Assembly: GCA_949841245.1 (NCBI GenBank)
Contig: CATKYT010000006.1
Location: 1 to 45,492 of the forward strand
Source of the DNA: an uncultured Eubacteriales bacterium
GTDB taxonomy: Bacteria > Bacillota > Clostridia > Christensenellales > UBA1242
Direction: 5' to 3'
Length of the DNA: 45,492 nt
The notes below the pieces were generated by a model. It had not been told where the DNA came from. It saw only the letters and a program-made list of their open reading frames with translations, and made no database searches. Numbering within the stretch: the stretch's first letter is position 1; the number at the start of each line of letters is the position of its first letter. Shown here in pieces: positions 1 through 45,492 of this stretch. The translations under genes were made by a program, and so were the position numbers.

Positions 1-2
1 AT

Positions 3-3000
3 AATTGGCAGTTTAGTGGTTGGACAACTTCTTTAAATTCGGCAACGGAAATTTATTCGGGTGGGTCTAAGTTCCGCAATCTTACTGCAAAAAATAACGA
101 CATATTCAATGTTTACGCCATTTATAAAAGAACAGTTTCATTGGTTTATGAAGCCAATGGTGGAACAGGAACAACGGCAAACACCACTGGCACACAATAT
201 GGAAATCTTTATTCTGGAACAGTTGGAAGTTTTGACATTCAAATTGCTTCAAACAATTTTATAAGAAGTGGATATACATTTCTTAATTGGAACTTAAATG
301 CCAATGGCACAGGTGCAAGTTTCACAGCAGGTGCCATCAGTACACAAGGAAATGGGCAACAATTGTGGACAACTTATACTTCAAATGCTACACAAAAATT
401 GATTGCCAACTGGGGTATTGTTGAATACACTGTTACCATTAGACCTTTTTATTCCGACAATGGCGGTGGTAAAGTCAGTTACAAGGCGGGAGTGCCTGCA
501 AAATATACTGTTTCAACAACTGGTGGGTCAAGAACAAATTCTGTTGATCTTACCAGTGCCGAAGCCAAAACTTTAAGTGTTAATGCTGAATATGGGAACA
601 AAATTGTTGTAAATCACAATTTAGATTCTCAATGGCAACTTATGGGAATTTATACATATCAAACAACACCTAATATGATTCAATCCAATCCACAAGTGAC
701 AGTTATGGATGAATCTGACACAAACATATATGTGTATTTTGCACGAAATTCTGAAAATAAATTGAAATACACATCAGATAATGGCGGATATTTCTATTTT
801 GAAGACGGTTATTTCCCACAAAGCATGGTGACAGGCGTTGCCACAAGTGGAACACCAAGCGGAAAAACTTACAACATTGCAGGAACAAACATTGCAAGTT
901 ATATGGTAAATGGACAGGAATATGTCTATGTTAAAGGTGCCGTGTTTAAAGTGGAACCAATCAGATGGAGAATAAGCGAATATGGAACTTCAATAAATAA
1001 TTTCCCAAGTCGTTTTGCTGATTTTGGAAGTTATTACACCAATTTCAGTGCTGTTAGTGATTTGGTTTTGAATGTTGGCAGTGCAATGACAAAAGAACAG
1101 TTTGACGCCAAACAAAAAGACGGCTCTTGGAAAGATTGGAGTATAGCAGATTCTGCATTACCTGCTTTGGTAAGCGGAATAAATGTAAATTATGCTAAAC
1201 CATTTGCACAATCATATGACAAGTTTGGAAGTGTGGGAAATACAAGTGTTGTTTCTGGAACAACGACAGGGGCAAGCAGTAATATTAGAATAGCATCTGA
1301 TTGGGATGTTATAAGTTGCTCTTCCGATTTTAATTGCATGGCAAGTGATTTGGTTAAACATTTGCTTGGATGTGGAACATATGCAAGTTATTGGATGCCA
1401 AATCTGGGCAGTCAATATGGTGCTGGAAAGATAATCACAACCAGCAATCAATTTAAAGACCTATGGTTATATGAACAAGCAGGCGTTCGTTTTGCAATAA
1501 CATTTACTGATGGTGTCAGACATATAGGCGAAAAAGACACTTATCAAGTGATTCTTAAAGATGTTTATAATGGTGCGGTTGTCAAAGTTTACAACAGTGA
1601 TGAAACTGTTTTGAAAGATACTTATACAAATATTGTAAATAATCAAATTGCTTTGAATGTCAATTATGATGATGTTATTGTCATTTCAAATCTTGTTCGT
1701 AACGGTTATGACTTAGGTTCAAATGGTAAGATATTCAGTGTGACAGGAACGAGTGGTAACTCTGGTAATTCTCAATCTGGTTTGGTGACTGCAACCAAAT
1801 TTAGAAACTTAAATGACAATAATGGCAGTGTTAAGATTCAAGTTTTGTGGACTATGACAAACAATGCAATCAATTATTACGACAGATTTTCATTCTCTTA
1901 TAATCATGCGGAAAGAACAGTCAGTGTTCGTGCAGCAAACACAAACATTTCTGGTGAAATTGTCATTCCAGATGTGATTACACACCATACAAATGGATTG
2001 GAATATACAATTACTAAAATTTCTGCAAGTGGTTTCCAAAATTGCAAAAACATTACTTCTGTGATTTTACCTGACACTATTTTGGATATAAGTAGTAACT
2101 CATTCTATGGTTGTTCAAACCTTAAACAAATCAAGCTGTCAAAAAATCTTGTAAACATTAATAGTGGTGCTTTTGACAATTGTATTAATTTGACATCTAT
2201 TTCAATCCCTGCTTCAACAAGAAAAATTTCCAGTGCATTCATGAATTGCACAGGTTTGAATTATGTAAATTTTGAAGGCACATTGAGACAATGGGCAACA
2301 GAAATTGCTTTATCAGCTCAAACTCCAACATTATACAGTAAGAATTTGTATATTAAAAATGAATTGGTTACAAGTGTTGACTTTACAGGAACAAGCATTA
2401 CAAAGATAAATAATTACGCATTCAGAAATTTAACATCAGTGACAAGTTTAAAATTGCCTAACACAGTTGTTTCTATTGGTAAATATGCTTTTGCGGGCTG
2501 TGTGAATATGGCAGGAAATTTTAACACTTCCATCACTCGTGTGGAAGAACGCGGTTTTGATGGTTGTTCTAAACTTACTGGAACAGTTGGAGCATTAAAC
2601 TATATTGACGATTACGCTTTTGTTGATTGTAGAGGACTTACAAGCATAACTTTTGCAAGCAATATTACACAAGTAGGCAATTATGCATTCTTAGGGTGTA
2701 CAAACCTTAAAAACACCACTTTCCAAGGTAATGTTGCACAATGGGCTAGTATATCTTTTTGGAGTGAATTATCAAATCCAGTTATGTATAGCAAAAACTT
2801 GTTTATAAATGGTTCCAATTTGACATCTGTAAATCTTTCGGGAACAGGAATTACAAAAATTGGTGCGCACGCATTTACAAATTTGACAAACATAACAAGT
2901 TTGACATTGCCAACAACTTTGACTCGAATTGAATCTGATGCATTTAGAAATTGTGCAGGAATTACTGGGTCACTTATTATTCCAGACAGTGTAACTTATA

Positions 3001-3434
3001 TTGGATCCAATGCTTTCAGTGGGTGTCAAAGAATTTCTTCCGTTGTTATAGGAAATGGCGTTAAACAAATTTATAGTGATTCATTTAAAGATTGCAGAAG
3101 CATGGTTTCATTGAAACTTGGCAACAGCACAACAGACATTTATTCAAATGCATTTAGATATTGCTATAATTTAAGAAGCGTTTATTTGCCATCAACTGTT
3201 TCCAACATAAATTGTGTTGCTGGTTCAAGTCCTTTCTATGGATGTTCAAGTTTGAAAATTTATTGTGGTGCAAGTTCTAAACCAAGTGGTTTTGATGAAT
3301 ATTGGGATACTTGGTATTATCGTGCTGCCTTTACAGATGCAAATGGTTATCATCCTTTAATCAATTATAAAATCAGTGTTTATTGGGGTTACACTTATTC
3401 CCAATATCAAAATGCAACGGGGGGGGTATTTTAA
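3..3434 (+). CDS. BspA-like leucine-rich-repeat surface protein, 5' truncated by window, frame broken near 3' end
   Basis: The frame is open from the window edge, so the true start lies upstream; 1143 residues are visible. Seen in order: an InlB B-type (Listeria-Bacteroides) repeat at about nt 130-420, a beta-rich stretch, and a region at about nt 760-1510 with FPQS, EPIRWRI and GVRFAITF-type motifs resembling DUF6273. From about nt 1890 to 3290 there are BspA-type LRR_5 repeats of the form I..I...AF..C..L..I.LP. Members of this family are secreted or surface adhesin-like proteins. Two LRR blocks (about nt 2270-2520 and 2715-2960) are near duplicates, each with a QWA...YSKNL motif followed by TSV..TGITKI-type repeats. 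The frame ends at TAA 3432-3434, eight bases after a run of eight G; a conserved-looking tail continues in another frame to 3808. The cell-surface role is inferred from the domains, because the signal peptide lies outside the window. Confidence 0.85.
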   Translation, partial: NWQFSGWTTSLNSATEIYSGGSKFRNLTAKNNDIFNVYAIYKRTVSLVYEANGGTGTTANTTGTQYGNLYSGTVGSFDIQIASNNFIRSGYTFLNWNLNANGTGASFTAGAISTQGNGQQLWTTYTSNATQKLIANWGIVEYTVTIRPFYSDNGGGKVSYKAGVPAKYTVSTTGGSRTNSVDLTSAEAKTLSVNAEYGNKIVVNHNLDSQWQLMGIYTYQTTPNMIQSNPQVTVMDESDTNIYVYFARNSENKLKYTSDNGGYFYFEDGYFPQSMVTGVATSGTPSGKTYNIAGTNIASYMVNGQEYVYVKGAVFKVEPIRWRISEYGTSINNFPSRFADFGSYYTNFSAVSDLVLNVGSAMTKEQFDAKQKDGSWKDWSIADSALPALVSGINVNYAKPFAQSYDKFGSVGNTSVVSGTTTGASSNIRIASDWDVISCSSDFNCMASDLVKHLLGCGTYASYWMPNLGSQYGAGKIITTSNQFKDLWLYEQAGVRFAITFTDGVRHIGEKDTYQVILKDVYNGAVVKVYNSDETVLKDTYTNIVNNQIALNVNYDDVIVISNLVRNGYDLGSNGKIFSVTGTSGNSGNSQSGLVTATKFRNLNDNNGSVKIQVLWTMTNNAINYYDRFSFSYNHAERTVSVRAANTNISGEIVIPDVITHHTNGLEYTITKISASGFQNCKNITSVILPDTILDISSNSFYGCSNLKQIKLSKNLVNINSGAFDNCINLTSISIPASTRKISSAFMNCTGLNYVNFEGTLRQWATEIALSAQTPTLYSKNLYIKNELVTSVDFTGTSITKINNYAFRNLTSVTSLKLPNTVVSIGKYAFAGCVNMAGNFNTSITRVEERGFDGCSKLTGTVGALNYIDDYAFVDCRGLTSITFASNITQVGNYAFLGCTNLKNTTFQGNVAQWASISFWSELSNPVMYSKNLFINGSNLTSVNLSGTGITKIGAHAFTNLTNITSLTLPTTLTRIESDAFRNCAGITGSLIIPDSVTYIGSNAFSGCQRISSVVIGNGVKQIYSDSFKDCRSMVSLKLGNSTTDIYSNAFRYCYNLRSVYLPSTVSNINCVAGSSPFYGCSSLKIYCGASSKPSGFDEYWDTWYYRAAFTDANGYHPLINYKISVYWGYTYSQYQNATGGVF
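3419..3426 (+). repeat. Poly-G tract of 8 inside the coding region
   Basis: Eight consecutive G in an AT-rich gene, just before the stop of the upstream frame. With eight G the reading frame stops at 3434. With nine or six G it would join the downstream frame ending at 3808. Tracts of this type change length by slipped-strand mispairing in many bacteria. Confidence 0.9.
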
Positions 3435-3808
3435 CTGAGTCTGAATTAGAGGAAATGGTTGTTGACCTTGGTGGATATTTGAGTAAATTTGGTGAAGTTT
3501 ATTCAGTTGTAAATAATCCTTCAAACAACAGATATAATTTCTTTAAAGTGCAATTGGTAGATGCAAATGGCAGTTATCTTAGAGATGTATTAAACACTGA
3601 CCAATTGGGGGAAATAATTGTTCAAATTCCAAGTGTTGGAAATCAAGTAAGTGCTTTAATGATTGGTTTCAATGGCAGTACAGTTGACGCTAAACTTTTT
3701 TTAGATTTAAGCAATTTGCCAGTGGGGAATTATTATATAAACATTAAACTTGTACAATTCAATTCGACAGGTGGATCGTTTAAAATTGACTATTTGGTAA
3801 AAGGTTAA
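3425..3808 (+). pseudogene. Out-of-frame C-terminal tail of the BspA-like protein
   Basis: This segment is open in the -1 frame relative to the gene above and encodes 127 residues after the poly-G tract. It begins ILTESELEE and ends FKIDYLVKG. The composition (beta-rich, Asn/Gly/Val-rich, low GC) matches the upstream protein, and it has no ribosome binding site or convincing start of its own; only a TTG at 3383 inside the other frame is available. It is best read as the tail of the same protein, reached only when the G tract has nine or six G. The tail shows no LPXTG motif and no hydrophobic anchor, so attachment to the cell is unexplained. Alternatives are an assembly error in the homopolymer or -1 ribosomal slippage. 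Confidence 0.7.
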
Positions 3809-3813
3809 AATAA

Positions 3814-3845
3814 TAAAAGCAGGGAAAAATCTCTGCTTTTTTATT
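3814..3845 (+). terminator. Rho-independent terminator after the BspA-like gene
   Basis: AAAAGCAG pairs with CTGCTTTT across a short A-rich loop and is followed by a T run. It lies 6 bases after the stop at 3808 of the out-of-frame tail. Its position supports the tail being the true 3' end of the transcript. Confidence 0.85.
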
Positions 3846-3900
3846 TAAAATGGTTTCATTATGTTGTCATTTTGTCTGTTGGACAAACATATTATATAAC

Positions 3901-4629
3901 ATGAAAGCAAAAATTTGGACGGTTAATGCTCACAGATTTGTGTCTAACCTTGTTATTGTGGTAATGTTGGTGGCAGTTTCTTGTGTCGCCATGTTTGGTG
4001 TCAATTTTGTGACATCTTCCACTGTTGTAAATGGTGTTTATTACAGTGGTGATGAAAAATCAGACAAAATAACTTTAATGATTAATGTTTATTGGGGAAC
4101 AGAGTTTCTTGATGACATGCTTAAAACATTGAAAGATAATGAAGTCGTTACAACTTTTTTTGTTGGTGGAACTTGGGCTGTAAAGGAAGCCGATATGCTT
4201 CAAAAAATTGTGGATGCTGGACATGAAATTGGTAATCATGGTTATTATCACAAAGACCAAGGCAAACTTTCGGCTGAGAAGAACAATGAAGAAATTGAAA
4301 CCACTCACAAACTTGTTAAGTCACTTGTTGGCATTGACATGAATTTGTTTGCACCACCAAGTGGGTCTTACAACAAAAAGACTGTTGAAGTGGCAAAAAG
4401 TTTGGGATATAAAACAATTATGTGGACAGAAGGTAAGGACACGATTGATTGGCGTGACAAAGACAGTGAATTGATTTATTCTCGTGCAACCGCGAATGCG
4501 AAAGGTGGAGATTTTGTGCTTATGCATCCCACAGAAGCAACTGCTAAATCTTTGGACAGAATTATTAAAACATTAAAACAAAAAGGACTTAAAATTACTA
4601 CAATAAGCGAAAATATAGGACAAAATTAG
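3901..4629 (+). CDS. Membrane-anchored NodB-fold polysaccharide deacetylase-like protein (YlxY-type)
   Basis: 242 residues. A hydrophobic segment at about residues 15-37 anchors or exports the protein. The rest is a NodB-type fold: TTFFVGG, GHEIGNHGYYH (H113 and H117 in the place of the metal-binding HxxxH), APPSGSYN and a C-terminal LMHPT. The usual first catalytic motif TFDDG is replaced by INVYWG (residues 61-66), so the aspartates that bind metal and act as base are absent. The same replacement (INVAWG) is known to me from the YlxY group of Bacillus and Clostridia, so the family is recognisable but activity is doubtful. The start at 3901 is chosen over 3850 because the hydrophobic segment then sits close to the N-terminus. 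No Shine-Dalgarno sequence precedes it; a TATTAT lies 5 bases upstream. Confidence 0.8.
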   Translation: MKAKIWTVNAHRFVSNLVIVVMLVAVSCVAMFGVNFVTSSTVVNGVYYSGDEKSDKITLMINVYWGTEFLDDMLKTLKDNEVVTTFFVGGTWAVKEADMLQKIVDAGHEIGNHGYYHKDQGKLSAEKNNEEIETTHKLVKSLVGIDMNLFAPPSGSYNKKTVEVAKSLGYKTIMWTEGKDTIDWRDKDSELIYSRATANAKGGDFVLMHPTEATAKSLDRIIKTLKQKGLKITTISENIGQN

Positions 4630-4650
4630 TTGATTTTTTGTTAAAACTGT

Positions 4651-4679
4651 TTGTTGTTTTGTGCCTTTAATGCTATAAT
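4651..4679 (+). promoter_or_regulatory. Promoter of the ftsK-rimO-pgsA group
   Basis: TTGTTG at 4651-4656, a 17-base spacer and TATAAT at 4674-4679, giving a leader of about 55 bases before ftsK. Confidence 0.6.
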
Positions 4680-4738
4680 TATTTTAGTAATATGGCGTAT
4701 TCTGCAAAATTGCGTCAATTTGTGACCTTGGGGGTTAT

Positions 4739-7600
4739 ATGGCAGTTTACAATCTCAACAGTAAAAAGAAAAAAGATAATTTAAACATAAAAAAGAAAGT
4801 CGGTTTTGGTTTAATCGGCTTTGCTTCTTTATGTTTTTTGTTTTTGGTTGGAATAGTTGAACCCGTGCAGGCTTTCTTGCTTGGTATAATGGGCGTTTTT
4901 GGTTATCCTTTGTGCATCATCATGTTTGTAGTTGGGCTTGCATTGGTTAACAATCGCCGTTATGTAATGTCGAAAAAATATACTGTTTGTCTTATTTTGT
5001 CGATTTTCTTTTTGCTTTGTCTTTTACAACTTATTATTGTTGGCGGAAAAGGTCAATTCTCTTATGGTCAACATTTGGCTGAAAACTATTTAAGAAAATG
5101 GACTGCTGGCGGTTTTATTGTTGGATTTTTCACTTCTTCATTTGTTTATATGTTCACATTAGCAGGTGCTTACATTGTGTCTGTTTTGGGTTTGGTTATA
5201 AATGTTGCTTTGCTTATCGACAGTTTAAGTTTTTTGAAAAAAAATAAAACAGCCACTGATCCTGTTTCAGTCCAGATTAAGGACAAAGAAACAAAAGTTA
5301 AAAAAGTGGAAGAAACCAAAATTGTTGAGCCTAAGCAAGAAGTGAATGTTGTTTTAAATGGCAATATTAAAGAAGAAAAAGAAATTGAAAAACAAAAACC
5401 ACTTACTGCTCGTCAGATTTTGGGGCTTGACAAAAAAATCAACAGAGTGGATCTTTCTGGAAAAACTCACGAAAGTGAACCAGTTAGAAAAGTGAAAGAA
5501 GAACCAAAAGATTACAGAAAAATAATTCTCACTCCGCCACAAGTCAACATTGATGAAATGTTTAAAGACATCAGAAAGAAGAATGATGTTCCAACTCAAA
5601 AAGAAATTCAAATGAATTTTGACGACCTTAAAAAAGAAGAAACAGAAATCAATCCTGCACAAGTTTTTCATGAAGATGAGTTTAAACCTGAAAACAAGCC
5701 ATTTGTAAGAGTTAATTTGCCAGATGTAAAAAGTGAAGAACTTGTTGAAAAGGCAGATGACATTTTGCGCAGTGCAATAGCCGAAGAAAAACAAGAAAAT
5801 CCTGATATATTTGAAAGCGTTTATGAAGAACCAGTAACCCAAGTTGACCCTGAAAAAAATCTTTTGGACAGGCTTCCTGAAAGGGATAATTCTGGAAGTT
5901 TTGAAAGACGCAGTTTTGAAAGAACAGGTGACAGAAGTTCGTTTGATCGTTCAGATCGTGACAGACTGTTTGGTAGAGATGAAGCAACAGAAAATACAGA
6001 ACAGGTTGATGAAGTTTCTGACAGCAGAGATTTTGGAAGAAGTGCTTTTGAAAATCACGAAACCACTACTCGTGAAAGAATGTTTAATTTAAGACAGCCA
6101 GAACCTAAACCAGAACCTGTTTTGCCACCAGAAGAACCTTATGTCTATGAAAAACCACCAATTGATTATATTACAACCAAAAGTGTGGATTTGTCGACTT
6201 TAAATGAAGATGTTGCCGTGAAGCGGGTGCTTTTGGAAAACACTTTGGAAACTTTTGGTGTTCCTGCCAAAGTTCAAGGTGTTGTTGTTGGACCTGCGGT
6301 TACAAGATATGAACTTGAAATGCCACAAGGTGTTTCTGTAAGCAAAATTAAAAATCGTGCAGATGACATTGCTTTGTCACTTGCTGCGGAAGGGGCAATT
6401 CGCATTGAAGCACCTATTCCTGGCAAAAATGTGGTGGGAATTGAAGTTCCGAATTCTTCCATTGCCACAATCAGTTTAAAAGATGTTTTAAGTTCTCGTG
6501 AGTTTATGGAAAGTTCTTCTCCACTTACTTTTGCTCTTGGGAAAGATATTACGGGAAGCATTATTTGTTGCAATATGCAAAAATTAACTCATCTTCTTGT
6601 TGCTGGTTCAACTGGCTCTGGTAAGAGTGTGTGCTTGAATGCAATAATTTTAAGCATAATTTACAAGGCTTCACCAGAAGATGTTAAGATTGTTTTGATT
6701 GACCCTAAACGCGTTGAATTTTCAAATTATGAAGCGTTGCCACATCTCATTATGCCAAACATTGTTTGTGAAACTCAAAAAGCCATAAGCACACTTAGTT
6801 GGGCTGTGGAAGAAATGGAAAGAAGATTTGAAATTTTAAGACTTGCAAGAGTTAAAAACATCGATGAGTATAATCAAACCAATGATGTTTTAAGCGGAAA
6901 AATTAAAAAGATGCCTTTTATTGTCATCATTGTGGACGAACTTGCTGACCTTATGATGACTGGCAAGAAAGAAGTTGAAGAAAAGGTTTGTCGTTTGGCT
7001 CAGAAATCTCGTGCTGCTGGTTTGCACTTGATTTTGGCTACACAAAGACCATCTGTTGATGTTGTTACTGGGCTTATTAAAAGCAATTTCCCATCTCGTA
7101 TTTCTTTTGCAGTTACAAGTGCTGTTGACAGCATGACCATTTTGGACAGAGTTGGTGCAGAAAAACTTTTGGGTAAAGGGGACATGTTCTATTTTCCTGT
7201 TGGTGCTTCTGAACCTAAGCGTGTTCAAGGTTGCTTTATATCAACAAATGAAATCAACAACATTGTTGACTATACTCGCGACAACAATAAACCAATTTTT
7301 GATAAAGACATTGAAGATGCAATAAACAATCAGAATAAAAACACTGGGGCAAACAATGGACTTATTAATAATGACATTGACACATTGCTTCCACATGCAT
7401 TAAGGTCGGCTATTATGTGGGGAGAAGTTTCCACTTCAAAACTTCGCTCTAAGTTTGCCATTGGCTATCCTCGTGCTGCACGAATAATTGACCAAATGGA
7501 AGAAGCGGGATATATTTCAACAGCAGATGGGGCTAAGCCAAGAACGGTTTACATCACCGAAGATGAATTCAGACAAATTTTTGGTGACCAATACGAATAA
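4739..7600 (+). CDS. ftsK: DNA translocase FtsK/SpoIIIE
   Basis: 953 residues. Role: septum-located motor that pumps chromosome ends into daughter cells. The N-terminal 165 residues hold about four membrane segments. A long charged linker follows (about residues 180-470), with an Arg/Asp/Ser-rich patch around residues 385-425. The motor domain has Walker A AGSTGSGKS (residues 622-630), Walker B IVIIVDELADL and a LATQRPS motif. The C-terminal gamma winged helix (from about residue 880; RAARIIDQMEEAGYI) would read orienting DNA sites. Length is on the long side for the family because of the linker. The ATG follows a G-rich CTTGGGGG, a poor ribosome binding site. It is first in a run with rimO 11 bases downstream. 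Whether it acts in vegetative division or in sporulation cannot be told from sequence. Confidence 0.96.
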   Translation: MAVYNLNSKKKKDNLNIKKKVGFGLIGFASLCFLFLVGIVEPVQAFLLGIMGVFGYPLCIIMFVVGLALVNNRRYVMSKKYTVCLILSIFFLLCLLQLIIVGGKGQFSYGQHLAENYLRKWTAGGFIVGFFTSSFVYMFTLAGAYIVSVLGLVINVALLIDSLSFLKKNKTATDPVSVQIKDKETKVKKVEETKIVEPKQEVNVVLNGNIKEEKEIEKQKPLTARQILGLDKKINRVDLSGKTHESEPVRKVKEEPKDYRKIILTPPQVNIDEMFKDIRKKNDVPTQKEIQMNFDDLKKEETEINPAQVFHEDEFKPENKPFVRVNLPDVKSEELVEKADDILRSAIAEEKQENPDIFESVYEEPVTQVDPEKNLLDRLPERDNSGSFERRSFERTGDRSSFDRSDRDRLFGRDEATENTEQVDEVSDSRDFGRSAFENHETTTRERMFNLRQPEPKPEPVLPPEEPYVYEKPPIDYITTKSVDLSTLNEDVAVKRVLLENTLETFGVPAKVQGVVVGPAVTRYELEMPQGVSVSKIKNRADDIALSLAAEGAIRIEAPIPGKNVVGIEVPNSSIATISLKDVLSSREFMESSSPLTFALGKDITGSIICCNMQKLTHLLVAGSTGSGKSVCLNAIILSIIYKASPEDVKIVLIDPKRVEFSNYEALPHLIMPNIVCETQKAISTLSWAVEEMERRFEILRLARVKNIDEYNQTNDVLSGKIKKMPFIVIIVDELADLMMTGKKEVEEKVCRLAQKSRAAGLHLILATQRPSVDVVTGLIKSNFPSRISFAVTSAVDSMTILDRVGAEKLLGKGDMFYFPVGASEPKRVQGCFISTNEINNIVDYTRDNNKPIFDKDIEDAINNQNKNTGANNGLINNDIDTLLPHALRSAIMWGEVSTSKLRSKFAIGYPRAARIIDQMEEAGYISTADGAKPRTVYITEDEFRQIFGDQYE

Positions 7601-7611
7601 GAAGGAAAGTT

Positions 7612-8940
7612 ATGGATAAAAGTTTGAAGGGTAAAAAAGTTTCTGCTATTTCACTTGGGTGCGACAAAAATCGTGTGGATTTGGAAAGAATGTTGTTTGC
7701 ACTTAAAAATTATGGACTTGATGTTGTCGATGATGTCAACGATGCTGACATTGTCGTTGTCAACACTTGTGCTTTTATTACGCCAGCGAAAGAAGAAGCA
7801 ATTACAAGCATTTTTGACATGTGTGCTTTGAAAGAAAAAGGCAGACTGGAAAAAGTTATTGTAAGTGGTTGTCTACCACAAAGACATAAATCAGAACTTG
7901 TCAAAGAAGTTCCAGAAGTAGATGCGTTTTTATCAGCCGATGACAATGCTAACATCTGTGAAATTGTGGAAAAACTTTATAATGCAACTCCAAAGAAAAC
8001 AAAGAAAGGGGTTGGCAGACTTTTTACTTGTCATGGACCATATGCTTACCTTAAAATTGCAGAAGGTTGCAGTAATGCTTGTTCTTATTGCACTATTCCA
8101 AGAATTAAAGGCAGATATGTAAGTTTTAAGATGGATGACATTTTAGATGAAGCAAAATATTTGGCAGAAAATGACATAAAAGAAATCATTTTGGTTGCAC
8201 AAGATGTTTCACGATATGGGGAAGATTTATACGGCAAAAATTGCCTTATGGAACTTTGTAAAAAACTTGTTAAAATTGATGGAATTGAATGGATTAGACT
8301 TCATTATTGTTATCCAGAAAAAATTGATGAAAAGTTTTTGGATTTCATGGTTCAAGAACCTAAAATGTGCAATTATTTAGATGTTCCTTTCCAACATGTT
8401 GATGACAGAATTTTAAAAAGTATGCGAAGACATATAAATGAAGAAGAAACACACAAATTTGTTGAAATGTTGAAAAGGCACCCTGAAATTGCTTTAAGAA
8501 CGACATTTATTGTCGGTTATCCAAGTGAAACAAAAAAAGATTTTAAAAAACTTTGCAAGTTTATTGAAGAAAGCAAATTTGATTATGCGGGGTTTTTCCC
8601 ATATTTTAGAGAAGAAAATACTCCAAGTTATTTTATGGATGGACAATTGCCACAAAGGGTTAAAAACAGCAGGTTTAAAAAGATTAAAAAATTGCAAAAC
8701 AAAATTGCAGGAGAACTTGCTTGTCAAAAACTTGGGCAAATATTTAGGGTTTTGTTGGATTATTTTGACGAAAGCAAAGGTGTTTTTGTTGGACATCCAG
8801 AGTTTTGTTCTCCAACAGTTGACTTTGGTGTGGAAATTGTGGATAATGGGAATATACAAGAACGACAATTTGTCGATGTTAAATTTTTAAGTTTCGATGG
8901 TGAAAACTTTAAAGGAGAATGTTATGAATCTTCCAAATAA
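7612..8940 (+). CDS. rimO: Ribosomal protein uS12 methylthiotransferase RimO
   Basis: 442 residues. Radical-SAM enzyme that adds a methylthio group to an aspartate of ribosomal protein S12. An N-terminal UPF0004 domain starts SLGCDKNRVD, with further cysteines in NTCAF and SGCLPQ that hold the auxiliary iron-sulfur cluster. The radical-SAM motif CSNACSYC occupies residues 153-160 (CxxxCxxC), and a TRAM-like domain ends the protein. SLGCDKNRVD and IPRIKGRY favour RimO over MiaB. The start has AAGGAA 5 bases upstream. The 3' end overlaps pgsA by 17 bases, so the two are probably translationally linked. Confidence 0.94.
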   Translation: MDKSLKGKKVSAISLGCDKNRVDLERMLFALKNYGLDVVDDVNDADIVVVNTCAFITPAKEEAITSIFDMCALKEKGRLEKVIVSGCLPQRHKSELVKEVPEVDAFLSADDNANICEIVEKLYNATPKKTKKGVGRLFTCHGPYAYLKIAEGCSNACSYCTIPRIKGRYVSFKMDDILDEAKYLAENDIKEIILVAQDVSRYGEDLYGKNCLMELCKKLVKIDGIEWIRLHYCYPEKIDEKFLDFMVQEPKMCNYLDVPFQHVDDRILKSMRRHINEEETHKFVEMLKRHPEIALRTTFIVGYPSETKKDFKKLCKFIEESKFDYAGFFPYFREENTPSYFMDGQLPQRVKNSRFKKIKKLQNKIAGELACQKLGQIFRVLLDYFDESKGVFVGHPEFCSPTVDFGVEIVDNGNIQERQFVDVKFLSFDGENFKGECYESSK

Positions 8941-9553
8941 AATTACTGTTGCAAGAATTTGTTTAATTCCACTTGTGGTGTTTTTCTTTCTTGCAAGTTT
9001 TATTCCTTATGGAAAATTGATTGCAACACTTATTTTCATTCTTGCTTGTCTGACAGATTTCTTAGATGGTAAAATTGCCAGAAAATATAATATGGTGACA
9101 AATTTAGGTAAATTCCTTGACCCAATTGCAGACAAAGTTTTGGTTATGGCTGGTCTTATTCTTATTGTGGCAACTCCAATCACTGCAAACGGTGGAGATG
9201 TTTTGCCACAACCTGCAATTTTTCCTTATTATGTAGGCATTATTACTTTAATCATTATTTTGGCTCGTGATTTCATTATTAATGCTTTTCGTCAGATTGC
9301 GGCAACAAGAAACATTGTTATTGCTGCTGACATCTATGGAAAAATTAAAACCACTTTTCAAATGATTATGCTTGTTTACTATTTTGTTTATGCTTTCATT
9401 GTTGAAGAATTCTATTATGCCATTGCTGGTGTACCAAATGTGGTTTTAAGCATTATTGGTTATGTGCTTATTGTGATTACCTTGGTTATGACTGTTATTT
9501 CTGCTTGGAAATATATTGCAAAAAATATACAGGTGTTGAAAGATGCAAAGTAA
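8924..9553 (+). CDS. pgsA: CDP-diacylglycerol--glycerol-3-phosphate 3-phosphatidyltransferase
   Basis: 209 residues. Integral membrane enzyme that makes phosphatidylglycerol phosphate from CDP-diacylglycerol and glycerol-3-phosphate. The CDP-alcohol phosphatidyltransferase motif DGxxAR...G...D...D is complete (DFLDGKIARK, then GKFLDPIADK). About five hydrophobic segments follow the usual pattern. The ATG at 8924 is chosen over an earlier in-frame ATG because AAAGGAG lies 6 bases before it and MNLPNKITVARI is the typical N-terminus of this family. It overlaps rimO upstream and the cinA-like gene downstream (11 bases). Confidence 0.94.
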   Translation: MNLPNKITVARICLIPLVVFFFLASFIPYGKLIATLIFILACLTDFLDGKIARKYNMVTNLGKFLDPIADKVLVMAGLILIVATPITANGGDVLPQPAIFPYYVGIITLIIILARDFIINAFRQIAATRNIVIAADIYGKIKTTFQMIMLVYYFVYAFIVEEFYYAIAGVPNVVLSIIGYVLIVITLVMTVISAWKYIAKNIQVLKDAK

Positions 9554-10538
9554 AGTTGTAATTTTTGCCGAAGAAAAGGCGATTGTTTCAAAAGAATATG
9601 AAATTTTGGAGATGGATTTTCTGCAAAGAGGAATTTTTGATGTTCAGATGACGACAACATCAATCTTTGAAGAATGTATTTCTGTTTGTAAAGAAAGCAA
9701 AAACAACATAGAACAGACAATTCTTATTTGCAAAAATGACATGTTAAACAATTTTGTGGAAAGATTGAAAGATGGCGATGACACTTTAAGTTTAATCAAA
9801 GAACAAGCTGTAATTTTAGAACGCAAAACAACTTTTGGAAAGATGTATTTCATTCCTGTTGAAGCAGATTTTGGTTCTGTTTTAGATGAAATTTTGCCAA
9901 GAAAGGAAGTTCATAAATGTTCCATTTTTGGCAAAAACAAAAGGTTTGTGGAAGATGCTTTTGAAAGTTTTAATGTAAAATATGCCATGCTTTCAAAGTC
10001 TTCATTTTTACATACGGTTTATTATTCGGGCAATTTAAATCAACAAAACTTACTTTCAGTTTTTGGCGAAAACTTATATTCCAATCAAGATAAAAGTTTG
10101 GCGTTGTGTTGTCAAGATTTGTTGGCGGAACACAATCTTTCGTTAAGCATCGCCGAAGGTGTTTCAATGGGAAATATTAATGCTGAGTTTTGCAAGGAAA
10201 AGGTTTATTCAAAACTTATGGAATGTCTTGTTTTGACTAATGAGCAAGTTTTTAATAAAGTTGGCTTAAATAAAGAATTTTTGGATGAATTTGGCACTGT
10301 AAGTAAAGAAACTGTTTTTGCAGTTGCCAAAAATTTGCTTAGAAAACAACAATCTGACATTGTTTTATCAGTGCTTGGGTTTGATTGTGATGCTGGAAGA
10401 TGTTTTGTTGCAGTTGGAAATAAAGATGAAATTCATGTTTTTTCTTCTGTTTTCTATGGAAACAGAGAAAATATAGTGGAAAATTTAACTGATTTCGCTT
10501 TATTTAGACTTTTAAACTTTTTGAAAGAAAAATGTTAA
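9543..10538 (+). CDS. Degenerate CinA-like protein
   Basis: 331 residues. It sits between pgsA and recA, the usual place of cinA in Firmicutes, and its C-terminal half still follows the CinA/PncC plan. LALCCQDLLAEHNLSLSIAEG matches the amidase-domain start, and DEFGTVSKETVFAVAKNLL matches the region after it. The conserved AESCTGG loop has become AEGVSMGN and the TGIAGP loop has become LGFDCDAG, so the nicotinamide-nucleotide amidase site appears lost. The N-terminal molybdopterin-binding-like half is unrecognisable and short (family length is near 410). The frame is intact, so the gene is not simply dead; a changed role is possible. Assignment rests on position plus weak similarity. Confidence 0.6.
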   Translation: MQSKVVIFAEEKAIVSKEYEILEMDFLQRGIFDVQMTTTSIFEECISVCKESKNNIEQTILICKNDMLNNFVERLKDGDDTLSLIKEQAVILERKTTFGKMYFIPVEADFGSVLDEILPRKEVHKCSIFGKNKRFVEDAFESFNVKYAMLSKSSFLHTVYYSGNLNQQNLLSVFGENLYSNQDKSLALCCQDLLAEHNLSLSIAEGVSMGNINAEFCKEKVYSKLMECLVLTNEQVFNKVGLNKEFLDEFGTVSKETVFAVAKNLLRKQQSDIVLSVLGFDCDAGRCFVAVGNKDEIHVFSSVFYGNRENIVENLTDFALFRLLNFLKEKC

Positions 10539-10552
10539 TGGTCAAATTTACT

Positions 10553-10580
10553 TTGAAAAAATGTGATAATAGGTTATAAT
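10553..10580 (+). promoter_or_regulatory. recA promoter
   Basis: TTGAAA at 10553-10558, a 16-base spacer and TATAAT at 10575-10580. I saw no Bacillus-type SOS box (CGAAC-N4-GTTCG) next to it. Confidence 0.6.
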
Positions 10581-10609
10581 ATTTTTAAATTTAGATTAGG
10601 AGAATTATA

Positions 10610-11659
10610 ATGGCTGAAAAGAAAGATGCAAGAGAAGAAGCTCTTGAACAGGCACTTCTTAAAATTGAAAAAGATTTTGGTAAAGGTGCAATCATGAAAC
10701 TTGGTGACACTCCATACCAAAAAGTGGATGTCATTCCAACGGGATGTTTAACGCTTGATTTGGCTCTTGGAATTGGTGGTGTTCCACGCGGAAGAATTAT
10801 TGAAATTTATGGTCCAGAATCTTCTGGTAAAACAACGGTTTCCCTTCATGTGATTGCTGAATGTCAAAAGATTGGTGGAAGAACTGCGTTTATTGATGCT
10901 GAACATGCATTAGATCCAAGTTATGCTGAAAAGTTGGGTGTAGACACAAAGTCTTTATATGTTTCACAACCTGATAATGGCGAACAAGCACTTAACATTG
11001 CTGAAACTCTTATTCGTTCAGGTGCTTTTGAACTTATTGTTATTGACTCTGTTGCTGCACTTACTCCAAAAGCAGAAATTGATGGTGAAATGGGTGACAA
11101 TCATGTTGGTTTACAAGCAAGAATGATGAGTCAAGCACTTAGAAAAATGACTTCTGTTGCAAGCAAAAGCAACACTGCTGTGATTTTTATTAACCAACTT
11201 CGTGAAAAGATTGGCGTTATGTTTGGAAATCCTGAAACAACAACTGGTGGTAAAGCATTGAAATTCTATGCAAGTGTGCGTATGGATGTAAGAAAAACTG
11301 ACACCATTAAAGAAGGTCAAAACATCATTGGAAACAGAACCAAAGTTAAGGTTGTTAAAAATAAAATGGCTCCACCTTTCAAAGTTGCCGAATTTGACAT
11401 TATGTATGGAACAGGCATTTCTAAGTCTGGTTGCATTTTGGATACTGCAATTTCTCTTGGAATTGTAAAGAAATCTGGTGCATGGTTCTCTTATAATGAT
11501 GAAAAAATTGGTCAAGGTAAAGAAAACACAAAAATATATTTGGAAAAGAATGTTGATGTTTTGCAAGAAGTTGAAGCAAAAATCAGAGAACAACTTTCCA
11601 GCAAAGATTTGCCAACAACAGAAACTGAATCAGAAGAAGTTGAAGAAACTGAAGAATAA
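10610..11659 (+). CDS. recA: Recombinase RecA
   Basis: 349 residues, normal length. ATP-dependent strand-exchange protein of homologous recombination and SOS signalling. Walker [10 protein letters not shown] lies at residues 68-76, Walker [11 protein letters not shown] follows, and the DNA-binding loops contain [20 protein letters not shown] and [19 protein letters not shown]. The C-terminus is a short acidic tail rich in Glu. AGGAG lies 7 bases before the ATG. It has its own promoter and ends in a strong terminator, so it can be transcribed apart from the genes upstream. Confidence 0.98.
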
Positions 11660-11687
11660 AAAAAGAGTGGGAAACCACTCTTTTTTT
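11658..11687 (+). terminator. Terminator of recA
   Basis: AAAGAGTGG-GAAA-CCACTCTTT hairpin followed by a T run, straight after the stop of recA. Confidence 0.92.
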
Positions 11688-11713
11688 AATGATTTAAAAT
11701 AAACTTTATAATT

Positions 11714-13111
11714 TTATAATCTTTTAATAAGCATCAAATTTGAGCCACTTTTGCCCGCAACCAAACCACTTACAAACACCACTTTGTCGCCAGTTTTTAA
11801 GATTTTTGTTTCAAGTGCTTTTTTGTAGGAACTGTTGTTAAGTTCGTCTATGTTTTTAAAGTTTTTGTCCATAATTGGATTTACGCCGTAAAGTATGCTC
11901 ATTCTGTTGTAAACTTTTTCACTTGGAGTTGATGCAATGATAGGCACTTTTGGACGAAATTTGCTGATGTTTTCCACTGTTGCACCTGATTTTGTAACTG
12001 CCAACACTGCTTTTACATCTTCTGTTTGAGTGAGTGCATAAACGGCATAAGACAAACTTTTGGTGGTGTTGTGAGTTTTAAATTCCACATTTTTTGCAAT
12101 GGTGTAATTTTCCGTTTCAAGTGCAATGCGTTTCATTGTGGCAACTGCTTCGACAGGGTTATTTCCCGAAGCGGTTTCTCCTGAAAGCATTATTGCTGTT
12201 GAACCATCAAAGATGGCATTGGCAACATCGCTGATTTCGGCACGGGTTGGGCGGGGATTATTTATCATGCTTTCCAACATTTGTGTGGCAGTGATGACTG
12301 TTTTTCCGTTGTAAATGCATTTTTCAATGAATTCTTTTTGCAATATAGGCAGTTTTTCATAGTCAATTTCCACGCCAAGGTCACCACGAGCGACCATTAT
12401 TCCATCCGATTGTTTCAAAATTTTATCAAAATTTTCCACGCCTTTTTGACTTTCAATTTTTGATATGATTTTAATGTCGCTGTAACCAATTTCTTTAAGA
12501 TATTTTTTTACATCAACGACATCTTGTGCGTTATTTACAAAAGAAATAGCCAAAAAGTCAGCGTTCATTTCTTTGGCGAAAAGAATGTCTTTTTTGTCTT
12601 GTTCGCTTAAATATGGCATTTCTGTGTCAACGCCAGGGATGTTGATGGATTTATTATTGGAAAGTTCTCCACCATGCACAACTGTGCAGGTGATGTCTGT
12701 GGCTGTTGTCTTTTTAACTTTAAGTTCAATGTTTCCATCATTCAAAAGAATTTTTGTGTCTTTTGACAGAATTTTTGGAAGATTTTTATATGTGACAGAA
12801 ACTTTTTCTTGATTTCCAAGAATTTCTTTGGTTGTCAAAACAAAATCTTTTTCTTCTTTTAAAAACACTTTGCCGTTTTCAAATTGTTTAACTCTTATTT
12901 CAGGTCCTTTGGTGTCAATTAAAATGCCTATCGATTTGCCTTTGTTTTTGCGTGCTGTTTTCACGGCGTCAATAAGGGATTTATGAGATTCATGTGTGCC
13001 ATGACTCATGTTAAAGCGGGCAACATTCATGCCTGCGTCAATCATTTTTTCCAAAGTTTCAACCTTGCTTGAAGCAGGGCCAATGGAGCATACTATTTTT
13101 GTTTTATTCAT
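11714..13111 (-). CDS. pyk: Pyruvate kinase
   Basis: 465 residues. Final glycolytic step: phosphoenolpyruvate and ADP to pyruvate and ATP. The N-terminus MNKTKIVCSIGPAS, the SHGTHE loop, the TKGPEIR motif, ISKIESQKGVENFDKI with the active-site lysine, and the MVARGDLGVEI and TATQMLESM motifs are all present. It is the compact form without the extra phosphohistidine-like C-terminal domain found in Bacillus enzymes (about 585 residues). AGAGG precedes the start. It stands alone on the minus strand, convergent with recA and divergent from the secG group. Confidence 0.97.
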   Translation of the reverse strand: MNKTKIVCSIGPASSKVETLEKMIDAGMNVARFNMSHGTHESHKSLIDAVKTARKNKGKSIGILIDTKGPEIRVKQFENGKVFLKEEKDFVLTTKEILGNQEKVSVTYKNLPKILSKDTKILLNDGNIELKVKKTTATDITCTVVHGGELSNNKSINIPGVDTEMPYLSEQDKKDILFAKEMNADFLAISFVNNAQDVVDVKKYLKEIGYSDIKIISKIESQKGVENFDKILKQSDGIMVARGDLGVEIDYEKLPILQKEFIEKCIYNGKTVITATQMLESMINNPRPTRAEISDVANAIFDGSTAIMLSGETASGNNPVEAVATMKRIALETENYTIAKNVEFKTHNTTKSLSYAVYALTQTEDVKAVLAVTKSGATVENISKFRPKVPIIASTPSEKVYNRMSILYGVNPIMDKNFKNIDELNNSSYKKALETKILKTGDKVVFVSGLVAGKSGSNLMLIKRL

Positions 13112-13128
13112 ATTAAACCTCTTTTCTT

Positions 13129-13157
13129 ATCATAACAATTTATATAAAAAAAATCAA
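13129..13157 (-). promoter_or_regulatory. pyk promoter
   Basis: On the minus strand TTGATT (13157-13152), a 17-base spacer and TATGAT (13134-13129), about 17 bases before the pyk start codon. Confidence 0.6.
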
Positions 13158-13248
13158 ATCAAAGTGATTAATTTTAAGCAATTTTTTGGTTTCATCTATT
13201 TTTTGTTAAATTTTCTACAAAAAAGTGAAATATTTAATTACAAAAGAG

Positions 13249-13277
13249 TTGAAAAATGCGTTTGAATATGTTAAAAT
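13249..13277 (+). promoter_or_regulatory. Promoter of the secG-rnr group
   Basis: TTGAAA at 13249-13254, a 17-base spacer and TAAAAT at 13272-13277, upstream of the small membrane protein at 13306. Confidence 0.6.
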
Positions 13278-13305
13278 AATTTAAACAAACTAAGGAGGGT
13301 TGCTT

Positions 13306-13542
13306 ATGTTTGGCTTATTATTGAATTTTAAACCTTGGGTAGATTTTAAACAATGGGTATCTAATGGTTGGAGCGACACCGTTTTTACAATTGTTTTGTG
13401 CATTCTTTGCGTTTGCATTGGTGGTTTGCTTTTAAGTTTCTTTAAAAAAGCCGTTAACAAAGGAAAACTTAAATGGGTAAACATTGTTTTAATTGCCATT
13501 CTTGGCGGTTTACTTGCTTTACTTTGCTTTGCACGATATTAA
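13306..13542 (+). CDS. Small two-segment membrane protein
   Basis: 78 residues, not recognised. Two hydrophobic segments (about residues 22-42 and 54-74) are separated by a basic loop FFKKAVNKGKLKW. The start at 13306 is supported by a near-perfect AAGGAGGGT 5 bases upstream, the strongest ribosome binding site in the window, so the protein is probably abundant. It is first in the transcript that carries secG (22 bases downstream) and rnr. Its size and two-helix layout resemble SecG itself, but no SecG motif is visible. A link to protein export is only suggested by position. Confidence 0.7.
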   Translation: MFGLLLNFKPWVDFKQWVSNGWSDTVFTIVLCILCVCIGGLLLSFFKKAVNKGKLKWVNIVLIAILGGLLALLCFARY

Positions 13543-13564
13543 TTTAATTTTAAGGAGTTAATTT

Positions 13565-13885
13565 ATGTTTAATATGTTGCTTGATGATTCTACTAAATTG
13601 TATGAACCTTGGATTACAAATTCATTTCCTATTATAAGAATTGTTTTATTTTGTTTGGTTGTTGCTTGTGCCATAATTTTAATTGTTACAACACTTTTGC
13701 AAAACCAAGATTCAAGTGAATCAAATGTTATTACTGGACAACAAGAAAGTTATTATTCAAAAAATAAAGGCGGTTCTCGTGATGGAAGATTGAAACTTAT
13801 TACCATCATAACAGCCGTTGTTGCAGTGGTTTTGATTATTTTATACTTTGTTTCAATTTTGATTTATCCAGGAAGTGGCGTTTAA
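13565..13885 (+). CDS. secG: Preprotein translocase subunit SecG
   Basis: 106 residues. Small accessory subunit of the SecYEG channel. After an N-terminal extension of about 20 residues come two membrane segments, with the SecG loop between them holding LLQNQDSSESNVITGQQ and a Gly/Ser-rich stretch. The extension makes it longer than the usual 75-80 residues. TAAGGAG lies 7 bases before the start. rnr starts 2 bases after the stop, the common secG-rnr-smpB-ssrA order, which supports the call. Confidence 0.88.
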   Translation: MFNMLLDDSTKLYEPWITNSFPIIRIVLFCLVVACAIILIVTTLLQNQDSSESNVITGQQESYYSKNKGGSRDGRLKLITIITAVVAVVLIILYFVSILIYPGSGV

Positions 13886-13887
13886 TC

Positions 13888-15969
13888 ATGACAAAAAAAC
13901 AAGAAATTTTATCTTTAATTGAAAAGAACAGTTTGGTTTTCTCTAATACAGACAAACTGTTTTTATTCTTATCATCAGCACTTAACACTTCACAAGAAGA
14001 AGTTAAGAAAATTTTTTACACCCTTGTTGCAAGTGGTGATTTGGTGGAAATAAGACCAAACAAGTTTGTTGTTGTGCCTTCTCATGGTTATGTTAAGGGC
14101 GAATTTTTTGGTACAACTAAGGGCTTTGGTTTTGTAAAAGTAGACGGCTTTAAAGATGACATATTTATTCCTGCAAATAAAACTTTAAATGCTTTGGATG
14201 GAGAATTTGTCATTGTTAAAGTGCTTTCAAAAACAAGTGATGGAGTGGATGGTGAAGTTGTTAGCATTTATAAAGAACTGGATGGCATTGTTGGTGCAGT
14301 CAGAATTGTTGGCAATAATTATTTTTTAGACCCTGACAACAACAAAATTATTGTTGATCTTCCAATCATGAAAACAGGCTTAAAGTTGCAAAAAAACATG
14401 AAAATTTTGGCAAAAGTTATCAGAACTGATAAAAGAATTAAGTGTGCTGTTCAAGAAATTTTAGGTTTTGAAGATGATGTAAAGGCGTTGGAACTTTCTA
14501 TTATCAGAGAACATAACCTTTTTGAAAGTTTTCCAACTCATGTGGTTGCAGCAGAAGCGAAATTACCTAAAACTGTTTCTGCAAGTCAAAAGAAAGGCAG
14601 AGTTGACCTTACAAAAGAAACCATTTTTACCATTGATGGTGCCGATGCAAAGGATTTAGATGATGCTGTAAACATTAAAAAGTTTGATAAATATTATGAA
14701 TTAGGTGTTCATATTGCTGATGTGGGCGAATATGTCAAGCAAGGAAATGTCTTTGATGAAGAAGCCTACAAACGCGGAACAAGCGTTTATTTCCCAACTT
14801 CTGTTTTGCCAATGCTTCCGAAAGGTCTTTCAAATGGCATTTGTTCTTTAAATGAAGGTGTGGAAAGATTGACTCTTTCTTGCATTATGAAAGTGGATTT
14901 TTCTGGAAAAGTGATTGATTATAATATTTGTGAGTCTGTCATAAAAAGTGTGGCAAGACTTACTTATGACGAAGTTTATGACGCAATAAGTGGAAAAAAA
15001 CTTAATGCAAAAACAAAAAACTTGAAGAAAGACTTTGTTTTAATGCGTGAACTTTGTGACATTTTGGAAAAGAATACACTTGCTCGTGGGGCTCTTGATT
15101 TGGAAGTTCCAGAAGTGCAATTCATTTTTGATGAAAATGGCATGGCTGTCGATCTTACTAAGCGTGACAGAAATGAAGCACACAGATTGATTGAAGATTT
15201 TATGGTTTTGGCAAATGAAACTGTGGCAGGACATTTCAAAAAACTTGGCATTCCTTTTGTTTATCGTGTGCATGAACAACCAACCAAAGAAAAAGTGAAT
15301 TCGGTTTGTGACTTCTTGAAAGGAATTGGAGTTCCATATCCACAAGTTCCTGAAAACATTACACCATCATATTTCCAAAAAATTTTGGATGCTGTTGAAG
15401 GTCTTAACACAAAAGAAATAATCAATAAAATTGTTTTACGCTCTATGCAAAAAGCAAGATATTTAAACAAAAATTTGGGGCATTTTGGTTTGGCATTGGA
15501 AAATTATTGTCACTTTACTTCACCAATCAGAAGATATCCTGATTTGACAATTCACAGAATAATTAAAGAATGGCTTCATAAAAAAGTTTTGTCTGATTTA
15601 AGAAAAGATGAATTAGAAGAATTTACTTTTGAAGCCGCAGAACAATCTTCTTCTTGTGAGCGTAACGCTGACTATGCCGAACGAGATGTTGATGACCTTT
15701 GGAAAGCATTTCTTATGAAAGACAGAGTTGGTCAACAATTTGACGCAACAATTTCTTCTGTTACGAATTTTGGAATTTTTGTGACTTTAGAAAACACTGT
15801 TGAAGGTTTAATTAAGATTGAAGATTTGCCTGACGATGCTTATTTATTCTTGGAAAAACAACTTAAATTAAAGGGATCTTCTCATGTCTTTTCTTTGGGT
15901 GATAAGATTAAAGTAGAACTTGTAAACTGCAATTTGCAATCAAGAAACATTGACTTCAAATTGGTTTAA
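13888..15969 (+). CDS. rnr: Ribonuclease R
   Basis: 693 residues. Processive 3'-5' exoribonuclease that degrades structured RNA and works with tmRNA on stalled messages. Order: an N-terminal winged-helix-like region, a cold-shock domain (GFGFVKVDGFKDDIFIPA), the RNB catalytic domain from about residue 230 with the metal site in DGADAKDLDDAVNI, a late motif HFTSPIRRYPDL, and a C-terminal S1 domain (ISSVTNFGIFVTLEN). Length is slightly short of the family because the basic tail is missing. It starts 2 bases after secG and lies upstream of smpB and tmRNA. Confidence 0.96.
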   Translation: MTKKQEILSLIEKNSLVFSNTDKLFLFLSSALNTSQEEVKKIFYTLVASGDLVEIRPNKFVVVPSHGYVKGEFFGTTKGFGFVKVDGFKDDIFIPANKTLNALDGEFVIVKVLSKTSDGVDGEVVSIYKELDGIVGAVRIVGNNYFLDPDNNKIIVDLPIMKTGLKLQKNMKILAKVIRTDKRIKCAVQEILGFEDDVKALELSIIREHNLFESFPTHVVAAEAKLPKTVSASQKKGRVDLTKETIFTIDGADAKDLDDAVNIKKFDKYYELGVHIADVGEYVKQGNVFDEEAYKRGTSVYFPTSVLPMLPKGLSNGICSLNEGVERLTLSCIMKVDFSGKVIDYNICESVIKSVARLTYDEVYDAISGKKLNAKTKNLKKDFVLMRELCDILEKNTLARGALDLEVPEVQFIFDENGMAVDLTKRDRNEAHRLIEDFMVLANETVAGHFKKLGIPFVYRVHEQPTKEKVNSVCDFLKGIGVPYPQVPENITPSYFQKILDAVEGLNTKEIINKIVLRSMQKARYLNKNLGHFGLALENYCHFTSPIRRYPDLTIHRIIKEWLHKKVLSDLRKDELEEFTFEAAEQSSSCERNADYAERDVDDLWKAFLMKDRVGQQFDATISSVTNFGIFVTLENTVEGLIKIEDLPDDAYLFLEKQLKLKGSSHVFSLGDKIKVELVNCNLQSRNIDFKLV

Positions 15970-16046
15970 TTGTAAAAAATGTTGTTTTTTACGCTAAAAA
16001 CCTTAAAAAAAGTTGAAAAAATGTGCATTTTTTTTAAAAATGCTAT

Positions 16047-16074
16047 TGAAAAATGAAAACACAAGTGTTATAAT
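16047..16074 (+). promoter_or_regulatory. smpB promoter close to the start codon
   Basis: TTGAAA, a 17-base spacer and TATAAT at 16069-16074. Only 10 bases separate TATAAT from the ATG, so the message would have a leader of about 4 bases. Confidence 0.6.
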
Positions 16075-16084
16075 AGGAGAGGAA

Positions 16085-16525
16085 ATGAAGATTATTTCAA
16101 ATAACAAAAAAGCGTTTTTTGATTACTTCGTTTCAGACTTAGTTGAGGCTGGAATTGTGCTGGAAGGTTGTGAAGTTAAATCTGTAAGGGCTGGCGGAGT
16201 GAGTTTGATTGACAGTTTTGTTGTCATAAAAAACGGTGAAATGTTTCTCAAAAATTGCTATGTCAAAACTTACGACAAAACCACATCTTATAAACCAGAC
16301 GAAAGAAAAACAAGAAAATTGCTTTTAAACAAAAGTGAAATTCAAAAGTTTGAGCGTATGGTTAAAGAAAAAGGTTTCACACTTGTTGCGACAAAAGTCT
16401 ATTTCAATAATGCTGGAAAAGTAAAAGTTGAAATTGGCTTAGCAAAAGGTAAAAAACTTTACGACAAAAGACAAACCCTTAAAGAAAAAGCAATTAAGCG
16501 AGAAATTGAAAGGCAAGACAGTTAA
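16085..16525 (+). CDS. smpB: SsrA-binding protein SmpB
   Basis: 146 residues. Binds tmRNA and delivers it to stalled ribosomes during trans-translation. Family motifs are clear: NKKAFFDYFV, EAGIVLEGCEVKSVRAGGVSL, an LLL patch before SEIQKF, and the basic tail KLYDKRQTLKEK that enters the mRNA channel. The start at 16085 is chosen over 16013 because MKIISNNKKAFFDYF is the usual N-terminus and a promoter overlaps the earlier codons. The tmRNA gene follows 128 bases downstream. Confidence 0.96.
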   Translation: MKIISNNKKAFFDYFVSDLVEAGIVLEGCEVKSVRAGGVSLIDSFVVIKNGEMFLKNCYVKTYDKTTSYKPDERKTRKLLLNKSEIQKFERMVKEKGFTLVATKVYFNNAGKVKVEIGLAKGKKLYDKRQTLKEKAIKREIERQDS

Positions 16526-16610
16526 TTGCAACTTTTGGATGTTTCTCGGGGTTCACGAAAGTGTTTGCACTTTTGGGGAAAGCGAAAATTAAATTGCTTA
16601 ATGAAATGGT

Positions 16611-16638
16611 TTGCAAAAAGCAAAACGCGCATTAAAAT
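16611..16638 (+). promoter_or_regulatory. Possible tmRNA promoter
   Basis: TTGCAA at 16611-16616, a 16-base spacer and TAAAAT at 16633-16638, 15 bases before the mature 5' end of the tmRNA. Confidence 0.45.
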
Positions 16639-16653
16639 TTAATTTAAGCGTGC

Positions 16654-17051
16654 GGGGACGATTTTGGTTTCGACGGAGATTTAAACCGAATATGTAAAGC
16701 ATGTGGTTTTGCCCATAACCTAAAAATGAGCATTGCGAAATAAACGCAGACAATGATCATAATGCAGTTTCTTTTAACAATGTTGCTTATGCAGCTTAAT
16801 TTTAAGAAAACAGCGACTTGATTGGAATTTCCAATCTGCTCAACTTTTGACTTGCCATTGAAAGAACTGAGTATCATCTTAGGCAAAAATTTTGTGTCCA
16901 GTTGCCTTTGTAAACACAAAAAATTTTAAAGGATTGTTTTTAAAACTTGTTTATGAGTGATTTAAAAATGAAATTTATGCATAAACTAAACATGTAGAAA
17001 AGTATTCAGTTTTGTTTTCGGACGAGGGTTCAATTCCCTCCGTCTCCACCA
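16654..17051 (+). ncRNA. ssrA: Transfer-messenger RNA (tmRNA)
   Basis: 398 bases. The acceptor stem is formed by GGGGACG (16654-16660) and CGTCTCC (17041-17047) with one G-T pair, followed by A and an encoded CCA. The 3' end has a tRNA-like T arm (GGGTTCAATTCCC), and the 5' end has the conserved TTTCGACGGAG segment. The tag frame runs from the resume codon GCA at 16746 to TAA at 16797-16799 and encodes ADNDHNAVSFNNVAYAA, ending in the usual protease signal. SFNNVAYAA resembles the Bacillus tag end SFNQNVALAA. It adds the tag to stalled nascent chains, acting with SmpB encoded just upstream. Confidence 0.97.
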
Positions 17052-17118
17052 AGTAAGTTCTGAAAGGGTGTAATCGTTTTTGGATAATCTCAATTTTTTA
17101 AAAAGGAAGGTATTTACT

Positions 17119-18270
17119 ATGTTTAATTCTATGTTGATGGAAACCGTTGGAATTGACACTTTGCTCTTGAATGTCTTGATTATTCTTGCTGTTATCGTTG
17201 CTGGCGCTTTAATTGTTTATTTAATCTGGGAAGCCGTTACTTCTTTTATCTCTAAGAATAAAAGCGGTAAAACTGATGAAATCAATCTTAATTCTAAGAA
17301 AAAAGATGATTCAGTTGAAGATTTTGACCTTGACCAACCAGTTCAAGAAATGGTTGCAGAGTCAGAAGAAGTTGTTGAACCTGTTGAAGTAGATGAAGTT
17401 AAAGCAGAAGAAGAACAACAAGAACTTGAATCTGCACAAGAAAAAGAAGAACGCGAAAACGCTGAAAGACGCGCATATTTGGAAGCAAGACGCCAAGAAC
17501 TTATCAGAAGAATGCAAGAAGAAATGGAAGAAGACCAAGAAACAGAAGAAGTTGAAGAACAAGCTGAAACTGTTGAAATTCCAGAAGAAACTGAAGTTGA
17601 AGAAGAAATCGTTGAAGAACCAGTTGTGGAAGAAGTTGCACAACCTGTTGTTGACGAAGACCTTGAAAGACAAAAAGCAGAACTTGCACAAGAAAAAGCA
17701 AGATATGAAACCATGGTTAGGGAACTTGAAGAAGCAAAGCGTGCTTTGGCTGAACAAAAACCTGAAACAATCATCAACACTGTTGTTGAAACTGTTATTC
17801 CAGCATCACTTTCTTTGGATGAACTTAAAGAAAGACTTGCTTTGGCAGAAGACCGTTTGAAGGCAACAGAAAAAGAATATAAACAAGTTAAGAAAGAATA
17901 TTTACCACTTCGTAGAATTTGGAACATTCATGAAAGAGATGAAAAGAAACTTAGAAGAAAAGAAGCAATTGTTGCTAGACAAAAAGTTTTGCTTTATGGT
18001 GTAAACAACTATTCTGACATCGATGAAGAAAAGGCTAAGAAATTGGCAGAAGAACTTGATCTTCTTGACGGACTTAAACTTTCTGTTCAACATTGTGAAG
18101 AAGTTATGTCTGAAAATAAAGACAGATATCCACTTCTTGAAAAAATGTATAATGTTTTGAAAGAAAGAGATGAAGAAATTAAAAATGACATCGAAACTTA
18201 CAAAGAACGCATTGCTAAACTTGAAGCAGAAGAACAAGAAAACGCTTCAGAAAATTCAAGTGAAGAATAA
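17119..18270 (+). CDS. Membrane-anchored acidic coiled-coil protein
   Basis: 383 residues, family not recognised. One hydrophobic segment at about residues 12-36 is followed by a Lys-rich linker. A very acidic stretch follows (about residues 60-175, dominated by Glu with Val and Gln) containing an Arg-rich helical patch, and then long coiled coil to the end. The ATG at 17119 is preferred because AAGGAAGG lies 8 bases upstream and the earlier in-frame ATG at 17080 has none. It stands alone between tmRNA and a shared terminator. A single anchor with a long cytoplasmic coiled coil suggests a structural or septum-related role, but this is only a guess. Confidence 0.75.
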   Translation: MFNSMLMETVGIDTLLLNVLIILAVIVAGALIVYLIWEAVTSFISKNKSGKTDEINLNSKKKDDSVEDFDLDQPVQEMVAESEEVVEPVEVDEVKAEEEQQELESAQEKEERENAERRAYLEARRQELIRRMQEEMEEDQETEEVEEQAETVEIPEETEVEEEIVEEPVVEEVAQPVVDEDLERQKAELAQEKARYETMVRELEEAKRALAEQKPETIINTVVETVIPASLSLDELKERLALAEDRLKATEKEYKQVKKEYLPLRRIWNIHERDEKKLRRKEAIVARQKVLLYGVNNYSDIDEEKAKKLAEELDLLDGLKLSVQHCEEVMSENKDRYPLLEKMYNVLKERDEEIKNDIETYKERIAKLEAEEQENASENSSEE

Positions 18271-18282
18271 AATTAAAAAAAG

Positions 18283-18310
18283 AAAACCGCTTAACATAAG
18301 CGGTTTTTTT
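18283..18310. terminator. Bidirectional terminator
   Basis: AAACCGCTTA-ACA-TAAGCGGTTT hairpin with A tract on the left and T tract on the right, between the convergent genes at 17119-18270 and 18313-19137. It serves both strands. Confidence 0.9.
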
Positions 18311-18312
18311 AA

Positions 18313-19137
18313 TTATAATACATTATATCCTAACAATTTGTATGTTTCTTTCAAGAAGTTGGATTCTGTAAATTTTGGAGTGTTGAAATTTATAAGTTTG
18401 ACATTTTTAAATTTTTCTGTAAGTGCTTTTGTGGTTTCAACCTTTTCTTGATTTGTAAAATCTGAATTTGATTTTTTTACAGTTGTGTTTGTTTTCTTGT
18501 TGCTTTCAAAGACATAGATTTCATTAATTTTATCTGCTGTTATGTTATTTTTGTTGGTTAATACCACTTCTTCTTCATGAAAACTGTAAACCCCATCATT
18601 AGCTGCCTTAATTTCGAAATATTGATAACCATTTTTTAACGCAAAGGTTTTTTCTGGCATATATGCTTGTAATAACCATTTATCATTAGTATTTGTTTTG
18701 ATGATCATAACTATATTAATATTATTGTTTGCATCAAACAAATTTATTATAAGTGAATCTTCGTTGACTTCATAGAATAAATAGCCTGTGCCTGTTATGT
18801 TTGTTTCATCTATTTTGTATGTTGCACTTGATGAATAATAGGTGTTTTCTTGTCCGTTTTCTATGCAAAACTTTGACCAAAACAAAATGGCTTTAATTTG
18901 ATGTTCTGAATTGTTGTAAAAATCTGTTGTGTTTGAATTGCTGTCTTTAAATTCTTTTTCACTTATAAATCCTATGTCATAACAAACTGTATTTATCAAT
19001 CCTTTCGCATCAAGTTTGTTGTTTTTAAACAATTTTGAAAGGTATAGCGAACCAAATAATATTGCTGCAATTGTAACAATTGTTACATAGACTGTGAGAA
19101 CAATTTTTCCCACATTTTTTGTTTTTACATTTTCCAT
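18313..19137 (-). CDS. Membrane-anchored extracellular protein of unknown family
   Basis: 274 residues, not recognised. A short basic N-terminus and one membrane segment at about residues 10-34 are followed by a polar domain rich in Asn, Thr and Lys that is predicted to lie outside the cell. No cysteine-based lipobox is seen. A good ribosome binding site (AAGGAG, 5 bases) precedes the ATG. Base composition is even more AT-rich than its neighbours. Its promoter has eight C between the -35 and -10 elements, a layout known from phase-variable surface genes in other bacteria. The combination of an exported product and a homopolymer in the promoter suggests a variably expressed surface protein, by inference. 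Confidence 0.7.
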   Translation of the reverse strand: MENVKTKNVGKIVLTVYVTIVTIAAILFGSLYLSKLFKNNKLDAKGLINTVCYDIGFISEKEFKDSNSNTTDFYNNSEHQIKAILFWSKFCIENGQENTYYSSSATYKIDETNITGTGYLFYEVNEDSLIINLFDANNNINIVMIIKTNTNDKWLLQAYMPEKTFALKNGYQYFEIKAANDGVYSFHEEEVVLTNKNNITADKINEIYVFESNKKTNTTVKKSNSDFTNQEKVETTKALTEKFKNVKLINFNTPKFTESNFLKETYKLLGYNVL

Positions 19138-19178
19138 ATTTTTCTCCTTTTTTGAAACTTAAATGTTTCTTCATTTCA

Positions 19179-19205
19179 ATGATATCATAGCGGGGGGGGA
19201 GTCAA
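19179..19205 (-). promoter_or_regulatory. Promoter with a poly-C spacer, possibly phase-variable
   Basis: On the minus strand: TTGACT (19205-19200), then eight C (19199-19192), then GCTATGA and TATCAT (19184-19179). The spacer is 15 bases; ten C would give the optimal 17. An overlapping TATGAT (19189-19184) is spaced only 10 bases from TTGACT. Confidence 0.6.
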
Positions 19206-19259
19206 GCGTTTTTCAAAAAAAGAAATGATTTTTGAATAATAAATATACAAATAAAAGAT

Positions 19260-19288
19260 TTGGAAATTACTATGTTTTGTGGTATACT
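19260..19288 (+). promoter_or_regulatory. prfB promoter
   Basis: TTGGAA at 19260-19265, a 17-base spacer and TATACT at 19283-19288, about 32 bases before the prfB start. Confidence 0.55.
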
Positions 19289-19320
19289 ATATAAGTATTA
19301 AGTTTTTTAAGGAGATTTTT

Positions 19321-20428
19321 ATGTTAGTTGATGTTCAGAAAGAAAAATTGGTATCTTTAAAAGATAGTTTTAATTTTATTAAGGAGTGTCTTTGACCCAG
19401 TTAAACTGGAAGAAGATCTTGAAAAAATTAAGGAAGAACAACTTTCCGATGGCTTTTTTAATGATGCTGTAAGAGTTTCTAAGGTAGGCAGAGAGCAAAA
19501 ACTTTGTGAATATAAGTTGGAAAAAATAAAAAGATTGCAAACAGAGATTGATAATTGTGAAGCAAGCATAGAATTGTTGGAAGAATTGGATGACCAAGGA
19601 ATTTTTGATGAGTTATGTCAAACTTTGGTTGTTTTGGAAAAAGAAATTGAAAGTTCTAAATTGGAAACTTTGCTTTCTGGAAAATATGACAATTATAATG
19701 CAATTTTGACATTGCATGCTGGTGCAGGCGGAACAGAAGCACAAGATTGGACAGACATGCTTTATCGTATGTATGGCATGTATGCCGAAAAAAATGGTTA
19801 TAAAATTAAGGTGTTAGATGTGCTTGACGGAGATGAAGCTGGCATTAAGTCAATTACTTTTTCTGTGTCAGGCGAATTTGCTTATGGCTATTTAAAAGCA
19901 GAAAAGGGTGTTCACAGATTGGTAAGAATTTCGCCTTTTGATGCCAATTCACGCAGACACACCAGTTTTGCAAGTGTGGAAGTTATGCCAGAAATTGAAG
20001 AAGCACCAGACATCACCATAAGACCAGAAGATTTAAAAGTGGATACATTCAGAAGTTCGGGCGCTGGTGGACAACATGTCAATAAAACAGAATCTGCCAT
20101 TCGTATTACTCATATTCCTTCTGGAATTATTGTTGCATGTCAAACTGAGCGATCTCAGATGCAAAACAGAGAAACTGCCATGAAAATGCTTTATTCGAAA
20201 CTTGTGGAAAAGCAAGAATCGGAAGAAATGGAGAAATTGGCGTCTATTCGCGGAGATATTAAAAAAATTGAATGGGGAAGTCAAATTCGTTCTTATGTTT
20301 TTTGTCCTTACACCATGGTTAAGGATCACAGAACAAACTTTGAAACAAGTGATATTCAATCGGTTATGAACGGCGATATTCAAGATTTCATCAATGAATA
20401 TCTTAAAAGGACAAGTGTTAAAAATTGA
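19321..20428 (+). CDS. prfB: Peptide chain release factor 2 with programmed +1 frameshift
   Basis: About 368 residues after the shift. Releases finished proteins at UGA and UAA codons. The ATG at 19321 (TAAGGAG upstream) opens a 24-codon first frame that ends in TGA at 19393-19395. The shift site reads AGGAG-TGT-CTT-TGA-C, matching the known element: an internal Shine-Dalgarno-like AGGAG, slippery CTT, poor stop context TGAC. Moving +1 leads into the long frame that runs to 20428. The GGQ motif (GAGGQHVNKTES) and the RF2 recognition region are present. RF2 levels are thus self-regulated. tsaD overlaps the stop. Confidence 0.96.
19381..19396 (+). promoter_or_regulatory. prfB programmed +1 frameshift site
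   Basis: AAGGAG followed by TGT CTT TGA C, with the in-frame TGA at 19393-19395. The ribosome slips forward by one on CTT when RF2 is scarce. Confidence 0.95.
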
Positions 20429-21483
20429 GTTATACAGAACTTGCAAAACAAAAATTTGATGAATTAAGAAGTAAGGACAATGTCCTTATTCTTTCTGTGG
20501 AATCATCTTGTGATGAAACAGCGATTGCACTTGTTGAAAATGGAAGAAAGGTTTTGGCAAATGTAGTTTCTTCTCAGATTGAAATTCACAAACTCTTTGG
20601 TGGGGTTGTGCCAGAAGTTGCGTCAAGAAATCACATTAAAAATATTGTGGGCGTGCTTCAAGAAGCAATTTCAAGTTCTGGTAAAACACTTCAAGATGTT
20701 GACGCTATTGCTGTGACATATGGTGCTGGTTTGGTTGGAGCGTTGTTGGTTGGGGTAAATTTTGCCAAAACTTTGGCTTATGCTCTTAAAAAACCGCTTA
20801 TTGCTGTAAGTCATGTGCATGGACACATTGGTGCGAATTATATTTCACATCCTGACCTTAATCCGCCTTTTTTGTGCCTTATGGTCAGTGGTGGACATAC
20901 TGCTTTGGTGGATGTGCAAGATTTTTGTAAGTTCAACTTGATTGGGTCGACAGTAGATGACTCTGTCGGCGAATGTTTTGACAAAGTGGCAAGAGTGCTG
21001 GGTCTTTCTTATCCTGGTGGACCAAATATTGACAGATTGGCAAAAATTGGAAAGGATAATGTTAAATTTAATTATAAAAGCCCACTTAAAGATACATATA
21101 ACTTTTCATTTAGTGGTTTGAAAACAGCAGTGGTGAATTATGTTCACAACAAACAGCAAAAGTCAGAAGATTATTGTAAAGAAGACATTGCTTGTTCTTT
21201 TCAGGAACTTGCAACTGATGAATTATGTTTAAAAACCTTTCATGCATGTGAAAATTTAGGATATAAGAAACTTGTTGTCGCTGGTGGTGTAGGTGCAAAT
21301 GCAAGATTACGAGAAAAACTGGTGCAAAAGGCACAGACAAGTGGAATTCAAGTTTTTATGCCAGACCTTAAATATTGCACCGATAATGGAGCAATGATTG
21401 GTTCGATTGCTTATTTTTATGTGAAAGCAGGTATTGGTCTTGCCGATTTAACTTTAACTGCCAAACCAACTGTGAACATTTAA
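20425..21483 (+). CDS. tsaD: tRNA threonylcarbamoyladenosine biosynthesis protein TsaD
   Basis: 352 residues. Transfers the threonylcarbamoyl group to A37 of ANN-decoding tRNAs, with TsaB and TsaE as partners. ASKHA-fold motifs are visible: SVESSCDETAIAL near the start, VVPEVASRNH, metal-binding H130 and H134 in HVHGH, MVSGGHTAL, and VAGGVGAN near the end. The start is TTG at 20425, overlapping the prfB stop as TTGA, so translation is probably coupled. No ATG lies between it and the conserved core. A fused kinase domain, seen in some lineages, is absent. Confidence 0.96.
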   Translation: MSYTELAKQKFDELRSKDNVLILSVESSCDETAIALVENGRKVLANVVSSQIEIHKLFGGVVPEVASRNHIKNIVGVLQEAISSSGKTLQDVDAIAVTYGAGLVGALLVGVNFAKTLAYALKKPLIAVSHVHGHIGANYISHPDLNPPFLCLMVSGGHTALVDVQDFCKFNLIGSTVDDSVGECFDKVARVLGLSYPGGPNIDRLAKIGKDNVKFNYKSPLKDTYNFSFSGLKTAVVNYVHNKQQKSEDYCKEDIACSFQELATDELCLKTFHACENLGYKKLVVAGGVGANARLREKLVQKAQTSGIQVFMPDLKYCTDNGAMIGSIAYFYVKAGIGLADLTLTAKPTVNI

Positions 21484-21505
21484 TGGATTTCTAAGGAGTT
21501 TGAAA

Positions 21506-22270
21506 ATGAGTGAATATAACACAAGCACTTTTAAAAAATATTACAATCGTGTTAAATTGATTTCATGGATTTATATAAAAAGATTTTTGCAACAAATAAA
21601 ATGGTTTGAATGGCTTTATATGTTTCTTTTTGAAGCCACAATAATTGTTTTGGGCTGTGTTTTTGGTTCTGATGCATTGGTTATTATTTGCTCTGGTTTA
21701 AGTGTATTGGCTGTGTTTTTGACTTGCAAAGGCATTTGGGTCGGGGCTTTACTCGGTGCAATTCAGGCGTTTATGTATTGTTTTATTTGTTTAAACAATC
21801 AGTTTTATGGAGAAATAATTACAAATGTTGTTATTTCCATTCCTTGTTATTTGATAAGCGTTTATACTTGGGCTAAGAATGCCAACCGTGGAAACAAAGT
21901 TGTCAAAGTTTCCAACAAAATATCTTGGAAAGAATGGTTGATTTCGTTTGTTGTTGTAACTGCAATTACTGTGGCTTTTTACTTTATTTTAGACTTATTA
22001 CACACTGACAACATTGTTTGGTCAACAATTTCACTTGGAATTTGCATTTATGCATATTACATGATGATTCGAAGATGTGAATTTATGTTTATTCTTTACA
22101 TCGTTGCCAATGTAGTGGGAATAATGCTTTGGATTTTCAAGATTGTTGATGACAAAGATGTAACAACTATCCCTGTTTTTGTAAGATATTTTATGTTTAC
22201 TGTTTTAAATATATTTGGTTTTATCAATTGGTTGAACATGAGAAAGAAACAAAATGTGAGGAACAAATGA
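21506..22270 (+). CDS. PnuC-type transporter, first of two tandem copies
   Basis: 254 residues with about seven hydrophobic segments. PnuC family features: a repeated KWFEWL/SWKEWL motif opening each half, LSVLAVFLTCKGIWVG, QFYGEIITNVVISIPCYLISVYTW, and the late RRCEFMF region. The family imports vitamins such as nicotinamide riboside; the substrate here cannot be read from sequence. The ATG at 21506 is chosen because AAGGAG lies 7 bases before it. The next gene starts in an ATGA overlap and is a paralogue, so the two are co-translated. No riboswitch is visible upstream. Confidence 0.85.
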   Translation: MSEYNTSTFKKYYNRVKLISWIYIKRFLQQIKWFEWLYMFLFEATIIVLGCVFGSDALVIICSGLSVLAVFLTCKGIWVGALLGAIQAFMYCFICLNNQFYGEIITNVVISIPCYLISVYTWAKNANRGNKVVKVSNKISWKEWLISFVVVTAITVAFYFILDLLHTDNIVWSTISLGICIYAYYMMIRRCEFMFILYIVANVVGIMLWIFKIVDDKDVTTIPVFVRYFMFTVLNIFGFINWLNMRKKQNVRNK

Positions 22271-23022
22271 AAAATTTTTTAAAGAGTGTAAAATGGTATG
22301 AATGGGTTTTTATGTCTGTGTCTTACATAGCCATTTTAACTTTGGGCATTGTTTTTAAATCCAGTGCTTTAATCATATTGAATTCTATTACGGGCATTAC
22401 AGCAACATTTCTGATTGCAAAAGGCTTATGGATTGGAAATGTCATTGGAATTATGCAAGTCGTTTTATATTGCACTATGTCGTTTTTTAATAATCTTTAT
22501 GGTGAAATGATTACTTGCGGAGTGTTTTCCTTTTCTACATATTGTTTTTCATTATACAGTTGGCGTAAAAACAGAAAGGAAGGAAGCGGAATTTTAAAGA
22601 TTTCCAATGGCCTTAAATGGCAAGAATGGGTTTGTGTTATTTTGGCGTTGTCTTGTGTTTCAGTTGGCATGTATTTTGTTTTAGGTGTTTTAAACACCAA
22701 CAATTTAATTATAAGTACAATTTGTGTTGGGTTCAGCACTTTGGCGTATTATTTAAGAATAAGAAGATGCGAAAAAAACTTTATTTTTAGTTGCCTTATA
22801 AATGTCATTAAATTTGTGCTTTGGATGAGTGTAATTCTTAACGGAGGCGGTTTGAATTATATTCCAACGATTATTAATTATGTGATATATTTTTGTATCA
22901 ATGCATTTGGTTTGTTTTATTGGATTAAACTTAAAAAATTGCAAAACTTGCGAAAACAAAAAGCAGAACAAAGAATTTTGTCTGTGGAAAGCAAACTTGA
23001 AGAACAAAAGATTGAAGAATAA
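22267..23022 (+). CDS. PnuC-type transporter, second tandem copy
   Basis: 251 residues. It is similar throughout to its neighbour: VKWYEWVFM against IKWFEWLYM, GITATFLIAKGLWIGN against LSVLAVFLTCKGIWVG, LKWQEWVCV against ISWKEWLIS, YYLRIRRCEKNFIF against YYMMIRRCEFMFIL. It lacks the first 20 residues of the upstream copy and gains a charged C-terminal helix (about 35 residues). GAGG precedes the ATG at 22267, which overlaps the stop of the first copy. Extensive divergence points to an old duplication. The pair may form a heteromer or have different substrates; neither can be settled here. The U32 gene follows 20 bases downstream. Confidence 0.82.
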   Translation: MKNFLKSVKWYEWVFMSVSYIAILTLGIVFKSSALIILNSITGITATFLIAKGLWIGNVIGIMQVVLYCTMSFFNNLYGEMITCGVFSFSTYCFSLYSWRKNRKEGSGILKISNGLKWQEWVCVILALSCVSVGMYFVLGVLNTNNLIISTICVGFSTLAYYLRIRRCEKNFIFSCLINVIKFVLWMSVILNGGGLNYIPTIINYVIYFCINAFGLFYWIKLKKLQNLRKQKAEQRILSVESKLEEQKIEE

Positions 23023-23042
23023 GTTTTTAAAGGAGAAATGTT

Positions 23043-24230
23043 ATGGAACTTTTAGCACCAGCAGGAAATTTTGAAAAATTTTTAACAGCGTTGCATTTTG
23101 GCGCTGATGCTTTTTATTTGGCAGGTGGTCGATTTGGTTTAAGGGCTTTTGCAGGAAATTTTTCTGATGAAGAAATTGAAAAAGCAGTTAAATTGGCACA
23201 TGAAAAAGGCAAAAAAGTTTTTGTAACTTTAAACATCATTGCAAAAGACCAAGATTTTGAAGGGTTGAAAGAATATTTGTTGTTTTTGCAACAAGTTAAA
23301 GTGGATGCCGTTATTGTTGCGGATATTGGGCTTTTAAAATTTGTTAGAGTGCATGCTCCGATGCTTAATGTTCATGTCAGCACGCAGGCAAACATAATTA
23401 ATTCTTATTCGGCAAATTTAATGGTGGAACTTGGTGCTAAGAGATTGATTTTGGCAAGAGAATTGTCACTTGAAGAAATCAAAAAAATAAGAAAAAATGT
23501 TTCTCCAAAGGTGGAAATTGAAGTCTTTGTTCATGGTGCAATGTGCATGGCATATTCAGGAAGATGCTTGCTTTCAAATTACCTTACTGGCAGAGATTCC
23601 AATCATGGCGAGTGCGTTCAGGCATGTCGTTGGAAATATATGGTTCGAGAAGTCAACCGTGAAGATGAAATGGAAGTGCAAGAAGATGAAAAAGGGTCTT
23701 ATATTTTTAATTCCAAAGATTTAAACATGTTGACATATTTAAAAGAATTGAAAGACGCGGGTGTTGACAGCATTAAAATTGAAGGAAGAATGAAATCTGC
23801 TTATTATGTTGCAACAGTTGTCAATGCTTACAGAAAAGCACTTGATATGTTGCCTAAAAAACCACCACAAAAGTTGTGTGACGAACTTTTGAAAGCAAGT
23901 CACAGAAGATATACAACAGGTTTTTATTTTGGCGATGAAAAAAAGCAATATACAAATGATTCCATGCCTGTCCAAGACAGTGAGTTTGTTGCCTTAGTTT
24001 CGCAAGACATGAAAGATGATTTTGTGGAAGTGGAAATGAGAAACAAATTCTCTGTGGGTGATGTGTTGGAAGTGTTGAGTCCAAACGACAAAACTTTCAA
24101 CAAAAAAATCAAAATTGTTTCCATTATAAACTCCAACAATGAAAAAGTGGAAAGTGCAAAAGTTGTTCAAGAGAAAGTCAAAATTTCATGTTCTTTGCCT
24201 CTTGTTGCAGGGGACATATTACGAAGATAG
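23043..24230 (+). CDS. Peptidase U32 family protein (TrhP-type tRNA hydroxylation)
   Basis: 395 residues. Despite the name, members characterised in Bacillus and E. coli (TrhP) are needed for 5-hydroxyuridine formation at U34 of tRNAs. Seen: MELLAPAGNFEKFLTALHFGADAFYLAG at the N-terminus (TIM-barrel start), HVSTQANIIN, and the family signature with four cysteines across EVFVHGAMCMAYSGRCLLSN to ECVQACRW, which probably bind an iron-sulfur cluster. KIEGRMKSAYYVATVVNAYR and a C-terminal beta domain follow. AAAGGAG lies upstream of the ATG. It closes the prfB-tsaD-pnuC-pnuC run, where two other genes also serve translation. Confidence 0.88.
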   Translation: MELLAPAGNFEKFLTALHFGADAFYLAGGRFGLRAFAGNFSDEEIEKAVKLAHEKGKKVFVTLNIIAKDQDFEGLKEYLLFLQQVKVDAVIVADIGLLKFVRVHAPMLNVHVSTQANIINSYSANLMVELGAKRLILARELSLEEIKKIRKNVSPKVEIEVFVHGAMCMAYSGRCLLSNYLTGRDSNHGECVQACRWKYMVREVNREDEMEVQEDEKGSYIFNSKDLNMLTYLKELKDAGVDSIKIEGRMKSAYYVATVVNAYRKALDMLPKKPPQKLCDELLKASHRRYTTGFYFGDEKKQYTNDSMPVQDSEFVALVSQDMKDDFVEVEMRNKFSVGDVLEVLSPNDKTFNKKIKIVSIINSNNEKVESAKVVQEKVKISCSLPLVAGDILRR

Positions 24231-24268
24231 AAAACTTGTTGGTTAATCTTAATTTTTCTTATTTTAAT

Positions 24269-24297
24269 TTGACATAACTAATTGGCTGTGGTAAAAT
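24269..24297 (+). promoter_or_regulatory. Promoter of the 24313-alaS unit
   Basis: TTGACA at 24269-24274, a 17-base spacer and TAAAAT at 24292-24297. Confidence 0.7.
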
Positions 24298-24312
24298 TTT
24301 TTAAGGTAAAAA

Positions 24313-24816
24313 ATGGCAAGACTTAACATTAATAACATTGAAAATGTCGAAGGAAAATATCATGTTATGTTTTTCGAAGGCAAAAATATGGTTGAAAATG
24401 CAAAAACAAACATAAGAAATTCTTTCTTTTTGTTGTTGTTTTTTTCGCTTTTAGTTTTTCTTTTTATTGTTATTTCAGGTTTTAATCTGTTCTTTGTTGG
24501 TTTCCTTGTCATTTATTTGATTTTCTTTGTCACGGTTGAAATTTATTATTTCAGGCAAAAACGAATTGGAAGAAAACAATGTATTTATGCTGTGGAAAAC
24601 TCACATTCAAGTGAAATTATTGCCAAACAAGTGGACAACAGAAAAGCAACTCGAGCGATTATTAAATCAATGTCAAGCACGGTTGATAAATATGATGCAC
24701 GAGAAAAATATCCAAAATTTAGGCAAAAAATTAAGCGGTCCAGAAAACATCGCCATATAGTTGGTGTTATTATGGATTTTGAAAAAGAAAATAAAGTTAA
24801 AAATAAAGTTAATTAA
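24313..24816 (+). CDS. Small membrane protein, unknown
   Basis: 167 residues, not recognised. Two closely spaced hydrophobic segments at about residues 35-58 and 60-78 are rich in Phe and Leu. The rest is a basic cytoplasmic domain (many Lys and Arg) with a conserved-looking IIKSMSSTVDKYDAREKYPKF stretch. AAGGT lies before the ATG and a consensus-like promoter stands just upstream. It shares a transcript with the AlaRS gene 15 bases downstream, but nothing in the sequence ties it to translation. Confidence 0.65.
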   Translation: MARLNINNIENVEGKYHVMFFEGKNMVENAKTNIRNSFFLLLFFSLLVFLFIVISGFNLFFVGFLVIYLIFFVTVEIYYFRQKRIGRKQCIYAVENSHSSEIIAKQVDNRKATRAIIKSMSSTVDKYDAREKYPKFRQKIKRSRKHRHIVGVIMDFEKENKVKNKVN

Positions 24817-24831
24817 AAAATTGGAGATTAT

Positions 24832-26649
24832 ATGAAAACAGACAGACAAATGAAAGAATTGTGGTTTAAATTCTTTGAAAAGCATGGTTTTAAACGCATT
24901 GAAAGTGCTTCTATTGTTCCTGAAAATGACCCAACAGTTTTGTTTACAACTGCTGGTATGCATCCGCTTGTTCCTTATCTTCTTGGAGAACCACATCCAG
25001 AAGGAAACAAAATTTTTGATGTGCAAAGATGCATCAGAACAAGTGATATTGATGATGTTGGCGATGACAGCCACTTGACTTTTTTTGAGATGCTTGGGAA
25101 CTGGTATCTTGGAGATTGCCCAAAAGAAGAAATGATTGCTTTGTCTTATGAATTTTTGACAAGCCCTGAATATCTTGGCATTCCACTTGACAAACTTGCT
25201 GTTACTGTTTTTGCAGGCAACGATGTTGCACCACGCGATGATGTTGCTGCAAACGCTTGGATTAAATGCGGAGTCAAAGAAGATAATGTTTTCTTTATTA
25301 AAGACAACTGGTGGGCTTTGGGCAGTGGGGTTGGACCATGTGGACCCGACAGTGAAATGTTTCTTGACACTGGAAAGCCTAAATGCTGTGAAGATTGCAA
25401 CCCATCTTGTGATTGTGGAAAATATTTGGAAGTTTGGAACGATGTTTTCATGCAATATAAAGTGGAAAATGTTGGGGATAAGGCAGTTAAACTCGCTCGA
25501 CCAAACATTGACACTGGAATGGGTCTTGAAAGAGCCGTAGTTGTTTTGAATGGCAGTAAAAGCGTCTATGACACAGGCTGTTTAAAGCGTGTGATTGATT
25601 TCATTGAAAGCAAGTCTAAAATTAAATATTTGGAGACTGAACTTGCGAAAAAATCTTACAGAATAATTACTGACCATTTGCGTTCCGCAGTTTTTGTGCT
25701 TGGGGACTATCGTGGAGTTGTTCCTTCAAATGTCGGACAGGGCTATATTTTAAGAAGATTTATTCGCCGTGCAGTAAACTGTGCAAGAAACATTGGTTTT
25801 GACATAAATTATTTTGAAAATGTTGTAGACATGTATGTTGATGAATATCAAGATTATTATTCTGATTTAAAAGCCAACAGACAAAAAGTTAAAGATGAAC
25901 TTAAAATTGAAGTTGAAAAATTTTCTAAGGCTTTGGAAGATGGTCATAAGGAATTTGAAAAAGTGCTTAATGGAATTGAAAAACACAAAATCTTTGCTGC
26001 TTCTAAGGGGGAAGTGGTTGAAGATATAATTCCTGGTAAGGCTTGTTTCAGACTTTATGACACTTTTGGCTTTCCATTCGAACTTACCAAAGAACTTGCA
26101 AAAGAAAAAGGTTTTGAAGTGGATGAAGAAGGTTTTAAAAAGGCTTTTGAAGAACATCAAGAAAAAAGCAGAACTGCATCTGCTGGTGTATTTAAAGGCG
26201 GTCTTGCTGACAGTTCTTATGAAAGTGCAAAACTGCATACAGCAACACATTTGATTATGGCAGGTTTAAGAAAGATGTTTGGAAATCAAGTTATGCAAAA
26301 AGGTTCAAACATCACTCCTGAAAGGCTTAGAATTGATTTCAATCTTGACCATAAGATGTTGCCAGAAGAAATTGAAACATTGGAAAAATTTGTCAATGAT
26401 GCAATTTCTGAAAACATTGATGTTGTTTGTCAAGAGTTAAGTTTGCAAGAAGCAAAAGAAAGTGGTGCTGTTGGTGTTTTTGAAAGTAAATATGGTCAAG
26501 TGGTCAAAGTTTATTCCATTGGCAATGTTTCCAAAGAAATCTGTGGTGGTCCACATGCGAAAAACACAGGTGATTTACATCATCTTAAAATTGTTAAAGA
26601 AGAAAGTTCTTCAAGCGGAGTCAGAAGAATTAAAGCAATATTAAACTAA
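24832..26649 (+). CDS. alaS: Short alanine--tRNA ligase lacking the C-Ala domain
   Basis: 605 residues against the usual 870-880. Charges tRNA-Ala with alanine and clears Ser/Gly mischarging. Catalytic core motifs are present: FTTAGMHPLVPYLLG, RCIRTSDIDDVG, FFEMLGNWYLGD, and a late GQGYILRRFIRRAV. A cysteine-rich insertion (KCCEDCNPSCDCGKY) precedes EVWNDVFMQY and could bind zinc. The editing domain is complete, with H469xxxH473 and C571xxxH575. The protein stops right after the editing domain, so the oligomerisation/C-Ala (DHHA1-like) part is absent. GGAG lies upstream of the ATG. No second alaS is in the window, so whether this is the only AlaRS cannot be told. Confidence 0.92.
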   Translation: MKTDRQMKELWFKFFEKHGFKRIESASIVPENDPTVLFTTAGMHPLVPYLLGEPHPEGNKIFDVQRCIRTSDIDDVGDDSHLTFFEMLGNWYLGDCPKEEMIALSYEFLTSPEYLGIPLDKLAVTVFAGNDVAPRDDVAANAWIKCGVKEDNVFFIKDNWWALGSGVGPCGPDSEMFLDTGKPKCCEDCNPSCDCGKYLEVWNDVFMQYKVENVGDKAVKLARPNIDTGMGLERAVVVLNGSKSVYDTGCLKRVIDFIESKSKIKYLETELAKKSYRIITDHLRSAVFVLGDYRGVVPSNVGQGYILRRFIRRAVNCARNIGFDINYFENVVDMYVDEYQDYYSDLKANRQKVKDELKIEVEKFSKALEDGHKEFEKVLNGIEKHKIFAASKGEVVEDIIPGKACFRLYDTFGFPFELTKELAKEKGFEVDEEGFKKAFEEHQEKSRTASAGVFKGGLADSSYESAKLHTATHLIMAGLRKMFGNQVMQKGSNITPERLRIDFNLDHKMLPEEIETLEKFVNDAISENIDVVCQELSLQEAKESGAVGVFESKYGQVVKVYSIGNVSKEICGGPHAKNTGDLHHLKIVKEESSSSGVRRIKAILN

Positions 26650-26652
26650 TTA

Positions 26653-26681
26653 TTGACAAAAATTTTTTGCTGTGATATAAT
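26653..26681 (+). promoter_or_regulatory. Consensus promoter of the DUF4097-type gene
   Basis: TTGACA at 26653-26658, a 17-base spacer and TATAAT at 26676-26681: a perfect match to the major sigma factor. Confidence 0.85.
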
Positions 26682-26735
26682 TTTTGTATAAGTATTTCAC
26701 ATGATAAATGTAAAATTGGTTTGGGAGGAATTAAA

Positions 26736-28241
26736 ATGGCACAAAATCAAATAAGAAAAGGTTTTTTCTTCTATTTTGGATTGTTAATTTTGTTTTTAGT
26801 GACTTTGTCACTTATCTTTTTAGTTGTATTAATTTTCAGTCCAAACAAAGACTTTATTGGTCTTAGATATTTTTCTTACACAAACCATAGTTATATTTCA
26901 CAAACTTCGGGTGACGAACCTGTTAACATTGATTACAGCACAGTTAAATCAATTGAAATTGATTGTGGTTATGCAGATGTTTCTTTGAAAAAAGGTAATG
27001 GCGATGATGCATCTTGGAGAGATGGAATACATATCAACAATGACGCAAAAGGTTTTACAACTGCTGCGGATGCCATTGATTTTACTTACAACGCAACACT
27101 TGAAAATGGAAAACTTGTTGTTAAACTTACTGAACCAACAGGTTTTATGTATTTCTCAAAAAATATTAAGGTAGTTATTTATGCGTCTGCAAATTCAAAT
27201 TTCTTAGATGGAAAAGAATTGATTGTTAAGACTGCTGACGATGGAAACATCTTCCTTGGCGAAGCATTGCATGCTAACACAATTAAATCAAATGGTGTGA
27301 CTATTGCCAAAGCCGACATTAAAACTGAAAAAGGCAACATTTATGTTTCAAGTGGTCTTGTTTTTGACAATGGAAAAGAAGGCGAAGAACATAAAACTGT
27401 TGAATCTCTTGAACTTTATTCAGGTAGTGGATCTATTAATTACAGACCAGGTCAACAATGTGCTGATGTTCTCAATATTCCAAAAGATTGTGCTGTTAAG
27501 TTGAGAACTGCTAATGGAAGAATTGATTTTAGTGCAATCAATGGTTCAGACTTGATTGTTGAATGTGATAATGGCAGTGTTCGTATTGATACATTAAACT
27601 TAACTGGTGATTGTAAAGTTCACAGTAAACAAGGTAATTTCACTTTTAAAAATGCAACTGTTGGTAAATTGGATTTCACAACTTCTGAAAACACCATGAT
27701 TTCTCCTGACATCGACATTTTAGAAACTTTAACTGGCGATTTGATTTTGTCTAATGCAACTGCTGGGGCTTCTCCTAATGTGGTTATAAATAAAGTTATT
27801 GGCAATGTCAACATCATTTCAACTGATGGCAGTTTAAAAATTAAAGATTCAATTAAAGGAACTTTAACAGTTGATGGCAGAGCAGGTTCTTTCTCGGTTG
27901 AAGCAGGAATTGCTAATGTTGAAGGTCAAGCAAATTTCAATATTCAACTTAAAAACGGACATATTAATCTTAATTTGAGAGACTCAATCAACAACAATGT
28001 AAACAACAATCTTGCAACTGAAAAAGGCAACATCACTCTCAACATGAAAAGCGAAGCGAAATTTGAAGCAGAAGCAACACTTTTTAATGGAAATAAGAAA
28101 ACTGATAAAATTCAATCAAGCAGCAGTTTTGCTTCGCTTAATGACAATGTTTTGACTGTTAATGGTGGAACAAGAACAGATGGATTTGTTAAACTTTCAA
28201 CAGATGAAAATATTAAATTGAACTTGGTTGCAAGTTTTTAA
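26736..28241 (+). CDS. Membrane-anchored beta-helix protein, DUF4097-like
   Basis: 501 residues. One hydrophobic segment at about residues 14-36 is followed by an extracellular domain of short repeated beta strands with recurring patterns such as SIEIDCGYADVSLKKG, LRTANGRIDFSAINGS, VECDNGSVRIDTLN and VHSKQGNFTFKNATV. The pattern of alternating G-N-I/V strands is typical of DUF4097 beta-solenoid proteins, whose role is unknown. The start at 26736 is preferred to a TTG at 26721 because GGGAGG lies 7 bases before it. It has a consensus promoter, so it is probably well expressed, and is a single-gene unit bounded by a terminator. Confidence 0.75.
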   Translation: MAQNQIRKGFFFYFGLLILFLVTLSLIFLVVLIFSPNKDFIGLRYFSYTNHSYISQTSGDEPVNIDYSTVKSIEIDCGYADVSLKKGNGDDASWRDGIHINNDAKGFTTAADAIDFTYNATLENGKLVVKLTEPTGFMYFSKNIKVVIYASANSNFLDGKELIVKTADDGNIFLGEALHANTIKSNGVTIAKADIKTEKGNIYVSSGLVFDNGKEGEEHKTVESLELYSGSGSINYRPGQQCADVLNIPKDCAVKLRTANGRIDFSAINGSDLIVECDNGSVRIDTLNLTGDCKVHSKQGNFTFKNATVGKLDFTTSENTMISPDIDILETLTGDLILSNATAGASPNVVINKVIGNVNIISTDGSLKIKDSIKGTLTVDGRAGSFSVEAGIANVEGQANFNIQLKNGHINLNLRDSINNNVNNNLATEKGNITLNMKSEAKFEAEATLFNGNKKTDKIQSSSSFASLNDNVLTVNGGTRTDGFVKLSTDENIKLNLVASF

Positions 28242-28247
28242 GAAAAT

Positions 28248-28273
28248 AAAATCGGCGAAAAGCCGATTTTTTA
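28248..28273 (+). terminator. Terminator after the DUF4097-type gene
   Basis: AAATCGGC-GAAAA-GCCGATTT hairpin followed by T run. Confidence 0.92.
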
Positions 28274-28298
28274 TTGTTTGTCTTATTCTTAAATTGTT

Positions 28299-28327
28299 TT
28301 GAAAATTGCAGTTAAATTTGTTATAAT
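28299..28327 (+). promoter_or_regulatory. Promoter placing the start of transcription at the ATG
   Basis: TTGAAA, a 17-base spacer and TATAAT at 28322-28327. Six bases then separate it from the ATG at 28334, so the expected first base of the message is the start codon itself. Confidence 0.65.
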
Positions 28328-28333
28328 TTTCTT

Positions 28334-29407
28334 ATGAAGATTATACATTGTGCTGATTTGCACATCGACTGTAAATTTAAAAATTTAAGTAAAGAAAAAA
28401 GAGAAAGCAAAAGGTTTCAACTTTTGCAAAATTTTGTTGCCCTAGTGGACTATGCTGAAAAGAATGAAGTAAATGCCATTCTTTTATGTGGAGATATATT
28501 TGACAATAAAAATGTTTTGAAAAAATCTTTAAAAGTGCTTCAAGACACAATATTAGGTCATAAAAACATCAAGTTTTTCTATATTAATGGAAATCATGAT
28601 GAAAATGTTGAAATCTTTGACAGAGAAGTGTCAAATTTTTATGCTTTTGGAAAAGATTTTTCCAAAGTTAATTTAGGCGATGTGTGCATTGGCGGAATAA
28701 GTTTTCACAGACAATTTCCAATTTCCTTAACACACCAATTAGTTTTTGAAAAAGAAAAATTTAACATATTATTATTGCATGGAAGTATGATTGACGACCA
28801 ATATTGTGAAGCATTTAAAATGAAAAGTTTTGCTGACAGAAACATTGATTATGTTGCATTGGGGCATATACATAACAAGTCAGAAGGAAAAATTGATAAA
28901 CGCGGAATTTGGGCTTACAGTGGCTGTTTGGAAGCCGTGGATTTTGGAAGCGTTGGAAAAGAATTTGGTTTTTATGAACTTGAAATTAAAGAAGATAAGT
29001 TTTTCAAAAAGTTTGTGCCATTTTCTGAAATAAATTTTCAAGTTGTCGAACTTAATGTTTCTGGTGTTGAAACAAACGACCAATTGTTTAAAAATGTTCA
29101 GGATGCACTGGCTGGTTTTGCAAAGAAAGACATTGTTAAATTGGTTTTGACGGGAAGAAAAAAAGAATATACAGAACTCAATTTTGGTTATGTGGCAGAA
29201 AAATATAAAAACACTTTTTTTAATTTTGAATTGGAAGACAAAACTAAAACTGTGTTTGACATGAAAAAATATGCCAGTGAAAAACTTTCTTTGAAAGCAG
29301 AATTCATCAACATGGTTATGGCAGAACAAAATCTTTCCGATGAGGAAAAGGAAAAAATTTGCAATGTGGGAATTGAAGTTTTGAAAGGGGAGGATATATC
29401 GTTATGA
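28334..29407 (+). CDS. SbcD/YhaO-type metallophosphoesterase
   Basis: 357 residues. Calcineurin-like nuclease subunit of the SbcCD/Mre11-Rad50 class. Metal-binding motifs occur in order: CADLHID, LLCGDIFD, INGNHDE, LLLHGSM and GHIHNKS. A C-terminal capping region follows. The partner ATPase overlaps it by an ATGA, and the pair resembles yhaO-yhaN of Bacillus more than sbcD-sbcC because the ATPase is short and carries membrane segments. No Shine-Dalgarno sequence precedes the ATG; a promoter ends 6 bases upstream, so the transcript may be leaderless. Function in DNA end processing is inferred from the family. Confidence 0.88.
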   Translation: MKIIHCADLHIDCKFKNLSKEKRESKRFQLLQNFVALVDYAEKNEVNAILLCGDIFDNKNVLKKSLKVLQDTILGHKNIKFFYINGNHDENVEIFDREVSNFYAFGKDFSKVNLGDVCIGGISFHRQFPISLTHQLVFEKEKFNILLLHGSMIDDQYCEAFKMKSFADRNIDYVALGHIHNKSEGKIDKRGIWAYSGCLEAVDFGSVGKEFGFYELEIKEDKFFKKFVPFSEINFQVVELNVSGVETNDQLFKNVQDALAGFAKKDIVKLVLTGRKKEYTELNFGYVAEKYKNTFFNFELEDKTKTVFDMKKYASEKLSLKAEFINMVMAEQNLSDEEKEKICNVGIEVLKGEDISL

Positions 29408-31260
29408 AATTGATTTCATGTCATATTGACTCTTTTGGAAAACTTAAAAATGTTGACATTAATTTTGATGATAATCTCAGTGTTTTCTATCAAAAAAATG
29501 GAAGTGGTAAGACGACACTTTCACAGTTTATCAAAGCAATGTTTTATTCATTGCCAGCCGTTTCTCGAAAAGCAAATCAAAAAAGCGAAAGAACTTTATA
29601 TAAGCCTTTTGACAGTGAAGGTAAGTTTGGTGGAAGGCTTGTTTTTTCATGTGAAAAGGGAAAGTTTATTGTTGTAAGAAAATTTGGAAATTCCCCAACT
29701 TTGGATGAGTTTGCTTTGTTTGATGCAAAGACAAATTTGGTGTCAAAGGCTTTTTCACAAGATTTGGGAGAAGAACTTTTTGGTGTAGGCAGAGAAACTT
29801 TTGAGTCTTCAACTTTTTTTGGTCAACAAAAACTTGAAAGCGGAATTAATGATGATATTCGAGCATCTCTTTCAACAGGTGTTTTAAGTGGTGACGACAT
29901 TGATAATTTTGATAAAGCACAGGATAAGATAAGCAAAAAATTGAAAGAGTTTCGCAGTGAACTTAGAAGTTTGAATACAGAGCAAATGGAAAGAAATTTA
30001 AGAAATCTTGAAATGCAACAGGAAGAAGAAAAAGAAGAACTTAAAAAAGTCAACAATCAAATTGAAGAATTAAATCAACAGATTTCTTTGTTTGAAAGCA
30101 CAACAAAAGTTGATGAAAATAAAAATGTAAGTGAATTTAAAAACAAAGAGATTGCCTTAAATGCTTTGATTGAACAAGATAACAATAGATTGAAAGAAAG
30201 TTATGAAAAAAAGCAATTATTGGAAAATTCTAAGCGTTTTTCCGAACAAGATTATTATTATTTAAAAACCAATAAATCTCAAAAACCTGTTAATAATTTT
30301 TTGACAGTTGCAGTTATGTTTTTTGTTTTGGCTTTGATTTTCGCGGTTTCTGGGATTGTTTGTGTTTTTGTTTTGAACAATGTTGTTCCAACTGTTATTT
30401 TGTTGATTGTTGGGGTGGTTTGCCTTGTCTGTGGATTTTTGTTTTATGCAAAAACCAAAGGTGACAAAACAAGTTTTGGCGAATTTCAATCTGTGTTGAA
30501 AAAATATGATTTAATTCAATCTCAGTTGGAAGAAGTTTTGCATCAACAAGAAAAGACAATGGCTGAAATAAAATTTGTTGAAGAAGAAATTAAACAGAAT
30601 TTAACTTCTGTTGAAAAAAATAATTTTGAATTGTCAAATTTAAAAAAATCTTTTTTGCAAAAATTTGGTTGTGATTTAAATGATTATGAAAAAAATGCTT
30701 TTTCAAGTCAAAACAAAATTTCTGAAACAGAAAAAAACATTGTGATGTTGAAAACTGACAAAAAACATATCATTTCAAACATCGATAAAATTGAAGAAAA
30801 AATCTTTGAACTTAATGATTCTTTGCAAGAAAATAAGCAAAAAGAACATGAAATTGACCAAAAAATGGAAGTTTTAAACAAAGTTTCCATGTTTTTGACC
30901 TATTCTCGTGACAATATTTCTAATCGTTATATAGAGCCAGTTTCTGAAAAATTTGAAAACTATTATAAACAATTTGTTCAAAATGGAGAAAACATTATAA
31001 TTGACACAAACCTTGATTTAAAGTTTGGAGATTTTAAAGAAGTTGATTATTTAAGTGCTGGTCTTTTGGATTTGGTTTATATTTGCAAAAGATTTGCATT
31101 GGTTGAACTTATCTTTAAAAAAGAAAAACCTTTTATAATTTTGGACGACCCTTTTGCAAATTTTGATGATGAAAAATTGAAAACGGCAAAAAACATTATT
31201 GAGCAGTTGAAATTGAATTATCAAATTGTTTTGTTTACTTGTCAGAAAAATAAGATTTAA
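29404..31260 (+). CDS. YhaN/SbcC-type SMC-like ATPase with membrane segments
   Basis: 618 residues. Walker A lies in KNGSGKTTLSQF near residue 35. A long coiled coil follows (about residues 165-300), then two hydrophobic segments at about residues 298-350 (from FLTVAVMFFVLAL to GFLFY), a second coiled coil, a signature YLSAGLLDLVYICKRFA and Walker B FIILDDPFANFDDEKL. Membrane segments at the tip of the coiled coil are a YhaN feature and would tether the complex to the membrane. The start overlaps the nuclease gene stop, so both are made together. It is shorter than SbcC (about 1000 residues) and than Bacillus YhaN (about 960). Confidence 0.85.
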   Translation: MKLISCHIDSFGKLKNVDINFDDNLSVFYQKNGSGKTTLSQFIKAMFYSLPAVSRKANQKSERTLYKPFDSEGKFGGRLVFSCEKGKFIVVRKFGNSPTLDEFALFDAKTNLVSKAFSQDLGEELFGVGRETFESSTFFGQQKLESGINDDIRASLSTGVLSGDDIDNFDKAQDKISKKLKEFRSELRSLNTEQMERNLRNLEMQQEEEKEELKKVNNQIEELNQQISLFESTTKVDENKNVSEFKNKEIALNALIEQDNNRLKESYEKKQLLENSKRFSEQDYYYLKTNKSQKPVNNFLTVAVMFFVLALIFAVSGIVCVFVLNNVVPTVILLIVGVVCLVCGFLFYAKTKGDKTSFGEFQSVLKKYDLIQSQLEEVLHQQEKTMAEIKFVEEEIKQNLTSVEKNNFELSNLKKSFLQKFGCDLNDYEKNAFSSQNKISETEKNIVMLKTDKKHIISNIDKIEEKIFELNDSLQENKQKEHEIDQKMEVLNKVSMFLTYSRDNISNRYIEPVSEKFENYYKQFVQNGENIIIDTNLDLKFGDFKEVDYLSAGLLDLVYICKRFALVELIFKKEKPFIILDDPFANFDDEKLKTAKNIIEQLKLNYQIVLFTCQKNKI

Positions 31261-31306
31261 AAACATTTGGCTTATTTCAATTAAGGCGACAAAAAAATCT
31301 GTAAAA

Positions 31307-31336
31307 AATAAAAGTCAAGTTTTCTTGACTTTTATT
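31307..31336. terminator. Bidirectional terminator
   Basis: AAATAAAAGTCAAG-TTTT-CTTGACTTTTATTT, a perfect inverted repeat between convergent genes. It overlaps the stop codon of the NUDIX gene. Confidence 0.88.
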
Positions 31337-31949
31337 TTTCTAGTTTTGCAAGTTTTTCTTTCAAATTTTTATTTTCTTGTTCATAGTAAAATGCTTCTAA
31401 AAGATAACGAGATTGATAATCAGTAACATCTTTTAAAACATCTGGAAGCAAGGAAAGTTTGGTTGTGAAGAAATTTATTTTTTCTGTTTGGTCAAGATGT
31501 TGATTGCCAAAATCTGGTTCTATTTCAATATAAAAACAAGCGACTGATTCATCAATTGCACCAATTGAAGTGTAGCAAGCACCAAAAGATTTGTCAATTT
31601 TTTTTATTTTTGCACCGATTTCTTCAAATATTTCTCTGTGCAACGCTTCAATTTCACTTTCTCCTTCTTCAACTAAACCAGCAGGAGTTCCAATTATAAA
31701 TTCATTTGCAACATATCTGAATTCTTTTAACAAGACAACATAAATTTCATTATCTTTATAAAAATAAGGCACGCATCTTACAGCATCAGTTGTTTTTTTA
31801 TGGTCAAAAATTCTTTTTCTCACACTTTCAAAAGGTTTTCTTGAAGCAAAATAATATGTGAAATCTTTGCCATTATCCAAATTAATCTCTAAATTAAACG
31901 AATTTAAAAAGGGGGATTGGGTTGTTTGTTTTAAATTTTTAATTTCCAT
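31332..31949 (-). CDS. NUDIX hydrolase
   Basis: 205 residues. The Nudix box is complete: G-x5-E-x7-REIFEEIGA, beginning GLVEEGE at about residue 103. The layout (an N-terminal beta region, then VVLLKEFRYVANEFIIGTPAGL) resembles ADP-ribose pyrophosphatases, which cleave ADP-ribose to AMP and ribose phosphate; the exact substrate is not fixed by sequence. A short coiled C-terminal tail rich in Lys and Glu is added. The start at 31949 is preferred to 31976 because GGAGAA lies 6 bases before it. It is a single gene on the minus strand. Confidence 0.87.
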   Translation of the reverse strand: MEIKNLKQTTQSPFLNSFNLEINLDNGKDFTYYFASRKPFESVRKRIFDHKKTTDAVRCVPYFYKDNEIYVVLLKEFRYVANEFIIGTPAGLVEEGESEIEALHREIFEEIGAKIKKIDKSFGACYTSIGAIDESVACFYIEIEPDFGNQHLDQTEKINFFTTKLSLLPDVLKDVTDYQSRYLLEAFYYEQENKNLKEKLAKLEK

Positions 31950-32038
31950 TACTGTTCTCCATGAATTTTTTAACAAAAATATTATAACTTAAATATATAT
32001 TTTAAGCAAGAAATTTTGTTTAGATGTTGATAATTTAT

Positions 32039-32067
32039 TTGTAAAAATTTTTTTGTTGTGATATAAT
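32039..32067 (+). promoter_or_regulatory. Promoter of the NfeD-SPFH pair
   Basis: TTGTAA at 32039-32044, a 17-base spacer and TATAAT at 32062-32067. GGAGGGG precedes the start codon. Confidence 0.65.
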
Positions 32068-32091
32068 TATTTTGTATACGGAGGGGAAAAT

Positions 32092-32865
32092 ATGGATTTT
32101 ATGTTTTGGGTTTGGCTTGGCGTTATTGTTGTAACTGCCATTGCTGAATTTGCAACAATGGAAATTGTGTCCATTTGGTTTACATTCGGTGCAATTATTC
32201 CATTTATCATGGCGGCAACCAACAGCGTTGGTTGGGAAGCGCAAATCATCGTTTTTGTGGTGATTTCCGCACTTTTGATTGTTTCTTTAAGAAGTGTTAC
32301 CAAGAAATTTTTGTTTAAAGGAACAGGAGAAAAAACAAATCTTGAAATGTATATTGGCATGCAATATCGCATGATTTCAAGAACAGATTTTGAAACTGTG
32401 GGTTCCATCAAAATCAACGATGTAATTTGGAGTGCAGTTGGCTTAAATCGTGAAACGATTGAAGAAGGTGCTGTTGTTCAAATTATTGACATTGATGGCA
32501 ATAAATTTATTGTAAGGGAAATTGGTAAAATTGACAAAAATGCAGAAGAAGTTGATTTTGAAGAAGAATTAGTTGTTGAACAACCACAAGAAACTGCTGT
32601 TGTTGAAGCAGAAACAAATACTGTGGAAACAAAAAAAGTGGCTAAGAAAGCACCTTCAACAAAAAAGACTGGTGCCACAGCAAAAACAACTTCAAACAAA
32701 ACCGTTGCAAAACCTGCAACTAAAAAAGTTTCAGCTGTAAAGACTGAGCCAAAGACGGCTGGTGCAAAAAAGCCAGTTGCTAAATCGGTTTCAACGAAGT
32801 CAACAAAAACAACTTCGATTAAACAAACAACCAAAAAAACTGTTAAAAAGGGGGATAATAAATAA
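32092..32865 (+). CDS. NfeD family membrane protein with Lys/Thr-rich tail
   Basis: 257 residues. Two to three N-terminal membrane segments (about residues 3-75) are followed by an OB-fold domain (MYIGMQYRMISRTDFETVGSIKINDVIWSAVG...VVQIIDIDGNKFIVRE), the soluble NfeD part. An acidic linker and a tail of about 80 residues made mostly of Lys, Thr, Ala, Ser and Val follow, which looks disordered and strongly basic. Such tails can bind nucleic acid or acidic lipid heads; the role here is unknown. The stop overlaps the start of the SPFH gene (TAATG), a usual NfeD partner that scaffolds membrane microdomains. Confidence 0.85.
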   Translation: MDFMFWVWLGVIVVTAIAEFATMEIVSIWFTFGAIIPFIMAATNSVGWEAQIIVFVVISALLIVSLRSVTKKFLFKGTGEKTNLEMYIGMQYRMISRTDFETVGSIKINDVIWSAVGLNRETIEEGAVVQIIDIDGNKFIVREIGKIDKNAEEVDFEEELVVEQPQETAVVEAETNTVETKKVAKKAPSTKKTGATAKTTSNKTVAKPATKKVSAVKTEPKTAGAKKPVAKSVSTKSTKTTSIKQTTKKTVKKGDNK

Positions 32866-33818
32866 TGGTAGTAGGGATTGTTTTAGGCGTTTTAGGTGTT
32901 TTGCTTTTAATTACACTTTGCTTTTCAATTAAAATTGTAAGACAGGCAAACGCAGTAGTAGTAGAAAGATTGGGTAAATATTACAAAACTTTGGAAACAG
33001 GTGTGCATATGATCATTCCTTTCTTTGATCGTTGCAGTAAACCTATTTCACTTAAAGAAATTGTGGCTGACTTTAAACCACAACCAGTTATCACAAAAGA
33101 TAACGTTACAATGCAAATTGACACAGTTGTTTACTTTCAAGTGACTGACCCAAAACTTTTCAGTTATGGTGTTGACAATCCAGTTCGTGCGATTGAAAAC
33201 TTAACTGCAACAACTTTGCGTAACATTGTTGGTGAACTTGAACTTGATGAAACTTTGACTTCAAGAGATACTGTAAACACAAAAATGCGTGTTATTTTGG
33301 ATGAAGCAACAGACCCATGGGGAATTAAAATCAACCGTGTGGAACTTAAAAACATTCTTCCACCAAAAGACATTCAAGAAGCAATGGAAAAACAAATGCG
33401 TGCAGAAAGAGAACGCCGTGAACAGATTTTGAAAGCGGAAGGTGAAAAGCGTTCCAGCATTCTTGTTGCCGAAGGTGAAAAAGAAGCACAAATTTTAAGA
33501 GCCGAAGGTGAAAAACAAACAAGAATTTTGCAAGCAGAAGCAAAGAAAGCAGAACTTATTGCAAAAGCCGAAGGTGAAAACCAAGCCATCGAACTTATTA
33601 ATAAGGCACAACCAAATGCATCTTACATCACTTTGCAAGGTTTTGAAGCATTGAAAGTTTTGGCAAATGGCAAAACAACAAAAATCATTGTGCCAAGTGA
33701 AATTCAAAATGTTGCAGGTCTTTTGACTTCTATGGCAGAAGTTGTTAAGAACGGTGACACAGCAATTGAAAACAGCACTGTTCAAACAACTGCTTCAAAA
33801 ACAAGAAAGAAAAAATAA
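32865..33818 (+). CDS. SPFH/band 7 (stomatin-like) protein
   Basis: 317 residues. One N-terminal membrane segment is followed by the SPFH domain (RQANAVVVERLGKYYKTLETG, DFKPQPVITKDNVTMQIDTVVYFQVTD, VELKNILPPKDIQEAMEKQM). A helical region then carries about five repeats of the form AEGEK..ILxAEGEK (about residues 190-245), and a basic tail ends the protein. SPFH proteins form ring or cage assemblies that organise the membrane and often control proteases. The NfeD partner is encoded directly upstream with overlapping codons. The basic end TASKTRKKK echoes the NfeD tail. Confidence 0.9.
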   Translation: MVVGIVLGVLGVLLLITLCFSIKIVRQANAVVVERLGKYYKTLETGVHMIIPFFDRCSKPISLKEIVADFKPQPVITKDNVTMQIDTVVYFQVTDPKLFSYGVDNPVRAIENLTATTLRNIVGELELDETLTSRDTVNTKMRVILDEATDPWGIKINRVELKNILPPKDIQEAMEKQMRAERERREQILKAEGEKRSSILVAEGEKEAQILRAEGEKQTRILQAEAKKAELIAKAEGENQAIELINKAQPNASYITLQGFEALKVLANGKTTKIIVPSEIQNVAGLLTSMAEVVKNGDTAIENSTVQTTASKTRKKK

Positions 33819-33825
33819 GAATAAT

Positions 33826-33860
33826 AAAAAAAGGACTTTAATCAAAGCCCTTTTTTTTAT
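33826..33860 (+). terminator. Terminator of the NfeD-SPFH pair
   Basis: AAAAAGG-A-CTTT pairs with AAAG-C-CCTTTTT with one mismatch, followed by T run. Confidence 0.85.
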
Positions 33861-33868
33861 TTATATTT

Positions 33869-34114
33869 TTAGTTGTCTAAGTCAAAATTATCAAAATCAA
33901 AAGTTGAATCGTCAAAAAATTGTGACAAGGGAACATTTAATGCTTTGCAAATCATAATGATTGTTTTTAAATTCACACTTTCATTTTTGCATGACATAAT
34001 ATTTGCCATAGTTCCATGTGTGACGTTAGCCATATTTTCAAGTTTATATAAAGTCAATTTTCTTTCTTTAATTAATCTGTTAATTTTGCTTGCAACAGCA
34101 CTGCTTATTTTCAT
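33869..34114 (-). CDS. Xre-family helix-turn-helix regulator
   Basis: 81 residues: a single HTH_3 domain (INRLIKERKLTLYKLENMANVTHGTMANIM, with LKTIIMICKALNVPLSQFF after it) and a short acidic tail. It probably binds DNA as a dimer. GGGAG lies 8 bases before the ATG. It is divergent from the SLOG-type gene at 34251. The 136-base gap holds three related TACGT boxes, one within the spacer of the opposite promoter, so it probably controls both genes. Confidence 0.88.
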   Translation of the reverse strand: MKISSAVASKINRLIKERKLTLYKLENMANVTHGTMANIMSCKNESVNLKTIIMICKALNVPLSQFFDDSTFDFDNFDLDN

Positions 34115-34142
34115 GAATTTCTCCCTATGTAACTTTTTTTAC

Positions 34143-34237
34143 CGTAATTTTTATTACGTATTTATTTTATACTTAACTAAATTAATTATTATGTTGTAAA
34201 TAATACGTATTTTTATTGACATATTTTTATACGTTAG
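34143..34237. promoter_or_regulatory. Candidate Xre operators: three TACGT boxes
   Basis: ATTACGTATT at 34152-34161 (with CGTAAT 34143-34148 forming an inverted repeat), the perfect palindrome AATACGTATT at 34202-34211, and TATACGTTAG at 34228-34237. The last lies between the -35 and -10 of the rightward promoter. The boxes are the only TACGT-type repeats in this gap. Confidence 0.55.
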
Positions 34238-34244
34238 TTATAAT
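34216..34244 (+). promoter_or_regulatory. Perfect consensus promoter, leaderless layout
   Basis: TTGACA at 34216-34221, a 17-base spacer and TATAAT at 34239-34244. The ATG at 34251 follows after 6 bases, so transcription should begin at or next to the start codon. Confidence 0.85.
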
Positions 34245-34250
34245 AGGATT

Positions 34251-34760
34251 ATGGAAAATTTTAAAGATAGAAAAAGTTTAACTGAAAAAACAGTTGAAAA
34301 GGTTTGTTGCTTTGCTGGACATAATTTGTGTTATGTAAATGAAAATCTTAAAACAAAGATTTATAACACTGTTGAAAGGCTTATTGTGGAAGAAGGCTTC
34401 AATGTCTTTTATGATGGTGGGCAGGGCAGTTTTGATGAAAGTGTTTTAGAAATTCTTTTTAAATTAAAAGAAATTTATCCACACATAAAAATTATTAAGG
34501 TTCTTACATATGCAAGATTGGGGGAATGTAAATACGAAGGACAAAACGACCATTGGGATGATTATATGGTTTTTGACTATGAATTAGTTTATCCAAAAGC
34601 CAGAATCACTTACAGGAATAAGTGTATGGTGGAAGCATGTGATGTTTTAGTTTGTTATATTATTTACACTTTCCACAGTGGGGCTTATAATATGTTTAAA
34701 CATGCCCAAAAAATTGGTAAAAGAATTATTAAATTGGCTGATAATGATGAATCTTTATAA
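34251..34760 (+). CDS. SLOG-superfamily (DUF1273/DprA-like) protein
   Basis: 169 residues. Rossmann-type pattern of the SLOG group: KVCCFAGHNLC at the start, then EEGFNVFYDGGQGSFDESVLEI with the phosphate-binding loop, KIIKVLTYAR, a region holding YRNKCMVEACDVLVCYII, and SGAYNMFKHAQKIGKRII. SLOG proteins bind nucleotides or nucleotide-derived ligands; several act in stress or defence, but the ligand here is unknown. It lies under a perfect promoter that carries an Xre box, so it is probably kept silent and switched on by a signal. No Shine-Dalgarno sequence is present. scpA follows from its own promoter. Confidence 0.75.
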   Translation: MENFKDRKSLTEKTVEKVCCFAGHNLCYVNENLKTKIYNTVERLIVEEGFNVFYDGGQGSFDESVLEILFKLKEIYPHIKIIKVLTYARLGECKYEGQNDHWDDYMVFDYELVYPKARITYRNKCMVEACDVLVCYIIYTFHSGAYNMFKHAQKIGKRIIKLADNDESL

Positions 34761-34768
34761 ATATTTGC

Positions 34769-34798
34769 TTGATTTTTGGTGTGCTTTTTTGTTATAAT
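34769..34798 (+). promoter_or_regulatory. scpA promoter
   Basis: TTGATT at 34769-34774, an 18-base spacer and TATAAT at 34793-34798, 10 bases before the ATG, so the leader is only about 4 bases. Confidence 0.55.
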
Positions 34799-34808
34799 TT
34801 TATTGGCT

Positions 34809-35603
34809 ATGGAAAATGCAGTGGAATTAAACAAAATTGATGATACAGTTAAGGTGGAAGAAAGCAAAGATATGCTTTTATCTTCTGACGCTTACAGATT
34901 TAAATTGGACAACTTTGAAGGTCCATTAGATTTATTGTTGCATTTGATTAAAGAAGCCAAATTGGATATTACTACTGTCAGACTTGCTGACATTACCGAA
35001 CAATATTTGGAATATATGCAAGACATAAAAAATGTCGATATGGACAAGGCAAGTGAATTTATTACTGTGGCGGCAACACTTATTGAAATTAAATCAAAAA
35101 GTGTTTTGCCTGTTGAACAGGAAGAAGTGCCAGACGAAGATGATGATGAAGCATTGCTTTTACGCCGTTTGGAAGAATATAAATTGTTTAAAGAAACAGG
35201 TGCCAAACTTAAAGAAATTGAAGATATAAACAAACTTTATCGTGCACCTGGGAAAGAAACTGAAAAAGTCAAAGTTGTCATGAAGGATGTTGTGCTTGAC
35301 CAACTTTTGGATGCTTTTGCCAAACTTTTAACTCGTGAAGAAATTAAGAAAACTGTTCAGGATGAACAACCTAAGAAAATTGTTAAAGACAGATTTACTG
35401 TTGCTGAAAAAATAATTTCAATCAGAAATTATGCCAAAGAAAGAAAGCGTTTTGCGTTTGAAGATTTGTTTGGTGAAGACATGACCAAAAGCGAACTGAT
35501 TAATGTCTTTTTGGCACTTCTTGAACTTTTGAAATTGCAAACTGTGAAAGTCATTCAGGGTGGAACTTTTGGAAATATAACTATTGTGGCAAATGAGGTG
35601 TGA
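34809..35603 (+). CDS. scpA: Segregation and condensation protein A
   Basis: 264 residues. Kleisin of the bacterial SMC complex that compacts and separates chromosomes. N-terminal kleisin signature FKLDNFEGPLDLLLHLIKEAKLDI; a helical middle with an acidic stretch (EEVPDEDDDEA); a C-terminal winged helix that binds the SMC head. The start at 34809 is preferred to 34776 because the longer version begins inside the promoter. scpB begins 2 bases after its stop. Confidence 0.94.
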   Translation: MENAVELNKIDDTVKVEESKDMLLSSDAYRFKLDNFEGPLDLLLHLIKEAKLDITTVRLADITEQYLEYMQDIKNVDMDKASEFITVAATLIEIKSKSVLPVEQEEVPDEDDDEALLLRRLEEYKLFKETGAKLKEIEDINKLYRAPGKETEKVKVVMKDVVLDQLLDAFAKLLTREEIKKTVQDEQPKKIVKDRFTVAEKIISIRNYAKERKRFAFEDLFGEDMTKSELINVFLALLELLKLQTVKVIQGGTFGNITIVANEV

Positions 35604-35605
35604 TT

Positions 35606-36271
35606 ATGAATATTGAAAATAAAAATGAATTGAAAGAAATCATTTTATCTGTGTTGTTTGTTGCTGGCGAAGGCATTGAAAAATCTTTCATTTTGGAAAA
35701 AATAAACATTACAGAAAAAGAACTTGATAAAGTTATAAAGGAATTGCAAGAAGAATATTGTGGAGAAAAGGGAATTCACATCATAACTTTTAAAAACAAA
35801 ATTCAACTTGCTTCAAACCCTTTGTATGCTGAATATATAAGTGAAGTTTTAAATCCAATCAGAGAAAAAGCGTTGACCAGAGCAGCATTGGAAACTTTGG
35901 CAATTATTGCTTACAAACAACCAATTACAAAACTTGAAATTGAAGATATAAGACGAGTTAATTGTGACTATGCTGTGCAAATTTTGGTTGACCAAAACAT
36001 GATTGAAATTGTTGGCAGAAAAGATGCTGTTGGGAAACCACTTTTGTTTGGCACAACAGAAAACTTCTTAAAGAGATTTAATTTGCAAGATTTGGCAGAA
36101 CTTCCTGATTATGACGGGCTTTTGGAAAGAATTAAAATAATTGAAGATGGCGAGTCACAACAAAAAAGTGACAGCCTTTACAATGAGTTTAAATTGCCTG
36201 ATGAAGAAATTCCTGAATTTTTGCAAGGTGAAGTTGACATTCAAACTGTTGATGGTGGTGACATTGCTTAA
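35606..36271 (+). CDS. scpB: Segregation and condensation protein B
   Basis: 221 residues. Dimeric winged-helix partner of ScpA in the SMC complex. The motifs ALETLAIIAYKQPITKLEIEDIRRVN and GRKDAVGKPLLFGTTENFLKRFNL are typical. The ATG at 35606 is preferred to a GTG at 35600, with GAGG 6 bases upstream. The C-terminus adds about 25 polar residues. The unit ends in a terminator at 36270-36295. Confidence 0.95.
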   Translation: MNIENKNELKEIILSVLFVAGEGIEKSFILEKINITEKELDKVIKELQEEYCGEKGIHIITFKNKIQLASNPLYAEYISEVLNPIREKALTRAALETLAIIAYKQPITKLEIEDIRRVNCDYAVQILVDQNMIEIVGRKDAVGKPLLFGTTENFLKRFNLQDLAELPDYDGLLERIKIIEDGESQQKSDSLYNEFKLPDEEIPEFLQGEVDIQTVDGGDIA

Positions 36272-36296
36272 AAGAGAGTAAATCTCTCTTTTTTTG
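36270..36296 (+). terminator. Terminator after scpB
   Basis: AAAGAGAG-TAAAT-CTCTCTTT hairpin followed by T run. Confidence 0.88.
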
Positions 36297-36343
36297 TTTA
36301 AATTTGGCGTTTTATTGTTTTTATTGGTTGCATACATTATTAT

Positions 36344-36481
36344 GTGAACAAACAAAAATCTTACGGAAAAATTTATAAGCAAGTAAGTCTTAAACACAAG
36401 TTTTCAAAAGTGTTTATTTTTTCCACGCTTATAAGTTGTGTTTTGGGTGTTGCTGTTGTTCTTATTGGTGTGTTGCTATGA
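36344..36481 (+). CDS. 45-residue single-pass membrane peptide overlapping the M50 gene
   Basis: Starts with GTG, encodes 45 residues: a basic N-terminus (NKQKSYGKIYKQVSLKHKF) and one hydrophobic segment that runs to the C-terminus (VFIFSTLISCVLGVAVVLIGVLL). Its TGA overlaps the ATG of the M50 protease as ATGA, which argues for a real, coupled gene. No clear ribosome binding site precedes it; a TATTAT directly abuts the GTG. In Bacillus the M50 protease SpoIVFB is held inactive by membrane proteins encoded next to it (SpoIVFA); this peptide could be a small partner, but that is inference. Confidence 0.55.
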   Translation: MNKQKSYGKIYKQVSLKHKFSKVFIFSTLISCVLGVAVVLIGVLL

Positions 36482-37329
36482 AAAATTTTGCCGTTCATCC
36501 TGTTGGGGTCATTATTTGGATTTGGCTTTTAATTGTGCTTGGGCCTGTTGTGGCGTTGAGTTATTTTTTTGCCATTTTAATTCACGAGTTGGGACATTTC
36601 TGTGTGGCTAAGGTTTTGGGATATAAATTAACCAGATTTTCTGTTTCGCCTTATGGTGTTTCGCTGTCTTATTTGGACGAGCAGTTACAACGAAATGACG
36701 AACTTAAAATTGCTTTTGCTGGACCTTGTGCCAACTTTCTTTCTGTCATTGTGGTTTTGGGGCTTTGGTGGTGTTTTCCCAATTTTTATTTTTTAAGCCA
36801 CGATTTTGTTGTCATCAGCGTGATGCTGGCGCTTATGAATTTACTTCCTGCTTATCCACTTGATGGCGGAAGAATTTTTGTAGATTTGGCATCTTGTTTC
36901 TTTTCTGAAAAAATGGCAAAAAGAATAACTTTAATTCTAAATTTAATTTTATGTTGTGGATTTTTTTTGCTGTTTATTGTAATGTGCTTTATAAATTTTA
37001 ATCCAACTTATTTGTTGTTTTCTGTCTTTCTTTTGGCTGGTGTGTTGGATTTGAATTTTGAAACTAAGTTTGAAAAATTTAATGTTTTTAAGAAAGTTTA
37101 TAAAAATTTTTCTAAATTGAATTTGGTTTATGTCAATCCAGAAACCAAATTAAGTGAACTTATAGGCAAAATGCAAACATCTAAAAATTTGCTTTTTTGT
37201 GTAATTTTTGAAAGTGGAAAAGTTGTTAATTTAAGTGAAAAAATGCTTTTAGAATTATCTTTAAGATTTTCAATTGACACTAAACTTAAAAACATTTTTA
37301 CAACTAAATTAAGCATGCCATTAAATTAA
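36478..37329 (+). CDS. M50 (SpoIVFB-like) intramembrane metalloprotease
   Basis: 283 residues. Site-2-protease family, cleaving membrane-bound substrates within the bilayer. The zinc motif HELGH occurs in FFAILIHELGHFCVAKVLGYK (first histidine near residue 37), and the third ligand in LLPAYPLDGGRI near residue 130. About five to six hydrophobic segments are followed by a C-terminal domain of about 85 residues, in the place of the CBS domain of SpoIVFB, from VYVNPETKLSELIGKM on. The start at 36478 avoids the upstream peptide frame. M50 genes next to scpA-scpB are common in Clostridia. Confidence 0.88.
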   Translation: MKNFAVHPVGVIIWIWLLIVLGPVVALSYFFAILIHELGHFCVAKVLGYKLTRFSVSPYGVSLSYLDEQLQRNDELKIAFAGPCANFLSVIVVLGLWWCFPNFYFLSHDFVVISVMLALMNLLPAYPLDGGRIFVDLASCFFSEKMAKRITLILNLILCCGFFLLFIVMCFINFNPTYLLFSVFLLAGVLDLNFETKFEKFNVFKKVYKNFSKLNLVYVNPETKLSELIGKMQTSKNLLFCVIFESGKVVNLSEKMLLELSLRFSIDTKLKNIFTTKLSMPLN

Positions 37330-37330
37330 A

Positions 37331-37356
37331 AAAAACGCAAAATCGCGTTTTAATTT
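37331..37356. terminator. Bidirectional terminator
   Basis: AAAACGC-AAAATC-GCGTTTT hairpin between the convergent M50 gene and the 37350-37799 gene, partly overlapping the latter's stop. Confidence 0.75.
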
Positions 37357-37799
37357 TCTTTTAAAAATGGAAGTAATCTTTCCAGATTATTTCTTTCAAT
37401 TTCATAAAGTTTATCCAGAATTTCATCAAGTTCTGTGGAAACCCCTTTGTGGTCGTCTTTATCTTTAATGCAGGTCAACAACCCCATGAATGTTCCAAGC
37501 ATCATCATCTCGGCAATGTTTCTTGAACTTTTATCAAGCATCGTTCCCACATTGATGCTTGTCCAAAGACGGGCTTTTTCAATCCAGTTGTTGTCTTTTA
37601 AATCTTCTATGTCTTCTGCTTTTGAAAAATGTTCACATTCTTTGGCAAGACATGAATATTCATCTTGCTCGCGAGAAAGTTCGCTGATGAGATTGTTGTC
37701 TTCCACTTTTAAAATGATGTCTTCAATTGACTGTATTGCTGTGCGTGTGTTTTGATAAATAGCATTCAAATATTTCATTAATTCTTCTTTTTCTTCCAT
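37350..37799 (-). CDS. Helical protein of unknown function
   Basis: 149 residues, all helical and acidic, with the heptad-like pattern of a four-helix bundle. Features: MKYLNAIYQNTRTAIQSIEDI at the start, a conserved-looking middle DLKDNNWIEKARLWTSINVGTMLDKSSRNIAEMM, and a final helix ending ERLLPFLKEN. Similar proteins are, to my memory, common in Clostridia without a known role, and resemble ferritin-like bundles, but no metal-binding EXXH pairs are obvious. GAGGAG lies 6 bases before the ATG. It is a single gene on the minus strand. Confidence 0.7.
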   Translation of the reverse strand: MEEKEELMKYLNAIYQNTRTAIQSIEDIILKVEDNNLISELSREQDEYSCLAKECEHFSKAEDIEDLKDNNWIEKARLWTSINVGTMLDKSSRNIAEMMMLGTFMGLLTCIKDKDDHKGVSTELDEILDKLYEIERNNLERLLPFLKEN

Positions 37800-37904
37800 G
37801 TTTTTCTCCTCTTGTGTATTGTGTGTTGTCTTAGGCAGATTATACTTATTTATAAAAAAACACGAAAAAAATTATGTTTTTTGATAGTTTTTGTGTATTA
37901 AAAC

Positions 37905-39341
37905 ATGAATTTTACTAAAAATAGTGGCATGAGAACATCTACAAAAATTTTAATTATTGTAACTTTACTTTTGGTTGTGCCAAATGTTATTCTGACTCCA
38001 TATCTTATGAAAGGCATTGTGCCAACTAAGGATGGTTTTCAATTTTCATTTGATGTTTTGGCATGGGTGGCACTTGGTTTTCAAGTTTTAATCAACATAA
38101 CTATGGGAATTTTGTTTTTCAGATTTTTAAAATCCCAACGACTTACGAATGCCATTTTCTTTTCTGTTGTTCCGCTGACTTTGTTTTATGGTGTGTTTAT
38201 GGTTTACATTTCAGATGTGAAAAATAAAACTGACATGACATCTCAGGCAGTAAGGTCAACACTTAACATTGCCACAAACGAAAATGCATACAATAATTTG
38301 CTTTGGGCAGGTCTTGCGACGCTTGTTTATTTGATTGCTTTGTTTGTCATAATTTTATTTTCATGCAGACCGCTTTCTAAGGTGGAAAATATTACTCAAA
38401 AATTGGGCGATGGACGCATGAAATTTGAAGATTATAAAGTGGGTGGCGGAAAACAATTTAAACAGATTGAACATTCACTTAACAAGATTAATTATAATTA
38501 TAAAGAAAAAGAAAATAAAATTCGCTTGACTAATTTGGAAGCACAAAAATTTGTTCCTAAGGAGTTAATCAAATTTTTCGGTAAAAGCGGCGTGCATGAG
38601 TTGGAACTTGGAAATCAAATTAAAAAGAATGCTACGACTTTGTTGTGCAATTTAAAAAGTTCTGGTGGTCAGACTGTTTTAAGTTTGGAAGAAAATTTTA
38701 ATTATATAAATTCTTATTTTAAGGTGGTTACACCGCTTGTGAAAAGATATGATGGTTTCACTGACCGCAACACAAACGAAGGACTTTTCTGTGTGTTTGC
38801 AAAACCACAAGATGCCATTGAATGTGCTCATGCAATCTTGCGTGCCATTGATGTAAAAAACAAAAATCAGAAAGAACTTCCACCGATTGATGCAAGAATA
38901 AGCATAAACACAACTGATGTTACTTTTGCCATAGTGGGTGACGATGAAAGAAAAATTCCAAGCATAATTTCCAACGCTATTGAAACTTGTGTGAAGATTG
39001 AAGAAATCAATGACTACATTGGAACTAAGTTGTTGGTGTCAAAACAGGCAATTACAGAACTTCCACAAAATTTTGTTTTTGAGCATCGTTACACTGGAAC
39101 ACTTACCACAGACTTTGGTCAAGTGCCACTTTTTGAAGATTTCAGTTATCATTTAAAAAGCAAACGCGAAAAGATTAAGAAATTGAAAAATAAATTTGAA
39201 TCAGGTGTATGTGCTTACAACCAAAAAAATTATAAAGAAGCAAAAGAAATTTTTGAGTTTATTTTGAAATATATCCCTGATGACAAACCTTCATTTGTTT
39301 ATTTTAATAAGGCAGATGAAAAAATGAAAGAAGTCGCTTGA
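37905..39341 (+). CDS. Membrane receptor with degenerate class III cyclase domain
   Basis: 478 residues. About four membrane segments lie between residues 12 and 162, and a HAMP-like linker covers about residues 163-205 (CRPLSKVENITQKLGDGRM...). The cyclase homology domain follows (about residues 220-405): FVPKELIKFFGKSG, a strand TTLLCNLKSS, then EGLFCVFAKPQDAIECAHAILRAID, ARISINTTDVTFAIVGDDERK and AIETCVKIEEI. The strand carries N249 where the first metal-binding Asp should be, NTNE (289-292) replaces the GD of the second, and the NxxxR of the active site is absent. It should bind ligand or partner rather than make cAMP. A TPR-like tail (CAYNQKNYKEAKEIFEFIL) ends it. No Shine-Dalgarno sequence is seen. 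Confidence 0.78.
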   Translation: MNFTKNSGMRTSTKILIIVTLLLVVPNVILTPYLMKGIVPTKDGFQFSFDVLAWVALGFQVLINITMGILFFRFLKSQRLTNAIFFSVVPLTLFYGVFMVYISDVKNKTDMTSQAVRSTLNIATNENAYNNLLWAGLATLVYLIALFVIILFSCRPLSKVENITQKLGDGRMKFEDYKVGGGKQFKQIEHSLNKINYNYKEKENKIRLTNLEAQKFVPKELIKFFGKSGVHELELGNQIKKNATTLLCNLKSSGGQTVLSLEENFNYINSYFKVVTPLVKRYDGFTDRNTNEGLFCVFAKPQDAIECAHAILRAIDVKNKNQKELPPIDARISINTTDVTFAIVGDDERKIPSIISNAIETCVKIEEINDYIGTKLLVSKQAITELPQNFVFEHRYTGTLTTDFGQVPLFEDFSYHLKSKREKIKKLKNKFESGVCAYNQKNYKEAKEIFEFILKYIPDDKPSFVYFNKADEKMKEVA

Positions 39342-39361
39342 CAAAAAAGCGACTTTTATTT
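39333..39361 (+). terminator. Terminator overlapping the end of the cyclase-like gene
   Basis: GTCGCTT-GACAAAA-AAGCGAC then TTTTATTT; the left arm contains the last codons of the gene. Confidence 0.85.
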
Positions 39362-39373
39362 AAAATATAATTA

Positions 39374-41064
<1,691 letters not shown>

Positions 41065-41081
41065 AAAACAAACATTTCTAA

Positions 41082-41109
41082 TTGACTTTTTACTTGAAAA
41101 TATGATAAT
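41082..41109 (+). promoter_or_regulatory. tRNA-Ser promoter
   Basis: TTGACT at 41082-41087, a 16-base spacer and GATAAT at 41104-41109, giving a 5' leader of about 80 bases before the mature tRNA. Confidence 0.55.
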
Positions 41110-41125
41110 TTAAAGTGGAAAGAAA

Positions 41126-41188
41126 TGGAAAGCCATTAAAGGTAAGGGCTTTGGCAGTGACAGAGTTTAACACAGTTATGGCTTTCCA
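41126..41188 (+). ncRNA. Structured leader or small RNA before tRNA-Ser
   Basis: A perfect 11-base inverted repeat, TGGAAAGCCAT (41126-41136) and ATGGCTTTCCA (41178-41188), encloses 41 bases. GGCTTT within the enclosed part can pair with the left arm instead, so two exclusive folds are possible. It lies between promoter and tRNA in the same orientation. I do not recognise a family. Confidence 0.45.
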
Positions 41189-41194
41189 GTTTGT

Positions 41195-41284
41195 GCAGAG
41201 ATGTCCGAGTGGTTTAAGGTGCAGCCCTGGAAAGGCTGTGTGCGAGAAATTGCACCAAGAGTTCGAATCTCTTTCTCTGCGCCA
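41195..41284 (+). tRNA. tRNA-Ser (anticodon GGA)
   Basis: 90 bases with encoded CCA. The acceptor stem GCAGAGA pairs with TCTCTGC. The anticodon stem CAGCC/GGCTG carries the loop CTGGAAA with GGA at 41229-41231. The long variable arm (GTGC...GCAC) is a class II feature of serine tRNAs, and the T arm has TTCGAAT. Reads codons UCC and UCU. Confidence 0.96.
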
Positions 41285-41288
41285 AAAT

Positions 41289-41315
41289 GAAACATCCTTT
41301 TAGGATGTTTTTTAT
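41289..41315 (+). terminator. Terminator of tRNA-Ser
   Basis: AAACATCC-TTTT-AGGATGTTT hairpin followed by T run, 5 bases after the CCA end. Confidence 0.92.
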
Positions 41316-41350
41316 TTAAAAAAGGCTCTTTAAATCTGTTTGTTTTGTGT

Positions 41351-41637
41351 TATAATCAAACAGAGTGGTGTTATGAATTAAAAAGCATACAACAGTTTTA
41401 AAATTCAACCAAAACATACCTTATTGCAAAAAAATAAAGAAAATTTTGCTTAGGAAACAAGCCAAAGTAAAACTTAATTTCTCGTTATAAAACTTGCCGT
41501 GAAGAAGAAAGAAAAACCATTAAATATGAAATGATTTTAAGTGAAGAAAAATTTAAAAAACTTGCTGAAGAAGTGTTGGAACTTAAACAGAAAGTTAAAC
41601 ATTTAAGAAAAAATGCTTAGAGAAATCTAAGCATTTT
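41351..41637 (+). pseudogene. Decayed small gene or non-coding transcript with promoter-like box and terminator
   Basis: The 433 bases between tRNA-Ser and the gene at 41719 hold no intact gene. TATAAT (41351-41356) stands 16 bases before ATG 41373, but the frame meets TAA two codons on. Reading on in that frame gives KAYNSFKIQPKHTLL, then stops near 41451 and 41479-41481. A second frame gives SRYKTCREEERK and a helical end EEKFKKLAEEVLELKQ...RKNA, with TAG at 41618; its only ATG is at 41531 (29 residues). The stretch ends in a 12-bp terminator. This reads as a small gene broken by stops and a frameshift; a regulatory RNA is the alternative. Confidence 0.4.
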
Positions 41638-41641
41638 TTAT
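41610..41641 (+). terminator. Strong terminator closing the 41351-41637 unit
   Basis: AAAATGCTTAGA-GAAA-TCTAAGCATTTT, 12 perfect pairs with a GAAA loop and T run. Confidence 0.93.
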
Positions 41642-41653
41642 TTTGAATTATAT

Positions 41654-41681
41654 TTGAAATTTTGAAGTTTTATGCTATAAT
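41654..41681 (+). promoter_or_regulatory. Promoter of the 41719 gene
   Basis: TTGAAA at 41654-41659, a 16-base spacer and TATAAT at 41676-41681. Confidence 0.6.
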
Positions 41682-41718
41682 TATATTGAATAATTAATTA
41701 GATAAAAGGAAACATAAC

Positions 41719-42123
41719 ATGTTTAGTGAAGATAAAAAATGGTTTAAAACAATTTACAAATTATTTAAAAAAGGTAAACTTGAACAACCTTATTACAGTT
41801 TGTTTGATTATTATAAAGACATAACTTGCGAAAAGGAAAACTTGTTATGGAAAAAGGCAAGCATAAGTCATTATATTTATTTTAGACAAAAATGTTATAC
41901 AAAAGATTTAGATGAATTGAGTAATCAATTAAATCAAATTTTATTGCCTGCTTTAAAAGACAATTTTGAAAGTGCTCTTGAAAAATATAAAAAAGCAAAA
42001 GATTATTTTGATGCATACAACAATTTGGGTATGTTCCAAGAAGATGATTTTGCTGATGAAAATTCTGAAGATTTAAGAAAAGTTTTAATTGATTATGTCA
42101 GAGATTTAAAATTAAAAATGTGA
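41719..42123 (+). CDS. Small soluble helical protein, unknown
   Basis: 134 residues, not recognised. No membrane segment. Charged and aromatic helical sequence: KKWFKTIYKLFKKGKL, YYSLFDYYKDITCEKENLLW, then a long helix FESALEKYKKAKDYFDAYNNLGMF and an acidic link before a final basic helix. AAGGAA lies before the ATG, with a good promoter upstream and a 12-bp terminator downstream, so it forms its own unit. Confidence 0.68.
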   Translation: MFSEDKKWFKTIYKLFKKGKLEQPYYSLFDYYKDITCEKENLLWKKASISHYIYFRQKCYTKDLDELSNQLNQILLPALKDNFESALEKYKKAKDYFDAYNNLGMFQEDDFADENSEDLRKVLIDYVRDLKLKM

Positions 42124-42146
42124 GAAAAACTCTCACATTTTTTATT
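42114..42146. terminator. Bidirectional terminator
   Basis: AAAAATGTGAGA-AAAAC-TCTCACATTTTT, 12 perfect pairs between convergent genes. It overlaps the last codons on both sides. Confidence 0.92.
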
Positions 42147-43194
42147 TAAAAAATTGTTCATTGTAAAGCACCGATGGGTGATTAGGGCTGAATTCTTTTG
42201 CTTTTTGATGAAATTCTTTTGCTTTGCCAAAGTTTTTAGATTTATAATAAAGTCTTGTAAGTTCCAAAAGTGGAACTATGTTTTCATAGTCTGTTTGCAC
42301 AAATCCAGTTTTTTGTTTTTCTGTTTGAAGGGCAAATTTATACCAGAAAATTGCTTTTGTGGTGTCACCAGTAAGGTCATATAAATAACCAATTTTGCAA
42401 CACATTTCCGCAGTTGGAATGTGTTTTTTAATGCAGATAAACATTTTTTTAAGGGCAGTTTCATATTGTTTTTTAATGATTAAACAATCACATAAAATAA
42501 GATATGCTCCAAGATTATCTGGCGGAAATGTGTTTGGCATTTTTAAAAATTTATTCAAATTTTTAATGGCAGTGGTAATGTAATTGTTGTAAAACAGTTC
42601 GCGAGCATAATAATATTGTTCACGGGCGGAAAACTCTTTTCCTTGCTTTTTGGCATTTCGGTATAAATTTAGGTTGCGTTTAGGATTGGAATGTTTAATT
42701 TTTCTGTGTTCAATTTCTATGTCACAATATTCAATGTGTCCTTGTGGAACAATTACTTCATGGACAAAACCTTGCCAGAGAAAATTGTTTTTTCTTTTTA
42801 AAAGGCGTTCACGGTAATATGTTAAAATTGGGGTGTTTCTTGCATCAAATCCGCAGGAATATTTAAACATAAAAACATCTGCATCTATTCCTGAGTTTTT
42901 AAGCCGATTTATTTTGTTTATGTTCTCGATTGTGATTACATCATCTGCGTCCAGCCACATTTGATAGTCACATGTTGCTTTTGAAAAAGAATAATTGCGT
43001 GCTTTTGAAAAATCATTACACCAATCAAAATGAAAGACTTTGTTTGTAAATTTTTTCGCTGTTTCAACGCTTTCATCTGTTGAACCAGTGTCAACTATGA
43101 TGATTTCGTCTGCAAACTTTTTTGCACATTCCAAAATTCGAGCAAGAGTTTCTTGTTCGTTTTTAATTATCATACACACACTTATTGAAAACAT
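42142..43194 (-). CDS. Family 2 glycosyltransferase with C-terminal TPRs
   Basis: 350 residues. A GT-A domain at about residues 1-200 has SVCMIIKNEQETL, EIIIVDTGSTDES and the metal-binding WLDADD; FVHEVI completes the pattern seen in SunS-like and other GT2 enzymes with TPRs. The second half holds TPR-like helix pairs (AREQYYYARELFYNNYITTAIKNL, LYDLTGDTTKAIFWYKFAL, LTRLYYKSKNFGKAKEFHQKA). Acceptor and sugar cannot be named. AGAGG lies 6 bases before the ATG. It is a single minus-strand gene, with no polysaccharide cluster around it. Confidence 0.87.
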   Translation of the reverse strand: MFSISVCMIIKNEQETLARILECAKKFADEIIIVDTGSTDESVETAKKFTNKVFHFDWCNDFSKARNYSFSKATCDYQMWLDADDVITIENINKINRLKNSGIDADVFMFKYSCGFDARNTPILTYYRERLLKRKNNFLWQGFVHEVIVPQGHIEYCDIEIEHRKIKHSNPKRNLNLYRNAKKQGKEFSAREQYYYARELFYNNYITTAIKNLNKFLKMPNTFPPDNLGAYLILCDCLIIKKQYETALKKMFICIKKHIPTAEMCCKIGYLYDLTGDTTKAIFWYKFALQTEKQKTGFVQTDYENIVPLLELTRLYYKSKNFGKAKEFHQKAKEFSPNHPSVLYNEQFFK

Positions 43195-43289
43195 AAAAGA
43201 CCTCTTATTTTATATATTCTTGAATTTTAAATGTGTGAATTTTAATTAAAAGATTTTAAGTAAATTTTTGGTAAATTAATAAAATTTGT

Positions 43290-43317
43290 TTGAAAAATTT
43301 TTTATTTATGTTACAAT
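43290..43317 (+). promoter_or_regulatory. Promoter of the 43336 gene
   Basis: TTGAAA at 43290-43295, a 16-base spacer and TACAAT at 43312-43317. Confidence 0.55.
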
Positions 43318-43335
43318 TTTCCAGTAGGTAATTTT

Positions 43336-43986
43336 ATGAAGAAATTTAGTTTTAAAAGATTTAACGACAGGCGTAAAAAATTTTTAAAAGAAAATGCCAA
43401 TCAAAGTTTTCAAATTTTAAAGGGGAGCATTCCTGTAATGATTTCTGCACCGCATGGTGTTTCACAAGTCAGACTTGGTGCTTTTAAGTTTGCTGAACCA
43501 GGTTCTTTGGGGCTTGCTTTGGAAATTCAAGAACAAACCGATGCTCATCTTATTGCAAAAACTGAAAATCGAAATGATGACGCAAACTTTGATGATGTTT
43601 GTCCTTACAAAGAAGAATTAAAAAGATATATAAAGAAAAACAAAATTAAATATTTGTTTGACATTCATGGACTTGCCAAGAAAAGACCGATAGACATCAA
43701 TCTTGGTGTAAATTTTGGTGCTAATGTCAAACCAAATGAAAAATTGTTTGACTTCTTAAATCAGCGTTTAAATAAAAAAGGATTTGTTGTTTCAATTGAT
43801 CAACCTTTCTGTGGAAAATCAGGAACTGTAAGTGGTTACATTTCAAAAGAACTTGGAATTTGGACAATTCAATTTGAAGTTAATCACAAATATACAAATG
43901 AAGCAAAATATGTGACTTATTTAAAAGATTTGATTGATTGCTTAGTGCAAACTATTGAAATGTCAAAAAATAAAAAATTAATTTAA
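43336..43986 (+). CDS. N-formylglutamate amidohydrolase-like protein
   Basis: 216 residues. The fold family is suggested by VMISAPHGVSQVR (a metal-ligand His near residue 40), a middle YLFDIHGLAKKRPIDINLGV, and a late IQFEVNHKY. The family includes zinc hydrolases such as HutG, but no histidine-degradation genes lie nearby and the protein is shorter than HutG (about 260-270). Substrate therefore open; a peptidase or amidase role on cell components is possible. No strong ribosome binding site is seen (AGGTAA upstream). DegV follows 9 bases downstream. Confidence 0.65.
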   Translation: MKKFSFKRFNDRRKKFLKENANQSFQILKGSIPVMISAPHGVSQVRLGAFKFAEPGSLGLALEIQEQTDAHLIAKTENRNDDANFDDVCPYKEELKRYIKKNKIKYLFDIHGLAKKRPIDINLGVNFGANVKPNEKLFDFLNQRLNKKGFVVSIDQPFCGKSGTVSGYISKELGIWTIQFEVNHKYTNEAKYVTYLKDLIDCLVQTIEMSKNKKLI

Positions 43987-43995
43987 GGGTGGGTT

Positions 43996-44862
43996 ATGAA
44001 AAAAATTGCGGTTGTTACAGATACAAACAGTGGTATTTTGCCTGAGGAAGCTGAAAAAATCGGTTGTTTTTTGGTGCCAATGCCATTTATTATTGACGAA
44101 GAAATTTATTATGAAAATGTAAGTTTAAAGAAAGATAAGTTTTATGAAATTCAACAAAGTGGGAAAAGAATAACTACTTCACAACCAAACATTAATGAGA
44201 TTGTGGCACTTTGGACGAAAATTTTAAAAACTTATGACGAAATTGTTTACATTCCTATGTCAAGCGGATTAAGTCAAAGTTGTGAAACAGCAATTAAATT
44301 TTCGGAAGATTTTAATGGAAAAGTTCAGGTTGTTGACAACCGCAGAGTTTCCATCACAATGAGATCATCTGTTCTTGACGCCATCAACATGGCAAAAGAC
44401 GGTAACAGTGCTGTGGAAATTAAAAAGTGGTTGGAGAACAGTGCACTTCAATCTTCCATCTATTTGGTGGTGGACACTTTGAAATATTTGAAACAGGGTG
44501 GAAGAATAACTCCTGCCGCTGCCGCCATTGGAACTGTTTTAAACATTAAACCAGTGCTTCAAATTCAAGGTGGAAAACTTGACACTTATGCCAAAGTTAT
44601 GAATATTAAAACAGCTAAACAAAAGATGGTCGACGCTTTGAGAAAAGATTTAGAAGGCAGATTTAAAGGGCTTGTGGATGAAGGTAAAATTAAAATTTCT
44701 GTTGCTCATACAGCAAATGAAGAAAACGCTTTAATTTTTGCAGATGAATTGAAAAAAGAATTTCCAAACATACCTTTTGAATATGTTGATGAATTGGCAC
44801 TCAGCATTGCCACCCACACAGGTCCTAAGGTTTTGGCTTGTGGTTGTTATGTTTGTTATTAA
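43996..44862 (+). CDS. DegV family fatty-acid-binding protein
   Basis: 288 residues. DegV/FakB group: binds a fatty acid in a two-domain pocket and, in FakB members, presents it to kinase FakA for phosphorylation. The motifs are KIAVVTDTNSGI at the N-terminus, ITTSQPNINE, YIPMSSGLSQSCETA (binding serine loop), VDTLKYLKQGGRI and the final GPKVLACGCYV, where family members usually end THtGPGalg. AAGGGTGG lies 3-4 bases before the ATG. No fakA is in the window. Confidence 0.92.
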   Translation: MKKIAVVTDTNSGILPEEAEKIGCFLVPMPFIIDEEIYYENVSLKKDKFYEIQQSGKRITTSQPNINEIVALWTKILKTYDEIVYIPMSSGLSQSCETAIKFSEDFNGKVQVVDNRRVSITMRSSVLDAINMAKDGNSAVEIKKWLENSALQSSIYLVVDTLKYLKQGGRITPAAAAIGTVLNIKPVLQIQGGKLDTYAKVMNIKTAKQKMVDALRKDLEGRFKGLVDEGKIKISVAHTANEENALIFADELKKEFPNIPFEYVDELALSIATHTGPKVLACGCYVCY

Positions 44863-44880
44863 ACCTTTAAGGAAGTTATG

Positions 44881-45492
44881 ATGAAAGATTGTGTTTTTTG
44901 TAAAATTATTGCAGGCGAAATACCTTCATTCAAAATTTATGAAGATGATTTTTTCTTGGCTTTTCTTGACATTTCAAATGATGTGCTTGGTCACACTTTG
45001 GTTGTGCCAAAGAAACATTATGAAAGCATGATGACTTGTGACAACACAACTCTTTCTCGAATCATAGAAACTTGCAAAAAAATTGGGAATTTTTATGTTA
45101 AGGAAAAAAGTTTTGATGGTTTCAACATTTTAAACAACACAGGTAAGGTTGCAGGTCAATCTGTGCAACATGTTCATTTTCATATCATTCCAAGAAAAGA
45201 AAATGACGGAGTTAATCTTTTTAATCAACTTCCAGATTGTGGCGCTGACCTTAAAGTTATTTGTGAAAATTTGAAGTTGCCAAAAGAAAATGTGATTGAT
45301 TGTGCATGTGATGATGCTGTTGTTATTTACACAGACGGGGCTTGTTCTGGAAATCCTGGTGCGGGTGGCTGGGCAGCAATTTTAAACTTTAAGGGAAAAG
45401 AAAAAATTTTATCTGGTGGCGAAGAAAACACAACCAATAATCGCATGGAACTTATGGCAGTTATTCAAGGGCTTGAAAGTGTTAAAGAAAGC
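44881..45492 (+). CDS. HIT-family protein fused to RNase HI (3' cut by window edge)
   Basis: One open frame of 204 codons to the window edge. Residues 1-125 are a HIT domain: [13 protein letters not shown] at the start (CxxC), [16 protein letters not shown], and the catalytic triad H97-V-H99-F-H101 within [13 protein letters not shown]. After a linker (about residues 126-145) comes an RNase HI domain: [20 protein letters not shown] with D152, then [14 protein letters not shown] with E190, equivalent to D10 and E48 of E. coli RNase HI. The rest lies outside. HIT proteins hydrolyse nucleotide adducts; RNase HI cuts RNA in RNA-DNA hybrids. AAGGAAG lies 5 bases before the ATG; an ATG 3 bases earlier is also possible. 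DegV ends 18 bases upstream. Confidence 0.88.

Follow-up and report, generated by a model that had tools for sequence, protein, structure and literature searches.

The window, by which we mean the whole stretch of DNA analysed here, is the entire contig C6 (CATKYT010000006.1, 45,492 nt) of a genome from an uncultured Clostridia-type lineage (G000; GCA_949841245.1; 1,003,652 bases in 35 contigs, 98% complete). Its left end is occupied by a gene for a BspA-like surface protein that is interrupted near its 3′ end at a run of eight G residues, and a second homopolymer tract lies farther to the right. The features of interest are:

Positions 3–3434, + strand: open reading frame of the BspA-like leucine-rich-repeat surface protein, truncated on its 5′ side at the contig edge and with its stop codon just past the tract
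Positions 3369–3426, + strand: 58-nt block that includes the tract, also kept in the sister species
Positions 3419–3426, + strand: G8 tract, the proposed slippage site
Positions 3427–3808, + strand: out-of-frame C-terminal tail of 126 codons and a stop codon (3806–3808)
Positions 3815–3845, + strand: terminator-like hairpin and T-run (at about 3817–3842), which resemble those of the C18 paralogue and mark the downstream edge of the apparently exchanged tail
Positions 18,313–19,137, − strand: 274-amino acid gene downstream of the tract-bearing promoter, no Pfam match
Positions 19,192–19,199, − strand: the second tract of the window, C8 in a promoter spacer (TTGACT-15 nt-TATCAT); the sister species has C7 and 16 nt

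The BspA-like frame is open at the left contig edge and has 1143 visible codons; the G8 tract follows codon 1138, the stop codon occupies positions 3432–3434, and an alternative C-terminus is encoded in the other frame. The assignment to the BspA-like proteins rests on five stretches that match Pfam LRR_5 (PF13306, TpLRR; E=1.3e-93). The first-pass annotation had this protein ending at 3434 directly after the G8 run, with a coding tail and its own terminator continuing in the other frame, and both statements hold. Against the codon usage found in the rest of the window's genes the tail frame scores +39.7 bits and the remaining five frames score −35 to +3, the probability of 126 codons remaining open by chance at the tail's composition is 5e-5, and the hairpin and T-run lie just downstream. 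There is no further interrupting stop in the upstream 1143 codons or in the tail. A relative of the tail is fused in frame in genome G001 (36% identity), and the C18 paralogue of the BspA-like gene (L047) is open through a G9 tract at the equivalent position. The structure predicted for the window-type tail is beta-rich and of modest confidence (pLDDT 72), and a structure search found no PDB match for it (best hit E=0.13). The C18-type tail gives a model with pLDDT 89 and hits to CBM4/CBM22 beta-sandwiches (E about 1e-4) at TM scores of just 0.4–0.45, a weak likeness. The C18 paralogue also has, by eye, a hydrophobic stretch at its N-terminus ahead of a G9 tract located there; the corresponding part of the window's protein lies beyond the contig edge.

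The focal tract belongs to a set of about 28 across the genome, roughly half of which lie in promoter spacers, and this amends the first-pass annotation. Counted exactly on both strands, G000 contains five G6, three G7, 14 G8, 11 G9 and three G10 runs and none longer than ten, which makes 28 tracts of eight to ten. The sister species G051 (an uncultured Eubacteriales MAG, contig CATLAM010000003.1; about 89% DNA identity to G000, 95% identity in FtsK) is similar, with 28 tracts of seven or more (three G7, 13 G8, 11 G9 and one G10). Within 228 kb (33% G+C) that were read closely, in stretches picked around tracts and hence with long runs over-sampled, a run of three or four is extended by one with a chance of 0.22–0.23 and all runs that attain six reach seven. 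The distribution of run lengths is bimodal and not that expected by chance, and this gap followed by a peak points to hypermutable, maintained tracts rather than to base composition. The earlier claim that a G8 run is very improbable here is borne out by the genome-wide run lengths; the window by itself is only mildly unusual (the G7 pattern has four matches against a mean of 0.7 in dinucleotide shuffles, a value equalled in one of 100 shuffles). Loss of mismatch repair was considered as a cause of the long tracts and is unsupported, as MutS, the protein on which this judgement is based, is present in 59 of the 61 genomes of the genus set, G000 included.

By location the G000 tracts fall into promoter spacers (about 12 of the 28 tracts of G8–10, or 14 of 30 when G7 is included), intragenic tracts (about 14) and tracts that precede a start codon (two). 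TTGAC stands 0–6 nt ahead of the tract in 14 of the 30 G000 cases and 15 of the 27 G051 cases; nearly all tracts of this promoter class have a −10 element at 13–20 nt spacing (13–19 nt in G000), and a Shine-Dalgarno sequence and start codon mostly follow 25–50 nt further on. Genes behind such promoters include those for a NUDIX hydrolase, a radical SAM protein, a short-chain dehydrogenase and a sulfatase-family protein. The pattern TTGAC-N2-6-C7 occurs in 33 of the 61 genus genomes, for which the reversed control gave one match in total, and the promoter geometry recurs in nearly all genus genomes read. When the order was searched with C8, matches were found in five of 11 genus genomes, one of six other members of the family and 17 of 231 genomes outside the family; how far the pattern extends past the family is uncertain, since several of those outside genomes match the reversed control too. 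Tracts of the promoter-spacer kind recur in about half the species sampled from the genus and are rare elsewhere in the order.

Nine of the 14 intragenic tracts of G000 leave their gene in frame and five do not. Tract-bearing coding genes include NUDIX, YdjC, NT5C, inositol-phosphatase, serine-hydrolase, SnoaL and BspA-like genes and some unknowns. The YdjC-family gene (L044:3560-4392) is split exactly at its G8, with profile positions 1–114 and 115–257 in different frames. Tracts stand directly before the start codon at L036:4001 and L052:4001 in G000 and also at L086:740, ahead of a BspA-like gene of G001. The poly-G at these three places lies near the expected Shine-Dalgarno position, and a translational or start-site class of tract is possible.

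Comparison of the two sister species shows that many of these sites are conserved and that some have changed their state. With a paralogue match left out, the tract is present in G051 at 17 of 30 G000 sites, and its length differs at six of these 17 (8/7, 10/9, 10/8, 8/9, 9/8 and 9/7). Two genes, the L048 gene and one that looks GNAT-like by eye, have a broken frame in G000 and an open one in G051, and the N-terminal tract of the C18 BspA-like gene has the opposite distribution, open in G000 and broken in G051; each of the three has a tract of equal length in both species and small indels in the flanks account for the difference in frame, so it is the frame state that has changed and not the length. 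Both species have the end of the serine-hydrolase gene out of frame, with G10 in G000 and G8 in G051. The NUDIX gene could also be compared in G001 and G002; all four species have the tract at one and the same codon of this gene, which is open with G9 in G000 and G051 and broken with G8 in G002 and G001. Substitutions within out-of-frame parts favor third codon positions (3/1/8, 7/4/21 and 27/14/52), which argues that the break is recent or temporary and that these are not decayed pseudogenes.

We estimate the probability at roughly 85% that the focal G8 tract is a hypermutable slipped-strand site of C-terminal phase variation and that it belongs to a genome-wide set of poly-G/C tracts, with a slower exchange of tails at the same locus. 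The contingency-locus layout proposed in the first-pass annotation is supported by the strong over-representation of G8–10 runs, the retention of orthologous sites in G051 and the variation of lengths and frame states between species. Under this reading, replication slippage at the G8 would gain or lose a G, and the tract length would set the product: a BspA-like protein that ends after the tract, as in the assembled state, or one that extends into the 126-residue C-terminal domain. Coding tracts elsewhere would shift the reading frame in the same way and promoter tracts would alter the −35/−10 spacing, so that slipped-strand mispairing could account for frame and spacer changes together and would require no special enzyme. 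Slippage may well occur at a high rate in living populations and may alter surface binding, and it probably brings a selective benefit through interactions with glycans, phages or the immune system. Some observations count against slippage: tracts of eight to ten are on the short side for rapid switching, mismatch repair looks intact to judge by MutS, and the focal tract is G8 in G000 and G051 alike. Because of the last, a length change at the focal site is seen solely against the paralogue, which has G9; variation of tract length among relatives is seen for the set of tracts as a whole, and at the focal site the two sister species differ in frame state, through the flank, and in tail type.

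It is conceivable that the DNA is of fixed length and that RNA-polymerase slippage or ribosomal frameshifting at the G8 gives a short and a long protein in every cell, since homopolymer tracts can be slippery for polymerases and both reading frames overlap at the tract. However, such recoding would be meaningless for tracts in promoter spacers, about half of all, lengths and frame states vary between close species, and most of the intragenic tracts of G000 are in frame already; we consider it improbable. An incidental G-run at an ordinary frameshift in a decaying pseudogene is less probable still. The frame is broken in the assembly and the gene lies at a contig edge, but neither the 1143 upstream codons nor the tail contains another stop, the tail is coding-biased, and the other tract-broken genes retain their third-position bias and are intact in neighbors.

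Similarly improbable, to about the same degree as recoding, is an assembly or sequencing error that hides an in-frame count and an intact gene. Homopolymers are prone to errors, instrument poly-G artefacts exist (very long G-runs at a contig start of G038 are a case to compare), and tracts are in excess at contig ends in G001 (six against 0.21 expected) and G002 (two against 0.09), an excess not seen in G000 (0 of 28); the count of eight at the focal tract could itself be an assembly consensus. Against this, the same orthologous tract positions are found in independent assemblies, no run in G000 exceeds ten, and the promoter context would be unexpected for an artefact. Even with a count that is off by one, the tract stays a candidate slippage site.

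Returning to slippage as the preferred explanation, the focal locus appears to have undergone a second kind of change. The 58-nt block that ends with the tract is 97% alike between the focal gene and the C18 paralogue, and the other alignable parts of the two genes are 73–81% alike; in the paralogue the block leads through G9 into an open, unrelated and weakly CBM-like tail. At the focal locus of G051 (L088), which has the same neighbors (genes for a deacetylase and FtsK), the block and a G8 are kept and the tail is of the C18 type and in frame, the gene being open at G8 through a difference in the flank. The two G051 copies of this tail, at L088 and at the C18-type locus, are identical over the comparable 127 nt up to the terminator. 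The presence of a C18-type tail at the G051 focal locus and the identity of the copies indicate that tails are transferred from one of these loci to the other, and the simplest route would be a gene conversion bounded by the block and the terminator; either the window-type tail was lost in G051 or it was gained in G000. No silent copies of the window tail were detected elsewhere in G000 at E<=0.001, and in G001 a single open protein carries both tail types. The C-terminal domain that the first-pass annotation regarded as switched on and off is real and joined in a relative, and it is exchangeable and not a single fixed domain. A second, slower process probably acts at this locus as well, in which recombination through the conserved block and tract would replace the tail by that of a paralogue. 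Tentatively, and with somewhat less than even odds, we suggest a two-speed diversification device, in which a slippage tract at a domain junction toggles the C-terminal domain and the same block and tract serve as the joint for domain swaps between paralogues by gene conversion, within a genus of small uncultured Clostridia that has many poly-G/C-switched genes, often with the tract in a promoter spacer.

Sets of poly-G/C contingency loci that span a genome have been described chiefly in Gram-negative pathogens, Campylobacter and Neisseria among them. To our knowledge, phase variation in Clostridia-type gut commensals works by DNA inversion, and in the literature searched we found no report of poly-G phase variation in uncultured Clostridia. 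Several components of the scheme are known already from other bacteria, namely C-terminal phase variation, promoter poly-C spacing, repeat-switched BspA-like proteins and G-tract slippage in a gut commensal. Phase variation of the C-terminus through poly-G tracts is described in Helicobacter canadensis (PMC2823697) and Neisseria gonorrhoeae (PMC5320596), where, as here, the tract lies toward the 3′ end of the gene and its length picks the C-terminus, and those genomes also have promoter and 5′-coding tracts. The present case differs in its host, an uncultured Clostridia-type bacterium, in tract length (G7–10 here, G10 or more in the C-terminal cases of H. canadensis), in that the BspA-like protein loses an entire domain of 126 residues, and in that the tail varies between species and paralogues. 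The combination with tail exchange could make the focal locus a variant of the known C-terminal phase variation.

Promoter tracts have parallels in Neisseria fetA and porA (PMC5320596) and in the C-stretch of the Bordetella fim promoters (PMC1891110), in which a C-run between the −35 element (or an activator site) and the −10 element likewise sets promoter spacing. Here a single 1-Mb genome has about 14 promoters with this architecture, which recurs across the genus, whereas three transcriptional cases are given for N. gonorrhoeae NCCP11945 (PMC5320596). In Candidatus Mycoplasma girerdii, also a small metagenome-resolved genome, BspA-like surface proteins are intact or truncated according to repeat length, and reads showed the length variants (PMC5476646); those repeats are dinucleotides in a member of the Mollicutes, and here they are poly-G/C tracts in a Clostridia-type lineage. 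In the gut commensal Bifidobacterium breve, G-tract slippage switches sortase-dependent pili (PMC9187656), which resembles the intragenic slippage at a surface structure proposed here, although two pilus loci are involved in B. breve and a genome-wide set that includes promoters and enzymes in G000. As far as the literature searched shows, what is new is the lineage of the host, how many promoter-spacer tracts a single small genome holds, and the exchange of tails at a tract. If the switching is real, a group of gut bacteria has inbuilt variation from cell to cell in its surface proteins and metabolic enzymes, which should be readable from existing metagenome reads; it would be easily overlooked because annotation would label the broken genes pseudogenes.

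Three minor observations concern tracts in other contigs and genomes. The first 93 bases of contig C12 of G038 contain very long G-runs, which are probably an instrument poly-G artefact and call for caution in tract scans. Contigs C1, C13, C22, C29 and others of G001 have tracts, often of 10–11 G, within 70 nt of their ends; contig ends at tracts fit mixed tract lengths among the reads and also fit coverage dips at G-runs. Finally, the short-chain dehydrogenase gene is preceded by C8 in G000 (L049:4001) and in G051 (L142), and in G001 (L193) a G9 on the same strand lies in nearly the same place; the occurrence of C8 and G9 so close to one position suggests that the tracts arose independently.
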